A stretch of 64,000 bases of DNA from Kutzneria kofuensis (lineage in GTDB: Bacteria > Actinomycetota > Actinomycetes > Mycobacteriales > Pseudonocardiaceae): the NCBI RefSeq assembly GCF_014203355.1, contig NZ_JACHIR010000001.1, positions 5,210,038 to 5,274,037 of the forward strand, read 5' to 3'. A program made the translations under genes and the position numbers. The notes below the pieces were generated by a model that was not told the origin of the DNA, did no database searches, and saw only the letters and a list, made by a program, of their open reading frames with translations. Numbering within the stretch: position 1 is the stretch's first letter; every line of letters begins with the position of its first letter. Positions 1 to 64,000 of this stretch are shown here, piece after piece.

Positions 1-603
1 CAGCTCCTCCAGCCGGTGGCTGACATAGAGCACGGCCACGTTCCGCTCGTGCAGCCGCCGGATCACGTCGAAAAGGGTTTCTACCTCACGGGGTTCCAGC
101 GACGAGCTGGGCTCGTCCATGATCACGACCTTGGCCCGCGCCCGCACCGACCGGGCCACCGCGATCATCTGCTGCACGCCCAGACCCAGTGTTCGCAGCT
201 GGCGCCGCGGGTCCACGCTGATGCCCAGCTCCGACAGCAGCTCCCGGGCCTGCGCCTGCATGCCCGGGAAGTCGATGAGCCGCAGGCGATTGCGCGGCTC
301 GTGGCCGAGGAACAGGTTCTGCGCCACCGACATCGACGGCACCAGGTTGACCTCCTGGTACACCGTGCTGATGCCGGCCGCCTGGGCGTCCAGCGGCCGG
401 CCGAACGCCACCGGCTCGCCGTCCAGCAGCAGCTGCCCGGCGTCCGGCTGGTACACGCCGGTGAGCACCTTGATCAGGGTGGACTTGCCGGCGCCGTTCT
501 CGCCCACCAGGGTGTGCACCTGGCCGGGACGCAGCTCGAAATCCACCTCCCGCAGCGCCTGCACGCCGGCGAAGTGCTTGCTCACCCCGACCGCCTGGAG
601 CAA
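1..603 (-). CDS. Sugar ABC transporter ATP-binding protein (partial)
   Basis: N-terminal 201 codons of an RbsA/MglA/YtfR-type sugar import ATPase; the rest lies beyond the left edge. Walker A is GENGAGKST at residues 34-42, and Walker B with DEPSSSLE follows near residue 160. The signature region is degenerate (LGLGVQQM), as is common in this subfamily. The start is TTG at 603: AGGAGG sits 5 nt upstream and an in-frame stop lies just before it. It is downstream of the binding-protein gene on the same strand, separated by a hairpin, so the two are likely co-transcribed. It would energise uptake of the sugar captured by the lipoprotein. No permease is visible, so it should lie further left. Confidence 0.9.
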   Translation of the reverse strand, partial: MLQAVGVSKHFAGVQALREVDFELRPGQVHTLVGENGAGKSTLIKVLTGVYQPDAGQLLLDGEPVAFGRPLDAQAAGISTVYQEVNLVPSMSVAQNLFLGHEPRNRLRLIDFPGMQAQARELLSELGISVDPRRQLRTLGLGVQQMIAVARSVRARAKVVIMDEPSSSLEPREVETLFDVIRRLHERNVAVLYVSHRLEEL

Positions 604-624
604 TCGGACCTCCTCGATGAACGC

Positions 625-663
625 GACTTACCCGACCGGCGCGCACTGCCGGCCGGGTAAGTC
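625..663 (-). terminator. Intercistronic hairpin between binding protein and ATPase
   Basis: Inverted repeat with 16-bp arms (625-640 and 648-663, one mismatch) and a 7-nt loop, starting 8 nt after the binding-protein stop and ending 21 nt before the ATPase start. No U-tract is seen. A hairpin here typically protects the upstream message or attenuates read-through, giving more binding protein than ATPase. Confidence 0.7.
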
Positions 664-671
664 GGGACCAC

Positions 672-1733
672 TCAGTAGGCGTTGCCGACCTGAGCGGCGG
701 CGTTGGAGCTGTCGTACTCCCTGTCCTGGATGGTGATCGTCTGCGGGATCGCCTTGCCGGACAGGAAGTCCTTCAGCGTGGACAGCGCCAGCGGGCCGAA
801 CCGCGGGTTGGACTCGACGTCCCCGTTGATCTGCCCGTTGACGATGCCCTGCACCACGTTGCGCGTGCCGTCCACGGAGAACACCTTGATGTCGGTGCCG
901 GGCTTCTTGCCGGCGCCGCTGATCGCGGTGACCGCGCCCAGCGCCATCTCGTCGTTCTCGGCGTAGATCGCGGTGATCTCCGGGTGGGCCTGCAGCAGCT
1001 GCTCGGTCACCGACTGGCCCTTCTCCCGGGTGAAGTCGCCGGTCTGCTGGGCGACGACCTGCACGTTCGGGGCGTTGGCCTTGAGGTAGTCGGTGAAGCC
1101 GCTGGTGCGGTCGGTGGTCACGTTGTTGCCGGTGGAGCCGAGCAGGATCGCCACCTTGGCGGTGCCGTTGGTGGCCTTCACCAGCTGGGTCGCGGCCCGC
1201 TTGCCCTGGGCCACGAAGTCCGAGCCGATGAACGTCAGGTAGTCCTTGCACGGCGTGGCCGAGGACAGCTTGCGGTCGATGGTCACCACCGGCACGTGCT
1301 TGTCTCTGGCCGCCTGCAGCGCCGGTTCCAGCCCCTCCGAGTTCAGCGGGGCCACGACGAGCAGGTTCGCGCCCTGCGCCAGCAGCCCCTGGATGTCGGA
1401 GATCTGCTGGCTCAGGTTGGAGTTGGCGTTGCGCTTGAGCAGCTGCACGCCCTGCTTCTGGGCCTCGTCGGTGATCGACTGGGTCTCGGTGATCCGGAAC
1501 GGGTTGGCCTCCGCCTCGGACTGCGAGAAGCCGACCACGGCCTTGCTGAAGTCCACCTTGGTGGCGCCGTAGGCGTCGATCGTGCAGGTCGGACCGGACG
1601 CGTTGGACGCGGTCTGCTGGCCGCCGCCGGAGCCCGCGGTGGACCCGCCGCCGCCACTGCCCTCCGGGTTGGCGCATCCGGTGATCACCAGCAACGCGGC
1701 AACCGCGGCGGCCGCACCAAGGGAAGACTTCAT
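672..1733 (-). CDS. YtfQ-like sugar-binding lipoprotein
   Basis: 353-residue solute-binding protein of the Peripla_BP_4 family. The signal peptide ends in the lipobox ITGC (Cys20), followed by a Gly/Ser-rich linker to about residue 45. The mature start (VGFSQSEAEANPFRITETQSI-like) and the APLNSEGLEPAL segment resemble the galactofuranose-binding protein YtfQ more than ribose-binding RbsB. I chose ATG 1733 because GGAGG lies 9 nt upstream; the frame stays open far upstream but only as antisense of the GH2 gene. It should deliver a sugar to the ABC transporter encoded downstream. Galactofuranose as ligand is inferred, not shown. Confidence 0.88.
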   Translation of the reverse strand: MKSSLGAAAAVAALLVITGCANPEGSGGGGSTAGSGGGQQTASNASGPTCTIDAYGATKVDFSKAVVGFSQSEAEANPFRITETQSITDEAQKQGVQLLKRNANSNLSQQISDIQGLLAQGANLLVVAPLNSEGLEPALQAARDKHVPVVTIDRKLSSATPCKDYLTFIGSDFVAQGKRAATQLVKATNGTAKVAILLGSTGNNVTTDRTSGFTDYLKANAPNVQVVAQQTGDFTREKGQSVTEQLLQAHPEITAIYAENDEMALGAVTAISGAGKKPGTDIKVFSVDGTRNVVQGIVNGQINGDVESNPRFGPLALSTLKDFLSGKAIPQTITIQDREYDSSNAAAQVGNAY

Positions 1734-1763
1734 CGTCGACACCCTCCTACCCGCTTCGGACCA

Positions 1764-1793
1764 AACTAACGGAAAGTTTCGTTTCGCTGTCAA
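1764..1793 (-). promoter_or_regulatory. Promoter with repressor-type palindrome for the sugar ABC genes
   Basis: A perfect TTGACA (-35, 1788-1793) is followed at about 17-18 nt by a weak -10 (GTTAGT/TTAGTT, 1764-1770). The spacer holds the palindrome GAAAGTTTC (1772-1780) plus a further GTTTC half. A symmetrical GAAA-n-TTTC site inside a promoter spacer fits LacI- or ROK-type sugar repressors of actinomycetes; the regulator is not in the window. Confidence 0.6.
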
Positions 1794-1816
1794 GCGGTCA
1801 CGCAAGGTTTGTCCGA

Positions 1817-4267
1817 TCAGGTGTCCGCCCGGTACAGCTGATCGATCTCGGCCGCCGACAGCGCGCGGTCGTACACGTGCACCTCGTCCAGCACGCCCGG
1901 CCAGAAGTCCACCTGCGCCTTGTTGTAGAGGGCGCGGCCGAGGACCGTGTGCCCGGCGGCGGCCCGGCCCGGACAGTACGGGGCGGTGCCGGCCAGTTGA
2001 CCGTTCACGTACAGCCTGATCTGCGACTTCACCGAGTCGTACAGGCCGACCAGGTGGTACCAGACGCCGGCCTGTGGGACCGGGCCCAGCGCCCGGATCG
2101 TCGGGGTGCTGAACGCCAGGCGGTTGTCCTGGGCCGAGTACTGCAGGAAGAACTCGCTCACGCCGTCGGACCGGTCCTGGCTGACCGCGGTCGCGAACCG
2201 CCCGGTCTGGTCCAGCCGAACCCACGCCGCCACCGAGTAGTCCGTGGTCGTGTCCAGAATGGACGCTCCGGTGTCGGCCCACTGGTTGACACCGTTGAAC
2301 TCCAGCCCCTGCCCGATGCGGCCGTCCGTCCACAGCGGACCGTTCTGCAGCTTGACCGAGTGGCCGTGGCCGGAGGTGTCGTCGCTGACCCCGTCCAGGG
2401 GCCAGGCCCCGACCCCGGTCAGGCCGGGCGTGCCGGGCGGCGGGGGCGGCGGCTGCTCGGCCTGGCCGGACGCGGCGATCACCGCCCGGTTCACCGCCCG
2501 CACCTGCGCCAGGTCCGGCTTGAGCACCTTGCGGTCGTAGGTGAACAGGCCGTTGACCTCGTTCTCCACGTCGGTGGCCTGGGTGTAGATCGCCGCCGAC
2601 AGCCCGCACTTGACCTCGCAGTCCTTGACCTGGTTGAGGATCTGCACGTAACGGCTGGTCAGTGTGGCCTTGTCCGGCTCCATCTCGTAGCTGGTGCCCT
2701 TGCCGGGCTGCCACTCGTGGCCGGGCACGACCAGCCCCAGCCCGCCGAACTCGCCGTCCACCGCGGCCCGGGTGTCGGTCGGCACCGGGCTGCCCGGGCC
2801 GACGTAGGCGTGGTTGTCGTAGACGTCGCCGTTGCCGCCGTCGAAGGAGTAACAGCAGTTCAGGCCGCTGTTGTTGTTCACGAGCCGGCTCGGGTCCCAG
2901 GCCTTGACCTGGTCGGTGACCGCGGCCGGGTCGAACTCGCCCCAGCCCTCGTTGAACGGCACCCACTCCACGATCGACGGGTGGCTGCGGTGCTGGTCGA
3001 TCATCGCGTGCAGCTCGGTCATGAACTGCTGCTCGGCCGCCGGCGTGGGCCGCGGCGTGCTCGGGACCGTGGGTCCGAAGTCCGCGTTCATCGACGGCAT
3101 GTCCTGCCACACCATCAGGCCCAGCTTGTCCGCCCAGTAGTACCAGCGGTCCGGCTCCACCTTGATGTGCTTGCGAACCGTGTTGAAGCCCAACGCCTTC
3201 TGCTCGGCCAGGTCGAAGCGCAGCGCCGAATCCGTGGGGGCGGTGTAGATCCCGTCCGGCCAGAAGCCCTGGTCCAGCGGGCCGAGGCTGAACACGAACT
3301 TGCCGTTGAGCAGCGTGCGGAGCTTGCCGTCCTGGCCCTTGCCGATCGACACCGAGCGCATGCCGAAGTAGCTGGTCACGCGGTCGCCGCCGACCCGCAC
3401 GGACAGGTCGTAGAGGAACGGGTCGTCCGGGGTCCACAGGTGCGGATGCTTGATCGGAATGGTCAGCAGCGCGTCGGCCCTGCCGGTCGTGCGGGCGACC
3501 ACCCGGCCGTGATCGGTGGCGACGACCTCGACGGGCTGGCCCTGCACGCCGGCGGTGTGCACGGTCAGCTTCAGCGAGTTCGTGGTCAGGTCGGGCGTCT
3601 GGTCGAGGGCCGTGATGTGTGTCGCCGGCACGGGTTCCATCCACACCGACTGCCAGATGCCGGACGTCGGCGTGTACACGATGTTGTTGACGGGGTGCTC
3701 GCGCTGCTTGCCGATCGGCTGCCCGCCGGCCTCGGTGGGATCCACCACGCCGACCACCAGTTCCTGCTCGCCGTGCCGGGTCAGCGCGTCGGTCACGTCC
3801 ACGCTGAACGCGTCGTAGCCGCCCTTGTGGGTGGCCAGCTGGTGGCCGTTGACCGAGACGGTGGCCTGGTAGTCGACGGCGCCGAAGTTGAGCACCACGC
3901 GCTGTCCGCGCCAGGACTCCGGCACGGTGAACGTGCGCCGGTACCACATGGTGCTTTCGTGCCGCATGATCCCGGACAGGGCGGATTCCACCGGGTACGG
4001 CACGAGAATCCGTTCCGGCAGCGGTTGTCCGTCCGGCGGCGTGGTGCCGAACTGCCACACCCCGTTGAGGCTGCGCCAGTCGCGGCGGACCAGCTGCGGC
4101 CGCGGGTACTCCGGCAGCGCGTTGTCCGGGCCGACCTGGTCGGTCCACGGCGTCGACAGCGGCGGGGACTTCCGGTGCCAGCCGCCGTCCGGCGCGGCGG
4201 ACGCCGGCAGCGTGAAGACCGACAAAGCGGCCAGCAGGACGACGAACACACTTGCGAATCTGCGCAT
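1817..4267 (-). CDS. Secreted GH2 glycosidase with LamG domain
   Basis: 816-residue exported glycoside hydrolase family 2 protein. Signal peptide about residues 1-27 (ending ASA), then a sugar-binding jelly roll, an Ig-like domain, a TIM barrel, a proline-rich linker near 620 and a C-terminal LamG/concanavalin-like domain (about 630-815). The acid/base Glu is E440 in FNEGWG; the likely nucleophile is E506 in DGEFGG. ATG 4267 is preferred over GTG 4273 because AAGGAG lies 5 nt before it. It is just upstream of the YtfQ-like genes on the same strand with its own 3' gap of 83 bp. GH2 includes beta-galactosidases, glucuronidases, mannosidases and actinobacterial beta-galactofuranosidases; the neighbouring YtfQ-like protein makes the last attractive, but the substrate is unproven. 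Confidence 0.88.
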   Translation of the reverse strand: MRRFASVFVVLLAALSVFTLPASAAPDGGWHRKSPPLSTPWTDQVGPDNALPEYPRPQLVRRDWRSLNGVWQFGTTPPDGQPLPERILVPYPVESALSGIMRHESTMWYRRTFTVPESWRGQRVVLNFGAVDYQATVSVNGHQLATHKGGYDAFSVDVTDALTRHGEQELVVGVVDPTEAGGQPIGKQREHPVNNIVYTPTSGIWQSVWMEPVPATHITALDQTPDLTTNSLKLTVHTAGVQGQPVEVVATDHGRVVARTTGRADALLTIPIKHPHLWTPDDPFLYDLSVRVGGDRVTSYFGMRSVSIGKGQDGKLRTLLNGKFVFSLGPLDQGFWPDGIYTAPTDSALRFDLAEQKALGFNTVRKHIKVEPDRWYYWADKLGLMVWQDMPSMNADFGPTVPSTPRPTPAAEQQFMTELHAMIDQHRSHPSIVEWVPFNEGWGEFDPAAVTDQVKAWDPSRLVNNNSGLNCCYSFDGGNGDVYDNHAYVGPGSPVPTDTRAAVDGEFGGLGLVVPGHEWQPGKGTSYEMEPDKATLTSRYVQILNQVKDCEVKCGLSAAIYTQATDVENEVNGLFTYDRKVLKPDLAQVRAVNRAVIAASGQAEQPPPPPPGTPGLTGVGAWPLDGVSDDTSGHGHSVKLQNGPLWTDGRIGQGLEFNGVNQWADTGASILDTTTDYSVAAWVRLDQTGRFATAVSQDRSDGVSEFFLQYSAQDNRLAFSTPTIRALGPVPQAGVWYHLVGLYDSVKSQIRLYVNGQLAGTAPYCPGRAAAGHTVLGRALYNKAQVDFWPGVLDEVHVYDRALSAAEIDQLYRADT

Positions 4268-4507
4268 CGGCACTCCTTAGACGCGGGTGCTGGGTGCGCG
4301 TTCCCGGGTGGGACCAGCCGTCGTCACGCAGGATGCTAGGGCCGGTACGCTCGGTCATCAACCGCCGTTCGTGCCCCCTGGTGTCCGGTCACGTCGGCGA
4401 ACTGGGCTACGGTACGGCCGGACATCGCTGGGTGGGGGAGTTCCGGCATCGACAAATCCTGCAGAGCACGTGGGTAGGCGCTGACGATCGCCGGGAGGTG
4501 GACGCCT

Positions 4508-6382
4508 GTGGACAGCAACTTCGAGAACCGGCCGCCCCGACGCCCTGGACCCCCTGCGGGCTCGGGCGGCCACCCGCAGCCGCCCCGCCAGCCCGGCCCC
4601 GGCCGTCCGCAGCCCCCGCAGCGCGGCGGCGTGCCGCCGAAGCCCCAGGGTGGGCGCGTTCAGCCGCCGAAGCCCGGTTCGCCGAGGCCTGCTCAGCAGA
4701 ACCCGGTCCCGCCGAAGCCCGCGCCGCAGAGGCCTGTGCCGCCGAAGCCCGCGGCGCAGAAACCTGCGCCGCAGAAGGCCTCCGCCCCGCCGAAGGCTGC
4801 TGCGCAGAAGCCGCCGGCTCGGAAGTCACCGGCTCAGAATCCGGTGCCTTCGAAGGCCGCCGCCGAGAAGCCGCTCGCGCGCAAGCCGCCGGCCGCGCGT
4901 CGCCCGTCCGGCAACACCGTCGCCAAGCGTGCCGGCATGACGGCGCTCGCGTTGGTGTCGACCGTGGTCTTAGTGGTCACCGGCTACGGCTACACGACCC
5001 TGGACAACCTGACCAGCGGCCTCGCCACCGACAACGTGATCAAGGCGGAGAAGCCCGCGGACGGCGCGGTCGACGTGCTGCTGGTCGGCCTGGACAGCCG
5101 GACCGACGCGCACGGCAACCCGCTGGACCCCAAGCTGCTGGCCCAGCTGAACGCCGGCGGCGACGAGGGCGAGCTGAACACCGACACGCTGATCCTGGTG
5201 CACATCCCCAACGACACCAGCAAGCCGGCCGCGCTGCTGTCCATCCCGCGCGACTCCTACGTCGACATCCCCGGCGGCTACGGCAAACACAAGATCAACT
5301 CGGCTTACCCGCGGGCGATGAACGACGAGGCGTCCGAGCTGCGCAACAAGGGCGTCACCGATCAGAAGCAGATCACCCAGCAGTCCCAGTCCGCCGGGCG
5401 CAAGGAGCTGATCGCCACCATCGAACAGCTCACCGGGGCCAGCATCGACCACTACGCCGAGATCAACCTGTTCGGGTTCAGCGAGATCACCAAGTCCATC
5501 GGCGGCGTGAAGGTGTGCCTGAAGCAGGCGACCAAGGACAGCTTCTCCGGCGCCAACTTCCCGGCCGGTGAGCAGACCATCTCCGGTGTGGACGCGCTGA
5601 AGTTCGTGCGGCAGCGGCACGAGCTGCCGGGCGGCGACCTGGACCGGATCAAGCGGCAGCAGGTGTTCATGGCCGGCCTGGCCAGCACCGTGCTGTCCGG
5701 CGGCACGCTGACCAACCCGGGCAAGCTGGCCGCCCTGATCAACGCCATCAAGAACGCCGTCGTGCTCGACCAGGGCTGGGACCTGCTCGGTTTCGCCACC
5801 CAGCTCAAGGGCATGACCGGGGGCGGCCTGCATTTCCAGACGATTCCGACCGGCCGGCCCGACCTGCCCACGCCCAACGACGGCCAGGCCGTCGAGGTGG
5901 ATCCCGCGCAGGTCAAGGCGTTCGTGCAGCAGCTGACCGGGATCACGCCCAGCAGCGCTGCGACCCCGACGAGCGGCTCGTCGTCGACCGGCAACGGCAT
6001 CACCGTCGAGGTGCGCAACGCCAACGGCAAGTCCGGCCTGGCCGACAGCGTGATGTCCGCGCTGGTGGCCAAGGGATTCGTGCAGGGCGACACCGGCAAC
6101 GCGGCCAAGCGGTCCAAGTCGGTCATCCGCTACCCGAAGGGCGGCGCCGCCGACGCCGAGAAGGTGTCCGAGGCGCTCGGCGGCGGGTACGACACCGAGC
6201 AGGACGACGTCGACGGCATCCAGCCCGGCCACGTGCGGATCTTCCTGTCCACGGCCTACGACGGCCCCGGAGCGGAGGGCTTCACCGGCCCCGCGGCCTA
6301 CGCGCTGGCCCCCACCGGAACCAGTTCCGCCGCCACCAGCAGCGACACGATCACCGCCAACGGCATCACCTGCGTGAACTGA
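4508..6382 (+). CDS. LytR-CpsA-Psr (LCP) cell-wall ligase
   Basis: 624-residue LCP protein that would transfer polyprenyl-linked glycopolymers (arabinogalactan or teichoic-acid-like) to peptidoglycan outside the membrane. The first 130 residues are a Pro/Lys/Ala-rich cytoplasmic tail with repeated PPKP/PQKP units, then one membrane helix (about 138-160). The LCP domain follows with LLVGLDSR, the Arg motif SIPRDSYVDIP, HKINSAYP and KFVRQRHELPGGDLDRIKRQQ. A Ser/Thr linker leads to a C-terminal LytR_C domain (about 495-580). GTG 4508 has GGGAGGTGG 6 nt upstream. It is divergent from the GH2 gene; the 240-bp gap holds both promoters but none stands out. Confidence 0.93.
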   Translation: MDSNFENRPPRRPGPPAGSGGHPQPPRQPGPGRPQPPQRGGVPPKPQGGRVQPPKPGSPRPAQQNPVPPKPAPQRPVPPKPAAQKPAPQKASAPPKAAAQKPPARKSPAQNPVPSKAAAEKPLARKPPAARRPSGNTVAKRAGMTALALVSTVVLVVTGYGYTTLDNLTSGLATDNVIKAEKPADGAVDVLLVGLDSRTDAHGNPLDPKLLAQLNAGGDEGELNTDTLILVHIPNDTSKPAALLSIPRDSYVDIPGGYGKHKINSAYPRAMNDEASELRNKGVTDQKQITQQSQSAGRKELIATIEQLTGASIDHYAEINLFGFSEITKSIGGVKVCLKQATKDSFSGANFPAGEQTISGVDALKFVRQRHELPGGDLDRIKRQQVFMAGLASTVLSGGTLTNPGKLAALINAIKNAVVLDQGWDLLGFATQLKGMTGGGLHFQTIPTGRPDLPTPNDGQAVEVDPAQVKAFVQQLTGITPSSAATPTSGSSSTGNGITVEVRNANGKSGLADSVMSALVAKGFVQGDTGNAAKRSKSVIRYPKGGAADAEKVSEALGGGYDTEQDDVDGIQPGHVRIFLSTAYDGPGAEGFTGPAAYALAPTGTSSAATSSDTITANGITCVN

Positions 6383-6403
6383 GCTGTTGCCGCGCGGGGC
6401 TCA

Positions 6404-6416
6404 GCCCCTTCGGGGC
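6404..6416. terminator. Short GC hairpin between convergent genes
   Basis: GCCCC-TTC-GGGGC stem-loop, within a longer GC-rich symmetrical stretch (6396-6416), between the convergent LCP and DUF4288 genes. No U-tract; a weak bidirectional terminator candidate. Confidence 0.4.
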
Positions 6417-6449
6417 CTCGCACTCTCCGAGCCTGGGGGCGTGTTGTGG

Positions 6450-6794
6450 CTAGCCGGCTTGGTGTTCCCCACCCGTGTCGAAGAAGGCGTCAAGGTAGGC
6501 ATCCGGTTTCAGGTGGCTCTCCCGTAACAGCGAGAAGACCTCGGTGCCCTGGGTGATCCGGTCCTCCGACAGGGCGTAGGCCTGGGCGAAGTCCAGGTGC
6601 TCGAAGCCGTTGTCCAGGGCGTAGTCGCGCGCCTCCCGCCCGGCGAGCTCGATCGCCTGGGCCGCGGATGCCGCGCGCCACAGGGTGATCCGCTCCTCGT
6701 ACGGCCGGTTTTCGTGGCCGTTCCAGCGGAACACGCAGCGCACCCCGTACCAGCCGAGCCCATCGTCGGTCACGGCGTCGATTATCCCCGTCAC
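6450..6794 (-). CDS. DUF4288-like protein
   Basis: 114-residue soluble protein resembling DUF4288: WYGVRCVFRW near the N-terminus and the segment YEERITLWRA followed by an Ala-rich helix (AIELAGREARDYA). Function unknown. GTG 6794 overlaps the stop of the upstream membrane protein by GTGA, so the two are translationally coupled. An apparent longer open frame to 7226 is only the antisense or out-of-frame extension over the upstream gene. Confidence 0.7.
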   Translation of the reverse strand: MTGIIDAVTDDGLGWYGVRCVFRWNGHENRPYEERITLWRAASAAQAIELAGREARDYALDNGFEHLDFAQAYALSEDRITQGTEVFSLLRESHLKPDAYLDAFFDTGGEHQAG

Positions 6795-7210
6795 TCGATC
6801 AGGTCGGCGCGAAGTTCGGTGAGCAGCGTCTCCAGCTGCCGGTACGACCACAGGTCCCGGAACGCGGTGAGCCGGCGGCCGTCCTCGTCGAGCACGAAGT
6901 GCGTGCCGCGGCGGGCCATCGTGACGGCCTTGATCCGGTCCCGGTCGATCTTGCTCGCCGGGCCGATCAGCACGTGCACCCGCAGCTGGCGGTCGTCCAG
7001 CACCAGCCGGGTCCGCCGCAGGTAGGCCACCGGCATGAGCGCGAACGCCACGACGATCAGCAGCCAGACGGCGATCTGCAGCGGGTCGAGGGTGCCGATC
7101 GTGGTGAATCCGGCGATCAGGGTGGCCAGGGACAACAGTCCCATCAGGACGATCACGGACAACACGCGCGGGTTGGTCGGCGAGCAGTGGATCACCAGCG
7201 GATCGGGCAT
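6791..7210 (-). CDS. Small membrane protein, PH-domain-like
   Basis: 139 residues with two hydrophobic helices (about 18-40 and 47-66) followed by a beta-rich cytoplasmic part (LVLDDRQLRVHVLIGPASKIDRD) resembling bacterial PH-like membrane proteins. Function unknown. It starts with ATG 7210 and is coupled by a 4-bp overlap to the DUF4288-like gene. It is divergent from the secreted peptidase gene; the shared gap contains the palindrome CCCGATCGGG (7235-7244). Confidence 0.65.
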   Translation of the reverse strand: MPDPLVIHCSPTNPRVLSVIVLMGLLSLATLIAGFTTIGTLDPLQIAVWLLIVVAFALMPVAYLRRTRLVLDDRQLRVHVLIGPASKIDRDRIKAVTMARRGTHFVLDEDGRRLTAFRDLWSYRQLETLLTELRADLIE

Positions 7211-7344
7211 GAGTGCACCCCAGCACGAAAACGACCCGATCGGGGATAACGCTTCAATAACGCCCGGCCCGTCGCGCTGGGGTCGGCATCCCCATTCGCG
7301 GTGAACTGCGACGTCGGTCGCGGCGAAAGCGAGGGGACCTCACT

Positions 7345-8865
7345 GTGAAATCGACCTTGGCGCTGGTCGTTGCCCTGTTGGCGTCGTTGGTCGGGGCCGC
7401 GCCGGCCTCGGCCGGCACCCCGGCTTCGGAGCCCCGGCCGGCCGCGTCCGACAAGGTGTTCACACATGTCTGCGAGCAGCAGCCGCGCTACGAGTGCGGC
7501 ACCATCACGGTGCCGCTCGACTACTCGCGGCCGTCCGGTCCGAAGTTGACCATCGCGGTCTCCAGGTTCAAGGCCACTGGCAGTGCGCGCCAGGGCGTGA
7601 TCCTCTACAACCCCGGTGGTCCCGGCGGCAGCGGCCTGTTCACCGCCGGGGCGGTGCCGGCCAGCGTGCGCGCGGCGTACGACTTCATCGGCTTCGATCC
7701 GCGCGGGGTCGGGAAGAGCAGCCCGATCAGCTGCGTCGACCCGTCCTTCTTCGCCACCCCCGGCGCGGACCCGAACCCGAGGTCCGAGGCCGACAAGGTG
7801 CCGTTCGTCAAGCGGGCCAAGTCCTATGCGGACGGTTGCGCCGCCCGGTCCGGCGCCGAGCTGCCGTACATCAACTCGCTCAACACCGCGCGGGACGTCG
7901 ACGAGATCCGCAAGGCGCTCGGCGAATCCAAGATCACCTACTACGGCGTCTCGTACGGGACCTATCTCGGCACCGTGTACGGGCAGCTGTTCCCGGACCG
8001 CGTGCGGCGGATGATGTTGGACAGCACCATCAACGCCGACCCGGCCGCCGTCTGGTACCAGGACAACCTCGACCAGGACCTGGCCTTCCAGAAGCGGTCC
8101 GAGATCTGGTTCGACTGGATCGGCCGCTACGACGGCGTTTTCCACCTCGGGGTCGGCCGTGACGCCGTGTACGCCAACTACCTCAAGGCCCGGTCCGCGC
8201 TCGCCGCCAAGGCCGCCGGGCCGGTCGGCCCGCTGGAACTGGACGCCGTTGTCGTGAACTCCGCGTACTACGACATCAACTGGGTCAGCAATGCCCGTGC
8301 CTTCAGCAACTTCGTGGTGAAGGGTGACGCCACCGCGCTGATTTCGTACACGCGGGACAACAACCCCGCCACCGCCGACGGCGAGAACAGCAACGCCGTC
8401 TACACCGCCGTCGAGTGCAACGACGCTCGGTGGCCGCGAAGCTGGTCGGTCTGGAACCGCGACAACACGGCTGTGGCGCAGCGGGCTCCCATCGAGACCT
8501 GGGCCAACGCCTGGATGAATCTGCCGTGCGCCTTCTGGTCGTTGCCGCAGCCGTCCGCGCTGCGGATCACCGGTCAGGGCCTGCCGCCGATTCTGATGCT
8601 CCAGGGCACCCTCGACGCCGCCACGCCGTACCAGGGCGCGCTGCGCACCCACCAGCTCCTGCCCAGCTCCCGGATGATCATCGAGGACGGCGGCGGCTCG
8701 CACGGCGTCTACAACGCGCCGTGGGTGCACAACACCTGCGTCGACAACTACGCCACGGCCTATCTGCTCACCGGCGCCATCCCCGCCGCCGACGTGACCT
8801 GTGCCGGGCACTCGCTGCCCGACCCCGGAGCCCCGTCGACATCCCGGTCGCTGCCCCGACGCTGA
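7345..8865 (+). CDS. Secreted TAP-like alpha/beta-hydrolase peptidase
   Basis: 506-residue exported serine hydrolase of the tripeptidyl-aminopeptidase (TAP/SlpD) group, expected to trim short peptides from N-termini outside the cell. Signal peptide about 1-24 (ending ASA). The oxyanion-hole motif is NPGGPGGSG; the triad is S203 (GVSYGT), D424 (GTLDAATP) and H453 (GGSHGVY), with a C-terminal TAP-type domain. GTG 7345 has GAGGGG upstream. Monocistronic; some TAP relatives act on other amides or esters, so the substrate is uncertain. Confidence 0.88.
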   Translation: MKSTLALVVALLASLVGAAPASAGTPASEPRPAASDKVFTHVCEQQPRYECGTITVPLDYSRPSGPKLTIAVSRFKATGSARQGVILYNPGGPGGSGLFTAGAVPASVRAAYDFIGFDPRGVGKSSPISCVDPSFFATPGADPNPRSEADKVPFVKRAKSYADGCAARSGAELPYINSLNTARDVDEIRKALGESKITYYGVSYGTYLGTVYGQLFPDRVRRMMLDSTINADPAAVWYQDNLDQDLAFQKRSEIWFDWIGRYDGVFHLGVGRDAVYANYLKARSALAAKAAGPVGPLELDAVVVNSAYYDINWVSNARAFSNFVVKGDATALISYTRDNNPATADGENSNAVYTAVECNDARWPRSWSVWNRDNTAVAQRAPIETWANAWMNLPCAFWSLPQPSALRITGQGLPPILMLQGTLDAATPYQGALRTHQLLPSSRMIIEDGGGSHGVYNAPWVHNTCVDNYATAYLLTGAIPAADVTCAGHSLPDPGAPSTSRSLPRR

Positions 8866-8915
8866 TCCGCGCTCGGCGGCGTGCGGATTCGGGCGGCTCC
8901 ACTAAGCTGGAGCCC

Positions 8916-9404
8916 GTGAGTGGGGCGGTCGACCAGTTCGTGTCCAGGCTGGACTATCCGGTGTTCGTCGTGACGACAGTCGACCGGACCGGCGACGAGC
9001 GGGACGGGTGCGTGGTCGGGTTTCTCACCCAGTGCAGCATCGATCCGCTCCGGTTCCTGGTCTGCCTGTCGGTCCGCAACCGCACGTACCGGGTGGCCCG
9101 GCAGGCCGAGCTGCTGGCCGTGCACCTCGTCGGCGAGGAGCAGCGCGACCTGGTCGAGTTGTTCGGCGGCACGACCGGGGACGAGATCGACAAGTTCGAG
9201 CGGTGCGAATGGAGTCCGGGTCCGGGCGGCGTGCCGCTGTTGGACGCGGCGTCCGGCTGGCTCGTCGGCACGATCCTGGACCGGTTCGAACTCGGGGACC
9301 ACGTCGGTTTCCTGCTCTCGCCGACCGCGGGCCACGTCACGGACGGCCAGCCGCCGCTGATGTTCTCCGCGGTGCGCGACCTCGAGCCCGGCCATTCCCC
9401 CTAG
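8916..9404 (+). CDS. Flavin-reductase-domain protein
   Basis: 162 residues with the split-barrel FMN-binding fold of flavin reductases (HpaC/RutF type): PVFVVTTVD, the FLTQCSIDPLRFLVCLS segment that contacts flavin, and a central AVHLVGEEQRDLVELFGG. Such proteins reduce FMN/FAD with NAD(P)H or bind F420/FMN; which applies here is not visible. GTG 8916 gives the normal family length; the longer open frame upstream is antisense noise. It is convergent with the small Cys/His protein, with stop codons one base apart. Confidence 0.75.
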   Translation: MSGAVDQFVSRLDYPVFVVTTVDRTGDERDGCVVGFLTQCSIDPLRFLVCLSVRNRTYRVARQAELLAVHLVGEEQRDLVELFGGTTGDEIDKFERCEWSPGPGGVPLLDAASGWLVGTILDRFELGDHVGFLLSPTAGHVTDGQPPLMFSAVRDLEPGHSP

Positions 9405-9405
9405 C

Positions 9406-9630
9406 TCACCAGATAGGGGTAGCCCGCGCGGGGGATTCGGGGCAGTTGACCAGGAGCACGCAGCGGAAGCAGCGCATGCCGTCGGCGGTGTCGACGATGA
9501 GGTCGCGGTGGGCGGAGTGGGCGCAGCGGGCGGCGAGGATGCCCCGGCCGACCTCGGTGATCTGGGCCAGCGGGAAGGCGTGCACCTGGTCGTCGTAGCG
9601 GCTGTGCCACCAGATGAACGGACCGGTCAT
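9406..9630 (-). CDS. Small Cys/His-containing hypothetical protein
   Basis: 74 residues starting MTGPFIWWHSRYDDQ. It carries RCAHSAH and CFRC, four potential metal or redox ligands, which could bind zinc. No known family recognised. It is divergent from the AraC regulator gene and shares an upstream region holding 22-bp-phased direct repeats, so it may be that regulator's target. Ribosome binding site is weak; short length leaves some doubt that it is real. Confidence 0.5.
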   Translation of the reverse strand: MTGPFIWWHSRYDDQVHAFPLAQITEVGRGILAARCAHSAHRDLIVDTADGMRCFRCVLLVNCPESPARATPIW

Positions 9631-9667
9631 GCCGCCGAGGCTAGAAGCACGAACCGGCCCGGCATCG

Positions 9668-9703
9668 CCATCGGGCGCACGTCACGTCGCCATTGGACGC
9701 ACG
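9668..9703 (+). promoter_or_regulatory. Direct repeats, AraC-type operator
   Basis: CCATCGGGCGCACG (9668-9681) and CCATTGGACGCACG (9690-9703) share 12 of 14 bases with a 22-bp period, directly upstream of the AraC-family gene and between divergent genes. Same-face direct repeats are typical of AraC-type binding sites. Inference from position and phasing. Confidence 0.55.
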
Positions 9704-9722
9704 GGTCGCTAGCGTCGGCCCG

Positions 9723-10631
9723 GTGGAGCGCAACGAGCGCCTGGAAGCCATGCAGGAGGCCGCATCGGCGGCCTTCGCGCCGCTGCGGCTGACGACCGAC
9801 GAGTACGACTTCGACGGCGGCATCCGGTACGCGACGGCGGGCGGGCTGCTGGTGGCCGACATCACCGGGAACGCGGGCGGGGTCTGGCGGCCGCAGCGGC
9901 TGATCACGTCCACCGACAGCGAGCTGTACAAGTTCTCCCTGCACCTGAGCGGATCCTGCATGCTGGGCCAGGACGGCCGGCACACGGCGGTGAATCCGGG
10001 TGATCTTGTCGTCTACGACACGACCAGGCCCTACGGCTTGGTCTACGGAACCGCCTACCGCACGGTGGTTGTCGGCGTGCCTCGCGAGAGGTTGGCCGGC
10101 CAGGCATCGGCGTTGCGGCAGGCGATCGCGCGGCCGGCGCGCACGGACAGCGGCCTGCGGCGGGTCGTCGCCGGCATGTTGAACGGCCTGGCGGAAGACC
10201 TGGACGGGACCGTCACCGAGGGCGGCACGCAGCTGGCCGATGCGCTGCTTTCCCTGCTGGGAAAGGTTTTCACCGGCGACGCCCGGCTGATGGATCCCCG
10301 AACGTCGATGCGGGAACGGGTTCTGGCCTACTGCGAGGCCAACCTGGGCGACCCGGACCTGTCCGTGGAGACGATCGCCCAGGCGCACGGGATTTCGGCG
10401 CGGTACCTGCACAAGCTCTTCGCCGGCACCGGCACGACCATCGCCGCGCTGATCAGAACCCGCCGCCTGCAACGGATCCGCGACGACCTGACCGACCCGG
10501 GCCAGGCGACGGTGCCGGTGGCGGTGATAGCGGCGCGTTGGGGCGTGCTGGATCCGACGCACGTGAGCCGCCTGTTCCGGGCGGCGTACGGCATGTCGCC
10601 GGCCGGCTACCGGCGTCAGCTGCTCCGCTGA
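9723..10631 (+). CDS. AraC-family transcriptional regulator
   Basis: 302 residues: N-terminal AraC-binding-like beta-barrel (about 20-190) and C-terminal double helix-turn-helix (about 210-300; LSVETIAQAHGISARYLHKLF and VAVIAARWGVLDPTHVSRLFRAAYGMSPAGYR). GTG 9723 was chosen because TAGCGT lies 7 nt upstream, giving a leaderless start; TTG 9693 is an alternative. Likely binds the direct repeats just upstream and controls itself and/or the divergent small gene. Its 3' end overlaps the convergent gene by 16 bp. Confidence 0.85.
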   Translation: MERNERLEAMQEAASAAFAPLRLTTDEYDFDGGIRYATAGGLLVADITGNAGGVWRPQRLITSTDSELYKFSLHLSGSCMLGQDGRHTAVNPGDLVVYDTTRPYGLVYGTAYRTVVVGVPRERLAGQASALRQAIARPARTDSGLRRVVAGMLNGLAEDLDGTVTEGGTQLADALLSLLGKVFTGDARLMDPRTSMRERVLAYCEANLGDPDLSVETIAQAHGISARYLHKLFAGTGTTIAALIRTRRLQRIRDDLTDPGQATVPVAVIAARWGVLDPTHVSRLFRAAYGMSPAGYRRQLLR

Positions 10632-10951
10632 ATCGGCATCCAGGCGGCGGCCTGTACTCGGGCCAACCCACTCCGCACCGCCGCGGCGAAGCGTTGCGCC
10701 TGCTCGAAGGGCACGCCGGTGCAGCGCAGCTCCATGTGCTCGGCCCGGATCGACAGCGCCCCACCGGACAGGGAGTTGCCGGCGGTGGCCACGGACACGA
10801 CCTCGGTGAGCGGGATGTGCGTCCCCTCGGCCAGCACGCGGAAATCGGTGGCCACCAGCGTCCCGCCGGGGCCGGACAGCACGGCACGCACCTGCTCGGT
10901 CGGACCGAGCCGGTCGGTGAACTCGGCGGAAAGCTCAATGGTGTCGGCCAT
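10616..10951 (-). CDS. Small hypothetical protein, PH-like fold possible
   Basis: 111 residues, no signal or membrane helix. The alternating beta pattern (VRAVLSGPGGTLVATDFRVLAEG, IPLTEVVSVATAG) followed by one C-terminal helix resembles small bacterial PH-like domains. ATG 10951 was chosen because the sequence before it has no coding character. Convergent with and overlapping the AraC gene by 16 bp. Function unknown. Confidence 0.55.
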   Translation of the reverse strand: MADTIELSAEFTDRLGPTEQVRAVLSGPGGTLVATDFRVLAEGTHIPLTEVVSVATAGNSLSGGALSIRAEHMELRCTGVPFEQAQRFAAAVRSGLARVQAAAWMPIQRSS

Positions 10952-11061
10952 CGGCCCAGGATCCTGGCGGCGGCGGGCGATCGTCACTAGCCCGTCGGAG
11001 TGAGCACGCCGGTCACGGTCCGTGAGATGTTGTAGGGAAACTTCAAGAACCCTGCAGAAAT

Positions 11062-11067
11062 TATAAA
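11062..11067 (+). promoter_or_regulatory. -10 box for rarD
   Basis: TATAAA inside an unusually AT-rich stretch (11054-11072), 35 nt before the rarD start; no convincing -35 at 16-18 nt. Confidence 0.5.
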
Positions 11068-11102
11068 TAGAAGTTCGGTGTTGCCGGGGGCAAGCTGACA
11101 CC

Positions 11103-12041
11103 GTGGTCGCTTCCCAGTCAACCCAGGTCGAAAACCCTGCCGCCCCCGACCGGGCCCGGGAGGGCCTGTGGCTCGCGATCGCCGCCTACGGCATGTGGGG
11201 GCTGTTCCCGCTCTACTTCCCGCTGCTGGAACCGGCCGGCGCCGTGGAGATCCTGGCCCACCGCATCGCGTGGTCGCTGATCGTGCTGGGCGTGGTGCTG
11301 CTGATCCGCCGGCGCTGGGCCTGGGTCGGCCAGCTGCTGCGCCAGCCCCGCCGGCTGGGCATGCTGGCGGTGGCCGCGGTGATGATCGCGATCAACTGGG
11401 GCACCTACATCTACGGCGTGAACGCGGGCGACGTGGTGGAGACCTCGCTCGGCTACTTCATCAACCCGCTGCTGACGATCGCGCTGGGCGTGGTGGTGCT
11501 GCACGAGCGACTGGGCACGGCGCAGTGGGTCGCGGTCGGCATCGGCGTGCTCGCGGTCGCGGTGCTCACGGTCGGTTACGGCCGGCCGCCGTGGATCGCA
11601 CTGATCCTGGCCGTCGCGTTCGCCATCTACGGTTTCATCAAGAAGCGGGTCAACCTGCCCGCCGTCGAGGCGCTGGCGGCGGAGACGGCCGTGCTGTTCG
11701 TGCCGGCGACGGTGTATCTGGTCGTGCTGGAGGTGATCGGGGTCGGCACCTTCCTCGGCCACGGCACCGGCCACTCGCTGATGCTGGCCGGCGCGGGCCT
11801 GATCACGGTGGTGCCGCTGGTGTGTTTCGGTGCGTCGGCGACCCGGTTACGCCTGTCGACGCTCGGCCTGGTGCAGTACCTGGCCCCGGTGTTCCAGTTC
11901 CTGGTCGGCATCCTCGTCGACCACGAGCAGATGAACGCCACCCGCTGGATCGGGTTCGGCCTGGTCTGGCTGGCTTTGGCGGTCCTCGTGGCGGACGCCG
12001 GTCGACGGTTGTACGATTCCAGTCGTACCAATGTGCGATGA
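11103..12041 (+). CDS. rarD: RarD-type EamA permease
   Basis: 312-residue membrane protein of the EamA/DMT superfamily, RarD branch, with about ten hydrophobic helices. Diagnostic segments are GLWLAIAAYGMWGLFPLYF, HRIAWSL, NWGTYIYGVN and TSLGYFINPLL. RarD proteins are proposed metabolite exporters; the substrate is unknown. Start GTG 11103. The LLM oxidoreductase follows after 28 bp that contain a repeated operator-like sequence, so that gene probably has its own control. Confidence 0.88.
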   Translation: MVASQSTQVENPAAPDRAREGLWLAIAAYGMWGLFPLYFPLLEPAGAVEILAHRIAWSLIVLGVVLLIRRRWAWVGQLLRQPRRLGMLAVAAVMIAINWGTYIYGVNAGDVVETSLGYFINPLLTIALGVVVLHERLGTAQWVAVGIGVLAVAVLTVGYGRPPWIALILAVAFAIYGFIKKRVNLPAVEALAAETAVLFVPATVYLVVLEVIGVGTFLGHGTGHSLMLAGAGLITVVPLVCFGASATRLRLSTLGLVQYLAPVFQFLVGILVDHEQMNATRWIGFGLVWLALAVLVADAGRRLYDSSRTNVR

Positions 12042-12054
12042 TGCTCGTACCAAT
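12011..12054 (+). promoter_or_regulatory. TetR-like operator before LLM oxidoreductase
   Basis: Palindrome GTACGA-N6-TCGTAC (12011-12028) followed by a repeat of its right half: TCGTACCAAT occurs at 12023-12032 and again at 12045-12054 (22-bp period). It straddles the rarD stop and lies 16 nt before the oxidoreductase start. Confidence 0.5.
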
Positions 12055-12069
12055 CGACTGGAGGGCGCC

Positions 12070-12903
12070 GTGGAACTGGGCCGGGTAGGCATCTGGAACC
12101 GGACCGTCGCGATGGACGAGCCGAGGTCCCGCGAGGCCGCCGCCGAGCTGGAGGAGCTCGGCTACGGCGCGGTGTGGATCGGCGGCAGCCCGCCGGTGTC
12201 GATGGCGGAGAACGTGCTCGCCGCGACCGAGCGGCTCGTCGTGGCCACGTCCATCCTCAACATCTGGCAGCACGAGCCCGCCGACGTCGCCGCGCAGGCC
12301 GACGCTGCCAACGCAAAGTTCAACGACCGCTTCCTGCTGGGCCTCGGTGTGAGTCACGGTCCGATGGTGCCGAACTACGCGAAGCCGCTGGCGACGATGC
12401 GTGAGTTCTTGGCCGGCCTGGACGCGGCCGGTCACCCCAAGGAGAAGCGCCTGCTCGCGGCGCTCGGGCCGAAGATGCTGGAGCTGTCGGCCCGCGAGGC
12501 CAACGGCGCCGTTCCGTACCTGGTCACGCCAGAGCACACCGTTCGGGCCCGGGGCATTCTCGGCGCCGGCCCGCTGCTGGTGCCGGAGCTGAAGGTCGTG
12601 CTGACCAACGACCCGGCCAAGGGTCGCGAGATCGCCCGGGACCACCTGCAGATCTACCTGCGGCTGCCGAACTACCTGAACAGCCTGCGCACGCTCGGCT
12701 TCGACGACACCGACTTCGCCGACGGCGGCAGCGACAAGCTGGTGGACGGGACCGTGGCCGTCGGCGACGAGGACGTCGTCGCCGAGTGGCTGCGGCGGCA
12801 CCTCGACGCGGGCGCCGACCACGTGGCCATCCAGGTGCTCAACGACCCGCTGCCGGTGGCCGAGTGGCGCTCGCTCTCCGGGTTGACTCAGGGGCGTTTC
12901 TGA
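12070..12903 (+). CDS. LLM-class F420-type oxidoreductase
   Basis: 277-residue luciferase-like TIM-barrel protein of the actinobacterial F420-dependent group. It opens with LGRVGIWNRT, then ELGYGAVWIGGS, the VVATSILNIW strand, FLLGLGVSHG near the cofactor site, and a C-terminal HVAIQVL strand. Such enzymes use F420 or FMN for hydride transfer; the substrate is unknown. GTG 12070 has GGAGGG 4 nt upstream and is preferred over ATG 12031. The preceding palindromes suggest a TetR-type repressor not encoded here. Confidence 0.85.
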   Translation: MELGRVGIWNRTVAMDEPRSREAAAELEELGYGAVWIGGSPPVSMAENVLAATERLVVATSILNIWQHEPADVAAQADAANAKFNDRFLLGLGVSHGPMVPNYAKPLATMREFLAGLDAAGHPKEKRLLAALGPKMLELSAREANGAVPYLVTPEHTVRARGILGAGPLLVPELKVVLTNDPAKGREIARDHLQIYLRLPNYLNSLRTLGFDDTDFADGGSDKLVDGTVAVGDEDVVAEWLRRHLDAGADHVAIQVLNDPLPVAEWRSLSGLTQGRF

Positions 12904-13217
12904 CGCATAGCGGGCCGGCGCCGCCCAGACCACGACCGTGCGAGGCCCCGCCGATGTTTCGCCCGGTTGGCGGATTTCGCCCGCCGCCGGCCAACGCAAC
13001 CACGCGCCCGAACCGATGCGGCGGGCTAAATCCGGCAAGGGCGAGGCATCGGCTACCCGGGGGCCGAGCCCCGCGCGGCACGCGCGGCACGGGCGCTGTT
13101 CCCAACACGGTTGGTGACGGCCGTCAAGCCCTCCCGTCCACTGGAAGACGGCTAACACCTCGGCCGGTGAGCGTGCAGACTGGGGACGGTTTGCACACCG
13201 TCGGCTGGAGGGGACCA
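12904..13217 (+). other. 314-bp gap before mtnAB
   Basis: No coding character. Contains several GC-rich self-complementary stretches (around 12950-13000; GCCGATG near 12948 pairs at distance with CATCGGC near 13048) and a compact hairpin at the end. Promoter boxes are not clear. Nothing matches a SAM riboswitch that I can recognise. Confidence 0.5.
13185..13202 (+). promoter_or_regulatory. Hairpin in mtnAB leader
   Basis: Perfect GACGGT-TTGCAC-ACCGTC stem-loop ending 4 nt before the Shine-Dalgarno GGAGGGG of mtnAB; it could modulate translation. Confidence 0.4.
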
Positions 13218-14774
13218 TTGGAGCGGACACTGGCCTGGGACGGGGCCGCCGTTGTGGCCGTGGACCAGTGCGCGTTGCCGCACGAGCGGACCGTGCTACG
13301 CCTGACGACACCCGACGAGGTCATCGACGCCATCAAGCGGCTGGCCATCCGCGGCGCGCCCGCGATCGGTGTGGCCGGCGCGCTCGCGGTGGCGCTGTCG
13401 GCGCAGCTCAGCGACGACGACGAGCAGGCCGTGCGGGAGGATGCCGAGCGCATCGCCAACGCCCGCCCGACCGCGGTCAACCTGAGCTGGGCCGTGCGCA
13501 GGGTCTTGACGAAACTCCCCGGCGGCGCGCGGGCCGTGCTGGACGAGGCGCTGGCGATGTTGGAGGAGGACGAGCGGACCAATCGTGCGATGGCGGCCCG
13601 CGCCGCCGACGCCGTGCTCGGCCTCACGAGCCGCCGGCCGCTGCGGATCCTGACCCACTGCAACACCGGCGCGCTGGCGACCGTCGCGGTCGGCACGGCG
13701 CTGGGCGGCATCAAGGAACTGGCCGAGCGCGGCCTGGTCGAGGAGGTGCTCGCCGGCGAGACGCGGCCGCTGCTGCAGGGCGCGCGGCTGACGGCGTGGG
13801 AGCTGACCCAGGCCGGCATCCCGTTCCGGCTGTGCGTGGACTCCGCCGGCCCGGCCGCGATCGCCGCCGGCCTGGTCGACGTGGTGATGGTCGGCGCCGA
13901 CCGGATCACCGCCAACGGCGACGTGGCCAACAAGGTCGGCACCTACTCGCTGGCCGTCGCGGCGCACCGCAGCGGGATCCCGTTCGTCGTCGTCGCACCA
14001 GAGTCCACTGTGGACGAGTCCATTGCGGACGGTTCGCAGATCGCCATCGAGCAGCGGCACGCCGACGAGGTGACCGCCTTCCACGGGCACCGGGTGGCGC
14101 TGCCGGAGACGCCGGTGTTCAACCCGGCCTTCGACGTCACGCCGAACGACCTCGTGACGGCGATCGTCACCGAGGACCGGGTGTGGCCGCAGCGGCCGGC
14201 CGGGCAGCTCGCCGAGGTCGCTCGGGGGCTCTACCAGCGCGGTTGGCTGGACGGCACCGCCGGCAACCTGTCCGTGCGCATCGGGGACCAGGCGCTGATC
14301 ACCGCCAGCGGGCGGAGCAAGGGCGAGCTGACCAACGCCGACGTGGTGCTGGTCGAGGCCGAGACCGGGGCGTGGATCTCCGGCGACAAGCCATCCGCCG
14401 AGACGTCCATCCACGCCGCGATCTACAAGGCGTTCCCCGACTGCGGCGCGGTCGTGCACGCCCACCCGCCGTACGCCACGGCGGTCGCCGCCCGGGCGAT
14501 GGCCGCCGGCCAGGACTCCGTGCGGTTCACCGACTTCGAGATCATCAAGGGCTTCGGCGTGGCCGACCCGAGCTCGCTGGACGTGCCGGTGTTCACCAAC
14601 TGGTCGGACGTGCCGCGCATCGCCGCCGAGGTGGGTGAGCGGGTGAACGGATCGGTGCCCGTTCTGCTCATCGGGCACCACGGCGTCACCGCGTGGGGTC
14701 CTACGCTGGAGGTCGCCCGCAACCGGGTGGAGTGCATCGAGGCCCTCTGCCGGCTGCACCTGCTCACGAACTAG
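13218..14774 (+). CDS. mtnAB: MtnA-MtnB fusion, methionine salvage
   Basis: 518-residue bifunctional protein. Residues 1-315 are methylthioribose-1-phosphate isomerase: RGAPAIG at 45-51, catalytic Cys148 in THCNTGALAT and Asp228 in VGADRI...NKVGT. Residues about 320-518 are the class II aldolase-type methylthioribulose-1-phosphate dehydratase: GTAGNLS, ASGRSKGEL, metal-binding HAHPPYA and GHHGVTAWG. Together they convert MTR-1-P to the diketo intermediate used by the later salvage steps. TTG 13218 has GGAGGGG 4 nt upstream and gives the normal MtnA N-terminus (LERTLAWDG). It is followed after 10 bp by mtnD, then mtnC, so one operon runs the lower pathway. MtnN/P, MtnK and the aminotransferase are not in the window. 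Confidence 0.93.
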   Translation: MERTLAWDGAAVVAVDQCALPHERTVLRLTTPDEVIDAIKRLAIRGAPAIGVAGALAVALSAQLSDDDEQAVREDAERIANARPTAVNLSWAVRRVLTKLPGGARAVLDEALAMLEEDERTNRAMAARAADAVLGLTSRRPLRILTHCNTGALATVAVGTALGGIKELAERGLVEEVLAGETRPLLQGARLTAWELTQAGIPFRLCVDSAGPAAIAAGLVDVVMVGADRITANGDVANKVGTYSLAVAAHRSGIPFVVVAPESTVDESIADGSQIAIEQRHADEVTAFHGHRVALPETPVFNPAFDVTPNDLVTAIVTEDRVWPQRPAGQLAEVARGLYQRGWLDGTAGNLSVRIGDQALITASGRSKGELTNADVVLVEAETGAWISGDKPSAETSIHAAIYKAFPDCGAVVHAHPPYATAVAARAMAAGQDSVRFTDFEIIKGFGVADPSSLDVPVFTNWSDVPRIAAEVGERVNGSVPVLLIGHHGVTAWGPTLEVARNRVECIEALCRLHLLTN

Positions 14775-14784
14775 GAGAATCAGG

Positions 14785-15351
14785 ATGACGCTGTTGCAGG
14801 TCATGCCCGACAGCAACCGTGACGAGGTGTTGCTGCGCACCACCGACCTCGCGACCATCGCCGCCGAGCTGGCGCCGTTCAACATCACGCTGGAGCAGTG
14901 GGACACCGTCGAGCTGCCCGACACCGCGGGCCAGGAGGAAGTGCTCGAGGCGTACCGGGCGGACGTGGAGAAGGTGTCCAAGGAGGGCGACTACCGGCTC
15001 GTCGACGTCGTCCGGATGAAGCCGGACGCCAACGACCCGGAATGGCCCGCGAAGGCCAAGGGCGCGCGCGAGAAGTTCCTCAACGAGCACACCCACGACG
15101 AGGACGAGGTCCGGTTCTTCGTCGAGGGCAAGGGCTGCTTCTACCTGCACCTCGACGGCAAGGTGTACGCCGTGGTGTGCGAGCGCGGCGACCTGATGTC
15201 GGTGCCGGCCGGCACCACGCACTGGTTCGACATGGGCTCCGAGCCGGAGTTCTGCGCGATCCGGTTCTTCCAGGAGGAGGACGGCTGGGTCGCCGGCTTC
15301 ACGGGGGACGGCATCTCGTCCCGGATGCCGACGCTGGACGAACTGGTGTGA
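14785..15351 (+). CDS. mtnD: Acireductone dioxygenase
   Basis: 188-residue cupin enzyme that oxidises acireductone to the ketoacid of methionine plus formate (Fe form). Metal ligands are visible in EHTHDEDEVRFF (His, His, Glu) and PAGTTHWFD (His). ATG 14785 has AGGAG upstream. It lies between mtnAB and mtnC; its TGA overlaps the mtnC GTG by 4 bp, so translation is coupled. Confidence 0.95.
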   Translation: MTLLQVMPDSNRDEVLLRTTDLATIAAELAPFNITLEQWDTVELPDTAGQEEVLEAYRADVEKVSKEGDYRLVDVVRMKPDANDPEWPAKAKGAREKFLNEHTHDEDEVRFFVEGKGCFYLHLDGKVYAVVCERGDLMSVPAGTTHWFDMGSEPEFCAIRFFQEEDGWVAGFTGDGISSRMPTLDELV

Positions 15352-15986
15352 TCGTCACCGACATCGAGGGCACCACCAGCTCGATCTCGCACGTGCACGA
15401 CGTGCTGTTCCCGTACTCGCGGGCGCGCATCCCGGAGTGGGTGCGCCGCCCCGAGGCGGCGGCCGTGGTGCGTGAGGTGGCGGCCGACCCGGACGAGGCG
15501 GCGGCGATCCTGATCGGCTGGATCGACCAGGACGTCAAGGCCACGCCGCTGAAGACGTTGCAGGGGCTGATCTGGGCCGAGGGCTACGCCTCCGGCGAGC
15601 TCACCGCGCACGTGTACGACGACGTGCCGCCGGTGCTTCGACGGTGGTCTTCCGACGGCGTGCCGGTGTACGTGTACTCGTCGGGCTCGGAGCTGGCCCA
15701 GCGGCTGTGGTTCCGGCACACCCAGCACGGCGACCTGCTGGGGCACTTCGCCGGGCACTTCGACACCGTGTCCGCCGGCCCGAAACGTGAAGTCGGTTCG
15801 TACCAGGCGATCGCGAAGTCGATCGGGGCGGACCCGGCGGAGTTGACGTTCCTGTCCGACGTCGCCGCCGAGCTCGACGCCGCCGAGCAGGCCGGCTGGC
15901 ACACGGTCGGCGTCTCACGGCCGGCCGACGGCTCCCCGGACGTCGGCCGGCATCGCCGGATCACCAGCTTCGCCGAACTGCTCTGA
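15348..15986 (+). CDS. mtnC: Enolase-phosphatase E1
   Basis: 212-residue HAD-family enzyme that enolises and dephosphorylates the diketo-methylthiopentyl phosphate to acireductone, the substrate of MtnD. HAD motifs: DIEGTTSS at residues 4-11 (nucleophile Asp4), YSSGS (motif II), Lys in GPKREVGSY (motif III) and [12 protein letters not shown] (motif IV). Start GTG 15348 inside the mtnD stop (GTGA). It ends the operon before a strong bidirectional terminator. Confidence 0.94.
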
Positions 15987-16000
15987 ACCTACATTCGGTG

Positions 16001-16050
16001 TGCCCGAGAGCGTGACTCGCGGGGGTTTCCGCGAGTCACGCTCTCGGGCA
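16001..16050. terminator. Perfect 22-bp bidirectional terminator hairpin
   Basis: Arms 16001-16022 and 16029-16050 are perfectly complementary over 22 bp with a 6-nt GGGTTT loop, between convergent mtnC and the fadB-type gene. Confidence 0.85.
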
Positions 16051-16062
16051 GGGCGAGTCGCG

Positions 16063-18237
16063 TTATTCGAAGGTCTCGCCGGCGGCGGCCTTCTTGCGCA
16101 GCAGCTCCGGCGGGGTGAAGCGGTCGCCGTAGCGCTGCGCCAGCTCCTCGGCGCGGGCGATGAAGCCGTCGAGGCCGCCCTCGTAGCCGTTGATGTACTG
16201 CAGCACGCCGCCCGTCCAGGCCGGGAAGCCGATGCCGAAGATGGAGCCGATGTTGGCGTCGGCGACGGCGGTGATCACGCCCTCCTCGACGCACTTCACC
16301 GTCTCGATGGCCTCGGCGAACAGCATCCGCTCCTGCATGTCCTTGAACGGGATGTCGTCGCCGTCGCGGATGATGCCCGGCTTGCCGAAGTGCTCGGCCA
16401 GGCCCGGCCACAGGCCGGCCCGCTTGCCGTCGGCGTAGTCGTAGAAGCCCTTGCCGTACGAGCGGCCGCCGCGGTCGAACTCCGTCACCATGCGGTCGAT
16501 GACCTGCTCGGCCGGGTGCGCCACCCAGGTGCCGCCGGCCGCCTCGACCGCCTTGCGGGACTCGTCGCGGATCTTGCGCGGCAGCGTCAGCGTCAGCTCG
16601 TCCATCAGGGACAGCACCGGGGCCGGGTAGCCGGCCTGGGTGCTGGCCTGCTCGATGGACGGGGCCGGCAGGCCCTCGCCGAGCATGGCCACGCCCTCGT
16701 TGATGAACGTGCCGATGACGCGGCTGGTGAAGAAGCCGCGGCTGTCGTTGACCACGATCGGCGTCTTCTTCAGCTGCAGCACCACGTCGAACGCCTTGGC
16801 CAGCGCCTCGTCGCCGGTGTTGGCGCCGCGGATGATCTCCACCAGCGGCATCTTGTCCACCGGCGAGAAGAAGTGCAGGCCCACGAAGTCGGCCTGCCGC
16901 TTCACGCCCTCGGCCAGGCCGGTGATCGGCAGCGTCGAGGTGTTGGAGCACAGCAGCGCGTCCGGCTCGACGACGTTCTCGATCTCGGCGAACACCTGGT
17001 GCTTGAGCTCGGTGTTCTCGAAGACGGCCTCGATCACCAGGTCGCAGCCGGCCAGGTCGGCGACGTCCGCGGTGGGCGTGATCCGGGCCAGGATCTCGTC
17101 CCGCTTCTCCGTGGTCATCTTGCCCCGGCTGACGGCCTTGTCCAGCAGGCCGACCGAGTAGTTCTTGCCCTTCTCGGCCGCCTCGGCCGAGACGTCCTTG
17201 AGCACGACCTGCATGCCGGAGCGGGCGCACGAGTAGGCGATGCCCGCGCCCATCATGCCGGCGCCCAGCACGGCGACCTTCTTGGCCGTGTACTGCGGCA
17301 CGCCCTGCGGCCGGCTGCCGCCCTTGTTGATCGTCTGCAGGTCGAAGAAGAACGCCTTGATCATGTTCTTCGAGACCTGGCCGGCCGACAGCTGCAGCAT
17401 GTAGCGGGACTCGATGCGCAGCGCCGACTCGAAGTCGACCTGGCTGCCCTCGACCGCGGCGGACAGGATCGCCTTCGGCGCCGGCATCGGCGCGCCCTTG
17501 AGCTGCTTGCGCAGGTTGGCGGGGAAGGCCGGCAGGTTCGCCGCGAACTTCGGCACCGACGGCGTGCCGCCGGGGATCTTGTAGCCCTTGACGTCCCAGG
17601 GCTGCACCGCGTTCGGGTTGGCCTTGATCCACTCCTTGGCGCGGGAGATCAACTCCTGCGGCGTCTGGACGATCTCGTCCACGATGCCGGTCTCCTTGGC
17701 CGCCGCCGGGGCCAGCTGCTGCCCCTGCAGCAGCAGCTTCAGCAGCGCGTCGGCGATGCCGAGCATGCGCACCGTGCGGACCACGCCGCCCGCGCCGGGC
17801 AGCAGGCCCAGCGTCACCTCGGGGAAACCGAAGCGGGACTTGGGGTTGTCCAGCGCAATCCGGTGGTGGCAGGACAGCGCGATCTCCAGGCCGCCGCCCA
17901 GCGCCGAGCCGTTCAGCGCCGCCACGACCGGGCGGCCCAGCGTCTCCAGGCCGCGCAGCGCCGCCTTGGTGCTGGTCAGTGTGGCCATGAAGCGCTCGCC
18001 GTCGGCCGGCGTCACCCGGCGCAGGTCGTTCAGGTCGCCGCCGGCGAAGAACGTCTTCTTGGCCGAGGCCACCACCACGCCGGTGATGTCGTCACGCTCG
18101 CGGCGCAGCCGCTCCACCACCTGCGTGACGGCGTCGGTGAACTCCTGGTTCATGGTGTTCGCCGACTGGCCCGGCGCGTCCATCGTCAGCGTGACGATGC
18201 CGTCGGAGTCCTTGTCCCACGTGAAGTACTCGCTCAT
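16063..18237 (-). CDS. fadB: Multifunctional enoyl-CoA hydratase / 3-hydroxyacyl-CoA dehydrogenase
   Basis: 724-residue FadB/FadJ-type alpha subunit of fatty-acid beta-oxidation. The N-terminal crotonase domain (about 1-190; [21 protein letters not shown] oxyanion region, [14 protein letters not shown]) hydrates enoyl-CoA. The NAD-binding domain ([15 protein letters not shown] near 320) and C-terminal 3HCDH domains ([12 protein letters not shown]) oxidise the hydroxyacyl-CoA. ATG 18237 lies 11 bp after the thiolase stop, so the two form the trifunctional-like fadA-fadB operon. Confidence 0.93.
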
Positions 18238-18248
18238 GACCTCGTCCC

Positions 18249-19463
18249 TCAGACGCGCTCGACGATCGTGGCGAGGCCCATGCCGCCGCCGATGCACAGG
18301 GTGACCATTCCGTACCGCAGCTCGCGCCGCTCCAGCTCGTCCACGATCGTGCCCAGGATCATCGCGCCGGTCGCGCCCAGCGGGTGGCCCAGCGCGATCG
18401 CGCCGCCGTTGACGTTCACCTTCTCCCACGGGATGTCCATGTCCCGCATGAAGCGCAGCACCACCGCCGCGAACGCCTCGTTCATCTCGACCAGGTCGAT
18501 GTCGTCCACGGTCAGGCCGGCCTTGGCCAGCGCCTTGCGGCAGGCCGGGGCCGGGCCGGTCAGCATGATCGTCGGGTCCGCGCCGCTGACCGCCGTGGCC
18601 ACGATGCGGGCCCGCGGGGTGAGGCCGAAGTCCTTGCCGATCTGCTCGCTGCCGATCGCCACCAGCGCCGCGCCGTCCACGATGCCCGAGGAGTTGCCGG
18701 CCGTGTGCACGTGGTTGATGCGCTCGACCCAGTGGTACTTCTGCAGCGCCACCGCGTCGAAGCCGCCCATCTCGCCGATCGTGGCGAACGACGGCTTCAG
18801 CTCGCCCAGGCCCTCCAGCGTCGTCTGCGGCCGCAGGAACTCGTCGCGCTCCAGCACCGTCAGGCCGTTGCGGTCGCGGACCGGCACCACCGAGCGGTCG
18901 AAGTAGCCGTTGCTCTGGGCCTTGGCCGCGCGGGCCTGCGACTCCAGCGCGTAGGCGTCCACGTCCTCGCGGGAGAAGCCCTCGATCGACGCGATCAGGT
19001 CGGCGCCGATGCCCTGCGGGACGAAGCTCGTGTCGTAGGCCGTCTCCGGGTCCATCGCCCAGGCGCCGCCGTCCGAGCCCATCGGGACCCGGGACATCGA
19101 CTCCACGCCGCCGGCCAGGATCAGGTCGTCCCAGCCCGACCGGACCTTCTGCGCCGCGATGTTCACCGCCTCCAGGCCCGAGGCGCAGAACCGGTTCAGC
19201 TGCACGCCCGCCACCGTGTTGGGCAGGCCGGCCGCCAGCGCCGCCGTCTTGGCGATGTCGGCGCCCTGGTCGCCGACCGGGGTCACGCAGCCCAGCACCA
19301 CGTCGTCGATGCGGGCCGGGTCGAGGTTCGGGTTGCGGGTGCGCAGCTCGTCGATCAGGCCGACGAGCAGTGAGACGGGCTTGACCTCATGGAGCGACCC
19401 GGTCTGCTTGCCCTTCCCCCGCGGGGTCCGGACCGCGTCGAACACGAAAGCTTCGGTGCTCAT
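18249..19463 (-). CDS. fadA: Acetyl-CoA C-acyltransferase (thiolase)
   Basis: 404-residue thiolase that cleaves 3-ketoacyl-CoA in beta-oxidation. Catalytic motifs are the nucleophile Cys in [19 protein letters not shown], His in [15 protein letters not shown] and Cys in CIGGGMG. ATG 19463 has AGGAGG 9 nt upstream. First gene of the fadA-fadB operon, with a recognisable promoter at 19498-19526. Confidence 0.94.
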
Positions 19464-19497
19464 GGCTGTGGCGCCTCCTGGCTCGGGCATCACCTCG

Positions 19498-19526
19498 ACG
19501 GTAGCGGTGCCCCAAGTAACAATCAA
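19498..19526 (-). promoter_or_regulatory. fadAB promoter
   Basis: TTGATT (-35, 19521-19526), 17-nt spacer, TACCGT (-10, 19498-19503), about 35 nt before the thiolase start. Confidence 0.6.
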
Positions 19527-19595
19527 TCCGGCCTGCATGTATCACATACCGCTTGGAATGTGAGTTGGGTCTCCCTCGGTGGCTACCGTGATCGG

Positions 19596-20345
19596 ATGCG
19601 CACCCCTGCGGAGATCGTCGACTTCGAGATCGGGTTCGCCTGCCGCCAGGCGACGGACGTCGTCGACGTGCCAGGCGGAGTGGCGGTCCGGCATCGGGAG
19701 TTTCCGTTTTCCTACAACAACAACCGGCTGCTGATCCGGGAGGTGGTCGACCCGGCGACCTTGCTGGCGGCGGCCGACGACGTGATGCGGGACCTGGACT
19801 ACCGGGTGATCGTGTTCCTTGACGACGAGCCGGCGCAGGCGTTCGGCCGGGTCGCGGTGGAGGCGGGGTACAAGGAGCAGCCGCTGGTGGTGATGCGGTT
19901 CGAGGGGGAGATCCCGCCGGCGCCGTCGGTTCCGGTGGTGTCCCTCGAACTGCCGGTGATGATCGAGGCGCTGCGGAAGAAGTGGCGGGCCGACGAGCCG
20001 TGGCTGCCGGCGGAGGAAGTCGAGCAGCTGGCCACGCGGGTTCGGGATCGGCGCAAGGGCGCGGACGAGGTGCATTTCCTCGGTGTGGTGCGAGACAACG
20101 AGCCGGTGTCGTGGGCGGATCTCTATCGGCAGCAAGGGATCGCGCAGATCGAGTACGTGATGACGCTGCCGGCCCACCAGGGGCGCGGCTACTCCACGGC
20201 GGTCATGCACGAGGCGCTGCGTCGGGTGCACGACTGCGACACGGTGTTCCTGTTCGCCGACGCCGTGGACTGGCCCCAGAACTGGTACGGCCGACTGGGT
20301 TTCACCCCAGTCGGCCGCTTCCACGAATACGTCAGGACTACTTAG
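19596..20345 (+). CDS. GNAT acetyltransferase
   Basis: 249-residue protein whose C-terminal half is a GNAT domain: TLPAHQGRGYSTAVMHEAL is the acetyl-CoA loop and NWYGRLGFTPVGRFHEY the C-terminal motif. The N-terminal half (about 1-120) is degenerate GNAT-like. Substrate unknown. ATG 19596 follows TACCGT by 6 nt, indicating a leaderless start. It is convergent with the hexosaminidase gene with an 8-bp overlap of the ends. Confidence 0.8.
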   Translation: MRTPAEIVDFEIGFACRQATDVVDVPGGVAVRHREFPFSYNNNRLLIREVVDPATLLAAADDVMRDLDYRVIVFLDDEPAQAFGRVAVEAGYKEQPLVVMRFEGEIPPAPSVPVVSLELPVMIEALRKKWRADEPWLPAEEVEQLATRVRDRRKGADEVHFLGVVRDNEPVSWADLYRQQGIAQIEYVMTLPAHQGRGYSTAVMHEALRRVHDCDTVFLFADAVDWPQNWYGRLGFTPVGRFHEYVRTT

Positions 20346-21912
20346 CCCACGGAACCTGCGGCGAGGCGTAGAAGTTCACGCCCTGCACCTTCCAGCGCGG
20401 CCCCTGCGCGGCCAGCCGCGTCTTGAACGTGGTCCAGTTGTGGGTCGACGCCTGCGACCAGCCCAGCTCGGCCAGCTCGGCCAGGCGCGGGAACGCCATG
20501 TACTGGATGTCGGCCAGCTTGACGATCGTCTCCGTCCACAACGGACCCTCGACGCCGTTCACCTGGGACGCCTTGACGCCGGTCAGGTAGTTGCCCGGGT
20601 CCCAGTTGTAGGCGTCCTTGGCCTCGATCAGGCCGGCCCAGTCCTGGCCGAGCGGGGTCTGCTCGGTGTACTTCATGTCCAGGTAGGCCAGGTTCGCCGG
20701 GGACAGCACGAAATGCGTGCCCTTCTTGGCCGCCGCCTGCACGCTGGCGTTGGTCGGGGTGGTGTCCCAGTACTGCCCGATCGTCGACGGCAGCAGGTCG
20801 GCCTTGCTGATGTCGTGCCAGCCGATGGCGGTCTTGCCGTGGTTGGCGACGATCTGCTGCACCTTGGCGATGAACGGCTTGTAGTCGGCGTCGCTGGTGG
20901 ACTGCGCCTCGTCGCCGCCGATGTGGATGTACGGGCCGGGGGTCAGCGCGGCGATCTCGCCGATCACGTCGTCCAGGAACTTGTAGGTGATGTCCTTGGA
21001 CGTGCACAGCGAGCTGAAGCCGACGTCGGTGCCGGTGTAGAGCGGCGGGGCGACGCCGTTGCAGTTCAGCTCCGCGTACGAGGCCAGGGCGGCGTTGGTG
21101 TGCCCCGGCATGTCGATCTCCGGGATGATCGTGATGTACCGGCTCGCCGCGTACGCCACGATGTCCTTGTACTGCGCCTGCGTGTAGTAGCCGCCGGCGC
21201 CGCCGCCGACCTGGGTGCTGCCGCCGTAGGTGGCCAGCTTCGGCCAGCTGTTGATCTGCAGCCGCCAGCCCTGGTCGTCGCTCAGGTGCAGGTGCAGCGT
21301 GTTGACCTTGTAGCGGGCGATCTCGTCGATGTAGGTCTTGACCGTGTCCACGCCGAAGAAGTGGCGGGCCACGTCCAGCATCGCGCCGCGGTAGCCGAAG
21401 CGCGGGTGGTCGGTGATCTTGCCGCCCTGGATCTGCCAGGGGCCCGGCTGCTTGGTGCTGGCGTCGATGCTCGCCGGCAGCAGCTGGCGCAGCGTCTGCA
21501 CGCCCTCGAACAGGCCCGCCGGCTTGTTCGCCGTCAGCACCACCGAGGTGGCGTTGACCGTCAGCTGGTAGCCCTCGTCGCCGAGCGTGGCGTTCGGGGC
21601 GATCTGCAGCTGGATCGGGTCCACCGCGCGCGCCCACAGCGCCTGGTCCACCGGCAGCGCGAAGCCCGTCGCCGGGCGCAGCACGCTCGCCAGGTAGTTG
21701 CCGACCGACGCCGCCTGGCCGCTCGCCGCGATCCTGGCGCCGCTGCCCAGCGTGAACGTCGAGTTGGCCTGCGTCGCCCACGCCGGGGCCGGCACCACGC
21801 TGGCGTACGGCACCGCCTTCGGCTTCACCGGCGCCGCCTGCGCGGCTGCCGCCGTCCCGAGCATCGTGATGGCGGCGGCCGCGACGACCAGCCGCCGGGG
21901 GATCGTTGACAT
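20338..21912 (-). CDS. Secreted GH20 beta-N-acetylhexosaminidase
   Basis: 524-residue exported enzyme releasing terminal GlcNAc from chitooligosaccharides or glycans. Signal peptide about 1-25 (ending AQA); GH20b domain about 30-165 (VLTANKPAGLFEGVQTLRQLL); GH20 TIM barrel from about 175 (FGYRGAMLDVARHF, LHLHLSDDQGWRLQI). The catalytic pair is D334-E335 in HIGGDEAQ. ATG 21912 has GGAGG upstream (11-nt spacing). The promoter overlaps a DasR-type box, linking it to GlcNAc/chitin control. It follows the DUF3800 gene on the same strand. Confidence 0.93.
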   Translation of the reverse strand: MSTIPRRLVVAAAAITMLGTAAAAQAAPVKPKAVPYASVVPAPAWATQANSTFTLGSGARIAASGQAASVGNYLASVLRPATGFALPVDQALWARAVDPIQLQIAPNATLGDEGYQLTVNATSVVLTANKPAGLFEGVQTLRQLLPASIDASTKQPGPWQIQGGKITDHPRFGYRGAMLDVARHFFGVDTVKTYIDEIARYKVNTLHLHLSDDQGWRLQINSWPKLATYGGSTQVGGGAGGYYTQAQYKDIVAYAASRYITIIPEIDMPGHTNAALASYAELNCNGVAPPLYTGTDVGFSSLCTSKDITYKFLDDVIGEIAALTPGPYIHIGGDEAQSTSDADYKPFIAKVQQIVANHGKTAIGWHDISKADLLPSTIGQYWDTTPTNASVQAAAKKGTHFVLSPANLAYLDMKYTEQTPLGQDWAGLIEAKDAYNWDPGNYLTGVKASQVNGVEGPLWTETIVKLADIQYMAFPRLAELAELGWSQASTHNWTTFKTRLAAQGPRWKVQGVNFYASPQVPWAK

Positions 21913-21963
21913 GTCTGGGTTGTCCTCCCGAGCGGGGACCGGGACACGGCGGCGGAAGCCCAT

Positions 21964-22004
21964 TGGATACAGGGCCCGAGCGGGCTGTCAAGGTATAGAC
22001 CACT
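21964..22004 (-). promoter_or_regulatory. Hexosaminidase promoter with DasR-like (dre) box
   Basis: On the minus strand AGTGGTCTATACCTTG (21989-22004) closely matches the dre element bound by the GntR regulator DasR (core TGGTCTAGACCA). It overlaps the -35 TTGACA (21986-21991); TATCCA (21964-21969) is the -10 at 16 nt. DasR represses chitin/GlcNAc genes in streptomycetes, so GlcNAc-responsive control is expected. Confidence 0.75.
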
Positions 22005-22837
22005 CAGGGAGCAGCGCTGAACAGCAACGATCCCGTTCTCTTGCCCCCGATGTCGCTGACGACAAGCCCGCCGCGCCAGCGGCCGGTCTCGTCCAGGTAG
22101 CGGAACTGCAATTCCCGCAGCGCCTCGCCGTGGTCCTCGCGCACCCGGTGGTATCGCCCGGAGGAGTGAACAGAAACGCATTTCGTTCCGTAAGCGGCGG
22201 CCGCCATCGGGAACACGAGGGTGGAGGCGAGCAGATCCGCTATCTGGATGCCGACGTGGTTCCGGCTGTCGGAGAACAGCGGCACCTCCAGCACGTGTGG
22301 ATACGGGTCGCCGGCGACGCGGTACTTCTGCGTGAATATCGAGTGCGCGACCCGGGAGTTCGCCTCGGGAGTCCGGCCGTCGGCGATGAGAACCCCCGTC
22401 GAGCTCCGCTCGATGAGGTACTGGCAGAAATGCTTGGCGATGTCCTGGGCGGCGTAGCAGTAGGTGGCGTCCGGCTTGAGTCCCTTGCCCGCACGCTTGA
22501 CCCAGATGCGCCCGACCACCTTGCCGTCGTAGCGGTTCACCAGGTCGATCAGCGCGCGTTGGATCAGCGATGCCTGGCGACGCCTGTTGCGCGAGTCGCT
22601 GCGGACCATCTGCAGGACTTCGTTGCCCTTGAGTTCGTGCAGCACCTCGTCCAGCGTCAGGCCGGTGTTGAACCGGCGTGGGAAGTACCGACGCTTGAGT
22701 GCCAGGAAATCACGGGTGAGGCCGGGAACGGCGCCGGCCTCGACGATAAGGCCCAAAATCACCATCACCGGAGTCGAGTTGATTCCCCGATCGGGTGATT
22801 CTGTGCCGCCGGACTCGTCGAGATAGCAGAAATGCAC
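22004..22837 (-). CDS. DUF3800 domain protein
   Basis: 277 residues resembling DUF3800: FCYLDESGG at the N-terminus, an internal ADGRTPEANS and the C-terminal NHVGIQIADLLAS. These conserved acidic residues suggest an RNase H-like nuclease fold; the family is often found in variable regions, phages and defence neighbourhoods. GTG 22837 sits 6 nt after TATGTT (leaderless). Codon use looks less GC-biased than its neighbours. Its stop lies within one base of the DasR-like box, suggesting insertion right against the hexosaminidase promoter. Function unproven. Confidence 0.75.
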   Translation of the reverse strand: MHFCYLDESGGTESPDRGINSTPVMVILGLIVEAGAVPGLTRDFLALKRRYFPRRFNTGLTLDEVLHELKGNEVLQMVRSDSRNRRRQASLIQRALIDLVNRYDGKVVGRIWVKRAGKGLKPDATYCYAAQDIAKHFCQYLIERSSTGVLIADGRTPEANSRVAHSIFTQKYRVAGDPYPHVLEVPLFSDSRNHVGIQIADLLASTLVFPMAAAAYGTKCVSVHSSGRYHRVREDHGEALRELQFRYLDETGRWRGGLVVSDIGGKRTGSLLFSAAP

Positions 22838-22862
22838 AGGGGCAACATAGCGTATGAATGCG

Positions 22863-22890
22863 CTAAGGCCGCCCCGAGGGGCGGCCTTAG
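22863..22890. terminator. CGAG-loop terminator hairpin
   Basis: CTAAGGCCGCCC-CGAG-GGGCGGCCTTAG, a perfect 12-bp stem with tetraloop, upstream of the DUF3800 gene and facing no obvious forward gene; together with the hairpin at 23041-23074 it brackets an empty 150-bp stretch. Confidence 0.75.
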
Positions 22891-23040
22891 GATGTGATGT
22901 TCGGTCGTTCTGACCTATGCACCGGTACTGCCGTTTCTGTCACCAAGCATAGCCACTACGCCATCCGGGCGCAAACCCCGATCGGGTCAGGCGCGGACCC
23001 GCGGGCCGGAGAGGCCACTGAGGATGAAGTGGTCACGGTA

Positions 23041-23074
23041 GCCGGGGCGGTCCCCCCGACGAGACCGCCCCGGC
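23041..23074 (-). terminator. Terminator of the carotenoid-oxygenase operon
   Basis: GCCGGGGCGGTC (23041-23052) and GACCGCCCCGGC (23063-23074) form a perfect 12-bp stem with a 10-nt loop, 8 bp after the stop of the membrane-protein gene. Confidence 0.8.
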
Positions 23075-23082
23075 GCCGCGGA

Positions 23083-23739
23083 CTACACCTCGGCGGATCG
23101 AACCCCGCCGGCCTGGAACTGGGCGAACCTGGCCTGCTGGCGGTCGGCGTACCACTTGTTCCACACGGCCAGCAGCACGAACGCGGCGATGATCATCACC
23201 GTCGACACCGTGACCATGACCTCGACGGGCAGCAGGAACACCAGCGGAATCCGCAGCAACGCCTCGAAGACCAACCCGAAGCCCCACACGGCCGACATCA
23301 CCACGAAGCTGCGGCGGAACGCCGGCACGGTCGCCCACAGCCGCGTGAACTCGGCCTCCTTGGCCGGCTGCATGCGCAGCGCCGCGAAGTAGACGAGCGG
23401 CTTGCCGAGCAGGCAGCTGACCAGGAAGGCGACGCCGGCGACGAAGGTGCCGGCGGACTCCTTCACGAGCATGAACCGCACGTCGCCGGTGACGAACGAC
23501 AGCACCAGGCCCACGGTGAAAACGCCGACCATGACGGCCGAGAACAGCTCGAACTTCCGGTCCTTCGCCGCGACGAACAGCGTCCGCAGCAGGGCGATGA
23601 CCGAGCCGGCGAGCAGCGCCACGAAGTCGCCCGCCCCCAGCCAGTGGGCGACGAAATAGGTCAGCGCGGGCACACCGACGTCCACCAGCAGCGACTTGAG
23701 AATCGTCAGCACACCGGGCGGCTTCGGGGACTCCGTCAT
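23083..23739 (-). CDS. VC0807-like multi-pass membrane protein
   Basis: 218 residues with about six hydrophobic helices (for example VDVGVPALTYFVAHWLGA and LLAGSVIALLRTLFVAA), resembling the VC0807 family of unknown function. ATG 23739 overlaps the carotenoid-oxygenase stop (ATGA), so the two are translationally coupled; it may assist export, membrane access or product handling for that enzyme. That role is inferred from coupling only. Confidence 0.7.
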   Translation of the reverse strand: MTESPKPPGVLTILKSLLVDVGVPALTYFVAHWLGAGDFVALLAGSVIALLRTLFVAAKDRKFELFSAVMVGVFTVGLVLSFVTGDVRFMLVKESAGTFVAGVAFLVSCLLGKPLVYFAALRMQPAKEAEFTRLWATVPAFRRSFVVMSAVWGFGLVFEALLRIPLVFLLPVEVMVTVSTVMIIAAFVLLAVWNKWYADRQQARFAQFQAGGVRSAEV

Positions 23740-25079
23740 CGCGCCAGTTCTCCGTCCGGGATCCAGGACCCGTGGAAGCCGGCCGGCACCCGACGGGGCA
23801 GCAGCACCGACGCGACCGGCTTGGCCGCCAGGTCGGTGGCGTCGTGCACGAGCAGTTGCGAGGCGACGGTCGGGTCGGAGTTGGTGACGATCGACAGCAG
23901 CCAGCCCTCATCCTCCCCGCTGGAGTCCGCGGCCGGAACGAAAACGGCCTCGCCGGCGTGCCAGTTCTCGCCGAGCTCGTGCCGGGCCACCTGCCCGCGG
24001 TCGGTGTCGTACTTGATGATGGCGGCGCTGTCGACCGCGTACAGGTAGCGGTTGGGCAGGCCGACACGGCGGTCGTCGACGGTCGGGAACTCGGCGTTGC
24101 CGTCGTCCAACTCCTGCTCGGTGACCTTGCCGGTGGCCGGGTCGAGGATCCAGCGGTGCAGCTTGCTGACGGCGAGCGCGGCGGCCTGCTCGGCCCGTGG
24201 GGCCCCGCCGCTCCGGCTCCAGCTCTGGAACCAGGCGTCCCGGCTGTATCGGATGGCGTCCAGGACGACCCGGCCCTGCTCGTCCTCGCGGGCGTTGCCG
24301 ACGTGGAAGACGTAGCACGGTTCGACGTCGAACCACCGCACCGTCGGGTCGTCCTTGCCCATCAGGCCGATACGGGACGTGTACTTGTCGCTCCACTGGT
24401 ACGGCATGCCGCGGCCGACCAGCTCCATGTCGAACACGACCGGCAGGTCCAGCCACACCACGTGGTTCCTGGTGATCGCGAAGTCGTGCATCATCGTCGG
24501 CCCGGCCACCTGCACCGGGAAGCTGGCGACCAGCTCGCCGGCGGCCGACAGCCGGTGGTAGGTCAGGAAGGGCGGCCGCATCCCGTAGTCGAACAGGTGC
24601 AGCTCCCCGGTCTCGGGGTCCTCCTTGGGGTGCGCGGTCATGCCGGTGGTGAGCCGGCCGTTGAAGTCGCACGGGCCGAGCGTGTCCAGCTCGCGGCTGA
24701 TCTCGTACGGGTAGCTGGTCTCCATCAGCGCGAAGACCTTGCCGCCGTGCTTTACGACGGACGTGTTCGCCGCCCCGGCCGCCAGGTCGACGGTGCCGTC
24801 CGGGCGGTGGAAGGGCACGCCGTCCATGGCCTTCGTGCGCACCCAGCGGTTCCGGTACCACTCGGCTCGGCCCTGGTTGAGGCGGACGCCGTGCAGCATG
24901 CCGTGGCCGGTGAACCAGTGGCCGCTGTCCTCGCCGGGCACCGGGTTCGGGCCGTTGCGGAAGTAGCGGCCGGTCAGCTCGGTCGGCAGCGCGCCCTCGA
25001 CCTGCAGGTCGACGGCCTCGATCTCGTCGGCGACCGGGGCGAGGTGCCCGGCCAGGTAGCTCGGAGTCGATTCGGTCAT
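23736..25079 (-). CDS. Carotenoid cleavage oxygenase
   Basis: 447-residue RPE65/CCD-family protein: a seven-bladed propeller with an Fe(II) held by four His. They are visible in MTAHPKED, MMHDFAIT, CYVFHVGNA and GFHGSWIP. Family members split carotenoids, apocarotenoids or stilbenes with O2; the substrate is not predictable. ATG 25079 is 6 nt after a CACTAT -10 box (leaderless). First gene of a two-gene operon, with operator-like repeats over its promoter. Confidence 0.9.
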   Translation of the reverse strand: MTESTPSYLAGHLAPVADEIEAVDLQVEGALPTELTGRYFRNGPNPVPGEDSGHWFTGHGMLHGVRLNQGRAEWYRNRWVRTKAMDGVPFHRPDGTVDLAAGAANTSVVKHGGKVFALMETSYPYEISRELDTLGPCDFNGRLTTGMTAHPKEDPETGELHLFDYGMRPPFLTYHRLSAAGELVASFPVQVAGPTMMHDFAITRNHVVWLDLPVVFDMELVGRGMPYQWSDKYTSRIGLMGKDDPTVRWFDVEPCYVFHVGNAREDEQGRVVLDAIRYSRDAWFQSWSRSGGAPRAEQAAALAVSKLHRWILDPATGKVTEQELDDGNAEFPTVDDRRVGLPNRYLYAVDSAAIIKYDTDRGQVARHELGENWHAGEAVFVPAADSSGEDEGWLLSIVTNSDPTVASQLLVHDATDLAAKPVASVLLPRRVPAGFHGSWIPDGELAR

Positions 25080-25085
25080 GTCCCA

Positions 25086-25139
25086 ATAGTGACACGTAGC
25101 TAATGACATGTCAACAGTGACATGACGGGCCAGTCATGT
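25086..25139 (-). promoter_or_regulatory. Carotenoid-oxygenase promoter with triple TGACATG sites
   Basis: TTGACA (-35, 25109-25114), 17-nt spacer, CACTAT (-10, 25086-25091). The perfect palindrome TGACATGTCA (25104-25113) covers the -35, with further TGACATGAC (25118-25126) and GTCATGT (25133-25139) copies just upstream. This is the layout of a cooperative TetR/MarR-type operator. Confidence 0.65.
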
Positions 25140-25254
25140 GGGCACGGGGCGTCAACACGACGTTCGAATCCCGTCACGTCGTCAGGTTCGCTGACACCGT
25201 CGTCCCGGCCGGCTGGCAGAGTGGGAACGGTTCGTTGCCGAAGCGGAGGACGCC

Positions 25255-26013
25255 ATGCCCGAGGCGAGCGCGTACGCGCGGGGAGTGCCGTGCTGGATCG
25301 ACCTGTCCTGCACGGACATCAATGCCAGCAAGGAGTTCTACACGGCACTGTTCGGCTGGGAGTACTTCGTCGGGCCGCCGGAGACCGGTCACTACACGCA
25401 GGCGCTGCTGGGCGGTAAGTCCGTCGCCGGGCTGATGCAGCAGGCGCCGGACCAGGCCGACGCGCCCGTCGCGTGGACCACGTACCTCAAGGCCGACGAC
25501 GCCGACACCACCCACAAGGCGATCGTCGAGCACGGTGGGCAGGCGATGACCGAGGTCATCGACGTGATGGGCGAGGGCAAGATGATCATCGCCGCCGATC
25601 CGACCGGCGGTGTTTTCGGCGTGTGGGAACCCGGCCGGCACATCGGCGCCCGGGTGGTCAACGAGCCGGGCAGTTGGATCTGGAACGAGCTGTCGACGCC
25701 CAACGCCCCGCGGGCGCGGGACTTCTACTCGGCGGTGTTCGGGCTGGAGATCGGCGATCCCATGCCGGACTTCGACTACACGACGATCAAGGCCGAGGGG
25801 CGGGACGTCGGCGGCATCTTCACCGTGCCGGACGCCCAGCCGGAGTGGCGGGTGTACTTCGCCGTCGCCGACACGGATGCGACGACCGCCATCGCCGACA
25901 GCAACGGGGCGACGGTCGTCAGCCAGCCCAAGGACACACCGTTCGGCCGCATGGCGGTCATCCAGGACCCGCAGGGCGCGGTCTTCGCCCTGATGTCGGC
26001 ACCCCAGAGCTGA
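25255..26013 (+). CDS. Two-domain VOC (glyoxalase-like) protein
   Basis: 252 residues made of two vicinal-oxygen-chelate modules (about 10-125 and 135-250), each starting with a WIDLSCTDINASKEFY- or WNELSTPNAPRARDFY-type segment and ending with DPTGGVFGVW or DPQGAVFALM. It resembles the mycobacterial CFP30B-type proteins of unknown substrate. ATG 25255 has GGAGG 5 nt upstream. It ends before an inverted repeat of a family present twice in the window. Confidence 0.85.
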   Translation: MPEASAYARGVPCWIDLSCTDINASKEFYTALFGWEYFVGPPETGHYTQALLGGKSVAGLMQQAPDQADAPVAWTTYLKADDADTTHKAIVEHGGQAMTEVIDVMGEGKMIIAADPTGGVFGVWEPGRHIGARVVNEPGSWIWNELSTPNAPRARDFYSAVFGLEIGDPMPDFDYTTIKAEGRDVGGIFTVPDAQPEWRVYFAVADTDATTAIADSNGATVVSQPKDTPFGRMAVIQDPQGAVFALMSAPQS

Positions 26014-26053
26014 GCCCTACTCGCATCCACCCTCCGTGACAAGCCTTCGGTGT

Positions 26054-26102
26054 TCGGAAAGGACCATTCCTTAACTCCGAGTTGAGGAATGGTCCTTTCC
26101 GA
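26054..26102. repeat. Dispersed inverted repeat, copy 1 (terminator-like)
   Basis: 24-bp arms (26054-26077 and 26079-26102, one mismatch) around one base, lying between convergent genes. The core GGACCATTCCT-AACTC is shared with the copy at 54278-54330, so this is a dispersed element that probably terminates transcription in both directions. Confidence 0.8.
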
Positions 26103-26145
26103 GCGTCCGGTGCGTGTCGGCCGGGCCGCCCGGCGAGGGCCGGTG

Positions 26146-26598
26146 TCAGGCCGCGGCCGGCGCCGGGGCGGTCGGCTTGTCGTCGCTGTCGTGGCCGCCG
26201 CCGCCCAGCAGGCCGCTGAGCAGGCCGGACAGCGAGTCGAGCAGGCCGCTGACCAGGCCGGAGACCGAGTCGAGGATGCCGCTGCGGGGTTGCGGGGTGG
26301 CGAGGGTGTCCGCCAGTTGGATGCGCTGTTGCTCGGCGCGGCCGAGATACAGGGCGACGGCGGGGTTCATGGCCTCGCGGTCGACGTCCTTGCGGACCTG
26401 GGCGAGCGCGGGGGCCAGGTCGGTGACGGCGGCGCGGACGGCATCGACGTCCTTGGCCTGCCAGGCGGCGGCGATGCGGTCGCGGCCCTGCTGAACCTGC
26501 TGGGCCAGCGTCGGGGTGCTGGCCTGCGCGACGCCGGACACGCCGAGCACGGCGGCGACCAGCGTTGCGGCGATGAGCCCGACAACGGTCTTGGGCAT
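26146..26598 (-). CDS. Small secreted protein with SGLL repeats
   Basis: 150 residues: signal peptide about 1-27 (ending AQAS), an Ala/Gln-rich helical region with many charged residues (about 30-105) and a C-terminal tract repeating SGLL/SLSGLLSGLLGGGG, ending in Asp/Pro/Ala. No family recognised. The hydrophobic repeat tail may be membrane- or surface-seeking. ATG 26598 is preceded by AGAGG. Monocistronic. Confidence 0.65.
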   Translation of the reverse strand: MPKTVVGLIAATLVAAVLGVSGVAQASTPTLAQQVQQGRDRIAAAWQAKDVDAVRAAVTDLAPALAQVRKDVDREAMNPAVALYLGRAEQQRIQLADTLATPQPRSGILDSVSGLVSGLLDSLSGLLSGLLGGGGHDSDDKPTAPAPAAA

Positions 26599-26667
26599 CG
26601 TTGACCTCTGAGTGGGTGTCGGAACGGGACGGGCCAATGGTTGACCCGTGAAGCACTTTCCGCCCGT

Positions 26668-28674
26668 CTAGATCACCCGATCGGGGAACTCCGCCTGGAA
26701 CAGGGCCAACAAAGGCGTTGCCTTGACGGCGGTTTCCTCGTACTCACCGTCCGGATCGGACAGTGCGACGACCGCGCCGCCGACGCCGTAGTCGACCCGA
26801 CCGGGGGTGATGACGGCGGTGCGGATCACCACGCTGAGGTCGACGGCGCCGCTGAGCGAGAAGTAGCCGACGGCCCCGGAGTACACGCCCCGGGCGGCGC
26901 CTTCGAGCCGGTCGATGATCCGCATGGTGCGGATCTTCGGCGCACCGGTCATGGAGCCGGGCGGGAACGCGGCCCGCACGCAGTCGACGGGCGAGGCATC
27001 GGGCCGCAGTCGTGCGGTGATCGTCGACACGAGTTGGTGTACCGTCGCGTAACTCTCCACGTCGAACAGCGCCGGCACCCGAACGCTGCCGACCTCGGCG
27101 ACGCGGGCCAGGTCGTTGCGCACGAGGTCGACGATCATCAGGCTTTCGGACCGGTCCTTCTCGCTGGTCCGGAGTTCTTCCCGCAACGCGGCGTCCCGCC
27201 CGGGGTCGTCGCCGCGCGGCCGGGTTCCCTTGATGGGCTTGGATTCCACGACGCCGTCACGGTCGATGCGCAGGAACCGTTCCGGTGATGTGCTGAGCAC
27301 GTGCATGTCGCCGAACTTGAGCAGAGCGCCGAACGGGGCTGGGCTCACCCGCCGCAGGAACCGGTATGCCCGCCAGGGATCCACGTCGGAGTCGACCGTG
27401 ATCCGGTTGGTCAGGTTGACCTCGTACGTCTCGCCCTCGACGATCGCCTGCTGGCAGGCCGTCACGGCGTCGAGGTACAGCTCCCGACCGTGCCGCAACG
27501 AGATCGCTTCCGGGCCGAGTGCCTCCGCCGGTCTCAGGTCCACATCGGACACCTGGGCCAGCAACGAAAGCTTCGCCGGATCAAGCGCCAGCACGTAGGT
27601 GGTGTTCTCCGCGTGGTCGAACACCACGGCGTGGTCGGCGAACATCATGGCGGCGTCCGGATACGGCGACTCGTGGGCGGCGTCGCCGCCGCACTCGGCC
27701 TTCAGTTCGTAGCCGAGATAGCCGACCCACCCCAGGGCGAAGTCGAACGGGACGTCCGGGATCGCCTTGACGCCGGCGAGTTCGGCGGCGAGCCAGTCGA
27801 AGAAGGACCCGTTCACGTCGGCCGAGGTCACGCACCGGGAGGCGGAACCCATGATGGAGAAGCGGCCGATTCCGTTGCTGTCCAACCAGAACGCGTGCTT
27901 GGCGGCGCGGAACAGCTGGTCGAACACGGCTTCCGGCTCGGCGGTAGTCGGCATTCGGCGCACATGGACGGCAATCGGCTCATCGGCGGGGGAGAGATTG
28001 CTGGCGGGGGTGCGATCGCGGGCGGGAGTGGGATCGCTGCTTGGGGCGAGATGGCCGGCGGGATGGGCGTCGTGGCTGGTCTTTATCGCCGGCCGCGACC
28101 GCACCGGCGTGAGGTCGGCGAAGTTGCGGAGCAGTCGATGGCCGTGTTCGGTGCGGATCGACTCGGGGTGGAACTGCACGCCCCACAAAGGTTTCGTCCG
28201 GTGCTGGAGTCCCATCAGCACCCCATCGGGCGTCCATGCCGTCGCTTCCAGCGAATCCGGCAGGTCCGTCACGGCGAGCGAGTGGTACCGCACGGCCCGG
28301 AACGGCGACGGCAGACCGGCGAACAAGCCGGTCCCGTTGTGCTCGACGGGCGAGGTCCGGCCGTGCCGGGGCTCGTCGGCGCGGGCGACCTTGGCGCCGT
28401 GCAGGTGGGCGACGGCCTGATGACCGAGGCAGACGCCGAGCAGCGGCAGGTCGCAGCGGGCGATGAGCTCCCGGCACAACCCGAGGTCCGCCTCGTGCTC
28501 GGGGGTGCCGGGGCCGGGGGAGATCACCACGTTGTCGAACTCGGCCAGCAGTCCCACGGTCAGCGCCGGGTCGTCGTTGCGCAGCACGGTCGGCGCGCAC
28601 CCGGTGACCTCGGCCAGGTAGTGGGCGAGGTTGTGGGTGAACGAGTCGTAGTTGTCGACGAGCAGCGTGCGCAC
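26668..28674 (-). CDS. pabAB: Aminodeoxychorismate synthase, PabA-PabB fusion
   Basis: 668-residue fusion that makes 4-amino-4-deoxychorismate, precursor of p-aminobenzoate. Residues 1-190 are the class I glutamine amidotransferase (Cys in GVCLGHQ; His/Glu in FHPESI). A low-complexity linker (about 195-235) leads to the chorismate-binding domain, whose PIKGTRPRG carries the PabB-type Lys (anthranilate synthases have PIAGT) and whose end has PPGSMTGAPKIRT. GTG 28674 lies 9 nt after TACCGT (near-leaderless); GTG 28704 is possible. No lyase (PabC) is adjacent. The fused form occurs in folate synthesis and in aromatic natural-product pathways. Confidence 0.93.
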   Translation of the reverse strand: MRTLLVDNYDSFTHNLAHYLAEVTGCAPTVLRNDDPALTVGLLAEFDNVVISPGPGTPEHEADLGLCRELIARCDLPLLGVCLGHQAVAHLHGAKVARADEPRHGRTSPVEHNGTGLFAGLPSPFRAVRYHSLAVTDLPDSLEATAWTPDGVLMGLQHRTKPLWGVQFHPESIRTEHGHRLLRNFADLTPVRSRPAIKTSHDAHPAGHLAPSSDPTPARDRTPASNLSPADEPIAVHVRRMPTTAEPEAVFDQLFRAAKHAFWLDSNGIGRFSIMGSASRCVTSADVNGSFFDWLAAELAGVKAIPDVPFDFALGWVGYLGYELKAECGGDAAHESPYPDAAMMFADHAVVFDHAENTTYVLALDPAKLSLLAQVSDVDLRPAEALGPEAISLRHGRELYLDAVTACQQAIVEGETYEVNLTNRITVDSDVDPWRAYRFLRRVSPAPFGALLKFGDMHVLSTSPERFLRIDRDGVVESKPIKGTRPRGDDPGRDAALREELRTSEKDRSESLMIVDLVRNDLARVAEVGSVRVPALFDVESYATVHQLVSTITARLRPDASPVDCVRAAFPPGSMTGAPKIRTMRIIDRLEGAARGVYSGAVGYFSLSGAVDLSVVIRTAVITPGRVDYGVGGAVVALSDPDGEYEETAVKATPLLALFQAEFPDRVI

Positions 28675-28845
28675 GCGGCGACGGTAACCGACCGGACCGG
28701 TCACGGGTACTCATCGTGCGCCACCGAACGGCGGCAACCCCACTGCGGAACGGCCGTTCACCACTTCGAGCGACGATCCGAAAACGCTGTGTCGACAAGG
28801 CGAGGATCGGAAGACTGAGGCACATTCACTAATTCGGGGTTGGAG

Positions 28846-28851
28846 TATACA
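28846..28851 (+). promoter_or_regulatory. Candidate -10 box for the mce operon
   Basis: TATACA in an AT-rich dip about 128 bp before yrbEA; -35 is unclear. The 299-bp gap 28675-28973 also holds tandem repeats. Confidence 0.35.
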
Positions 28852-28879
28852 AGTCGACGGTCTCGGGGAACCGCGGCGA

Positions 28880-28966
28880 GGTCGGCGAGCGGGCGGTTCG
28901 GGAAAGTCGGGGCGGGTCGGCGACCAGGCGGCTCGGGAAAGTCGGGGCGGGTCGGCGAGCAAGTGG
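28880..28966 (+). repeat. 35-bp tandem repeat upstream of mce operon
   Basis: Two 35-bp units (28880-28914 and 28915-28949, four mismatches by eye) plus a 17-bp partial third unit (28950-28966), each containing GGGAAAGTCGGGGCG or the lead GGTCGGCGA. They end 7 nt before the yrbEA start, in the probable leader of the mce transcript. Confidence 0.75.
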
Positions 28967-28973
28967 AGGTGTC

Positions 28974-29720
28974 GTGCTACGCAAACCGGCCGCCGCGATC
29001 GGCGGTTTCTACGCCACCTCGCTCGACTCGGTCCGGTTCGCGTTCCGCCGTCCCTTCCAGACGCGCGAATTCCTCCAGCAGTCCTGGTTCATCGCCGGGG
29101 TGTGCCTGGCGCCGACCCTGCTGATGTCGATCCCGTTCTGCGTCATCACCGTCTTCCAGCTCAACCAGCTGCTGATCGAACTCGGCGGCGCCGACCTGTC
29201 CGGCGCGGGCGCCGGCCTCGGCGTGGTCCGGGAGATCGCGCCGCTGGTCAGCGCCCTGGTGGTGGCCGGATCCGGGGCCACGGCGATCTGCGCCGACCTC
29301 GGCTCGCGCCGGATCCGCGAGGAGATCGACGCGGTCCGGGCGCTGGGCCTGCACCCGGTGCAGTGCCTGGTCGTGCCGCGGGTGCTGGCCGCGACCGTCG
29401 TCGCGCTGTGCCTGAACGGCCTGGTCACGCTGGTCGGGCTGCTGGCCGGCTACGTGTTCTCGGTCTACGTCCAGCACGCCAGCCCCGGCCTGTTCACGGC
29501 CAACCTCACGCTGCTCACCGGCCCGAAGGACTTCGCCGTCAGCGAATTCAAGAGCGCGGTGTTCGGGCTGCTCGCCGGCCTCGTCGCGTGCCATCTCGGA
29601 TTGACGGCGAAGGGCGGCCCGAAAGGTGTCGGCGACGCGGTCAACCAGACGGTGGTGGGCAGTTTTCTCCTGTTGTTCCTGGCCAACAGCCTGATCACCG
29701 TGTTGTTCCTGAGGAGCTGA
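28974..29720 (+). CDS. yrbEA: Mce-associated permease YrbEA
   Basis: 248-residue MlaE/YrbE permease, first gene of the mce operon. It forms the membrane pore with YrbEB of an ABC-type lipid importer. The EExDALxxxG-like segment (REEIDAVRALGLHPVQCLVVPRV) is the coupling helix contacting the ATPase; about five membrane helices. GTG 28974 has GGAGG 4 nt upstream. The ATPase (MceG/Mkl) is not in this window. Confidence 0.93.
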   Translation: MLRKPAAAIGGFYATSLDSVRFAFRRPFQTREFLQQSWFIAGVCLAPTLLMSIPFCVITVFQLNQLLIELGGADLSGAGAGLGVVREIAPLVSALVVAGSGATAICADLGSRRIREEIDAVRALGLHPVQCLVVPRVLAATVVALCLNGLVTLVGLLAGYVFSVYVQHASPGLFTANLTLLTGPKDFAVSEFKSAVFGLLAGLVACHLGLTAKGGPKGVGDAVNQTVVGSFLLLFLANSLITVLFLRS

Positions 29721-29722
29721 CG

Positions 29723-30511
29723 ATGCTGGGATCGATCGGCCGCCAACTGGAATTCCACGGCCGCGTCTACGCGAAACTGCCGAACGCGGTGCGCAAGTAC
29801 CGGCGGGAAGTGTTCCGGCTGCTCGCGGAAACGAGCATGGGCACCGGCGGGCTCGCGGTGATCGGCGGCACCGCGGCCGTTGTGGCGTTCATGACAGCGG
29901 CGGTCGGTGTCGAGGTCGGCCTGCAGGGTTACGCGGCGCTGTCCGACATCGGCGCGGGCGCGCTGGCGGGATTTCTCTCCTCGTACGCCAACACGCGTGA
30001 GGCCGCGCCGCTGATCGCGGGCATCGCCCTGACCGCCACGGTCGGGGCCGGCTTCACCGCGCAGCTCGGCGCGATGCGGGTGAGCGAGGAGATCGACGCC
30101 CTCGAGGTGATGGCCATCCCGTCGCTGCCGTTCCTGGTGAGCACCCGGATCATCGCCGGCCTGCTGGCGATCGTGCCGCTGTTCGCACTGGCGGTGCTGA
30201 CCTCGTTCACCGCCACCAAGTTCGTCGTCACCGTCGGCTTCGGTCAGCCCGCCGGCACCTACCAGCACTACTTCGACGTCTTCCTCAATCCGACGGACCT
30301 GTTCTGGGCGTTCGCGAAGGCGCTGCTGATGTCGGTCGTCGTCATGTCCGTGCACTGCTATCACGGCTTCACCGCGCGTGGCGGCCCGGCCGGCGTCGGC
30401 ATCGCGGTCGGCCAGGCCGTGCGGACCTCGCTGGTGGCGGTGCTGCTGGTGGACATGGCGGTCGACTTCAGCGTGTTCGGCAACGCCTCGACAGTGCATA
30501 TCGCCGGATGA
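29723..30511 (+). CDS. yrbEB: Mce-associated permease YrbEB
   Basis: 262-residue second MlaE-type permease, pairing with YrbEA. The coupling segment is SEEIDALEVMAIPSLPFLV, with TAQLGAMRVS before it and a C-terminal AVGQAVRTSLVAVLLVDMAVD helix. ATG 29723 starts 2 bp after the yrbEA stop, and its stop overlaps mceA (ATGA). Confidence 0.93.
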   Translation: MLGSIGRQLEFHGRVYAKLPNAVRKYRREVFRLLAETSMGTGGLAVIGGTAAVVAFMTAAVGVEVGLQGYAALSDIGAGALAGFLSSYANTREAAPLIAGIALTATVGAGFTAQLGAMRVSEEIDALEVMAIPSLPFLVSTRIIAGLLAIVPLFALAVLTSFTATKFVVTVGFGQPAGTYQHYFDVFLNPTDLFWAFAKALLMSVVVMSVHCYHGFTARGGPAGVGIAVGQAVRTSLVAVLLVDMAVDFSVFGNASTVHIAG

Positions 30512-31518
30512 GCCGGCACACCGCCCTGGGGGCCGCGTTCGTCGTCGCCGTGCTGGCGGCGTCGGCGCTGGTCGCCGCCCAGTTCCAGGGCGCGCTGGAC
30601 CGGGTCGTGCCGGTCACCGTGCTCGCCGGCCGCGCCGGCCTGCTGATGGACCGCGGTGCGGAGGTGAAGATCCTCGGCGTCACCGTCGGCACGGTCCGCA
30701 GCGTCACGCCCACCACCGACGGCGCCGAGCTCGGCGTCGGCCTCTATCCGGCGACGGCCGATAAAGTGCCGGCGGACGTCACGGCGAACGTGGTGCCGCT
30801 GACCATCTTCGGCGCCAAGTACATCGAGCTCATAAGGCCGCACGAGCCGTCGCCGCCGATCAAGGCCGGCGCCGTGATCGGCGGTAACCGCGTCGCCGTC
30901 GAGATCAACGAGACGTTCGAGCACGTGCTGGGCCAGCTGAACGCGATCGAGCCGAGCCGGTTCAACCTGGCGTTGACCGCGGTCGCCGATGCCCTGCGCG
31001 GGAACGGGGACGAGCTCGGCGAGCTGGCCGAGAACCTCGACGGTTACCTCGGCAAGATCAACCCCAGTCTGCCGGCATTGCGGGCTGACCTGGCCAAAGC
31101 CCCGGCAGTGCTCGACACGTACGCGGCGGTCGTGCCGGACGCGATCCGCGTCGGCGACAACCTCGGCGCCACCAGCGACACCCTGGTGTCCGCGCAGCTG
31201 ACGACGTTCCTGTTGTCCCTGACCAAGTTCGGTCACCAGAGTGCCGACTTCCTCGGTGGCGTCGGCCAGCCGCTCACCGACGCGTTGCACATCAGCCGAC
31301 CCACCGCGGGCCTGCTCGCGAACTATGCCGCCATGTTCCCCTGCCTGTTCCAGGGACTCGACCTCAACCGGCAGCTGCTGAGCCGCAACCGGGACAGTGG
31401 CCTGCACATCGACGTCACGGTCGGTCCCGGCGCGAAGCCGTACCGCTACCCGCAGGACCTGCCGGAGATCCGGCCGGGCACCGGGCCCAGCTGTCACGGA
31501 ATGGCGGCGCACCGGTGA
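30508..31518 (+). CDS. mceA: Mce family protein MceA
   Basis: 336-residue Mce/MlaD protein: N-terminal membrane anchor (about 5-25), MlaD domain (about 35-115; LLMDRGAEVKILGVTVGTV) and a long helical domain thought to build the lipid tunnel with the other Mce subunits. ATG 30508 overlaps yrbEB by 4 bp; its stop overlaps mceB by GTGA. Confidence 0.9.
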   Translation: MSRHTALGAAFVVAVLAASALVAAQFQGALDRVVPVTVLAGRAGLLMDRGAEVKILGVTVGTVRSVTPTTDGAELGVGLYPATADKVPADVTANVVPLTIFGAKYIELIRPHEPSPPIKAGAVIGGNRVAVEINETFEHVLGQLNAIEPSRFNLALTAVADALRGNGDELGELAENLDGYLGKINPSLPALRADLAKAPAVLDTYAAVVPDAIRVGDNLGATSDTLVSAQLTTFLLSLTKFGHQSADFLGGVGQPLTDALHISRPTAGLLANYAAMFPCLFQGLDLNRQLLSRNRDSGLHIDVTVGPGAKPYRYPQDLPEIRPGTGPSCHGMAAHR

Positions 31519-32489
31519 AGTTCCTCGTCTTCTTACTCGTCAGCGTCGCCGCCGCGGCGCTGGTCGGCGTCACGCTGTCCGGCCGCGGGCCGGACGGGCC
31601 GGCCGACGACTACCACGCGACCTTCGCCGACGCGTCCAACCTCGTTGCCGGCGACGAGGTCCGGGTGGCCGGTATCCGGGTCGGCACCGTCGAGGAACTG
31701 TCCATAACGGACGGAAACCAGGTGCGGGTCACGTTCTCCGCGCAGCGGACCGTCGACCTGACCACCGGCACGCACGCGGCCGTGAAGTACAAGAACCTGG
31801 TCGGCGGCCGGTATCTGGAGCTGACCGCCGGCGACGGCCCGAAACTGCCGCCGGACGGCACGATCCCGGTGAGCCGGACCGCGCCGGCGCTCGACCTCGA
31901 CGCGTTGTTCAACGGCTTCAAGCCACTGCTCGCGGCCCTGTCGCCGGACCAGGTCAACGCCGTGTCCGGCGAGCTGGTGACCGTGTTGCAGGGCGAGGGC
32001 GGCACCATCGACGAGCTGCTGGCCGCGCTGGCGTCGGTGACGTCCACGCTGGCCGACCGGGACAAGGTGATCGGCGACGTGATCACCAACCTCGATGCCG
32101 TGCTGGGCAAGGTGAACACCGGCGAGCTGGGTCGGCTGATCACGCAGTTGCAGCAGCTGGTCAGCGGCCTCTACGCGGATCGGGACCAGATCGGCGACGC
32201 CGTCACGCACATCGACGCCCTGACCGGCAAGACGGCCCAGCTCCTCGGCGTGGTGCGGCCGCCGCTGCGCGACGACATCGACAACCTCGGCCGGCTGGCC
32301 AACACCTTGAACGCCGACAAGGACAGCCTCACCGCCGCGCTGGCGGCGCTCCCGGACGCCTACCAGCGGCTGTCCCGCGGCGCCGCCTGGGGCGGCTACT
32401 TCAACGTCTACCTGTGTGGTCTCGGCATCAAGCTCGCGGACCCGATCGCACTGCGCAGCGGCGTCGCCCGCTGCCTGCCGACGAAGTGA
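31515..32489 (+). CDS. mceB: Mce family protein MceB
   Basis: 324 residues: N-terminal anchor helix, MlaD domain (about 30-110; DEVRVAGIRVGTVEEL and AVKYKNLVGGRYLEL) and helical tail ending in a Cys pair typical of the MceB position (YLCGLGIKL...RCL). GTG 31515 overlaps mceA. Part of the hexameric lipid shuttle. Confidence 0.9.
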   Translation: MKFLVFLLVSVAAAALVGVTLSGRGPDGPADDYHATFADASNLVAGDEVRVAGIRVGTVEELSITDGNQVRVTFSAQRTVDLTTGTHAAVKYKNLVGGRYLELTAGDGPKLPPDGTIPVSRTAPALDLDALFNGFKPLLAALSPDQVNAVSGELVTVLQGEGGTIDELLAALASVTSTLADRDKVIGDVITNLDAVLGKVNTGELGRLITQLQQLVSGLYADRDQIGDAVTHIDALTGKTAQLLGVVRPPLRDDIDNLGRLANTLNADKDSLTAALAALPDAYQRLSRGAAWGGYFNVYLCGLGIKLADPIALRSGVARCLPTK

Positions 32490-32496
32490 GGGCGAC

Positions 32497-33480
32497 ATGA
32501 CCAGGACCTTCGCGGAACGAGACCCGGTGAAGCTGGGGGTGATCGGCACCGTCGTGCTGGTCACGGCGGTGGCCGGCGCGTTCCTGGTGCCGACGGCGAT
32601 CGGCGGCCGGCAGTTCGTGGCCGAGTTCGCCGAGGTGGGCGGCCTGGGCGGCGGCGACCCGGTGGTGGTGTCCGGGCTGAAGGTCGGCACGGTCGACGGT
32701 GTCGCCCTGGACGGCGATCGCGTTGACGTCACGTTCTCCGTGACGGACGACAAGGTCCGGCTCGGCGACAGCACGAGTGCGGCGATCAAGGCGGAGACGG
32801 CGTTGGGGCGCAAGGAACTCGCGCTGGCCCCGGCCGGCGGCGGCGAGCTGCGACGGATCCCGCTCGACCGCACCACCGTGCCTTACGACGTCACGGACGC
32901 GTTGTCGGACGTCACGACACAGGTGTCCCAAGTGGACACCGGCAAGGTGTCGAGCGCCCTGGACACGCTGTCGGAGACTTTCAAGGACACGCCGCCGCAG
33001 GTCAAGGCGGTGCTGGACGGACTGAGCCGGCTCTCCCAGACCGTCAGCTCCAGGGACGTGGCGCTGCGCGACCTGTTGCTGCACGCCGACAACGTCAGCG
33101 GCGTGCTGGCCCAGCGCAACGACCAGCTGGTCAAGATCCTCGCGCAGGGCTCGTCGCTGCTGGCCCAGCTGAACCAGCGCGGGGCGGCGATCCGGTCCCT
33201 GCTGACCAACTCCGTGGCGGTGTCCGACCAGCTCAGCGGCCTGGTCGCGGACAACAAGGGCCGGCTCGACCCGGCGCTCAAGCAGCTCGACGACCTGCTG
33301 GCGGTGCTGCAGCAGAACCGGAACAACCTCGACCAGGTGCTCGACCGGACCGGACCGCTGGTCCGCGAGATCGGCGAGGCCGTCGGCTCCGGGCCGTTCG
33401 TCGAAACGCAGGTCGGCAACCTCGTGCCGACGAACCTGGTGCCGCTGCTGCCGGAACTGCTGGCCAGGGGAGGAAAGTGA
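32497..33480 (+). CDS. mceC: Mce family protein MceC
   Basis: 327 residues with anchor helix (about 13-33), MlaD domain (GDPVVVSGLKVGTVDGV, AAIKAETALGRKEL) and a helical tail rich in heptad-like Leu/Gln (LAQRNDQLVKILAQGSSLLAQ). ATG 32497 lies 7 bp after mceB; its end overlaps mceD by GTGA. Confidence 0.9.
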   Translation: MTRTFAERDPVKLGVIGTVVLVTAVAGAFLVPTAIGGRQFVAEFAEVGGLGGGDPVVVSGLKVGTVDGVALDGDRVDVTFSVTDDKVRLGDSTSAAIKAETALGRKELALAPAGGGELRRIPLDRTTVPYDVTDALSDVTTQVSQVDTGKVSSALDTLSETFKDTPPQVKAVLDGLSRLSQTVSSRDVALRDLLLHADNVSGVLAQRNDQLVKILAQGSSLLAQLNQRGAAIRSLLTNSVAVSDQLSGLVADNKGRLDPALKQLDDLLAVLQQNRNNLDQVLDRTGPLVREIGEAVGSGPFVETQVGNLVPTNLVPLLPELLARGGK

Positions 33481-34565
33481 ACCTGCACCGACTGACCGTC
33501 GCCGCCGTCGTCGCGGCCCTGCTGGCCTCGACCGTGTACGTCGTGCTGAACCCGGGCGGCCGGCGGACCGCGACGCTGGAGTTCACGCGGGCCGTCAACC
33601 TGCATCCGGGCGACGACGTGCGGGTGCTCGGCGTGCGGATCGGTGAGGTCACGTCGGTGCGGCCGGACGGCGACCAGGTCGCCGTCGGGATCGGCTACGA
33701 CCATCCGGTGCCGGCCGGGGCGAAGGCCGTCATCGTCACGCCCAGCGTGATCAGCGGCCGGTTCGTGCAGCTCACGCCCGCCTACACCGGCGGACCGCAG
33801 TTGGCCGACGGGGCGACCGTGCCGAGGGATCGCACGGCCGTGCCGGTGGAGTGGGACGAGCTGAAGGACCAGCTCACCCGGCTGTCGACCGCGCTGGCGC
33901 AGAACGGGTCGCTGCCGAACGCGATCAACACCGCCGCCGCGAACCTGCGGGGCAACGGCGGTTCGATCCGGCAGACGATCGCCGACCTGGCGAAGGCCGC
34001 GAGCACGCTCGCCGCCGGCAGCAAGGACCTGTTCGGCACGATCACCAACCTCCAGGTCCTGATCAGCGCGTTGAACGGCGCCGACCAGCAGGTTCGGCAG
34101 TTCAGCGCGCAGCTGGCGGCGATCTCCAGGCTGCTGGACGACAACAGGACCCAGCTCGCGGCGGCGCTGAGCGCCCTGGACAAGGCCACCGCCGAGGTCG
34201 CGGACTTCGTGGCCCACAACGGCGAGCGGCTCGGCGCGACCGTCGGCCAACTCGCCGACGTGACGAAGATCCTCGCCGACGACCGGGCCCAGCTGGCGCA
34301 GATCCTGCACCAGGCGCCGACCACGCTCACCGACACGCTCGCCATGTTCGACCCGGCCACCAGCACGCTGCAGGCGCGGCTGGCGATCAACAACACCCAG
34401 GACCTCGCCGGCTTCACCTGCATCACGCTGTTCTCCCTCGGCGGCACGCCCGACCAGTGCCGGCGGACGCTCGATCCGCTGCTGCACATGCTGAACATGA
34501 CCACCGTGCCGGTCGCCCTGAACCCGCCGAGCCTGCCCACTCTGCTGCTCGGCGGCGGCCGATGA
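33477..34565 (+). CDS. mceD: Mce family protein MceD
   Basis: 362 residues: anchor helix (about 4-24), MlaD domain (GDDVRVLGVRIGEVTSV, ISGRFVQL) and a long helical domain. A Cys pair near the C-terminus (FTCITLFSLGG and PDQCRR) may form a disulfide outside the membrane. GTG 33477 overlaps mceC, and its stop overlaps mceE (ATGA). Confidence 0.9.
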   Translation: MNLHRLTVAAVVAALLASTVYVVLNPGGRRTATLEFTRAVNLHPGDDVRVLGVRIGEVTSVRPDGDQVAVGIGYDHPVPAGAKAVIVTPSVISGRFVQLTPAYTGGPQLADGATVPRDRTAVPVEWDELKDQLTRLSTALAQNGSLPNAINTAAANLRGNGGSIRQTIADLAKAASTLAAGSKDLFGTITNLQVLISALNGADQQVRQFSAQLAAISRLLDDNRTQLAAALSALDKATAEVADFVAHNGERLGATVGQLADVTKILADDRAQLAQILHQAPTTLTDTLAMFDPATSTLQARLAINNTQDLAGFTCITLFSLGGTPDQCRRTLDPLLHMLNMTTVPVALNPPSLPTLLLGGGR

Positions 34566-35506
34566 GGATCCTGCTGGCGCTGGCCCTGGTGCTCGGTCTC
34601 ACGGCGTGTGGCAGCGACACGTTCACCGTGCAGGCGGAGTTCGCCAACGTCGCCAACCTGGTGCCGAACGCTGAGGTGAAGATCGACGACGTCACGGTGG
34701 GCCGGGTCAGCGATGTGCGACTCGACGGCTGGCACGCCCGGCTGACGTTGGAGCTGGACGACGGCGTCCGGCTGCCGGCCAACGCCACCGCCAAGATCGG
34801 CCAGAAGAGCCTGCTGGGGGCCGAATACGTCGAGCTGAACCGGCCGGCCGAGCCGCAGGGGCAGCTGCGCGGTGGCGATCTGATCCCGTTGGCGCGGACC
34901 GACCGGTACCCGGAGACCGAGGAGTTGCTGGCCGGGTTGTCGTTGTGGCTCAACGGCGGCGGCCTGCAGAACCTGCGGACGATCTACACCGAGGTGGACC
35001 AGGCTCTCGGCGGCCGCGAGCAGGTGACCCGGGACCTGGTGGACAAGCTCCGAACCTTCACCACCAGTCTCGACCAGCAGAAGGCCGCCATCGTCGCGAC
35101 CGTCGACGCGCTGGACCGGCTGAGCAAGCCCCTGGCCGCGCAACGGGACCAACTGGCGAACGCGATCGACCACGTCACACCCGGCGTCACGCTGCTCAAC
35201 CAGCAGCGCACCAACCTCACCGACGCCCTGACGGCGCTGACGTCGTTCTCGACGGTCGCCACCAGGGTCATCGACCACACGCAGGACGATCTCCAGGCCG
35301 ACCTCGACGACCTCAAGCCGATCCTGGCGAACCTCGTCGCCGCCGGCGACGCGTTGCCGAAGTCTCTCGACGTGGCGGGCACGCTGTTGTTTCCGCTGTC
35401 CACTTTCAAGAACAGCTTCCGCGGTGACTTCGTCAACGTGTACGCCACGATCGACCTGTCGTTGCAGGCGGCCGATCCGCTGCTCGCCCCGCTGGGCGGC
35501 CGTTGA
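34562..35506 (+). CDS. mceE: Mce lipoprotein MceE
   Basis: 314-residue Mce protein in the position of the LprK-type lipoprotein. The signal peptide ends with lipobox LTAC (Cys16), so it is lipid-anchored rather than helix-anchored. MlaD domain about 25-105 (NAEVKIDDVTVGRVSDV, KIGQKSLLGAEYVEL), then the helical tail. It shares one base with mceF (TGATG). Confidence 0.9.
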   Translation: MRILLALALVLGLTACGSDTFTVQAEFANVANLVPNAEVKIDDVTVGRVSDVRLDGWHARLTLELDDGVRLPANATAKIGQKSLLGAEYVELNRPAEPQGQLRGGDLIPLARTDRYPETEELLAGLSLWLNGGGLQNLRTIYTEVDQALGGREQVTRDLVDKLRTFTTSLDQQKAAIVATVDALDRLSKPLAAQRDQLANAIDHVTPGVTLLNQQRTNLTDALTALTSFSTVATRVIDHTQDDLQADLDDLKPILANLVAAGDALPKSLDVAGTLLFPLSTFKNSFRGDFVNVYATIDLSLQAADPLLAPLGGR

Positions 35507-36672
35507 TGTTCAACCGACTGGTCCGCATCCAGCTCGCCGCGTTCTCGGCGCTGACGGTCTTCGCCGTGTCGGTGGTCGCCGTGGACTACCTCGACGTCAC
35601 CGGTGGGAAGTACACCATCAGCGCGGACTTCGCGGACGCCTCGGGGCTGTATCAGGGCGCGGAGGTGACCTACCTCGGCGTGCGGGTCGGCAAGGTGACC
35701 TCGATGGACCTCGGCACCGACGCCGTGCGGGTTGCGATGTCGTTGGACGAACCCGTGCCGGCCGAACTGAAGGCCGAGATACACAGCACGTCCGCGATCG
35801 GTGAGCAGTACGTCGACCTGTCACCGGTCGGCGGCGAGGCCGGCAACGCCGTCGACGGAACCACGATCCCACTGGACCGCACCAAGCCGATGACGCCGAC
35901 CGATGCACTTCTGTCCAGTGTGGACGCCCTCGCGAAGGCGGTGCCGACCGATCGGCTCCGGACCGTGCTGACCGAAGTGACCGCGGCGTTCCAGGGATCC
36001 CACAACGACATCCGGCGGCTGCTCGACCAGGCGTCCCTGCTCGTGCACGACGCCACGGTCGACGTCGGTCCCACCACCAGCCTGATCACCAAGCTCGGGC
36101 CGTTCCTCGACACCCAACACGACCTCGACGGCCAGATCCGTTCGTACACAAGGGATCTGGCGTCGTTCACCGACCAGCTCCGGCTCAGTGACGACGACCT
36201 CCGCCGGCTCGTCGACACCGTGCCGACATTCGACGACCAGCTGCTGGGCCTGCAGGACCGGCTCAGGCCGACGTTGCCCGTGCTGCTGGGCAACATGATC
36301 GCCACCGGCCAGGTCGTCCGCACCTACCTCCCGGGCGTCGAGCAGTTCCTCTCCGTCTACCCGGCCACGGTCGCGATCATCCAGAACATGCTGCTGCGGC
36401 ACGGTGGCATCGCTGCCACGTTGCGGCTGAACATCAACGACCCACCGCCGTGCACCACCGGCTTCCTGCCCAACCCGCAGCGGCGGGATCCCAGCGACAC
36501 CAGGGACATCGCCGCGCCCGACAACCTGTACTGCAAGGTCGCGCCGGCCGATCCCCGGGTGGTGCGGGGCGCGCGGAACACGCCGTGCCTGAACGCGCCC
36601 GGTCGACGCGGCGCGAGCCCCGAGCAATGCCGAGAACAGGAGCCCACATGGCAGAAGTTGCTGGTGAAGTAG
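35506..36672 (+). CDS. mceF: Mce family protein MceF
   Basis: 388 residues, last MlaD subunit of the operon: anchor helix (about 6-27), MlaD domain (GAEVTYLGVRVGKVTSM, SAIGEQYVDL), helical domain and a Cys-containing C-terminus (CTTGFLPNPQRRDP, LYCKVAPADPRVVRGARN) usual for MceF. ATG 35506 overlaps the mceE stop by one base. Its 3' end overlaps the next gene by 25 bp. Confidence 0.9.
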   Translation: MFNRLVRIQLAAFSALTVFAVSVVAVDYLDVTGGKYTISADFADASGLYQGAEVTYLGVRVGKVTSMDLGTDAVRVAMSLDEPVPAELKAEIHSTSAIGEQYVDLSPVGGEAGNAVDGTTIPLDRTKPMTPTDALLSSVDALAKAVPTDRLRTVLTEVTAAFQGSHNDIRRLLDQASLLVHDATVDVGPTTSLITKLGPFLDTQHDLDGQIRSYTRDLASFTDQLRLSDDDLRRLVDTVPTFDDQLLGLQDRLRPTLPVLLGNMIATGQVVRTYLPGVEQFLSVYPATVAIIQNMLLRHGGIAATLRLNINDPPPCTTGFLPNPQRRDPSDTRDIAAPDNLYCKVAPADPRVVRGARNTPCLNAPGRRGASPEQCREQEPTWQKLLVK

Positions 36673-37157
36673 TGCCCTGGCGGCGGCGGGTCCTGCCGGC
36701 CGCGGCCATGGTGCTCGCGGCCGCGCTCGTCGTCGCCGCGTCGCTGTTGCTGCTCAGGCTGAACGACGCCAACGCCGACGAGGACAGCCGCCAGTCGGCG
36801 CTCCAGGTCGCCCGGCAGGTCGCCGTCGACCTGACCACCGTCACCAAGGACACCGCGCAGCAGGACGTCGACCGGCTGCTGGACGTGGCGACCGGCTCGT
36901 TCAAGGACCAGTTCGCCCGGCAGGCGGACGTGTTCCGCAAGGTCGTGCAGCAGGCTTCCGTCACCTCCAAGGGGACCGTCGCCGAGGCCGGCGTGAGCAG
37001 CGTCGACGGCGACACGGTCACCGTGCTGGCGGCGGTGTCCGCGACGGTGCAGAACGCGGACGCGCCGGACGGGGAACAGCGCCAGTACCGGATGAAGATG
37101 CAACTGCACCACGAGGGAGACCGCTGGCTGGTCTCGGATCTGGAGTTCGTGCCGTGA
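36648..37157 (+). CDS. Mce-associated membrane protein 1
   Basis: 169 residues with one membrane helix (about 14-38) and an NTF2/VirB8-like extracytoplasmic domain ending HHEGDRWLVSDLEFVP. Such Mas proteins follow mce genes in actinobacteria and are thought to stabilise the complex. ATG 36648 has AGGAG 5 nt upstream and lies inside mceF; its stop overlaps the next gene by GTGA. Confidence 0.85.
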   Translation: MAEVAGEVVPWRRRVLPAAAMVLAAALVVAASLLLLRLNDANADEDSRQSALQVARQVAVDLTTVTKDTAQQDVDRLLDVATGSFKDQFARQADVFRKVVQQASVTSKGTVAEAGVSSVDGDTVTVLAAVSATVQNADAPDGEQRQYRMKMQLHHEGDRWLVSDLEFVP

Positions 37158-37642
37158 GATTCGTGCAGTGTCGTTTTTTCAGGGGGATTGCCGCGGCTGC
37201 GGTCCTCGGCCTGGGCGCCGCCGTCTTCCTGCTGTACCAGCGGGTCGAGCAGGCGTCCGAAGTGGACGCCGCCCGGCAGTCGGCCGTCGACGCGGCGCGG
37301 ACCCGGCTGCCGCAGCTGCTCTCGTACGACTTCCACACCCTGGACCGGGACCTCGCCGGTGCGCGGTCCGGCACCACCGGAACCTTCCGGGACCAGTTCG
37401 CCGAGCTGGCCACCAAGGTCGTCGCCCCGGCCGCGCAACAGCAGCAGATCGTCACCAGGACCACGGTCGCCGGCACCTCGGTGGTCAGCGCCGAGACGGA
37501 TCGTGTTGTGCTGCTGGTGTTCCTCGACCAGGTCACGCAGACCAAGGCCGACCCGTCGGCACGGATCGACGGCGCCCGCGTGCGGGCTACCCTGCAGCGA
37601 CAGGACGGTCAATGGCTGGTTTCCGAGCTGACGCCCGTGTAA
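37154..37642 (+). CDS. Mce-associated membrane protein 2
   Basis: 162-residue paralogue of the preceding protein: one membrane helix (about 11-31) and the same C-terminal pattern (RQDGQWLVSELTPV). GTG 37154 overlaps its partner by 4 bp. It closes the operon; the end overlaps the convergent exporter gene by 56 bp. Confidence 0.85.
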   Translation: MRFVQCRFFRGIAAAAVLGLGAAVFLLYQRVEQASEVDAARQSAVDAARTRLPQLLSYDFHTLDRDLAGARSGTTGTFRDQFAELATKVVAPAAQQQQIVTRTTVAGTSVVSAETDRVVLLVFLDQVTQTKADPSARIDGARVRATLQRQDGQWLVSELTPV

Positions 37643-38774
37643 GCAGCAGAAAGGCCAGCACGGCGGCGACCGCGACCGCGGTCATCACGACGCCCATCGA
37701 CACCGCCGTGCTGGCCAGCGGCGCGGCCACGCCGCCGACGAGGAACTGCGCGGTGCCGAGCACCGCCGAGGCGTTGCCGGCCTTGTCCGGATGATCGTTC
37801 ATCGCCAGCGCCGTGGCGTTCGGGAACACCACGCCGACGCTCGCCGCCAGCACGAACAGCGACGGCAGCACGCCGGGCAGCCCGAGACCGGTGAGCACCG
37901 ACAGCAGCAACGCGACCGCGCCGAGCACCGTGCCGCCGAGGCCGGTGGCCAGCAGCGGACGCGGCGCGAACCGTCCCAGTAGCCAGCCGTTGAGCTGGCT
38001 GGCTCCCATGATCGCCAGGGAGTTCACGCCGAACACCAGGCTGAACAGCGGCGCGGACAGGCCGTAGGTGTCCTGGAGCACGAAGGACGAGCCCGAGATG
38101 TAGGCGAACAGCGCGGCAAACGACAGTGCGCACGACAGGGCGTAGCCGATGAAGACGCGGTCGACCAGGAGGGAGCCGATCGACAGGCTGCCCTTGTGGC
38201 GGCGTTCGCGCGGCAACGACTCCGCGAGCGTCAGCGTGGTGAGCACCAGCAGGAGCAGCCCGATCGCCGACAGGACGACAAAAACGCCGCGCCAGGTCGT
38301 CCAGTGCAGCACCACCGCGCCGAGCGCCGGCGCGACCACCGGGCCGAGGCTGTTCACCAGCATCAGCAGCGAGAAGAACTTCGCCAGCTCGCGACCCTCG
38401 AACAGGTCGCGCGCCACGGCCCGGGAGATCACGATGCCGGCCGCGCCGCCCATGCCCTGCACCAGCCGCAAGATCGTCAACGTGATGGCCGACGGCGCGA
38501 CGATGCACGCCGCCGACGCGACGAGGTAGATCGCCAGCCCGACGAGCAGCGGCCCGCGCCGGCCCAGCCGGTCCGACAGCGGGCCGGCGATCAGCTGGCC
38601 GACCGCCAGGCCGATGGTGCACGCGGTCAGCGTCAGCTGGATGTCCGACGGCGCCGCCGTCAGCTCGCGCGCCATCGCCGGAAAGGCCGGCAGGTACATG
38701 TCGATGGACAGCGGCGCGAACGCCGACAGGCTGCCCAGCACGACCGCCAACCAGGCCGTTTTCGCCTTCGTCAC
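37587..38774 (-). CDS. Bcr/CflA-type MFS drug exporter
   Basis: 395 residues, twelve membrane helices, Bcr/CflA family of proton-driven exporters. Diagnostic segments: FAPLSIDMYLPAFP in helix 1, GPLSDRLGRRGPLL (MFS loop 2-3) and RLVQGMGGAAGIVISRAVARDLF. GTG 38774 lies 8 nt after TATCCT (near-leaderless). It is divergent from the GNAT gene. Substrate unknown; chloramphenicol or bicyclomycin resistance are family examples only. Confidence 0.88.
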   Translation of the reverse strand: MTKAKTAWLAVVLGSLSAFAPLSIDMYLPAFPAMARELTAAPSDIQLTLTACTIGLAVGQLIAGPLSDRLGRRGPLLVGLAIYLVASAACIVAPSAITLTILRLVQGMGGAAGIVISRAVARDLFEGRELAKFFSLLMLVNSLGPVVAPALGAVVLHWTTWRGVFVVLSAIGLLLLVLTTLTLAESLPRERRHKGSLSIGSLLVDRVFIGYALSCALSFAALFAYISGSSFVLQDTYGLSAPLFSLVFGVNSLAIMGASQLNGWLLGRFAPRPLLATGLGGTVLGAVALLLSVLTGLGLPGVLPSLFVLAASVGVVFPNATALAMNDHPDKAGNASAVLGTAQFLVGGVAAPLASTAVSMGVVMTAVAVAAVLAFLLLTRASARKPAIDRPVAAG

Positions 38775-38817
38775 AATTCGGCAGGATACGTCCCCCGAAT
38801 GGGGTAGCGTCCGATCC

Positions 38818-39306
38818 ATGATGGCCGTCACGTCGATGCTGCCCGCCCACGCGGACGCCGTGCTGGACATCTACCAGCTGGGCATCGACACAGGCCAGGC
38901 CACCTTCGCCAGGTCCGCGCCGAGCTGGTCGGAGTTCGACTCCGGGCACCTGCCGGGGCACCGTTTCGTCGCGGTGGACGGGGACCGCGTGCTCGGCTGG
39001 ATCGCCTGCGCGCCGACGTCCAAGCGCGCGGTGTACGCGGGGGTCGTGGAGGAGAGCGTCTACGTCCATCCGGACGCCCACGGGCGCGGGGTCGGGCGGG
39101 CGCTGCTGAACAGCGTGATCGCCAGCACCGAGGCCGCCGGCATCTGGACGCTGCGGGCCGGCATCTTCCCGGAGAACACCGCCAGCCTCGGCCTGCACGA
39201 GAAGCTCGGCTTCCGGGTGGTCGGCGTCCTGGAACGGGTCGGCCGCTTCCACGACGGGCGGTGGCGCGACGTCGTGCTGCTGGAGCGGCGCAGCGCGGTC
39301 GTCTGA
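38818..39306 (+). CDS. Phosphinothricin-type GNAT acetyltransferase
   Basis: 162 residues of the PAT/Bar-like GNAT group: IYQLGIDTGQATF, SVYVHPDAHGRGVGRALL (acetyl-CoA loop), HEKLGFRVVGVLERVGRFHDGRWRDVVLLER. Likely N-acetylates an amino acid or analogue. ATG 38818 follows TAGCGT by about 8 nt (leaderless). ATG 38821 is an equally possible start. Confidence 0.85.
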   Translation: MMAVTSMLPAHADAVLDIYQLGIDTGQATFARSAPSWSEFDSGHLPGHRFVAVDGDRVLGWIACAPTSKRAVYAGVVEESVYVHPDAHGRGVGRALLNSVIASTEAAGIWTLRAGIFPENTASLGLHEKLGFRVVGVLERVGRFHDGRWRDVVLLERRSAVV

Positions 39307-39321
39307 CCGTCCGATGTGGAT

Positions 39322-39350
39322 TGTCGTGCCGCGGGCATGACATCTGTCGT
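39322..39350 (+). promoter_or_regulatory. TGTCGT half-site cluster
   Basis: TGTCGT at 39322-39327 and the near-palindrome ATGACA-TC-TGTCGT (39337-39350), 37 nt upstream of the TIM-barrel gene. The TGACAnnTGTC layout fits NarL/LuxR-type response regulators; the regulator is not identified. Confidence 0.4.
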
Positions 39351-39386
39351 GGGTGCCGGGTGGTCGGCGGTGCCAGACTCGGCGCC

Positions 39387-40367
39387 ATGCGAGCCAAGGG
39401 GATCAACTACGACACGGGATTCACGCCGGGCGGCAAGCAGAGCCGTCCCGTGTTCGACCCGGAGCAGGTGCGTCGCGAGCTGCGGCTGATCGCCGACGAA
39501 CTGCACTGCACGGCCGTCCGGATCAGCGGCGCGGACCCGGCGCGGATCGCCGTGGCGGCGGAGTTCGCGGCCGAGGCGGGGCTGGAGGTGTGGTTCGCGC
39601 CGTTCCCGTGCGACCTGACGACGGCGGAGATGCTGGCGCTGTTCCTGGACTGCGCCGAGCGGGCCGAGGCGTTGCGTGCCGGCGGGGCCGAGGTGGTGCT
39701 GGTCCTCGGTTGCGAGATGAGCCTGTTCGCCAAGGGTTTCCTGCCCGGCGACGACGTGTACGCGCGCATCGAGGCCATCATGAGCGGCAACCCGGAGATA
39801 TACGCCGCCTTCGCGAGCGCGCCGGCCGAGATCACGGCGTTCCTGACCACGACGGTGGCCGAGGTGCGGGAGCGGTTCGGCGGCAAGATCACCTACGCGG
39901 CCGGGCCGTGGGAGGAGATCGACTGGACGCCGTTCGACATCGTGTCCGTGGATGCCTACCGGGACAAGGACAACGCCGCCACCTACCGTGACCAGCTCGC
40001 CTCGCTGTCCCGGCACGGCAAGCCGGTCGTGGCCACCGAGTTCGGCTGCTGCACGTACGTCGGGGCAAGCGAGCGCGGCGGCACCGGCTGGATGATCGTC
40101 GATGACAAGGCCGACCCGCCGCGGCTCGACGGCGACTACGTGCGTGACGAGCAGGAGCAGGTGCGCTACCTGCGGGACCTGCTGCCGATCTTCGAGGAAC
40201 TGGGGCTGGACGGGGCCTTCTGGTTCACCTTCGCCTCGTACAACGCGCCGCACGTCGCCGATCCGCGGTACGACCTGGACATGGCCGGGTACGGAGTGGT
40301 GAAGCTGACCGACGAGGGGCTGGTGCCCAAGGCCGTGTTCGGCGCGCTGGCCGAGGCGTACCGCTGA
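39387..40367 (+). CDS. TIM-barrel glycosidase-like protein
   Basis: 326 residues starting RAKGINYDTGFTPGG, a family common in actinobacteria and sometimes labelled abortive infection protein without functional proof. The layout (AVRISGADPARI, VSVDAYRDKDN, VVATEFGCCTYVG, GAFWFTFASYN) is that of a glycoside-hydrolase TIM barrel; the Glu in ATEFG is a candidate nucleophile. No signal peptide, so cytoplasmic. ATG 39387 follows CAGACT closely (leaderless). Substrate unknown. Confidence 0.65.
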   Translation: MRAKGINYDTGFTPGGKQSRPVFDPEQVRRELRLIADELHCTAVRISGADPARIAVAAEFAAEAGLEVWFAPFPCDLTTAEMLALFLDCAERAEALRAGGAEVVLVLGCEMSLFAKGFLPGDDVYARIEAIMSGNPEIYAAFASAPAEITAFLTTTVAEVRERFGGKITYAAGPWEEIDWTPFDIVSVDAYRDKDNAATYRDQLASLSRHGKPVVATEFGCCTYVGASERGGTGWMIVDDKADPPRLDGDYVRDEQEQVRYLRDLLPIFEELGLDGAFWFTFASYNAPHVADPRYDLDMAGYGVVKLTDEGLVPKAVFGALAEAYR

Positions 40368-40411
40368 ATCCTTCGGCCGGCGCCGAAGTGTTGCGGCACT
40401 ACGGTTTCCGT

Positions 40412-40999
40412 ATGGATCTGGAACTGCCTGTGCCGCAGCCCGCGCCGACCGTCGCCTGGCTGCGGGCGATGGTCGCCCGGTTCAGCTCCGGCTCCGACCA
40501 CCAGCGCCGCCGGGCCCTCGCCGTCGCCGAACTCGCCAAGATCGACCCGGCCGAGCTGCGGCAGCTGGCCGCGGAGACCACGTGCAGCGGGGCGGAGGTT
40601 CTGGCGCGGGCCATGGGGGTCGAGGTCGGTGCCGCCGTGGCCGAGGCCGCCCGTGCCTACCACCCGCACACCATCGCCGACGAGGCCGCCGACCGTGCTG
40701 TGGCCCGCCTGGTCGACGCCTTCGGCGGCGTCACCGACGAGTTGACCGCCGCGCGGATCAGCCTGCTGGTGCAGAGCTGTGACGCCACTGCCGCTCTCGT
40801 TGCCAACGCCCGCAACTATTCCAGTGTCGAGGAGACGTTGCTGGTCGATCCACCCCTTCGCTCGACCCGCCGCGTCCGTGACGGCGAAGTCGTCATGGTC
40901 AGTCTCGACGGGCATCCTTTCGGGGCCGGCACGCACGAATGCCCCGGCCGGGAGCACGCGATCGCGCTGGCCGAGGGCATTCTGGCGCGCGCCGAATAG
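40412..40999 (+). CDS. Mini cytochrome-P450-like protein
   Basis: 195 residues that look like only the C-terminal half of a P450. LLVQSCDATAALVANA (Asp124) resembles the I-helix; VEETLLVDPPLRSTRR resembles the K-helix region but the ExxR Arg is Leu144; HPFGAGTHECPGREHA is a heme-loop-like motif with Cys177. The usual N-terminal 200 residues are replaced by a short helical region. ATG 40412 is 6 nt after TACGGT (leaderless). It could bind heme without classical monooxygenase activity. It is not a fresh truncation: the frame is intact and has its own promoter. Confidence 0.7.
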   Translation: MDLELPVPQPAPTVAWLRAMVARFSSGSDHQRRRALAVAELAKIDPAELRQLAAETTCSGAEVLARAMGVEVGAAVAEAARAYHPHTIADEAADRAVARLVDAFGGVTDELTAARISLLVQSCDATAALVANARNYSSVEETLLVDPPLRSTRRVRDGEVVMVSLDGHPFGAGTHECPGREHAIALAEGILARAE

Positions 41000-41011
41000 C
41001 AGCAGCGCCGG

Positions 41012-41881
41012 TTACTTCTTGCCCAGCAGCGTGCCGACGTCACCCAGCAACCCTCCCACCACAGCGTCGAGCACGTTCGGCGGCGTGGTCGTCGTGGTCG
41101 TGGGCGGCGGCGTGCTGGTTGTCGGTGTGCCGGGCGGAGGGGCGGACGTTGTGGTGGTCGGGGGTGGGGTTGCGGTGGCGGCGGTCGCCGGGACGGCGGG
41201 AATGCTGGTCACACCGCCGGAGTAGGTGGTGATCCACTGGAACACCTCGGCCAGGTAGGCGCCGTCGTGGTTGTAGCTGAGGACGGCGTTCACGAGGTCG
41301 CCGTTCAGCGACAGGTCACGGCCGTCGGCGCAGAGGTAGTCGGCGGCGGAAGCGGTGGCGTCCCAGACGTTCTGGGGATCGGCGGCGCCGTCGTGGTTCT
41401 CGTCGACGCCCCACTTGGCCCACGTGGAGGGCAGGAACTGCATGGGGCCGACGGCGTGGTCGCCGTCGGAGAGCTCGGGGCCGAAGATGGGCTCGGTGAC
41501 GGTGCCGCGGTCGTCGACCTGGCCGCCGCGGGCGTGGTTGGACTCGACCTTGCCGATGCCGGCGAGCACCTGCCACCGCAGGTGACACGAGGGGACGCGG
41601 CCGGCGGCGTGCTGGTAGGCGGCCAGCAGCACGGCGGGGATGCGGTTGTCGGTGACGGTCGCGACGGTCTTGAACGGGACGACGTGATCCGGCCGGACCA
41701 CCTGCACGTCGGGCCGCTTGTGCGGGGCGGCGGGGGAACCGCCGGGCGGCACAACGTGATCGGGCACGGTCGAAGTGGCCGGCTGGGCTTCGACCACGGC
41801 GGGCGGGGTCGTGCTGGCCACGCAGGTGACGGCCAGCACTCCGGCGAGCGCGACCAGACCGGTCGAGGCACGGCGGGACAA
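41012..41881 (-). CDS. Secreted lytic transglycosylase
   Basis: 289-residue exported protein with a soluble lytic transglycosylase domain (about 85-205): catalytic Glu in GKVESNH, then GPMQFLPSTWAKWG and a calcium-like DENHDGAADP. These enzymes cleave peptidoglycan glycan chains. N-terminal signal helix about 8-25; C-terminal tail is Thr/Pro-rich (about 225-270), then a short hydrophobic end. TTG 41881 has GGAG 6 nt upstream; TTG 41893 lacks one. It lies 76 bp after two tiny exported-peptide genes on the same strand and may be the last gene of the operon starting at 47.5 kb. Confidence 0.82.
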   Translation of the reverse strand: MSRRASTGLVALAGVLAVTCVASTTPPAVVEAQPATSTVPDHVVPPGGSPAAPHKRPDVQVVRPDHVVPFKTVATVTDNRIPAVLLAAYQHAAGRVPSCHLRWQVLAGIGKVESNHARGGQVDDRGTVTEPIFGPELSDGDHAVGPMQFLPSTWAKWGVDENHDGAADPQNVWDATASAADYLCADGRDLSLNGDLVNAVLSYNHDGAYLAEVFQWITTYSGGVTSIPAVPATAATATPPPTTTTSAPPPGTPTTSTPPPTTTTTTPPNVLDAVVGGLLGDVGTLLGKK

Positions 41882-41957
41882 GGGGGACTCCAATCAGGGG
41901 AGGAGAGGACCGTGGCCCGGCGGGACGACGGGCCGGGCCACGGTGGGTCGACACAAC

Positions 41958-42158
41958 TCAGAACAGGCGGCCGACCGCCTGCGAGACGGACTGCAGGGCG
42001 CCGAGCACCGGCACGCCCAGCGGGTCGAACGTCCAGATGTTGTTGAGGGAGCTGGTGTCGGGCTTGTCCACCACGGTCACGCCGTCGGCGAGGGCGGGGG
42101 AGGCGGCGCCGATGAGGGCGGCGGTCACCAGGGTGGTGGTGACGAGGGTCCTGCGCAT
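41958..42158 (-). CDS. Tiny exported peptide 2
   Basis: 66 residues: signal peptide about 1-24 (ending ALA), mature part of about 42 residues ending VPVLGALQSVSQAVGRLF, an amphipathic helix. No Cys. ATG 42158 has AAGGA 8 nt upstream. It begins 17 bp after the preceding tiny gene and has similar design, so the two probably share a role at the cell surface. No family recognised. Confidence 0.65.
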   Translation of the reverse strand: MRRTLVTTTLVTAALIGAASPALADGVTVVDKPDTSSLNNIWTFDPLGVPVLGALQSVSQAVGRLF

Positions 42159-42175
42159 GACGGATTCCTTTCGGT

Positions 42176-42373
42176 TCAGCCGCTGATGAGCTTCAGCAGG
42201 CCGTCGACGGGGGCGAGGGCGGTGGTCGGCAGCGGCACGGTGGGGCCGAGCAGGGAACCGACGTCCACGCCGGGCAGGGCCCAGACGGGGAGGGTGTCGG
42301 CGGCGGCCGAGCCGGCGCCGGCGGCGAGCAGGGCGGCGGTCAGCAGACCGACGGCAACAGCCTTGGACTTCAT
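42176..42373 (-). CDS. Tiny exported peptide 1
   Basis: 65 residues: signal peptide about 1-25 (ending AAA), mature part of about 40 residues (DTLPVWALPGVDVGSLLGP...) rich in Pro, Leu and Val and without Cys. ATG 42373 has AAGGAA 4-5 nt upstream and lies 10 bp after the YeeE/YedE stop, so it is co-transcribed with that permease. Chaplin-like length but not the chaplin motif. Function unknown. Confidence 0.68.
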   Translation of the reverse strand: MKSKAVAVGLLTAALLAAGAGSAAADTLPVWALPGVDVGSLLGPTVPLPTTALAPVDGLLKLISG

Positions 42374-42383
42374 GGAATTCCTT

Positions 42384-43616
42384 TCAGCAGACGGAATCGG
42401 TGGGCTTGGGATTGCCGAGACCGAACAGCGGGCGCAGCGGAACGCCGATGTAGGTGCCGGCGATGGCGGCGACGCCCCACAGCCAGCCGTGCAGGCTGAA
42501 GGAGGCGACGCCGGAGAAGTAGGCGCCGATGTTGCAGCCGCCGGCCATGCGGGCGCCGAAACCCATGAGCACGCCGCCGATGACGGCGCCGACGGCCATC
42601 TTCCACGGCACGGCGCGGTGCAGCACGAAGGCGCCGGCCAGCGCGGAGGCGATCAGGGCCCCGAGCATGATGCCGAAGTCCATCACCGAGACCCGGTCGG
42701 CCAGGACCGAGGCGTGCAGGGCGGCCGCGTTCTTCGGGACCGTCCAATAGGGAGTGCTGGAGATGTCGATCCCTATCCAACCAAGGAACTTCGCGCCCCA
42801 CAAGGCGAAGGCGGCGGTGATTCCCCATGGGCTGCCGGAGACGAACAGGGTCACGGCGTTCAGCACGGCGAGCAGGATCGCGCCCACCCACAGCGGCCAC
42901 GCGCCGCGCAGCACCCGCGTCCAGCCCCGGGCCACGGGGGCCGGCTCGATCGGCGGCGGGTTGCGACGCCGTTGCAGCAGAAGGGATCCGCCGGCGATGG
43001 CACCGATGATCAGGAACGAGAACAGGACGCCGCCGCCGTACCCGAGCGGGGTGTTGGCCAGCGACACGGTCGGGCCGAGCGACTGGAGGTAGGTGATCCA
43101 GTTGGCGGCGAAGGCGCTGCCGATCGAGCCGAGGACGAAACCGCCCAGGGTGTACAGGATGGCGGTCTGTCCGCTGCCGACCGCGAACAGCGTGCCGGAC
43201 GCGCAGGAACCGCCGATCTGCATGCCGATGCCGAAGATGAACGCGCCGAGCGCCACCCCGATGCTGGCCGGTAACACCATTGCCTTGGGGGCGCCGGACA
43301 GACCGATGCCGGACCGCAGGATCACCCCGAACAGCAGCACCGCCACGGCCAGCATCAGCATGTGCGCCCGGATCGCCGCGCCCTGGCCGACCGCGACGAT
43401 CTGCCGCCACGCCGAGGTGAACCCGAAGCGGGAGTGGAACAACACCAGGCCGAGCGCCAGCCCGACCACGTACAGCAGGGCCAGCTTCCAGCCCGCCGCG
43501 TGATAGACGGCGAAGCCGAGAACGGCGGCGAGCGCCGTGCCGACGACGATCACGCCGGATCTGGCCGACGGCGCCTCGACCGCCACCACGGGCAGTCTTT
43601 CGTTGGCGACAGACAT
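42384..43616 (-). CDS. YeeE/YedE-family sulfur-compound permease
   Basis: 410-residue membrane protein with two YeeE/YedE (DUF395) repeats, each carrying the conserved Cys motif: GGSCASGT in the first half and GGCNIGAY in the second. Family members import thiosulfate or other sulfane sulfur, passing it along these cysteines. ATG 43616 has AGGAGG 4 nt upstream. It is 91 bp downstream of the DUF6239-like gene and 10 bp upstream of a tiny exported peptide gene. Confidence 0.88.
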   Translation of the reverse strand: MSVANERLPVVAVEAPSARSGVIVVGTALAAVLGFAVYHAAGWKLALLYVVGLALGLVLFHSRFGFTSAWRQIVAVGQGAAIRAHMLMLAVAVLLFGVILRSGIGLSGAPKAMVLPASIGVALGAFIFGIGMQIGGSCASGTLFAVGSGQTAILYTLGGFVLGSIGSAFAANWITYLQSLGPTVSLANTPLGYGGGVLFSFLIIGAIAGGSLLLQRRRNPPPIEPAPVARGWTRVLRGAWPLWVGAILLAVLNAVTLFVSGSPWGITAAFALWGAKFLGWIGIDISSTPYWTVPKNAAALHASVLADRVSVMDFGIMLGALIASALAGAFVLHRAVPWKMAVGAVIGGVLMGFGARMAGGCNIGAYFSGVASFSLHGWLWGVAAIAGTYIGVPLRPLFGLGNPKPTDSVC

Positions 43617-43707
43617 CTTCCCTCCTAACGACTCAGGGCAGCGGAGATCGGGCGAAGGCCCAGGACGGGGCCGCTGATGGGGGCGGTGGCGCCGGGTGGG
43701 CGGCGGC

Positions 43708-45357
43708 TCACGACAGCGGCCCGGAGATGGGGACGATGGTGCCGTTGGGGACCCACTGGCCGGGGTAGGCCATCTCCATCCCGTCCATGGTGTTGTCCAT
43801 GGGCATGGCGTCGACCTGGGCCGACGCGTAGAGCCGCACCGACGGATCGGGGTGCTGGCCCTGGGCGGCGAGCCACTGGTCGAGGCCGCCGAGGGAGCCG
43901 GTCTCGCCGGGGAAGGCGTTGGCGAGGGCGACGGTGTAGGCCAGGGTCTGGGGATCACGGGGATCGAAGCGGAGCGGGACCGCCGAGCTGACGACGGACT
44001 TCAGCAGGGGCGCGGTGAGCAGCCACGGGGCGAGGTAGATGCCGTCGACGAAGGTGGGCTTGCGGGTCTGCTCCGCGGCGACCTCGGACAGCTCGGCGGC
44101 GGCGCCGGACCAGCCGGCGACGACGACCAGGGCGCTGTTGGGTTGCTCGGTGTCGGACACCGGGATCCCGGCCCGGCGAACGACTTCCGCGGCGGCCTTG
44201 GCGCGCGGGGAGTCGTCGCCGACGATGGTGATCGCCGGGATCTTCCGGCCCGCCAGGTAGTCCACAAGCTTGTGGACAGCCTCGGCATCGCCTGTGGACA
44301 AGGCGTCGCTGGGGCACGACGTCAACGCAACCCGACTGCCGCCGATGAGACCGCCCAACGCCGCGTTCGCGCACTCCGCGTCCACGGTGCGACCGGCCGG
44401 CCCGGAGCCGGTGTCGACGGGCAGCGTGGATTCCTTGCCGTCACGGGAGATCCGCACCGTGCTGCGCCCCGGCGGAAGGTCGATCTCCGCCCACGCACCG
44501 TTCATTCCCGGCCTGGCAACGGCCTTGACTCCGTTGACCGTCGCCGCGTCCGGCAGGTGGACGAGGTTGCGGCCGGGGCGTTGCGGAGCGACCAGAACCG
44601 GCACGCCGGCGGCCTCGCCGAGCAGCGGCACGCCCGGGGTCGGCAGGTCCGCCGGGCGAGGGATCGCGCCCAGCGCCGCCCACGCGAGGTAGGCGACCAC
44701 CACCGGCAGCGCGCCGACGGGGTAGAGCCGCCTGGTCGGCAAGGTGATCGTCAACCCCGTGACGACGATCGGCAGCAGCGCCACCACGAGCAGCGCCAGG
44801 CCGAAGCCGGTGTCGTAGAGGCGGCGGTCGAAGCCGACACCGGACACCGCTATCTGCAGCACGCCGGCCAGTGCCAGGACGATGGCCAACGTCAGGGCCA
44901 CGGGGCGAGGGCGAAGCCGGCCCGTTGACGAAGGCGCGAGCAGCGTCAGCCCGAGCCAGACGACGACGCCGACGGTGTAGCCGGTGTCGGCGAGGAACTC
45001 GATCCCCATGTGGCTCAGGGAGATCTCGGAGATCAGCACCACCAGCAGGCCGAAGCCGACGCACGCGGCCGGCGTGCGCCAGCGCAGCGTGGCCGGCACC
45101 GCGACGGCGAGCAGCAGCTGCCCGATCGCGAACACCGGGTTGGTGTCCAGCCACAGCAAGGAGATCAGGTCGGCGGCGGCCGTAACGGCGGCCGCGATCC
45201 ACGCGATGACAACGGTGTTACGGCGCACCGAGGCCACGGTGGGTCGCAACAGGCCGATGCCGGCGACGGTCGCACTCGCCACCAGGAGCACGATCCTGAG
45301 CAGCAGCACGGCCGGAGGGACACCGGTGACGGACGTGTCCATGCCCATGTCGGTCAT
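43708..45357 (-). CDS. DUF6239-like membrane protein with Met-rich tails
   Basis: 549 residues. The N-terminal half has about eight hydrophobic helices (to about residue 235) with ISEISLSHMGIEFLADTGY reminiscent of CopD/CtaG-type copper proteins. The C-terminal half (about 245-549) is a soluble domain. Met-rich ends stand out: MNMTDMGMD at the start and MPMDNTMDGMEM near the C-terminus, patterns often used to bind Cu(I). I place it in DUF6239 with moderate confidence. ATG 45357 is chosen although its ribosome site is weak; TTG 45363 is possible. It lies 69 bp after the SBP56-like gene and before the sulfur permease. Confidence 0.7.
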   Translation of the reverse strand: MTDMGMDTSVTGVPPAVLLLRIVLLVASATVAGIGLLRPTVASVRRNTVVIAWIAAAVTAAADLISLLWLDTNPVFAIGQLLLAVAVPATLRWRTPAACVGFGLLVVLISEISLSHMGIEFLADTGYTVGVVVWLGLTLLAPSSTGRLRPRPVALTLAIVLALAGVLQIAVSGVGFDRRLYDTGFGLALLVVALLPIVVTGLTITLPTRRLYPVGALPVVVAYLAWAALGAIPRPADLPTPGVPLLGEAAGVPVLVAPQRPGRNLVHLPDAATVNGVKAVARPGMNGAWAEIDLPPGRSTVRISRDGKESTLPVDTGSGPAGRTVDAECANAALGGLIGGSRVALTSCPSDALSTGDAEAVHKLVDYLAGRKIPAITIVGDDSPRAKAAAEVVRRAGIPVSDTEQPNSALVVVAGWSGAAAELSEVAAEQTRKPTFVDGIYLAPWLLTAPLLKSVVSSAVPLRFDPRDPQTLAYTVALANAFPGETGSLGGLDQWLAAQGQHPDPSVRLYASAQVDAMPMDNTMDGMEMAYPGQWVPNGTIVPISGPLS

Positions 45358-45391
45358 GTTCAAAGGGAATCCCGCTTCACCTAGGACGGGC

Positions 45392-45414
45392 GGCGCCGCG
45401 GTCGGGGCGGCGCC
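45392..45414 (-). terminator. Hairpin between SBP56-like and DUF6239-like genes
   Basis: GGCGCCGC (45392-45399) pairs with GCGGCGCC (45407-45414) across a 7-nt loop, 12 bp after the SBP56-like stop. No U-tract; probably partial termination or message protection inside an operon. Confidence 0.5.
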
Positions 45415-45426
45415 ACCCGCTATCCG

Positions 45427-47253
45427 CTACTTCACGTCGGCGTCGGCCACGACGAACAGCTCGGAGTGCGGCTTGGCGTTGCCGAAGTCGCCGTGCGGCC
45501 AGGACTTCCGGTTGAAGTTGATGCCGACCTGCCCCGTGTACTCGTCACGGAACGAGGTGTCGACGGTCAGCTTGCCGTCCGGTCCGATGTTCACCATGTT
45601 GACCTTGTGGTCGCCGTCGATGCCGGACCGCGCCACGAAGTAGTCCGACACCGCGACCCGGGCCGGGTTGTCGGTCTCGTGGTAGTAGCCGTCCGAGCCG
45701 ACGGTGAAGTTGTCGTACGTGCCCCAGTGCGGGCCCTGTCCCGGCGTGCTCGGGTTGATCGCCGCCGCGCCGACCAGCGTCGGGCAGTCCGCGCCGCCGC
45801 CGTTCTGCGCCTTGGCGACCGTGTCGATGTTGCAGGTGTAGCCGGCGCCGTCGGCGAGCAGCTTGCGAATGTCCAATGTGTACACGCCGCCGATGGTGCC
45901 TGGGTCGTCCGCGGACAGCGTGCCCTTGGGACGGCCGATCACCGCGTGGTACAGGTAGTGGTCGTCCGGGCTGACCTGCACCCAACCGCCGTTGGTGCCG
46001 CCGCCGTTGGCCTCGGTCGCGTTCGGGTTGAACGCCTTCGTGGCGGTGCCGTCGTCGAACACCTCACGCCAGTGCGGCTCGGCCGCGGTGATGTCCGGCG
46101 TGTAGAAGATCGCGCCGCCCTGCATGGTCTGCGCGAACGCACCCTTGTGCCCCGGCTGGTTGGTCACGGTGTTCTCCATGACCGCCCGGCTCTCCGCGTG
46201 CAGCGGGTCGGCCGGGTTGGCCCGCGGGCCGTCCGGCAGGTAGCTGACCGCACGCAGCTTCGGGTTGTTGCGGTCGGAGATGTCCCAGGTCCGGATGGTC
46301 GGCCGGCGTAGGTACGGCGACGGCTGCTTGACCGGGTCGAGAATGATGTTGCGGGGTTCCGCGTAGTCGCTGGTGATCAGCGTGTTCAGGTCCTCGCGGG
46401 CCTGGATGCCGTGCGGGTTCGCGCAGGTGGCGCTGCCCAGCTGCGGCAGGTTGTCGCACAGCTTCGGGTCGTCGCCCTGCGGGGTGGCCGCCGGGGACTG
46501 GGACAGCACCTTGCCGTTCTGGTCGAAGTGGATCACCTCGCCCGGGCTGCCGGCGAAGCCGTTGCCGATCACCGACGAGCCGTCGCCGTACACGTACGGG
46601 CCGGGCACCACCGGTCCGCCCATGTAGGTGCCGTACGCGGTGCCGTCCTTGAGCGTCCAGTACGCGTCCGGCACCGAGCCGCCGAGCGTCTGGCTGGGCA
46701 GGCTGATGCCCTTGAGCCTGAGCTCGGGCAGCTTGCTCACGTCGAACGCGTAGGTGGCCGCCGCGAACAGCGCGCCCGCGTAGATGGTGTCGCCCTTGTG
46801 CCACACGTACTGCATGTGGTGCGGCTCGTTCTCCACCAGCGGGCCGACGGTCGCGGTGTTCACGACCTTGCCGTAGTCCGGCGAGCCCTTGGTGGCGTCG
46901 ATGACCGCGAGGAAGTCCGGCCCCGGCAGGGCGTTGCGCACCTTGGTCAGGCCGCCGCCGAGCGTGCCCGGCAGGTTCTTGATGTCCGGCACGACGGTGT
47001 CGGCGATGTTCTCGTCGCCGGCCCAGACCAGCAGCCATTCCTTGCGGGTGTTGGACCTCGCGGCGTACTGCGGCACCAGGTGGTTGGTGACGGAGTAGTC
47101 CTTGCCGTCCGCGCCCGCGACGTGCTGGGTGGTGACCTGCACGTCCGCGTAGGCGGATGTGCCCGCGGCCGGGAAGAACGTGGCGGCCGCGGCGACTGCT
47201 ACGGCCGCGCCGGCCACCCTCGCCCTGCGCCGGCCCGGCGGTTTGACAGACAT
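45427..47253 (-). CDS. Secreted SBP56 / methanethiol-oxidase-like protein
   Basis: 608-residue exported beta-propeller-type protein. Signal peptide about 1-38 (GRRRARVAG then a hydrophobic core, ending AYA). It resembles the selenium-binding protein SBP56 family, which includes bacterial methanethiol oxidase: VENEPHHMQYVWHKGD, CANPHGIQAREDLNTLITSD, IRTWDISDRNNPKL, HWREVFDDG. Methanethiol oxidase is periplasmic, copper-dependent and yields formaldehyde, H2S and H2O2; this activity is inferred here, not shown. ATG 47253 has GGGAG 5 nt upstream. First structural gene after a leader peptide and hairpins, followed by DUF6239-like and YeeE/YedE genes, a context that supports sulfur metabolism. Confidence 0.68.
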   Translation of the reverse strand: MSVKPPGRRRARVAGAAVAVAAAATFFPAAGTSAYADVQVTTQHVAGADGKDYSVTNHLVPQYAARSNTRKEWLLVWAGDENIADTVVPDIKNLPGTLGGGLTKVRNALPGPDFLAVIDATKGSPDYGKVVNTATVGPLVENEPHHMQYVWHKGDTIYAGALFAAATYAFDVSKLPELRLKGISLPSQTLGGSVPDAYWTLKDGTAYGTYMGGPVVPGPYVYGDGSSVIGNGFAGSPGEVIHFDQNGKVLSQSPAATPQGDDPKLCDNLPQLGSATCANPHGIQAREDLNTLITSDYAEPRNIILDPVKQPSPYLRRPTIRTWDISDRNNPKLRAVSYLPDGPRANPADPLHAESRAVMENTVTNQPGHKGAFAQTMQGGAIFYTPDITAAEPHWREVFDDGTATKAFNPNATEANGGGTNGGWVQVSPDDHYLYHAVIGRPKGTLSADDPGTIGGVYTLDIRKLLADGAGYTCNIDTVAKAQNGGGADCPTLVGAAAINPSTPGQGPHWGTYDNFTVGSDGYYHETDNPARVAVSDYFVARSGIDGDHKVNMVNIGPDGKLTVDTSFRDEYTGQVGINFNRKSWPHGDFGNAKPHSELFVVADADVK

Positions 47254-47303
47254 GTGTGCTCCCGATTCGTCAAAGGAGAAAATGCGCGCGACTGACCGAC
47301 CGG

Positions 47304-47363
47304 ACACCGATGTCGGTGTTCGGGCAAGCGTTTTCACCGGCTCCCGAACATGTCGGTCACCGA
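47304..47363 (-). promoter_or_regulatory. Cluster of inverted repeats in the operon leader
   Basis: Between the leader-peptide stop and the SBP56-like gene: ACACCGA-TG-TCGGTGT (47304-47319), GTTCGGG-N18-CCCGAAC (47318-47349) and TCGGT-C-ACCGA (47353-47363). The ACCGACAT/ATCGGT elements occur twice and could pair in alternative ways, as expected for an attenuator or ribosome-site sequestering switch. Confidence 0.55.
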
Positions 47364-47379
47364 TTGATATGAGATGGAC

Positions 47380-47460
47380 TCAGCGGCCCAGACAGAGGTC
47401 GCTCGCCTGCCGCTGCAGGTCGACATGCCGGCGAATGGTCAGAGAGACCCCGCGCATCAT
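47380..47460 (-). CDS. Cys-type leader peptide (sulfur attenuation)
   Basis: 26 codons: MMRGVSLTIRRHVDLQRQAS then DLCLGR and stop. The RRHVDL...C pattern is that of the short putative leader peptides found upstream of sulfur-assimilation genes in actinomycetes, where translation through the Cys codon is thought to sense cysteine supply. ATG 47460 coincides with the predicted transcription start (-10 CATCAT at 47468-47473), so it would be a leaderless mRNA; ATG 47457 is the second in-frame Met. The inverted-repeat cluster and the SBP56-like gene follow. Confidence 0.72.
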   Translation of the reverse strand: MMRGVSLTIRRHVDLQRQASDLCLGR

Positions 47461-47467
47461 GCGCAAG

Positions 47468-47496
47468 ATGATGGTGCGTTCGGAGTAACTTGTCAA
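47468..47496 (-). promoter_or_regulatory. Promoter of the sulfur-type operon
   Basis: TTGACA (47491-47496), 17-nt spacer, CATCAT (47468-47473, 4 of 6 consensus). Transcription would begin at or next to the leader-peptide ATG at 47460. The remaining stretch to 47616 shows no further gene. Confidence 0.65.
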
Positions 47497-47616
47497 TGAG
47501 TTCCCCAAGTGCGGGAAATGACCCCAATTGGGTGACGACTATTGACGTGTCGGTGTCAGACGGAAATTTCGATGCGTTTTGTTAATGGATCGAGTCGGGT
47601 ACGGAAACGGAACAAC

Positions 47617-48072
47617 TCACAGGTTGTGTCGGATCCGATCGCGAAGTGGCTTGCGCCGCAAGGCTTCCGTGGCCGCGATGACCACTTCGGACAGTGGGTA
47701 CGGCAGCTCCGCGTCGAGCTCGCGGCCGGCCGCCTCGGCGGCCTGCCAGGCCTGCTCCAGCTTCGGCAGCAGCGCGCGGGTGCGCGGCGTGAGGTCGACG
47801 ATCCGTTGTCGCGCATCGGTTCCCGGCGACAGCGAGACCAGTCCCTGTCGGTCCATCTGGGTGATCGTCTGGCTCGCGGCGGAGTGAGTCACCTCGACCG
47901 CCTTGGCCAGATCCCGAATCGTACTCGGGCCGAGCGTCGCCAGCGTTCGCAGGAACGGGGCGTAGCGCGGGCGGAAGCCGGTCAGTCCCAGCTCCTCCTC
48001 GACGATCGCCACGTCGCCGTCCAGCAGTTCGATCAGGTGGCGAAGTCGCGTGCCCAGTCCCGGTCCCGTCAC
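47617..48072 (-). CDS. MarR-family regulator
   Basis: 151-residue winged-helix repressor: STIRDLAKAVEVTHSAASQTITQMDRQGLV is the DNA-binding helix pair and wing, with dimerisation helices at both ends. GTG 48072 lies 6 nt after TATATT (leaderless). It is divergent from the prolyl iminopeptidase gene with a clear palindrome between them, so it probably represses both. Confidence 0.87.
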   Translation of the reverse strand: MTGPGLGTRLRHLIELLDGDVAIVEEELGLTGFRPRYAPFLRTLATLGPSTIRDLAKAVEVTHSAASQTITQMDRQGLVSLSPGTDARQRIVDLTPRTRALLPKLEQAWQAAEAAGRELDAELPYPLSEVVIAATEALRRKPLRDRIRHNL

Positions 48073-48083
48073 CCGTTCAATAT

Positions 48084-48109
48084 AACAGTGCTAATGTAAC
48101 AGCACTGTT
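48084..48109. promoter_or_regulatory. MarR operator
   Basis: AACAGTGCT (48084-48092) and AGCACTGTT (48101-48109) form a perfect 9-bp-arm palindrome with an 8-bp centre, touching the MarR gene -10 box and preceding the iminopeptidase gene by 22 bp. Confidence 0.75.
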
Positions 48110-48131
48110 GTATCTGCGACCGGGGGGACCC

Positions 48132-49142
48132 ATGCGCGACCGCTACCCGGAGATCGAGCCCTACGACCATGGCCTGCTGGATGTCGGCGACGGCAACCTC
48201 GTCTACTGGGAGACCTGCGGGAACCCGGACGGCAAGCCGGTGCTGTCCGTGCACGGCGGGCCCGGCAGCGGCTGCGGCCCGGGCTCCCGCCGGTACTTCG
48301 ATCCGCAGCGGTACCGGATCGTGCTGTTCGACCAGCGCAACTGCGGCCGCAGCCGGCCCGACGCAGGCGACCCGGCCGTGGACCTGTCGGCCAACACCAC
48401 CGACCACCTGATCGCCGACATGGAGCTGCTGCGCGAGCACCTCGGCATCGACCGCTGGATGCTGTTCGGCGGCTCCTGGGGCTGCGTGCTCAGCCTCGTC
48501 TACGCCGAGCGGCACCCGGAGCGGGTGACCGAGCTGGTGCAGATGGGCCTGGCCACCGGCCGCAAGGATGACGTCGAACTGCTCACCCGCGGCCTCGGCG
48601 GCATCTTCCCGCAGGCGTGGCAGAAGTTCGTCGAGCTGCTGCCCGAGGACGAGCGCGACAACATCCCCGCCGGCTACTCGCGGCTGCTCAACGACCCCGA
48701 CCCGGCGGTGCGCAAGCGTGCCATGCGGGCATGGTGCGACTGGGAGGACGCGATGCTGCCCTACGCCCCGGCGCGCGCCATGTACGAGGAGGACGAGCGG
48801 TTCGCCTACGCCTTCACCCGGCTCGTCACGCACTACTGGAGCCAGGACCACTTCATCGGCGACAACGAGGTGCTGGCCAACGCGCACCGGCTCGCCGGCA
48901 TCCCGACCGTTCTCGTGCAGGGGGTGCTCGACCTCGGCAACCTGGTCGGCACGCCGTGGCTGCTCGCCCAGGCGCTGCCGCACGCCGAGCTGGTGATGGT
49001 GCCAGACGAGGGGCACAGCCTCAGCTCACCGGGCATGCGGCACGCCCTCGTCACGGCCACCGACAAGTTCGCCGAAAAAAATTCTGGCAGGGTGTCGAGC
49101 GAGCCGACCTCCGTTCGACGCGTAGGTGAGCAGACACCCTGA
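48132..49142 (+). CDS. pip: Prolyl iminopeptidase
   Basis: 336-residue alpha/beta-hydrolase that removes N-terminal proline. HGGPGSG oxyanion motif, nucleophile S115 in GGSWGC, Asp in QGVLDLGN and His in DEGHS. ATG 48132 has GGGGGG 4 nt upstream. The usual family end is near VTATDKFA; here the frame runs on for about 20 odd residues after an A7 run (49075-49081) through the promoter of the next gene, so the true C-terminus deserves checking. Controlled by the divergent MarR protein, probably. Confidence 0.88.
   Translation: MRDRYPEIEPYDHGLLDVGDGNLVYWETCGNPDGKPVLSVHGGPGSGCGPGSRRYFDPQRYRIVLFDQRNCGRSRPDAGDPAVDLSANTTDHLIADMELLREHLGIDRWMLFGGSWGCVLSLVYAERHPERVTELVQMGLATGRKDDVELLTRGLGGIFPQAWQKFVELLPEDERDNIPAGYSRLLNDPDPAVRKRAMRAWCDWEDAMLPYAPARAMYEEDERFAYAFTRLVTHYWSQDHFIGDNEVLANAHRLAGIPTVLVQGVLDLGNLVGTPWLLAQALPHAELVMVPDEGHSLSSPGMRHALVTATDKFAEKNSGRVSSEPTSVRRVGEQTP
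49093..49119 (+). promoter_or_regulatory. ECF42-type promoter of the DGPF gene
   Basis: TGTCGA (49093-49098), 17-nt spacer, CGAC (49116-49119), 39 nt before the DGPF gene. This matches the promoter motif described for ECF42 sigma factors (TGTCGA at -35, CGA at -10), and an ECF42-type sigma gene follows. It lies within the 3' end of pip. Confidence 0.65.
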
Positions 49143-49157
49143 CATGAGGAGACAGCG

Positions 49158-49586
49158 ATGCGGTTCATGGTGATCGTGAAGGCCAGCGAGGCGAGCGAGG
49201 CCGGCGTGCTGCCCACCCCCGAGGAGTTCGAGGAGATGGGCAAGTTCAACGAGGAGCTGGTCGACGCCGGCGTGCTGCTGGCCGCCGACGGCCTGCAGTC
49301 CAGCGCCAAGGGCGCCCGGATCTACTTCGACGGCGACAAGAAGACCGTGGTCGACGGCCCGTTCACCGAGACCAAGGAGCTGATCGCCGGGTACTGGCTG
49401 GTCGAGATGAAGTCGCTGGAGGAGTGCGTCGAGCGGTTCAAGCGTTGCCCGTGCCCGGCGCCCGGCCAGCAGACGAACATCGAGATCCGGCAGGTCTTCG
49501 AGGCCGACGACTTCGGCGAGAACTTCACGCCCGAACGGCGCGAGGCCGTGGAGCGGATGCGGGCCAAGGTCGCCGAGAACAGTTGA
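49158..49586 (+). CDS. DGPF-domain (YciI-like) protein
   Basis: 142-residue YciI-related protein with the signature VVDGPFTETKELIAGYW. Its function is unknown, but genes of this type are the standard partners and targets of ECF42 sigma factors. ATG 49158 has GGAGA upstream. The ECF42-like promoter just before it and the sigma gene after it form the conserved module. Confidence 0.88.
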   Translation: MRFMVIVKASEASEAGVLPTPEEFEEMGKFNEELVDAGVLLAADGLQSSAKGARIYFDGDKKTVVDGPFTETKELIAGYWLVEMKSLEECVERFKRCPCPAPGQQTNIEIRQVFEADDFGENFTPERREAVERMRAKVAENS

Positions 49587-49634
49587 CCGTGGTCGACGCG
49601 CCGACCCGGGACGACGCCGACGGCCACTGAACGC

Positions 49635-49731
49635 GGGTTCGCGCCGGTCTCTGGAGCCGCGGCCCGGGAAAATCGCGTCTGTTCAGCGATTTTCCCGGGC
49701 AAGGCGAAGAGACCGGCTTACGAGCGAACCC
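49635..49731. other. Three-tier nested inverted repeat
   Basis: Inner arms 49663-49676/49686-49699 (14 bp perfect, CCCGGGAAAATCGC), middle arms 49644-49651/49709-49716 (CCGGTCTC/GAGACCGG) and outer arms 49635-49642/49724-49731 (GGGTTCGC/GCGAACCC) are concentric. This 97-bp structure between the DGPF and sigma genes could be a terminator with extended stem or a structured RNA. Confidence 0.6.
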
Positions 49732-49767
49732 TCCCCGCGCGGCACGCGCGGCGTAGATACTGTGGCG

Positions 49768-51030
49768 GTGGCCACCGACACCCACCGCGCGATCGAGGCC
49801 GTCTGGCGGATCGAGTCGCCGCGCCTGATCGCCGGCCTGACCCGGCTGATCCGCGACGTCGGCACGGCCGAGGAGCTGGCGCAGGACGCGCTGGTGGCGG
49901 CCCTGGAGCAGTGGCCGAGCGAGGGCGTGCCGAAGAATCCGGGCGCCTGGCTGATGACCACCGCGAAGCGGCGGGCCATCGACCAGATCCGGCGCAACGA
50001 GACGTTCAAACGCAAGGTCGAGGAGGTCGGCCGCGATCTTGAGGAGTCGACGCCGGACATCGGCGAGATGGTCGCGTCGGACGACGGCATCGGCGACGAC
50101 CTGCTGCGGCTGGTGTTCGTCGCCTGCCACCCGGTGCTGTCCACGGAGGCCCGGGCCGCGCTGACGCTGCGGCTGCTCGGCGGCCTGAGCACCGACGAGA
50201 TCGCCCGCGCGTTCCTGGTGCCGGAGCCGACCATGGCGCAGCGGATCGTGCGCGCGAAGAAGACCCTGGCCAAGGCCAACGTTCCGTTCGAGGTGCCGCA
50301 GGGCGAGGAGTTGGCGGCGCGGCTCTCCTCCGTGCTGGAGGTCGTCTACCTGATCTTCAACGAGGGCTACTCGGCGACCGCCGGCGACGACTGGATGCGG
50401 CCGGCGCTGTGTGAGGACGCGTTGCGGCTGGGGCGGATCCTCGCCCGGCTGGCCCCGCGCGAGCCCGAGGTGCACGGCCTGGTGGCGCTGATGGAGATCC
50501 AGGCCTCCCGCGCCGCCGCCCGCACCGGCCCTCGCGGTGAGCCCATCCTGCTCGCCGACCAGAACCGGGCCCGCTGGGACCAGTTGCTGATCCGCCGCGG
50601 GCTTGCCGCTCTGGAGCGGGCCGAAGCGTTGATCGACGGCAAGCCCGGCCCCTACGTGCTGCAGGCTTCCATCGCCGCCTGCCACGCCCGGGCCCGGCGG
50701 TTCGAGGACACCGACTGGGAGCGCATCGCCTGGCTGTACGAACACCTCGCCGAGACCACGTCGTCGCCGGTCGTGGAGCTGAACCGGGCCGTCGCGCTGT
50801 CGATGGCCTTCGGCCCCGAGACCGGGTTGGCGCTGCTGGACCAGCTGATGGAGTTCCCGTCCATGCAGAACTACCACCTGCTGCCCAGCGTGCGCGGCGA
50901 CTTCCTGATGAAGCTCGGCCGCCTGGCCGAGGCACGGTCGGAGTTCGAACGGGCCGCCTCGCTCACCCGGAACGAACGGGAGCGGACGCTGCTGCTGGAC
51001 CGCGCCGCCGCCTGCACCGAACCGGCCTGA
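49768..51030 (+). CDS. ECF42-type RNA polymerase sigma factor
   Basis: 420-residue ECF sigma factor with a long C-terminal extension. Sigma region 2 about 10-75 (AEELAQDALVAALEQWP, NPGAWLMTTAKRRAIDQIRR), region 4 about 125-180 (LRLLGGLSTDEIARAFLVPEPTMAQRIVRAKK), then a DUF6596/TPR-like helical domain (about 190-420). No anti-sigma gene is near; the C-terminal domain is thought to control activity in this group. GTG 49768 fits a leaderless start after GATACT (49756-49761); GTG 49762 is possible. Confidence 0.9.
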   Translation: MATDTHRAIEAVWRIESPRLIAGLTRLIRDVGTAEELAQDALVAALEQWPSEGVPKNPGAWLMTTAKRRAIDQIRRNETFKRKVEEVGRDLEESTPDIGEMVASDDGIGDDLLRLVFVACHPVLSTEARAALTLRLLGGLSTDEIARAFLVPEPTMAQRIVRAKKTLAKANVPFEVPQGEELAARLSSVLEVVYLIFNEGYSATAGDDWMRPALCEDALRLGRILARLAPREPEVHGLVALMEIQASRAAARTGPRGEPILLADQNRARWDQLLIRRGLAALERAEALIDGKPGPYVLQASIAACHARARRFEDTDWERIAWLYEHLAETTSSPVVELNRAVALSMAFGPETGLALLDQLMEFPSMQNYHLLPSVRGDFLMKLGRLAEARSEFERAASLTRNERERTLLLDRAAACTEPA

Positions 51031-51032
51031 CG

Positions 51033-51461
51033 TCAGCCCGCCACCCGGTCCTGGGCGATCACGTGGGTGGGGCGGACGCGGACCAGCAGGTTGCCGGGGC
51101 CGGTGCCGTACTCGACGAAGCCGGCGGCCTGGTCGGGCGGGAGGTAGCGGTTGGCGATGAGCTCGACGCAGCGGCGGAGCTCGGCGGGGTCGGTGGAGAG
51201 CTCGGCGGTGCCCTCGACGGACACGAAGGAGTAAGGCGGCCGGTCGTCGTCGACGACGACGGTGACCAGAGGATTGGCCTGCAGGGCCCGGCCCTTGACG
51301 GTGGCGGCGCCGGTGAACAGGACGATGTCGGAGCCGTCGAGGGCGTACCAGACGGGCACGGCGTGGGGGCGGCCGGAGGACCGCATGGTCACGAGGATGG
51401 CGGTCCGAGCCCCCTCGGCCAGGAATTCGTGTTGCCGAGCAAGGCTCATCGGCTCAGGCAT
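51033..51461 (-). CDS. PPOX-class F420/FMN-binding oxidoreductase
   Basis: 142-residue split-barrel protein (pyridoxamine-5'-phosphate-oxidase-like): ILVTMRSSGRPHAVPVWYALDG, VKGRALQANPLVTVVVDDDRPPYSFVSVEGTAEL. Actinobacterial members often use F420. ATG 51461 is chosen; ATG 51449 also possible. It is convergent with the sigma gene. Confidence 0.82.
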   Translation of the reverse strand: MPEPMSLARQHEFLAEGARTAILVTMRSSGRPHAVPVWYALDGSDIVLFTGAATVKGRALQANPLVTVVVDDDRPPYSFVSVEGTAELSTDPAELRRCVELIANRYLPPDQAAGFVEYGTGPGNLLVRVRPTHVIAQDRVAG

Positions 51462-51522
51462 GCTCACCCAACTTCCAGGTGCTGGTGGTCCCGGCCAGCA
51501 TCGCACGGGTCGAGCGGGGCTG

Positions 51523-52419
51523 TCAGGCGAACCGGTCCCACTCCCATTCGATCCGGTACGCCCCGGCCGGCTCGTCCAGCCACACGGCGCGGACGGTGCG
51601 CCGGTCGTCGATCGACAGCTCGGCGGACTCGCCGCGACCGCCGTCCGCCGGTTCCGAGATGGCCCGGAAGTCTTTCGGAACCGCTTCCGGATGAAACGTG
51701 ACCTCCAGAACGTACTGCCGGATCGGGGCCGCGAATCTTCGTTCGCACATCACCGCCCTGTTACCGCCGGGTAGAAAATCGAGGCCGTATTCGACAACGG
51801 TTCGCTCGCCCCTGCGCAGATTCTGGTCGAACCACAGTTCGGCGGCCATCAGGTGCGACTCGGTGTCGACGCCGACGCGGCCCAGGCGCACCCCGGCGAC
51901 CGGCACCACGGTCGGCAGCCGCGCGCAGCGGGTGTCGTCCCGGTAGACGGTGATCATGTGCTTGGCCCGCTCGGTCACGGCCTCCAGCACGGCGATCACC
52001 CGGCAGTAGCTCTCCCCGCCGGCCGCGTCCATCACGTAGCGCTCGTGGTAGCTGAGCACCCGCCGATGCTCGGCCGGCCGCTGGACCTGCGACATCAGCT
52101 GGTCGACGGCCGCGCCGAAGTGGCCCCAGAGCTCGCCGGACGGCACCATTCTGGTCTTGCCGCGGCCGCGGCGGACCCGGTCGCCGAGCAGCTCCCGCAG
52201 CGACCCGGCCGGCACGCCGAGGATCTCCTCCAGCGCGGACAGCGCCGCCAGCGACTCCGGCCGCTCGGGTCTGCTCCGGCCTCTCGACCAGTAGCTGAGC
52301 GTGGCGGTGCTCAGCGCGAATCCCCGCTCGGCGAGCCGATGGACGATGCGGTCCAGGGTCAGTCCGCTGGCGGTGATCGCACCGTGCAGGGCGGGTGCGA
52401 AGTCGCGGCGTTGCGTCAT
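51523..52419 (-). CDS. HTH transcriptional regulator (XRE-like)
   Basis: 298 residues. The N-terminal helix-turn-helix (about 10-75; LHGAITASGLTLDRIVHRLAERG, STATLSYWSRGRSRPERP) resembles XRE domains; the remaining 220 residues form a beta-rich domain without a recognised family. ATG 52419 lies 8 nt after GATAAT (52428-52433), a leaderless start. The palindrome GCGAT-T-ATCGC (52426-52436) overlaps the -10, suggesting autoregulation. Divergent from the FAD oxidoreductase gene. Confidence 0.7.
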   Translation of the reverse strand: MTQRRDFAPALHGAITASGLTLDRIVHRLAERGFALSTATLSYWSRGRSRPERPESLAALSALEEILGVPAGSLRELLGDRVRRGRGKTRMVPSGELWGHFGAAVDQLMSQVQRPAEHRRVLSYHERYVMDAAGGESYCRVIAVLEAVTERAKHMITVYRDDTRCARLPTVVPVAGVRLGRVGVDTESHLMAAELWFDQNLRRGERTVVEYGLDFLPGGNRAVMCERRFAAPIRQYVLEVTFHPEAVPKDFRAISEPADGGRGESAELSIDDRRTVRAVWLDEPAGAYRIEWEWDRFA

Positions 52420-52697
52420 CGGGGGCGATTATCGCGTATTAATTGATCGCGGACCACCCTTCTTGTGGCCCGTGCGCGCATCTCGTTAACACTTAATTTT
52501 CCCGCCTTGCCGGCGTGAGGTGAAATCGTATTCACTCGGCTTCGTCCCCGCCGGACCAACCCCTGCATGGCCCGGCGGGGCCGCTCGACCTGGAGTTTTG
52601 GACTGATTCCAGGGAAGACCGCCGTCACTGCCGCGTCACGGAAAAAGCACGGAATCCCCTGTTGTCGAACGCGGGCGACGGCGGTCATGATTCGGTC

Positions 52698-54269
52698 ATG
52701 GTGGGATACGACGCGGTTGTCGTCGGCAGCGGCCACAACGCGCTGGTCGCCGCCGCGTACCTGGCCCGTGCCGGCTGGGGCGTGCTCGTGCTGGAGGGCA
52801 ACGACCGGCCCGGCGGGCTGGTGCGGTCCGATGAGCTGACGCTGCCCGGCTTCCGGCACGACAACTTCTCCGCGGCGCACCCGCTGTTCGTGGCCGGCCC
52901 GGCGTACGCGGAGCTCAAGTCCGAACTGGACCTCGAGTACCTCAACACCCGCTACCCGACGGGCGTCTCGCTGCCCGACGGCCGCAGCTCCGTGGTGTCC
53001 ACCGACCTGGACGAGAACATCGTCGAGGCGAACCGGCTCTCGCCCGGCGACGGCGACGCCCTCGGCGAGCTGTTCAAGGAGTTCGGGCCGTCGATGGACA
53101 CGGTGTTCGCGCTGTGCTCGGCGGACCTGACCACGCCGAGTTCGGCCGCCGCGATCCAGAGCCTGATGCACACACCCGACGGCGGTTTCTCCGACTTCGC
53201 CCACATGTTCACGCTCAGCGCCCGGAACCTGCTGGAGCAGCGGTTCCGCTCGCCGGTGCTGCGGGCGATGCTCGCGCCGTGGGCGACGCACCTCGGCCGG
53301 GCCGTGGACGACGCCAACAGCGGCACCTGGACGGTGCTGGTGCTGGCCGCGCTCACCATGGTCGGCATGCCCATTCCCAAGGGCGGCAGCGAGGAACTGA
53401 TCAAGGCGCTGGTCAAGCTGATCGAGCGCAACGGCGGCGAGGTCCGCTGTGGACAGTGGGTGAAACACGTTCTCGTCGAGGGCGGCCACGCCGTCGGTGT
53501 GCGCACCGCCGACGGCGACGTGATCCACGCGCGGCGCGCCGTGATCGCCTCGGTCAACCCGGACCAGCTCTACCTCAAGCTGCTCGACCACGATCACGGC
53601 GTCGCCCCGCCCACGCTGCGCAGGCAGGCCAGGGACTATCGCTACGGCCTCGGCGCGCTGCAGATCCACCTCGCGCTGTCCGAGCCGGCACGGTTCCACG
53701 ACGAGCGGCTGACGCGGGTCGGCCAGCCGCACCTGACCGGCGGCCTGAACGCGATCTCCCGCGCCACCAACGAGGCGCTGCGCGGGCTGCTTCCCGTGGA
53801 GCCGACGATCTCGTGGGACACCGCGTCCACTTTGGACCCCTCGCGCTGCCCGCCCGGCCGGGCCGTCGCGCGCCTGCAGATGCTGGAGGTGCCGGCCGTC
53901 GTGCGCGGCGACGCAGCCGGCACGATCCGTGTCGACGAGTGCGGCTGGACCGAGGACGTCAAGAACGCGTTCGCCGACCGGGTGATCGACGAGGCCGCGC
54001 GGCACGTGCCGGGGCTGAAGGACATCATCATGGACCGGCACGTGATCAGCCCGCGCGAACTCGCCGCGTTCAACCCCAACTGCGGGCCCGGCGATCCCTT
54101 CGGCGGCAGCCACGACCTGGCCCAGAGCTACATGTTCAGCCCGCTGCCCGGCCAAGCGAGCCACCGCACCGTGGTCCCCAACCTCTACATGGTCGGCGCC
54201 GCGACCTGGCCCGGCCACGGCGTCAACGGCGGCTCCGGCTACATCGTCGCCCAGGAGCTGATGGACTGA
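52698..54269 (+). CDS. FAD-dependent phytoene-desaturase-like oxidoreductase
   Basis: 523-residue flavoprotein of the CrtI/PYROXD2-like amine-oxidase superfamily: DAVVVGSGHNALVAAAYLARAG and LVLEGNDRPGGL form the dinucleotide fold at the N-terminus, and NLYMVGAATWPGHGVNGGSGY is the C-terminal FAD motif. Substrate unknown; no carotenoid synthesis genes are adjacent. ATG 52698 gives a normal N-terminus; no strong ribosome site. It ends before the second copy of the dispersed inverted repeat. Confidence 0.85.
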   Translation: MVGYDAVVVGSGHNALVAAAYLARAGWGVLVLEGNDRPGGLVRSDELTLPGFRHDNFSAAHPLFVAGPAYAELKSELDLEYLNTRYPTGVSLPDGRSSVVSTDLDENIVEANRLSPGDGDALGELFKEFGPSMDTVFALCSADLTTPSSAAAIQSLMHTPDGGFSDFAHMFTLSARNLLEQRFRSPVLRAMLAPWATHLGRAVDDANSGTWTVLVLAALTMVGMPIPKGGSEELIKALVKLIERNGGEVRCGQWVKHVLVEGGHAVGVRTADGDVIHARRAVIASVNPDQLYLKLLDHDHGVAPPTLRRQARDYRYGLGALQIHLALSEPARFHDERLTRVGQPHLTGGLNAISRATNEALRGLLPVEPTISWDTASTLDPSRCPPGRAVARLQMLEVPAVVRGDAAGTIRVDECGWTEDVKNAFADRVIDEAARHVPGLKDIIMDRHVISPRELAAFNPNCGPGDPFGGSHDLAQSYMFSPLPGQASHRTVVPNLYMVGAATWPGHGVNGGSGYIVAQELMD

Positions 54270-54277
54270 CGTTCGAC

Positions 54278-54330
54278 GCTCGGAACGGACCATTCCTCAA
54301 CTCGGAGTTTAGGAATGGTCCGTTCCGAGC
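54278..54330. repeat. Dispersed inverted repeat, copy 2 (terminator-like)
   Basis: 26-bp arms (54278-54303 and 54305-54330, one mismatch) around one base. Same core as the copy at 26054-26102 (GGACCATTCCT-AACTC), again between convergent genes. The TAA stop of the MBL gene (54309-54311) lies inside the right arm. Confidence 0.8.
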
Positions 54331-55178
54331 TTCCCGGGTGGCGCGAAGTCGGCCCAGGTGGTAATGGCGAAGCGGGGGCCGTCGTGGCGGATCTCGACGG
54401 CGCCGTGGCCGCCGAAGTGGGCCGGCACCACGAGTTCGTGCTGGTCGGCGGCTCGGCCGAGCACCCGCAGCCGGCTAGCCTGCGCCTGCCCCGGGTCGAG
54501 GCAGAAGGTGCTGTTGCACAACGGATCCGTGACCTGGTACGGGCTGTGCAGCATGTCGCCGACGAACACCGCCCGGTCGGCGCCGGACCGCAGGCGCAGC
54601 ACGGCCGATCCCGGCGTGTGTCCGGGCGCGGCCTCCAGTTCGAGGTTGTCGTCGATGCGGAAACCGTTCTCCCACAACGTGACCAGCCCGGCGTCCAGCA
54701 CCGGCGCCACGCTGTCGTCGTGCACCTCCGTGCCCTTGAAGTGCTCGTGGTCGGCGCGGTGGATGAGGTACGTGGCGTTGGGGAACGTCGGAACCCATGT
54801 GCCGTCGGCATTCCGGGTGTTCCAGCCGACGTGGTCGGCGTGCACGTGCGTGTTCACCACGACGTCCACGTCCGCCGGATCCACCACGGCGCTCAGCCGC
54901 TCCAGGAAATCTGTGTGCCAGCCGGCGAAAACCGGGTTGGTGCGCACCCGGTCGTTGCCGACGCCGGTGTCGACCAGCACCGTCCGGCCGGCGCTGCGCA
55001 ACACCCAGGTCTGCGCCGCGGCGATCATGCCGCCGGTCGCCGGGTCGTGGTGGTCCGGCGCGAGCCAGGCCGGCGCCGGCTCCGGCACGCCCGGCACGAA
55101 CGTGCGCAGCGGCCCGAACTCGCCGTGCCGCTCCACCACCCTGGTGATCTCCACATCGCCCACTGCAATCGTGTCCAT
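54309..55178 (-). CDS. MBL-fold metallo-hydrolase
   Basis: 289-residue metallo-beta-lactamase-fold hydrolase: THVHADHVGW holds the HxHxDH metal site, with later ligands in PGHTPGS, FVGDMLHSP and VPAHFGGHG. Substrate unknown; lactonases and thioesterases share the fold. ATG 55178. Its last codons come from the dispersed repeat, so the C-terminus was shaped by that element. It is divergent from the AraC gene and shares the 21-bp-phased repeat region. Confidence 0.87.
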   Translation of the reverse strand: MDTIAVGDVEITRVVERHGEFGPLRTFVPGVPEPAPAWLAPDHHDPATGGMIAAAQTWVLRSAGRTVLVDTGVGNDRVRTNPVFAGWHTDFLERLSAVVDPADVDVVVNTHVHADHVGWNTRNADGTWVPTFPNATYLIHRADHEHFKGTEVHDDSVAPVLDAGLVTLWENGFRIDDNLELEAAPGHTPGSAVLRLRSGADRAVFVGDMLHSPYQVTDPLCNSTFCLDPGQAQASRLRVLGRAADQHELVVPAHFGGHGAVEIRHDGPRFAITTWADFAPPGKLGTDHS

Positions 55179-55212
55179 GCGTCCAGTCTGCGGCTCAGTG
55201 GTGAGCGTTTGA

Positions 55213-55240
55213 ATGCTTGTGTGGACCGATTCCATGCTTG
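55213..55240 (+). promoter_or_regulatory. 21-bp-phased direct repeats, AraC operator
   Basis: ATGCTTG at 55213-55219 and 55234-55240, exactly 21 bp apart, between divergent MBL and AraC genes. The two-turn phasing is the classic AraC-family site. Confidence 0.6.
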
Positions 55241-55253
55241 ATACGCTCACGAC

Positions 55254-56078
55254 ATGGACGTGGTGAGCGATGTCATCACCGTGCTGCGGACCGGGCGGCC
55301 GTCGTCCAACCGCACCTCGGTGGACGTCCGCTGGCACATGCCGTTCGACGCCTACGACGGCGCCGGCTTCCACATCCTGCTGCGCGGGAACTGCTCGCTG
55401 CTCAGCGACTTCGGCGAGCCGGTCCGACTCGGCGTCGGCGACGTCGTGCTGCTGCCACACGGCAGCGCGCACCGGCTGGCCGGCGACGGAACCGAACTGC
55501 TCTGCGGCAAGTACCGGCTCGACCGGTCGCGGTCCCATCCGCTGCTCGTCGACCTGCCCGAGATCATCCACCTGCCCGCGACCGTCGGCCGCCACCCCGA
55601 GCTCCGCGCCGCCATCGACCTGCTCGGCGGCGAGGTCGAGGCCGACCGCTCCGGGCGCGGCGCCGTCGTGTCGGGCCTGCTCGACCTGCTGCTCGTGTAC
55701 ATGCTTCGGGCTTGGCTGGAGGACAATCCCGGCACCGGCTGGTCGGCCGCGCTCGCCGATCCTGCGGTCGCCGGCGCGCTGCACGCCATCCACGACGACC
55801 CGGCCCGGCCGTGGACCGTGCCCGAACTCGCCGCCCTCGTCGGGCAGTCTCGCGCCACCCTGGCCCGGCGGTTCACGGCGCTGGTCGGCCAGCCGCCGAT
55901 GGCGTACCTGACGTGGTGGCGGATGACCCGCGCGGCCCGTCTGCTCCGCGACTCCGACGCGCCGCTGGCGGCCATCGCCCGCCAGGTCGGCTACGAGTCG
56001 CCGTTCGCCTTCTCGCACGCGTTCAAGCGGCTGTTCGGCCAGTCGCCCAACCAGTACCGGCTCACGGAGGTTTGTTGA
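55254..56078 (+). CDS. AraC-family regulator with cupin domain
   Basis: 274 residues: cupin-type sensor domain (about 20-120; GVGDVVLLPHGSAHRL) and C-terminal AraC helix-turn-helix (about 175-272; WTVPELAALVGQSRATLARRF and SPFAFSHAFKRLFGQSPNQYR). ATG 55254. Its stop shares a base with the following dehydrogenase start (TGATG), so they are one operon; it likely controls that gene and the divergent MBL hydrolase. Confidence 0.88.
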   Translation: MDVVSDVITVLRTGRPSSNRTSVDVRWHMPFDAYDGAGFHILLRGNCSLLSDFGEPVRLGVGDVVLLPHGSAHRLAGDGTELLCGKYRLDRSRSHPLLVDLPEIIHLPATVGRHPELRAAIDLLGGEVEADRSGRGAVVSGLLDLLLVYMLRAWLEDNPGTGWSAALADPAVAGALHAIHDDPARPWTVPELAALVGQSRATLARRFTALVGQPPMAYLTWWRMTRAARLLRDSDAPLAAIARQVGYESPFAFSHAFKRLFGQSPNQYRLTEVC

Positions 56079-57022
56079 TGTTGCGCTGCGCTGTGCTCGA
56101 CGACTACCAGGACGCGGCGCGGGCCAACGCCGACTGGAGCCGGGTCGACCTCACCGTCTTCCGTGAGCACATGTCCTCGGAGGACGAGGTCGCCGCCGCG
56201 CTGGCCGACTTCGACGTGGTGGTGATCATGCGGGAGCGGACTCCGTTCCCCGCCTCGCTGCTGGCCCGGCTGCCCCGGCTGAAGCTGCTCATCACGTCCG
56301 GAATGCGCAACGCCGCCATCGACCTCAAGGCCGCGGCGGTGCTGGGGGTCACGGTGTGCGGGACCGCCAGCCGGTCCGAGCCGCCGGTGGAGCTGACCTG
56401 GGCGTTGATCCTCGGGCTGTGCCGGCACGTCGTGCCCGAGAACGTCGCGTTCCGCTCCGGCGGGCCGTGGCAGAGCACCATCGGCACCGACCTCGTCGGC
56501 GCCACGCTGGGGCTGCTCGGGCTCGGCAAGATCGGCACGCGGGTCGCCACGATCGCGCGGGCGTTCGGCATGGAGGTGCTGGCGTGGAGCCAGAACCTGA
56601 CGGCCGAGCGGACCGAGGCGGTGGGGGCTCGGTTGGCGCTGTCCAAGGAGGAGTTGTTGGCCGGCAGCGACATCGTCTCGATCCACCTGGCGTTGAGCGA
56701 CCGCACCCGTGGCCTGGTCGACGCCGACGCGCTGGCCGCGATGAAGCCGTCCGCGCTGCTGGTCAACACCTCGCGCGCGGCGATCGTGGACACCGAGGCC
56801 ATGATCGCCGCGCTGACCTCCGGACAGCTGGCCGGGGCCGGGCTCGACGTGTTCGACCTGGAGCCGCTGCCGGCCGACCATCCACTTCGGACACTGCCGA
56901 ACGTGCTGGCCACGCCCCATCTCGGCTACGTGACCCGGGGCAACTACAGCCGGTACTTCGGCGAGGCGGTCGAGGACATCGACGCGTTCGTGGCCGGCGC
57001 GCCGATTCGCACACTCGGCTAG
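56078..57022 (+). CDS. D-2-hydroxyacid dehydrogenase family protein
   Basis: 314-residue NAD-dependent dehydrogenase: TLGLLGLGKIGTRVA is the Rossmann glycine loop; VNTSRAAIVD (Arg) and TPHLGYVTR (His) carry catalytic residues, with LDVFDLEPLP between. It interconverts a 2-keto and a D-2-hydroxy acid; the substrate is unknown. ATG 56078 has GGAGG 8 nt upstream. Its stop codon shares CTAG with the stop of the convergent next gene. Confidence 0.9.
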   Translation: MLRCAVLDDYQDAARANADWSRVDLTVFREHMSSEDEVAAALADFDVVVIMRERTPFPASLLARLPRLKLLITSGMRNAAIDLKAAAVLGVTVCGTASRSEPPVELTWALILGLCRHVVPENVAFRSGGPWQSTIGTDLVGATLGLLGLGKIGTRVATIARAFGMEVLAWSQNLTAERTEAVGARLALSKEELLAGSDIVSIHLALSDRTRGLVDADALAAMKPSALLVNTSRAAIVDTEAMIAALTSGQLAGAGLDVFDLEPLPADHPLRTLPNVLATPHLGYVTRGNYSRYFGEAVEDIDAFVAGAPIRTLG

Positions 57023-58164
57023 CGCAGCCGCGGCCGGAAGCTGTCGAACAGCATCAGGATGTGCTGCGAGTTCACGCCGGCCGCCTCGAACAGGGCCGCG
57101 ACCCGCTCCGGCACCGGCCGGAACGGGTCGTTCTCCCTGGTCGGCGGCAGACCCTCGGCGTCGCCGAGCAGCGACTCCGGGGTGGCCAGCGTGGTCAGCT
57201 TGTAGTAGCGCCAGCGCGGGGCGACCGAGTCGGCCACGACCACGTCACGACCGTCCCGAATGATCACGCTGGCCCGCTTGTCGTTGTACGCCATGGTCAC
57301 GCAGTTGTCGCCGATCAACGTGGCGATGCGGGCCGCCGCCCGGCGCGGGTTCTTGAACGTGCCCTTGGAGACCCAGACCCCGTCGATCAACTCGACGTCC
57401 AGGCCGGCGCTCTCGAACGCCGCCCGCAACTCCGCGTGCGGGTCGTCGGCGGAGTCCACCGCCAACTCGATCACCCAGTCGACGTCGGTGCGGGTCGCGA
57501 CCCGGGCATAGGGCTGGTCGGGGTGGTACAGGTAGCGTTCCGCCTGCTCCGCGTCGGCGAACGCCGCGATCTCGGCCGCCTTCTCCCACGCCGACTTGGC
57601 GATCGCGTCGTTGGGGGCGCTGCCGAACAGGTCCGCCTCCTGGCACAGCAGCGCCAGACAGACCGCGATCAGCGAGCTGAGGTACGACTCCAGCTGGCCG
57701 GGGCCGCTCTCGTCGTCCCGGAGGGGCAGGGTCGACACGATGTCCCGCAGCTCCGGCCGCCACTCCTCGCCCGACTCCCAGACGCCCGCCGCGAGCAGGT
57801 CCAGGTACAGCCGCGCCACCGTCATCCGCAGTTCCGGCCACGGCTGCGGCTCGCTGATGACGGCGTCCCGCATCGCCCGCAAGCGATTGCGCCACAGGTG
57901 GCGCTGGTGGGGCGGGATCACCGGGGCCTTGACCGGCCCGGCCGGGAAGAGCATGTCCGTGAGCGAGGGGCCGAGGGTGCGGGTGACCGCGCCGAGCCAC
58001 TCGTCCCAGGTGGTGGCGGGCGGGCGGGGCGTCTGCTTGGCCTCGGCCAGCAGGTGGTTCAGGTCGCTGGCGAACCGCTGGGACAGGGTCTGATCGGCGT
58101 ACACCTCGGCCATCGCGAGGTGGCGGGCCAGCCTCGGCTGCGGTCGTTCGGTCCCGGTCTCCAC
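57019..58164 (-). CDS. Hypothetical protein
   Basis: 381 residues, soluble, no signal peptide. The N-terminal region (about 20-75; LSQRFASDLNHLLAEAKQ, TWDEWLGAVTRTLGPSLTDMLFPAG) is helical and could be a degenerate helix-turn-helix; the middle is helical; the C-terminal part (from about 215) is mixed alpha/beta. No family recognised. GTG 58164 has GAGGGGG 4 nt upstream, supporting a real gene. Confidence 0.6.
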   Translation of the reverse strand: METGTERPQPRLARHLAMAEVYADQTLSQRFASDLNHLLAEAKQTPRPPATTWDEWLGAVTRTLGPSLTDMLFPAGPVKAPVIPPHQRHLWRNRLRAMRDAVISEPQPWPELRMTVARLYLDLLAAGVWESGEEWRPELRDIVSTLPLRDDESGPGQLESYLSSLIAVCLALLCQEADLFGSAPNDAIAKSAWEKAAEIAAFADAEQAERYLYHPDQPYARVATRTDVDWVIELAVDSADDPHAELRAAFESAGLDVELIDGVWVSKGTFKNPRRAAARIATLIGDNCVTMAYNDKRASVIIRDGRDVVVADSVAPRWRYYKLTTLATPESLLGDAEGLPPTRENDPFRPVPERVAALFEAAGVNSQHILMLFDSFRPRLR

Positions 58165-58297
58165 GGCGCCCCCTCGGGATGATCGGCGTTACGCCTTCAA
58201 CCTACGCAATGCGGCCGCGGGATTGGCCCCAACCTGCCAGGGGTCCTGCTCACACTGAACAAAGGGCTCCGATTGTGAGCAGAGATCAGCTCGACTT

Positions 58298-58318
58298 ACA
58301 TACGTACAGACTGTATGT
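58298..58318. promoter_or_regulatory. TetR operator over the hydrolase promoter
   Basis: ACATAC (58298-58303), 9 bp, GTATGT (58313-58318). It overlaps the -10 TATGTT (58314-58319) of the hydrolase-TetR operon; a TCGACT -35 lies 17 nt further up (58291-58296). Confidence 0.72.
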
Positions 58319-58327
58319 TAATGACCC

Positions 58328-59158
58328 ATGGAGATCGAGCTCGGCGGCAGCCGCCTCCGCTACCGGGAGGTCGGCTCGGGCCCGCCCGTCGTTTTCGTGC
58401 ACGGACTGCTGGTCAACGGGGAGCTGTGGCGCAAGGTCGTGCCGGTCGTGGCCGGCGCCGGCTACCGGTGCCTCGTCCCCGACTGGCCGCTCGGCGCGCA
58501 TTCCGTTCCGGTGCCGCGGGCCGACCTCACGCCGCCGGGAGTGGCGGCCCTGATCGCCGACTTCCTCGACGCCCTCGACCTTCGCGACGTCACCCTGATC
58601 GCCAACGACACCGGCGGCGCGATCACGCAGCTCGTGATGGCCGATCATCCGGAGCGCATCGGGCGGGTCGTGCTCACCCCGTGCGACTGCTTCGAGGCGT
58701 TCTTCCCCTCGGTGTTCGCCCCGCTGCCCCGGTTCGTGCGCATCCCCGGCGCCACCTGGCTGCTCGTCCAGGCCCTCCGGCTGCGGGCGTTGCACCGGTT
58801 GCCCATGACCTTCGGCTGGGTGGCCAAGCGGCAGCCGCCCGCCGACGTCGTCGACGCGTATCTGCTGCCCAGTCGCCGTGATGCCGGCGTGCGCGCCGAC
58901 CTGCGCCGGTTCGTGTCGGCGGTGCACAACCGCCACACCCTCGCCGCCGCCGAGCGGCTGCGCTTCTTCACCCGTCCCGTGCTGCTCGCGTGGGCCCGGG
59001 AGGACCGGCTGTTCCCCGTCTCCCTCGCCCGCCGGCTGGCCGCCGTGCTGCCCGACGCCCGGCTGGAGTTGATCGACGACAGCTACACGTTCGTGCCCGA
59101 GGACCAGCCGCAGGCGCTGGGGCGGGCCGTGGTGAACTTTCTCGGTGCCACGTCGTAG
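58328..59158 (+). CDS. Alpha/beta-hydrolase, Asp-nucleophile type
   Basis: 276 residues, dehalogenase/epoxide-hydrolase-like fold. The nucleophile elbow is NDTGG (Asp), HGLLVNG forms the oxyanion region, and the charge-relay Asp may be in AREDRLFP. The expected catalytic His near the C-terminus is replaced in DDSYTFVPEDQP, so classical hydrolysis is doubtful. ATG 58328 is 8 nt after TATGTT (leaderless). It is co-transcribed with the TetR gene, which overlaps its end by 14 bp. Confidence 0.8.
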   Translation: MEIELGGSRLRYREVGSGPPVVFVHGLLVNGELWRKVVPVVAGAGYRCLVPDWPLGAHSVPVPRADLTPPGVAALIADFLDALDLRDVTLIANDTGGAITQLVMADHPERIGRVVLTPCDCFEAFFPSVFAPLPRFVRIPGATWLLVQALRLRALHRLPMTFGWVAKRQPPADVVDAYLLPSRRDAGVRADLRRFVSAVHNRHTLAAAERLRFFTRPVLLAWAREDRLFPVSLARRLAAVLPDARLELIDDSYTFVPEDQPQALGRAVVNFLGATS

Positions 59159-59726
59159 CCAGGAGGAACGCACCCGCTCCACCCGGTCCGCCCTCACCGC
59201 CGCCGCCCGGACCCTGTTCGCCGAGCGCGGCTACGCCGCCGTGTCCACCGACGAGATCGTCCGGGCCGCCGGCGTCACGCGCGGGGCGCTCTACCACCAC
59301 TACGCCGACAAGCAGGCCCTGTTCCGGGACGTGTTCGAGCAGCTGGAAGGCGAGATCACCGCGGAGATCGACACGGTGTTCGCGGCCGAGTCCGACCACC
59401 TCGCCGCCATGGCCGCCGGCGTCACCCGCTTCCTCGACATCTGCCAGCGGCCCGAGGTCCTGCGCATCGGCCTCACCGACGCGCCGGCCGTGCTCGGCTG
59501 GTCGGCCTGGCGGGAGATCGAGGCCCGGCACGGCCTGCGCGTGATCACCGACAAGCTCGCCGCCGCCGTCGCCGACGGCCTGGTCGCCACCCCGTCCGTG
59601 CCGGCCCTGGCCCAACTCGTGCTCAGCGCCGTCATCGAGGCCGCGCTCATGATCGCCAACGGCGCCGACCGCGAGCCCACCCAGCAGGCCCTGACGACCC
59701 TGCTGCTCGGCCTGGTCACGAAGTAG
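59145..59726 (+). CDS. TetR-family regulator
   Basis: 193 residues with the N-terminal TetR DNA-binding domain (about 10-58; TAAARTLFAERGYAAVSTDEIVRAAGVTRGALYHHYADK) and a helical ligand domain. GTG 59145 lies inside the hydrolase gene end, so translation is coupled. It most likely binds the palindrome over the operon promoter and releases it when the hydrolase substrate is present. Confidence 0.88.
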   Translation: MPRRSQEERTRSTRSALTAAARTLFAERGYAAVSTDEIVRAAGVTRGALYHHYADKQALFRDVFEQLEGEITAEIDTVFAAESDHLAAMAAGVTRFLDICQRPEVLRIGLTDAPAVLGWSAWREIEARHGLRVITDKLAAAVADGLVATPSVPALAQLVLSAVIEAALMIANGADREPTQQALTTLLLGLVTK

Positions 59727-59813
59727 TCTGCTGCGGCGGGTTCTCCTCCTGCCGCCCAGCTCCGACGTGGCATGCTCTGGGCGGCGCTCGGCTCGGCAGC
59801 GAAAGGCGACGCG

Positions 59814-60206
59814 GTGACCACCTGGACCGACGTGATCAACTATGTCCGGACCCGGCACGAGGTGCTGGAGGACACGGGCTCCTGGCTGCGGTTCCGCCTG
59901 GAGTGCGAGGGCGAGCGGACCCAGCAGGTCGCCGTGCACCACGTCGCCGACCTCGACGGCGCCGAGTGGCTGGAGATCTCGTCGCCGGTCGGCCGCGCGG
60001 ACGCCATCGACCTGCGCCGGCTGCTGGAGCTCGCCGGCGAGTCCACCGTCGGCGGTGCGGCCGTCGTGGACGGCGTCGCCCTGCTCAAGTACGCGGCGCC
60101 GCTGGAGGACCTCAGCGTCCTCGACGAGTTCGCCCGTCCCCTCGAACTTCTCGTCGCCCGCGCGGACACCCTGGAGCAGGAGCTCACCCGCTCCGACGAG
60201 TTCTGA
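59814..60206 (+). CDS. Small YbjN/CesT-like protein
   Basis: 130 residues, soluble: WTDVINYVRTRHEVLEDTGSWLRFRLEC, a beta hairpin, then WLEISSPVGRADAIDLRRLLELA and a C-terminal helix. The alpha-beta layout resembles YbjN/CesT-type chaperone folds, but this is a weak fold impression. GTG 59814 has AAAGG 7 nt upstream. Function unknown. Confidence 0.55.
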   Translation: MTTWTDVINYVRTRHEVLEDTGSWLRFRLECEGERTQQVAVHHVADLDGAEWLEISSPVGRADAIDLRRLLELAGESTVGGAAVVDGVALLKYAAPLEDLSVLDEFARPLELLVARADTLEQELTRSDEF

Positions 60207-60522
60207 CGGTCACCGGCCGGGGCCCGCGAACGCGGCGGTCCCGGTCCGTCCTCAGTAGACAGACCGGCCCCGCGGCGCGGCGGCCGGCGTAGCCGCGCGC
60301 GCCGAAACGCGTCGACGGGCGTGCGGAGACACGTCGGCGGGTGCGCGCCGGATCGCGCCGTGCCCACTCCCTCAGCCCACGGTCGGTGAAGTGCCCTGAC
60401 CGGGGAAAACGGTCCGTGTCCGTGAGACTACCCACGTTGGTAATGGCCTCTCACCAGCGGCGTAAGCGAACCTCAGGCTAGGAAACGGCACAGCTGTGGG
60501 TTCCGGACCGAAGGGGCGGGGG
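60207..60522 (+). other. 316-bp gap before the Gfo/Idh genes
   Basis: GC-rich, no coding character. The first 200 bp show only irregular GC repeats; the operator-like palindrome at 60422-60454 and the ribosome site AAGGGGCGGGGG (60511-60522) are the only features I can support. Confidence 0.5.
60422..60454 (+). promoter_or_regulatory. Nested palindrome upstream of Gfo/Idh operon
   Basis: TACC-n-ACGT-n-GGTA (60429-60442) is flanked by GTGAGA (60422-60427) and TCTCAC (60449-60454), about 70-100 nt before the first gene; a candidate operator. Confidence 0.5.
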
Positions 60523-61506
60523 ATGCGACAGCTTGAGGTGGCACTGATCGGCGCGGGGCTGATCGCGCGGTTCCACCTGGACGCGTGGATCGGCGCCGGC
60601 GTGGCGGTCCGGGTGTACTCGGACGACGGCCGCGCGGCGGACCTCGCGCGGGAGTTCGGTGCCACGGCTGTCGACTCGCTGGCGGCGGCGCTGGACGGCG
60701 CGGACGCGGTGGACATCTGCACGCCGACGGGAACCCACCACGAGATCGCGATGGCGGCGATCGCCAAGGGCGTGGGCATCGTGGTGGAGAAGCCGCTGTC
60801 GGCCAGCACGGCCGAGGCGGAGGCGATCGTCGACGCGGCGGAGCGGGCGGGAGTCCGGCTGTACGCGGCCCACGACGTGCGGTTCGCGGCGCCGTTCGCC
60901 CGGCTGCACGAACTGGTGGCATCGGGCGGCATCGGCGATGCGGCGGTGGCCCGCTTCCACTTCTCGGCCTACCACCCGCGCCCCTGGACGGGCCACGCGA
61001 CGGCGCAGTCGGGCGGCATCCTGACCGACCAGATGCTGCACGGTGTGGACCTGGCGTACTGGATCTTCGGCGAGGTCGTCCGGGTGCACGCCAGCTACCA
61101 GGGCGAACTCGCCACCCCGGCCCCGGAGGGCGCGGCGGCGACCGGAACGGCGGTGCTCACCCACGCCGGCGGCGCGATCAGCCACGTGGTGAGCCGCTGG
61201 ACGTCGACGCCGAAACCGCCCGTCCGCGTGGCGTACCACGTCTCCGGCAGCGCCGGGACCGTCAGCTACGACTCCGAGTGGCCCCAGGAGGTTCGGGTGA
61301 CCGCCGGCGAGGCCGAGAACTTCGGCTACGCCGGGGAGTCGGTGTTCGTCAACGAGATGCGTGAGTTCGCGCAGGCCTTCGCCGGTGGCCCCGAGCCGCG
61401 CGTCGGGGCCAGGGACGCGCTGGCCGCGGTCCGGATCACCCAGGCCGCCGCGGAGTCCGCGTGGACGGGGCGTGCCGTCGAACTGCCGGTGAAGGGAAAC
61501 GCATGA
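60523..61506 (+). CDS. Gfo/Idh/MocA-family oxidoreductase
   Basis: 327-residue NAD(P)-dependent oxidoreductase: ALIGAGLIARFH nucleotide loop, catalytic Lys in VVEKPLS and the His/Asp pair in LHGVDLAYW. Family members oxidise or reduce sugars, inositols or amino sugars. ATG 60523 has a strong purine-rich ribosome site. It overlaps the next gene (ATGA). The pair may act on a sugar of the biosynthetic cluster that begins here. Confidence 0.88.
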   Translation: MRQLEVALIGAGLIARFHLDAWIGAGVAVRVYSDDGRAADLAREFGATAVDSLAAALDGADAVDICTPTGTHHEIAMAAIAKGVGIVVEKPLSASTAEAEAIVDAAERAGVRLYAAHDVRFAAPFARLHELVASGGIGDAAVARFHFSAYHPRPWTGHATAQSGGILTDQMLHGVDLAYWIFGEVVRVHASYQGELATPAPEGAAATGTAVLTHAGGAISHVVSRWTSTPKPPVRVAYHVSGSAGTVSYDSEWPQEVRVTAGEAENFGYAGESVFVNEMREFAQAFAGGPEPRVGARDALAAVRITQAAAESAWTGRAVELPVKGNA

Positions 61507-62450
61507 GGGTCGCCGTCCTGTCCTTCGCGCACGAGCGCGCCGAGACCTACGCCCGGCTGCTGCACGCCCGGCCGGACGTGGAGCTGCTCATCGCGGACCC
61601 CGAGGGTTCGCCGGAGAACCAGGAGAAGGCCCGGGCCGTCGCCGCCGAGCTCGGCGTGTCCTATGTGGACGAGTGGGACGACGTGCTGGAGTGGCTGCCG
61701 ATCGCGGTGGTGGTGACCACCGAGGTGGAGCGCCGCCCCGAGATCGTCGAGCGGCTGGCCGAGGCCGAGGCGTTCGTGCTGTGCGAACAGCCGCTGGCGC
61801 TCAAGGAAGCGGCCGTCAAGGAGATGGTCGACAACTGCGACATGGGCGGCGTCCGGCTGACGCTGGCGTCCCCGGCCTGCTACGGCGGCGCGTTCGACAC
61901 GGTGCGCAAGGGAATCGCCGACGGCATCGTCGGCACGCTGACCACGATCCACGGCTCGTACAACACCAGGCCGACGGACGGCGGGGCGCTGGCGGCCAAC
62001 GCACCGGTCCTGCTCGACGTGGTGGACACGGTGCTCGGCGGCGAGCCCGCGCGGCAGGTCTACGCGCAGACCAACAGCATCCTCAGTGGACGGTCGGACG
62101 TCGAGAGCGCCGCGGTCGTCACGGTGACGTACGCCAACGGCGTCGTCGCCTCGTTCGACTGCAGCTGGAGCCAGGAGCCGACGGCCGGCCCGGTCGTGAG
62201 CTTCGTCGGCGACAAGGCGACCGTGGAGTACACCGCCTCGCCGCGCATGCTCGGCGGCGTCGACACCGCCGGCCATCGGCGGGAACTCGGCGGCGGCGAC
62301 CAGATTTCGGCCATGCTGACGGATTTCCTCGGCACGGTCGAGACCCGTGCGGGCAGCGGACCGGACGGCCAGGCCGCGCTGCGCACCCAGCGCGTCATCC
62401 AGGCCGCCTACGAGTCGGCGCAGACCGGACAGCCTGTCGATCTCAAGTGA
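61503..62450 (+). CDS. Divergent Gfo/Idh/MocA-family protein
   Basis: 315 residues with the same fold as its upstream neighbour but altered catalytic motifs: EKP is EQP (LCEQPLAL) and the HxxD motif reads LLDVVD, so Lys and His are missing. The nucleotide end (VAVLSFAHERAETYARLL) also lacks the glycine loop. It may be a partner subunit or have changed chemistry. ATG 61503 overlaps its neighbour by 4 bp. Confidence 0.8.
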   Translation: MRVAVLSFAHERAETYARLLHARPDVELLIADPEGSPENQEKARAVAAELGVSYVDEWDDVLEWLPIAVVVTTEVERRPEIVERLAEAEAFVLCEQPLALKEAAVKEMVDNCDMGGVRLTLASPACYGGAFDTVRKGIADGIVGTLTTIHGSYNTRPTDGGALAANAPVLLDVVDTVLGGEPARQVYAQTNSILSGRSDVESAAVVTVTYANGVVASFDCSWSQEPTAGPVVSFVGDKATVEYTASPRMLGGVDTAGHRRELGGGDQISAMLTDFLGTVETRAGSGPDGQAALRTQRVIQAAYESAQTGQPVDLK

Positions 62451-62571
62451 CATAACCGAAAACAACAACAGGATCGGTCGTATTTCCCGCATACAGAGCC
62501 ACTGAATGTCGGGGCGGTCAGCGCGCGCCCTTTTCCGGGCGGTATGACCCGGCGAAGCAAGGGAGATCATG

Positions 62572-62787
62572 ATGAGTGCCACCTCGGTGAAGATCGCGTT
62601 GAGCGGCGGCCCGGTCGACCTGGCGGCGGCCGACCGCAGTGTGCCGGAGGCGGAATTGGGGCAGACACTCAAGATTCGCCACGGTGCCGGGTACGAGCAC
62701 TTCGTCCACGACGGCGAGCGGCAGACGGTGGACGGGTGCGAGGTGGCGGTCTTCCGCTGGGCGCACCGCACGAAGATCGCCGAGTGA
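62572..62787 (+). CDS. DUF5988-like small protein
   Basis: 71 residues: VKIALSGGPVDLAAADRSV, KIRHGAGYEHFVHDGERQ and FRWAHRTKIAE. It resembles the DUF5988 proteins found in actinobacterial natural-product clusters; function unknown. The second of two tandem ATGs (62572) has GGGAG 6 nt upstream; 62569 is the alternative. It precedes a P450 gene by 41 bp, likely one operon. Confidence 0.7.
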   Translation: MSATSVKIALSGGPVDLAAADRSVPEAELGQTLKIRHGAGYEHFVHDGERQTVDGCEVAVFRWAHRTKIAE

Positions 62788-62828
62788 CGGCACTTTTTCC
62801 GTAGATTCTCTAGAGCGAGAAGGACTCC

Positions 62829-64000
62829 ATGACCGACGCCATTTCCTTCGAGGAGCCGTGGGCCCGGATCGACAAGTTCGATCCGCCCGCGGTGTTCGAC
62901 TCGCTGCGCGCAGAACGTCCCCTCGCCAAGATGGTCTACCCGGACGGCCACATCGGCTGGATCGTGTCCAGCTACGAGCTGGTGCGGGAGGTGCTGAGCG
63001 ACCCGAAGTTCAGCCACAGCTGCGAGGTCGGGCACTTCCCGGTGACCCACCAGGGCCAGGTCATCCCGACCCACCCGCTGATCCCCGGCATGTTCATCCA
63101 CATGGACCCGCCGGAGCACACCCGGTACCGCAGCCTGCTCACCGGCGAGTTCACCGTCCGCCGCACGGCCCGGCTGGCCCCGCACGTGGAGGCGGTGGCG
63201 GCGGAGCAGATCGAGGTCATGCGTGAGCACGGCGCCCCCGCCGACCTGGTCAAGACGTTCGCGAAGCCGCTGGTGCTGCGGGTGCTGTCGCAGATGGTCG
63301 GCCTGCCGTACGAGGAGCGCGACCGGTACCTGCACGCGGTGACGCTGCTGCACGACGCGGAGGCCGACCCGGCCGAGGCGGCCGCCGCCTACCAGGTGGC
63401 GCAGGCGTTCTTCGACGAGGTCGTCGAGCGCCGCCGCAAGCAGCCCGAGGACGACCTGATCAGCGCCCTGGTCGCGGACGAGGACCTGACCGACGAAGAG
63501 CGGCGCAACATCATCGCGCTGCTGCTGTTCGCCGGCTACGAGACGACGGAGAGCGCGCTGGCCGTCGGCGTGTTCGCGCTGCTGCACCACCAGGACCAGC
63601 TCGCGGCGCTGCGGGCCGACCCGGACAAGCTCGACGGCGCGATCGAGGAACTCCTGCGCTACCTGACGGTGAACCAGTACCACACGTACCGCACCGCGCT
63701 GGAGGACACCAAGCTCAACGGCGAGGTGATCAAGAAGGGGGACACGGTCACGGTGTCGCTGCCGGCGGCCAACCGCGACCCGGCCAAGTTCGCCTGCCCG
63801 GCCGAGCTGGACATCGAGCGCGAGACCTCCGGTCACGTGGCGTTCGGCTTCGGCGTGCACCAGTGCCTCGGCCAGAACCTGGCCCGCGTCGAGCTGCGGG
63901 TCGGCCTGTCGGCACTGCTGCGGGCGTTCCCCGACCTCCGGCTGGCCGTCTCGGCCGACGAGGTTCCGTTGCGGCTGAAGGGCTCCGTCTTCGCGGTGCA
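62829..64000 (+). CDS. Cytochrome P450 (3' end beyond window)
   Basis: First 390 codons, nearly the whole of a soluble bacterial class I P450 (CYP105/107-like length). I-helix LLFAGYETTES has Glu where most have Asp; ExxR is EELLR; heme loop FGFGVHQCLG with Cys346. Likely hydroxylates a natural-product intermediate, with electrons from ferredoxin. ATG 62829 has AAGGA 4 nt upstream. It follows the DUF5988-like gene and is open at the right edge. Confidence 0.92.
   Translation, partial: MTDAISFEEPWARIDKFDPPAVFDSLRAERPLAKMVYPDGHIGWIVSSYELVREVLSDPKFSHSCEVGHFPVTHQGQVIPTHPLIPGMFIHMDPPEHTRYRSLLTGEFTVRRTARLAPHVEAVAAEQIEVMREHGAPADLVKTFAKPLVLRVLSQMVGLPYEERDRYLHAVTLLHDAEADPAEAAAAYQVAQAFFDEVVERRRKQPEDDLISALVADEDLTDEERRNIIALLLFAGYETTESALAVGVFALLHHQDQLAALRADPDKLDGAIEELLRYLTVNQYHTYRTALEDTKLNGEVIKKGDTVTVSLPAANRDPAKFACPAELDIERETSGHVAFGFGVHQCLGQNLARVELRVGLSALLRAFPDLRLAVSADEVPLRLKGSVFAV

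Follow-up and report, generated by a model that had tools for sequence, protein, structure and literature searches.

A conserved Cys-type leader peptide precedes a putative sulfur-scavenging operon encoding an SBP56-fold protein in Kutzneria kofuensis

Kutzneria kofuensis is a soil actinobacterium. In the window, that is, the whole 64,000-nucleotide stretch of its DNA that was analysed, a gene for a secreted protein resembling SBP56 lies behind a short open reading frame, which raises the question of what signal governs this gene and what its product does. The original prediction, made from the sequence alone, was an exported route for the oxidation of methanethiol or a related compound, controlled by cysteine status. 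The relevant features are as follows.

47468..47496, minus strand: promoter, with the -35 element TTGACA at 47496-47491, a 17-nt spacer, and the -10 element CATCAT at 47473-47468; predicted +1 at 47460.
47380..47460, minus strand: putative leaderless leader peptide ORF of 26 codons, MMRGVSLTIRRHVDLQRQASDLCLGR, whose stop ends at 47380, identified from NF042934 and conservation.
47394-47392, minus strand: motif Cys codon of the leader ORF, TGT.
47254..47379, minus strand: leader-to-gene gap of 126 nt, with the Shine-Dalgarno sequence GGGAG.
45427..47253, minus strand: SBP56-like gene, 608 aa, with a signal-peptide-like N-terminus and a predicted SBP56 fold (Pfam, Foldseek, hhalign).
43708..45357, minus strand: CopD-like membrane protein gene, 551 codons counted from TTG 45363, with an ATG at 45357.
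42384..43616, minus strand: Sulf_transp (YeeE/YedE-type) importer gene (PF04143), with ATG 43616 and TAGGAGGGAAG upstream.
42176..42373, minus strand: small secreted-type protein of 65 aa, likely the fourth operon gene; its relatives form a cluster present in 32/80 loci.
41958..42158, minus strand: small secreted-type protein of 66 aa, likely the fifth operon gene; its relatives form a cluster present in 50/80 loci.

The promoter elements (TTGACA-17-CATCAT) are followed by 7 nt and then by the ATG at 47460 on the minus strand, and they form the sole promoter-like site detected in 801 nt on both strands, where shuffled sequences average 0.2. When 59 distinct upstream sequences were aligned on the leader ATG (six rows with a double ATG, including that of the window, being anchored on the second ATG, 3 nt off), T-36, G-34, A-33, C-32, A-12, and T-8 were among the few conserved positions. 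Since the conserved promoter positions are in register with the leader ATG, we conclude from the alignment that the leaderless start is conserved, with a +1 that is itself predicted. Both the spacing and the conserved register thus bear out the claim that the promoter's predicted start point falls on the ATG of the 26-codon ORF.

The leader ORF barely passes the NCBIfam model NF042934 ('putative leader peptide'), with 27.1 for a cut-off of 27, and the same stretch scored 24.9 in the genome scan, under that cut-off. Among 80 relatives of the SBP56-like gene, the leader motif was found upstream of 59 by pattern, compared to 0/80 reverse complements, and upstream of 66 by a position-specific scoring matrix (PSSM), whose lowest positive was 26.7 and whose control maximum was 0.6. 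The 14 leader-free relatives include one with only 349 nt of upstream sequence and one with 587 nt. A set of 23 loci from other families yielded one clear upstream region (30.2) and one weak one (9.3), for a control maximum of 6.2, and none of the six upstream stretches scored from in-family paralogues contained the leader. On a quick tree of the 80 relatives and two divergent homologues, leader-bearing genes fall to either side of the midpoint root as drawn; a count of leader gains and losses gave 2 changes, no different from the 2.0 of shuffles. A DNA pattern for RRHVDL was unspecific as a leader search, giving 19 genome matches versus 11 with the reversed control pattern; three of these 19 frames were leader-like, the leader of the SBP56 locus among them, and leader calls were made with the protein model instead.

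Six further leader-like ORFs are present in the same genome, three over the cut-off (L178-L180) and three below it (L182-L184). Downstream of them lie genes for a sulfite/nitrite reductase, an SsuC-like permease, a cysteine dioxygenase (PF05995, 51.7 vs 23), the dimethylsulfone monooxygenase SfnG (406.9 vs 382.95), and, about 0.5 kb away, a sulfurtransferase-like protein; the remaining leader has a general amino-acid permease gene at a distance of 0.7 kb. These ORFs, as recognized by their sequences, thus precede mostly sulfur genes. By the same kind of evidence, the leader studied here is a member of the actinobacterial leader family that precedes sulfur genes, and the original link between a Cys-type leader and sulfur genes is well supported by NF042934, by the 66 relatives, and by the leaders before sulfur genes in this genome. 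The leader, which passes NF042934, resembles the cysteine-responsive leaderless leaders of mycobacteria, short leaderless ORFs with one or more Cys codons before sulfur genes, including cysA2 and nirA (PMC4633059). Nevertheless, the mycobacterial leaders (NF042934, NF042933, NF042936; Canestrari et al. 2020, as described by papers citing that study) have a poly-Cys tract, whereas the Kutzneria leader has one motif Cys and stands before an SBP56-like gene.

The codon used for this Cys is invariant. Where Cys occupies the motif position, it is encoded by UGU in 61/61 leaders of the SBP56-like relatives and in 29/29 leaders class-wide; inside the SBP56-like genes, UGC accounts for 253 of the 263 Cys codons. 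Pairing with the start region was rejected as the cause, being detected in 3/49 loci (median p 0.82), with TGT pairing better in 19, TGC better in 21, and both equally in 8; this test covered 49 of 64 distinct leader-to-start stretches, those with uncertain or distant start codons and four without a motif Cys codon being excluded. The leader might instead be a nascent-chain arrest peptide, in which R-x-H-V-D-L-x4-S-x-L would stall the ribosome from within the exit tunnel, and it would be this stall, not simple codon starvation, that reports on cysteine or a related signal. Indeed, the non-Cys residues are nearly fixed while synonymous change is free (pN 0.139 vs pS 0.59), and a stop codon stands exactly at the Cys position in three leaders; together with one leader that has a proline codon there and one without any Cys, these three also count against gating by cysteine. 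Yet the strongest codon choices in the leader, UGU and, less so, AGC, fit codon reading, and we regard arrest as a possible but rather doubtful explanation. It is also conceivable, if hardly probable, that actinobacterial sulfur leaders work alike class-wide, sensing cysteine through a single invariant UGU that ends a conserved nascent peptide and so combines an arrest context with a wobble-read sensor codon. One of their targets would then be an undescribed secreted cassette for freeing sulfur outside the cell, in which an SBP56-fold protein whose active site has been rebuilt is joined by a CopD-like partner. If the wobble-read codon is the sensor, replacing UGU by the synonymous UGC is expected to weaken the response, which would be a sharp test of cysteine attenuators.

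The hairpins that had been proposed after the leader were not borne out, folding no better than expected by chance. The minimum free energy (MFE) of leader plus gap gave z = -1.71, with 9/200 shuffles as good, and that of the gap alone z = -0.43, with 64/200 shuffles folding as well; the leader-to-gene gap has no terminator-like site. Rfam gave no match in the leader region, and its lone match in 41000-50000, at 44935-44996, had an E-value of 0.29, below its gathering score. In consensus folds, 1/65 pairs showed two-sided change among four near-identical Kutzneria leaders and 12/58, scattered, among 16 Amycolatopsis leaders, whose fold pairs the leader end with the Shine-Dalgarno site. A general anti-Shine-Dalgarno role of the leader was rejected, since it reached p<=0.05 in 2/53 loci (mean pairing energy -8.9 vs -9.3 for shuffles; 53 of 64 distinct leader-to-start stretches, 11 with uncertain or distant start codons being dropped). 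Compared with synonymous recodings, leader RNA folded better at p<=0.05 in 0/25 loci and worse in 8/25.

The protein behind the leader was searched against the SBP56 profile, PF05694, as the original prediction had proposed, and its 16.5 bits fell short of the gathering score of 34. At E<=1, 31/33 family members touch this profile, the best at 1.6e-6, and hhalign to true SBP56 gave Prob 92.9 and E 3.8e-7 in one comparison. A structure predicted from a deeper alignment (pLDDT 87.2, pTM 0.88), which replaced an earlier model from 16 close rows (pLDDT 54), has 2ece as its top Foldseek match (E 6e-17, prob 1.00, TM 0.51/0.67, identity 15%), the next match being at 1.5e-9. As modelled, the 608-aa protein is therefore a real but distant SBP56 relative with an SBP56-fold beta-propeller, and of the claim of a secreted SBP56-like gene, the fold, the remote homology, and the signal-peptide-like N-terminus stand, whereas the Pfam score does not reach its threshold. 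Relatives on plasmids are annotated as hypothetical protein.

The original assignment as a methanethiol oxidase is not supported, orthology to MtoX being rejected on model scores and on the HxxH motif. The protein scores 21.7 with the MtoX model NF052453, for an equivalog cut-off of 650. Of the SBP56 copper site, the His pair H145-H146 aligns with DELHH and is His in 33/33 rows, but the HxxH (PHTxHC), whose mutation strongly suppresses SELENBP1 activity (PMC10362175), reads D196-A-Y-W199, with Asp at position 196 in 33/33, Trp at position 199 in 25/33, and His at neither in the 33 rows. Since the HxxH motif is absent, metal binding is not assured from the sequence. The protein thus shares with SBP56, SELENBP1, and MtoX (PF05694, NF052453) the propeller fold, the best PDB match, and the aligned His pair, but differs in its length (608 aa vs a 453-position model), in DAYW for HxxH, and in scoring below both curated cut-offs. 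An exported MtoX-type enzyme controlled by cysteine, which would turn methanethiol into sulfide, formaldehyde, and peroxide on the outer side of the membrane before the sulfur is taken up, would agree with the fold, with the conserved His pair, with the signal-peptide-like N-terminus (MtoX is likewise exported, PMC5739008), and with the dimethylsulfone monooxygenase gene behind a similar leader in the same genome. Nevertheless, the same paper describes mtoX operons with SCO1/MauG partners, whereas the locus here has a CopD-like partner and neither SCO1/SenC nor MauG genes among the four window neighbours scanned, and together with the model score and the altered motif this makes such an enzyme quite improbable. 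Methanethiol may be one candidate substrate among others.

The CopD-like partner gene adjoins the SBP56-like gene in 75/80 relatives. Aligned by hhalign to three CopC-CopD-type proteins, it gave Prob 90.1 and E 1.6e-6 (negative controls Prob 0.1) over 165 columns, which span the membrane helices and the region that follows, and Pfam CopD (PF05425) found no match in 10 partner members at E<=5. Unlike CopC-CopD-type copper proteins, the partner has a further conserved C-terminal domain, common to partner genes of distant paralogues; C331 and C350 are invariant in the 10 members. The original account had left out this 551-aa gene, which separates the SBP56-like gene from that of the permease. The partner, along with the Met/His-rich ends of several of its members, also suggests another role, in which a metal- or selenium-binding propeller and its partner handle copper rather than acquire sulfur, the sulfur leader being present owing to the link between thiol status and copper toxicity. 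In distant relatives and on a Streptomyces plasmid, the pair indeed occurs with no importer or leader within the short flanks read. In Pseudonocardiaceae, however, a sulfur importer and a sulfur-type leader accompany the gene, and we consider copper handling unlikely.

That importer confirms the YeeE/YedE permease expected downstream, as it matches Sulf_transp (PF04143) full-length with 217 bits for a gathering score of 27. It shares this full-length match with TsuA-type importers but lies below the cut-offs for the thiosulfate transporter TsuA (90.6 vs 400, 43.8 vs 645) and for YedE/FdhT (144.3 vs 350). The leader occurs in 36/37 loci with a same-strand importer, in 1/8 with an opposite-strand importer, and in 29/35 with none found, a co-occurrence that is confounded by descent; no leader was found in front of the opposite-strand importers themselves. 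Some of the 35/80 loci where the importer was not found are truncated by contig ends.

The best explanation of the locus, to which we lean without great assurance, is a cysteine-gated sulfur-scavenging operon, and we infer that its expression is controlled by cysteine status. When Cys-tRNA is plentiful, the ribosome would clear the leader and downstream expression would stay low; when cysteine is short, a pause of the ribosome at UGU would lead to expression of the operon. On the outer side of the membrane, the secreted propeller, probably metal-loaded with the help of the CopD-like partner, might then attack a small sulfur compound, whose freed sulfur the YeeE/YedE protein might import so that cysteine can be made. 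With its promoter, its leader, and its set of partners, the operon has a function that is directly testable. An SBP56-fold protein and a membrane partner, both unnamed, thereby join what is likely the sulfur regulon of many related actinobacteria.

In a protein search, the closest named relatives of this 10.4 Mb genome of the family Pseudonocardiaceae are Kutzneria, three at 94-95% identity and a fourth at 84%. The leader site reads as follows.

TTGACA-17-CATCAT, minus strand: predicted promoter, 7 nt ahead of the ATG at 47460
From ATG 47460, minus strand: predicted leaderless 26-codon ORF, translating to MMRGVSLTIRRHVDLQRQASDLCLGR
126 nt, minus strand: gap between leader and gene, followed by the 608-aa SBP56-like protein from 47253

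The full leader narrowly passes the NCBIfam model NF042934, 'putative leader peptide' (27.1 against a cut-off of 27), and its bare stretch scores 24.9 in the genome scan. Pfam gave no match in any of six leader peptides scanned. This leader belongs to an already known type. Cysteine-rich leaderless ORFs are reported to lie ahead of cysA2 and nirA in mycobacteria (PMC4633059), and papers citing Canestrari 2020 state that such ORFs regulate cysteine genes by attenuation (PMC9094748, PMC13236596). By analogy with this family, the leader would switch the operon behind it. The hairpins originally predicted after the leader did not hold up, as folding did not exceed the chance level (z of -1.71 and of -0.43), and no terminator-like site was found between the leader and the SBP56-like gene; folding, terminator and start-region pairing together revealed no RNA side of the switch.

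Within Pseudonocardiaceae, an SBP56-like relative was found in 48 of 150 genomes, and 24 of the 30 loci read have a leader-like ORF with the motif upstream. In a named set of 80 loci, kept out of 135 relatives found, the motif pattern occurs in 59 loci and in none of the 80 reverse complements. A PSSM trained on 35 distinct cores, supplied by 56 loci, detects the leader in 66/80, namely the 56 training-derived loci and ten more, which score at least 26.7 against a control maximum of 0.6; among the 14 leader-negative loci, the upstream sequence covers just 349 nt in one case and 587 nt in another. Elsewhere than in the 1.1 kb ahead of the gene, on both strands of the 80 loci, three places score above 14 and two of these are leader-like. 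Two loci, L145 and L148, carry an extra leader-like stretch of the RRHVDLGRVWSAGC type about 3.3 kb upstream, on the minus strand and thus at a distance from that gene.

The -35 and -10 positions are kept across 59 distinct upstream sequences aligned on the leader ATG (65 rows, the window and 64 loci, two of the 66 loci having no ATG in range; in six rows with two ATGs, the second one served as anchor). Over the 12-codon core, the amino acids are kept and synonymous sites vary (49 distinct cores, pN 0.139, pS 0.59, dN/dS 0.13). In a quick tree of the 80 relatives and two divergent homologues, leader-bearing genes fall on either side of the drawn midpoint root, and the association between leader and SBP56-like gene thus looks old, with probable losses; counting leader gains and losses on this tree was uninformative.

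The codon of the motif Cys carries the most information of the core, 4.65 bits relative to background codon use (49 distinct cores; runner-up Ser AGC, 1.88), a value which is not a count of independent events because the rows are related. This codon is TGT in 61 of 65 leaders (TGC 0, TGA 2, TAA 1, CCC 1) and in 52 of the 56 distinct ones, compared with TGC for 253/263 Cys codons of the downstream SBP56-like genes and a split of 11 TGC to 5 TGT for the non-motif Cys codons of the same leaders. In the loci L085, L126, L132 and L149, the motif Cys is replaced by a stop in three (TGA, TAA, TGA) and by a Pro codon in one, and the L126 leader lacks any Cys. Class-wide, in 29 readable loci out of 30 given (L233-L262), the last Cys is TGT in 29/29, and earlier Cys codons are TGC 28 times and TGT 5 times. 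The six other leader-like ORFs of the genome use TGT in five cases and TGC in one (L179), which shows that the rule has exceptions. The preference for UGU is not accounted for by base pairing to the start region. In bacteria, a single GCA tRNA generally reads both Cys codons, and the simplest reading of the UGU rule would be a wobble-read sensor codon. No statement of such a rule was found in the literature searched, whose scope excludes Canestrari 2020.

The N-terminus of the 608-aa protein resembles a signal peptide, as judged by eye. Its original assignment to SBP56 stands in part: the protein misses the Pfam SBP56 cut-off (16.5 bits vs 34) and scores 21.7 against a cut-off of 650 for the NCBIfam MtoX model, but fold and profile comparison support the relation. 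PF05694 is touched at E<=1 by 31/33 relatives (best 1.6e-6), and 2ece is the sole match in a profile search of PDB sequences (E 0.95). With an AlphaFold2 model (33 rows, pLDDT 87.2, pTM 0.88), the top Foldseek match in the PDB is again 2ece, Sulfolobus SBP56 (E 6e-17; next 1.5e-9), and matches to this predicted structure include nitrous oxide reductases. Set against nine bona fide SBP56 proteins in a profile comparison, the protein reaches Prob 92.9 with E 3.8e-7. No SBP56 over cut-off was found in the genome itself.

The copper residues reported for MtoX are His89, His90, His140 and His412 (PMC5739008), and in SELENBP1 mutating H73, H74, H137, H140, D189 or E252 is reported to suppress activity strongly (PMC10362175). 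The His pair of SBP56/MtoX aligns with H145-H146. In the place of HxxH stands D196-A-Y-W199, and D296 is the counterpart of the Glu in SEW. Trp occupies position 199 in 25 of 33 rows and His in none, and H145, H146, D196, H281, D296, H509, H549 and H596 are invariant across all rows; these invariant residues may together make up a rebuilt site.

A gene of the 551-aa type follows the SBP56-like gene in 75/80 loci. This partner has no Pfam family and no relative in the PDB at E<=5, and profile comparison aligns it with CopC-CopD-type proteins (Prob 90.1, E 1.6e-6), the control comparisons giving Prob 0.1 (partner against SBP56 and against the importer) and 0.2 (SBP56-like against CopD). Past its membrane part lies a stretch which we take to resemble YtkA/CopC-type domains. 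The importer, a Sulf_transp gene, lies downstream on the same strand in 37 of the 80 loci, and on the opposite strand in 8, while 35 loci showed none; leaders occur in 36/37, 1/8 and 29/35 of these groups, respectively, a co-occurrence confounded by shared descent. Of the opposite-strand loci (L109, L114, L123, L127, L128, L149, L151, L152), seven lack a leader and the eighth lacks the motif Cys. At the end of the presumed operon, two tiny secreted-type proteins of 65 and 66 aa are encoded at 41958-42373, with relatives clustering in 32/80 and 50/80 loci, respectively; the 66-aa protein has no clear Pfam family. The five window genes from 47253 to 41958 all run in one direction and are probably co-transcribed. 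The set of SBP56-fold, CopD-like and importer genes under this leader did not turn up in the open-licence literature searched (titles, abstract starts, counts).

A class-wide search gave an SBP56-like match in 15/394 genomes, two of them being the genome itself and one of the same family. In other actinobacterial families, up to three diverged copies occur per genome (L155-L177), most without a detectable leader. The C-terminal part of the partner is encoded near 11/23 propeller loci of these other families (flanks up to 1.5 kb) and in 17/20 larger in-family regions, once 8 kb away. Large Streptomyces plasmids carry the propeller gene in six records (H1-H6). On the one examined (L232), it shares a four-base overlap with a partner-like gene with 36% identity to the window partner over 400 columns, the likeness being to its C-terminal part; both genes are annotated as hypothetical protein.

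NF042934 at E<=0.001 matches 50/60 genomes class-wide and 0/14 controls; at E<=10, 10/14 control genomes also match, none over cut-off. The genome itself has three matches over cut-off and four at E up to 0.0091, the window leader being among the latter. The targets of the other six leaders are the following.

Sulfurtransferase, some 0.5 kb further along (117.6 with the model for 3-mercaptopyruvate sulfurtransferase, under the cut-off of 250)
Sulfite/nitrite reductase (fragment scanned; best-scoring model ferredoxin-nitrite reductase, 161.4, under the cut-off of 594)
SsuC-like permease (239.8 vs 347)
Cysteine dioxygenase (PF05995, 51.7 vs 23)
Amino-acid permease, at a distance of 0.7 kb
SfnG dimethylsulfone monooxygenase (406.9 vs 382.95)

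The targets of these leaders (L178-L180, L182-L184) may let a sulfur-limitation regulon be read off.
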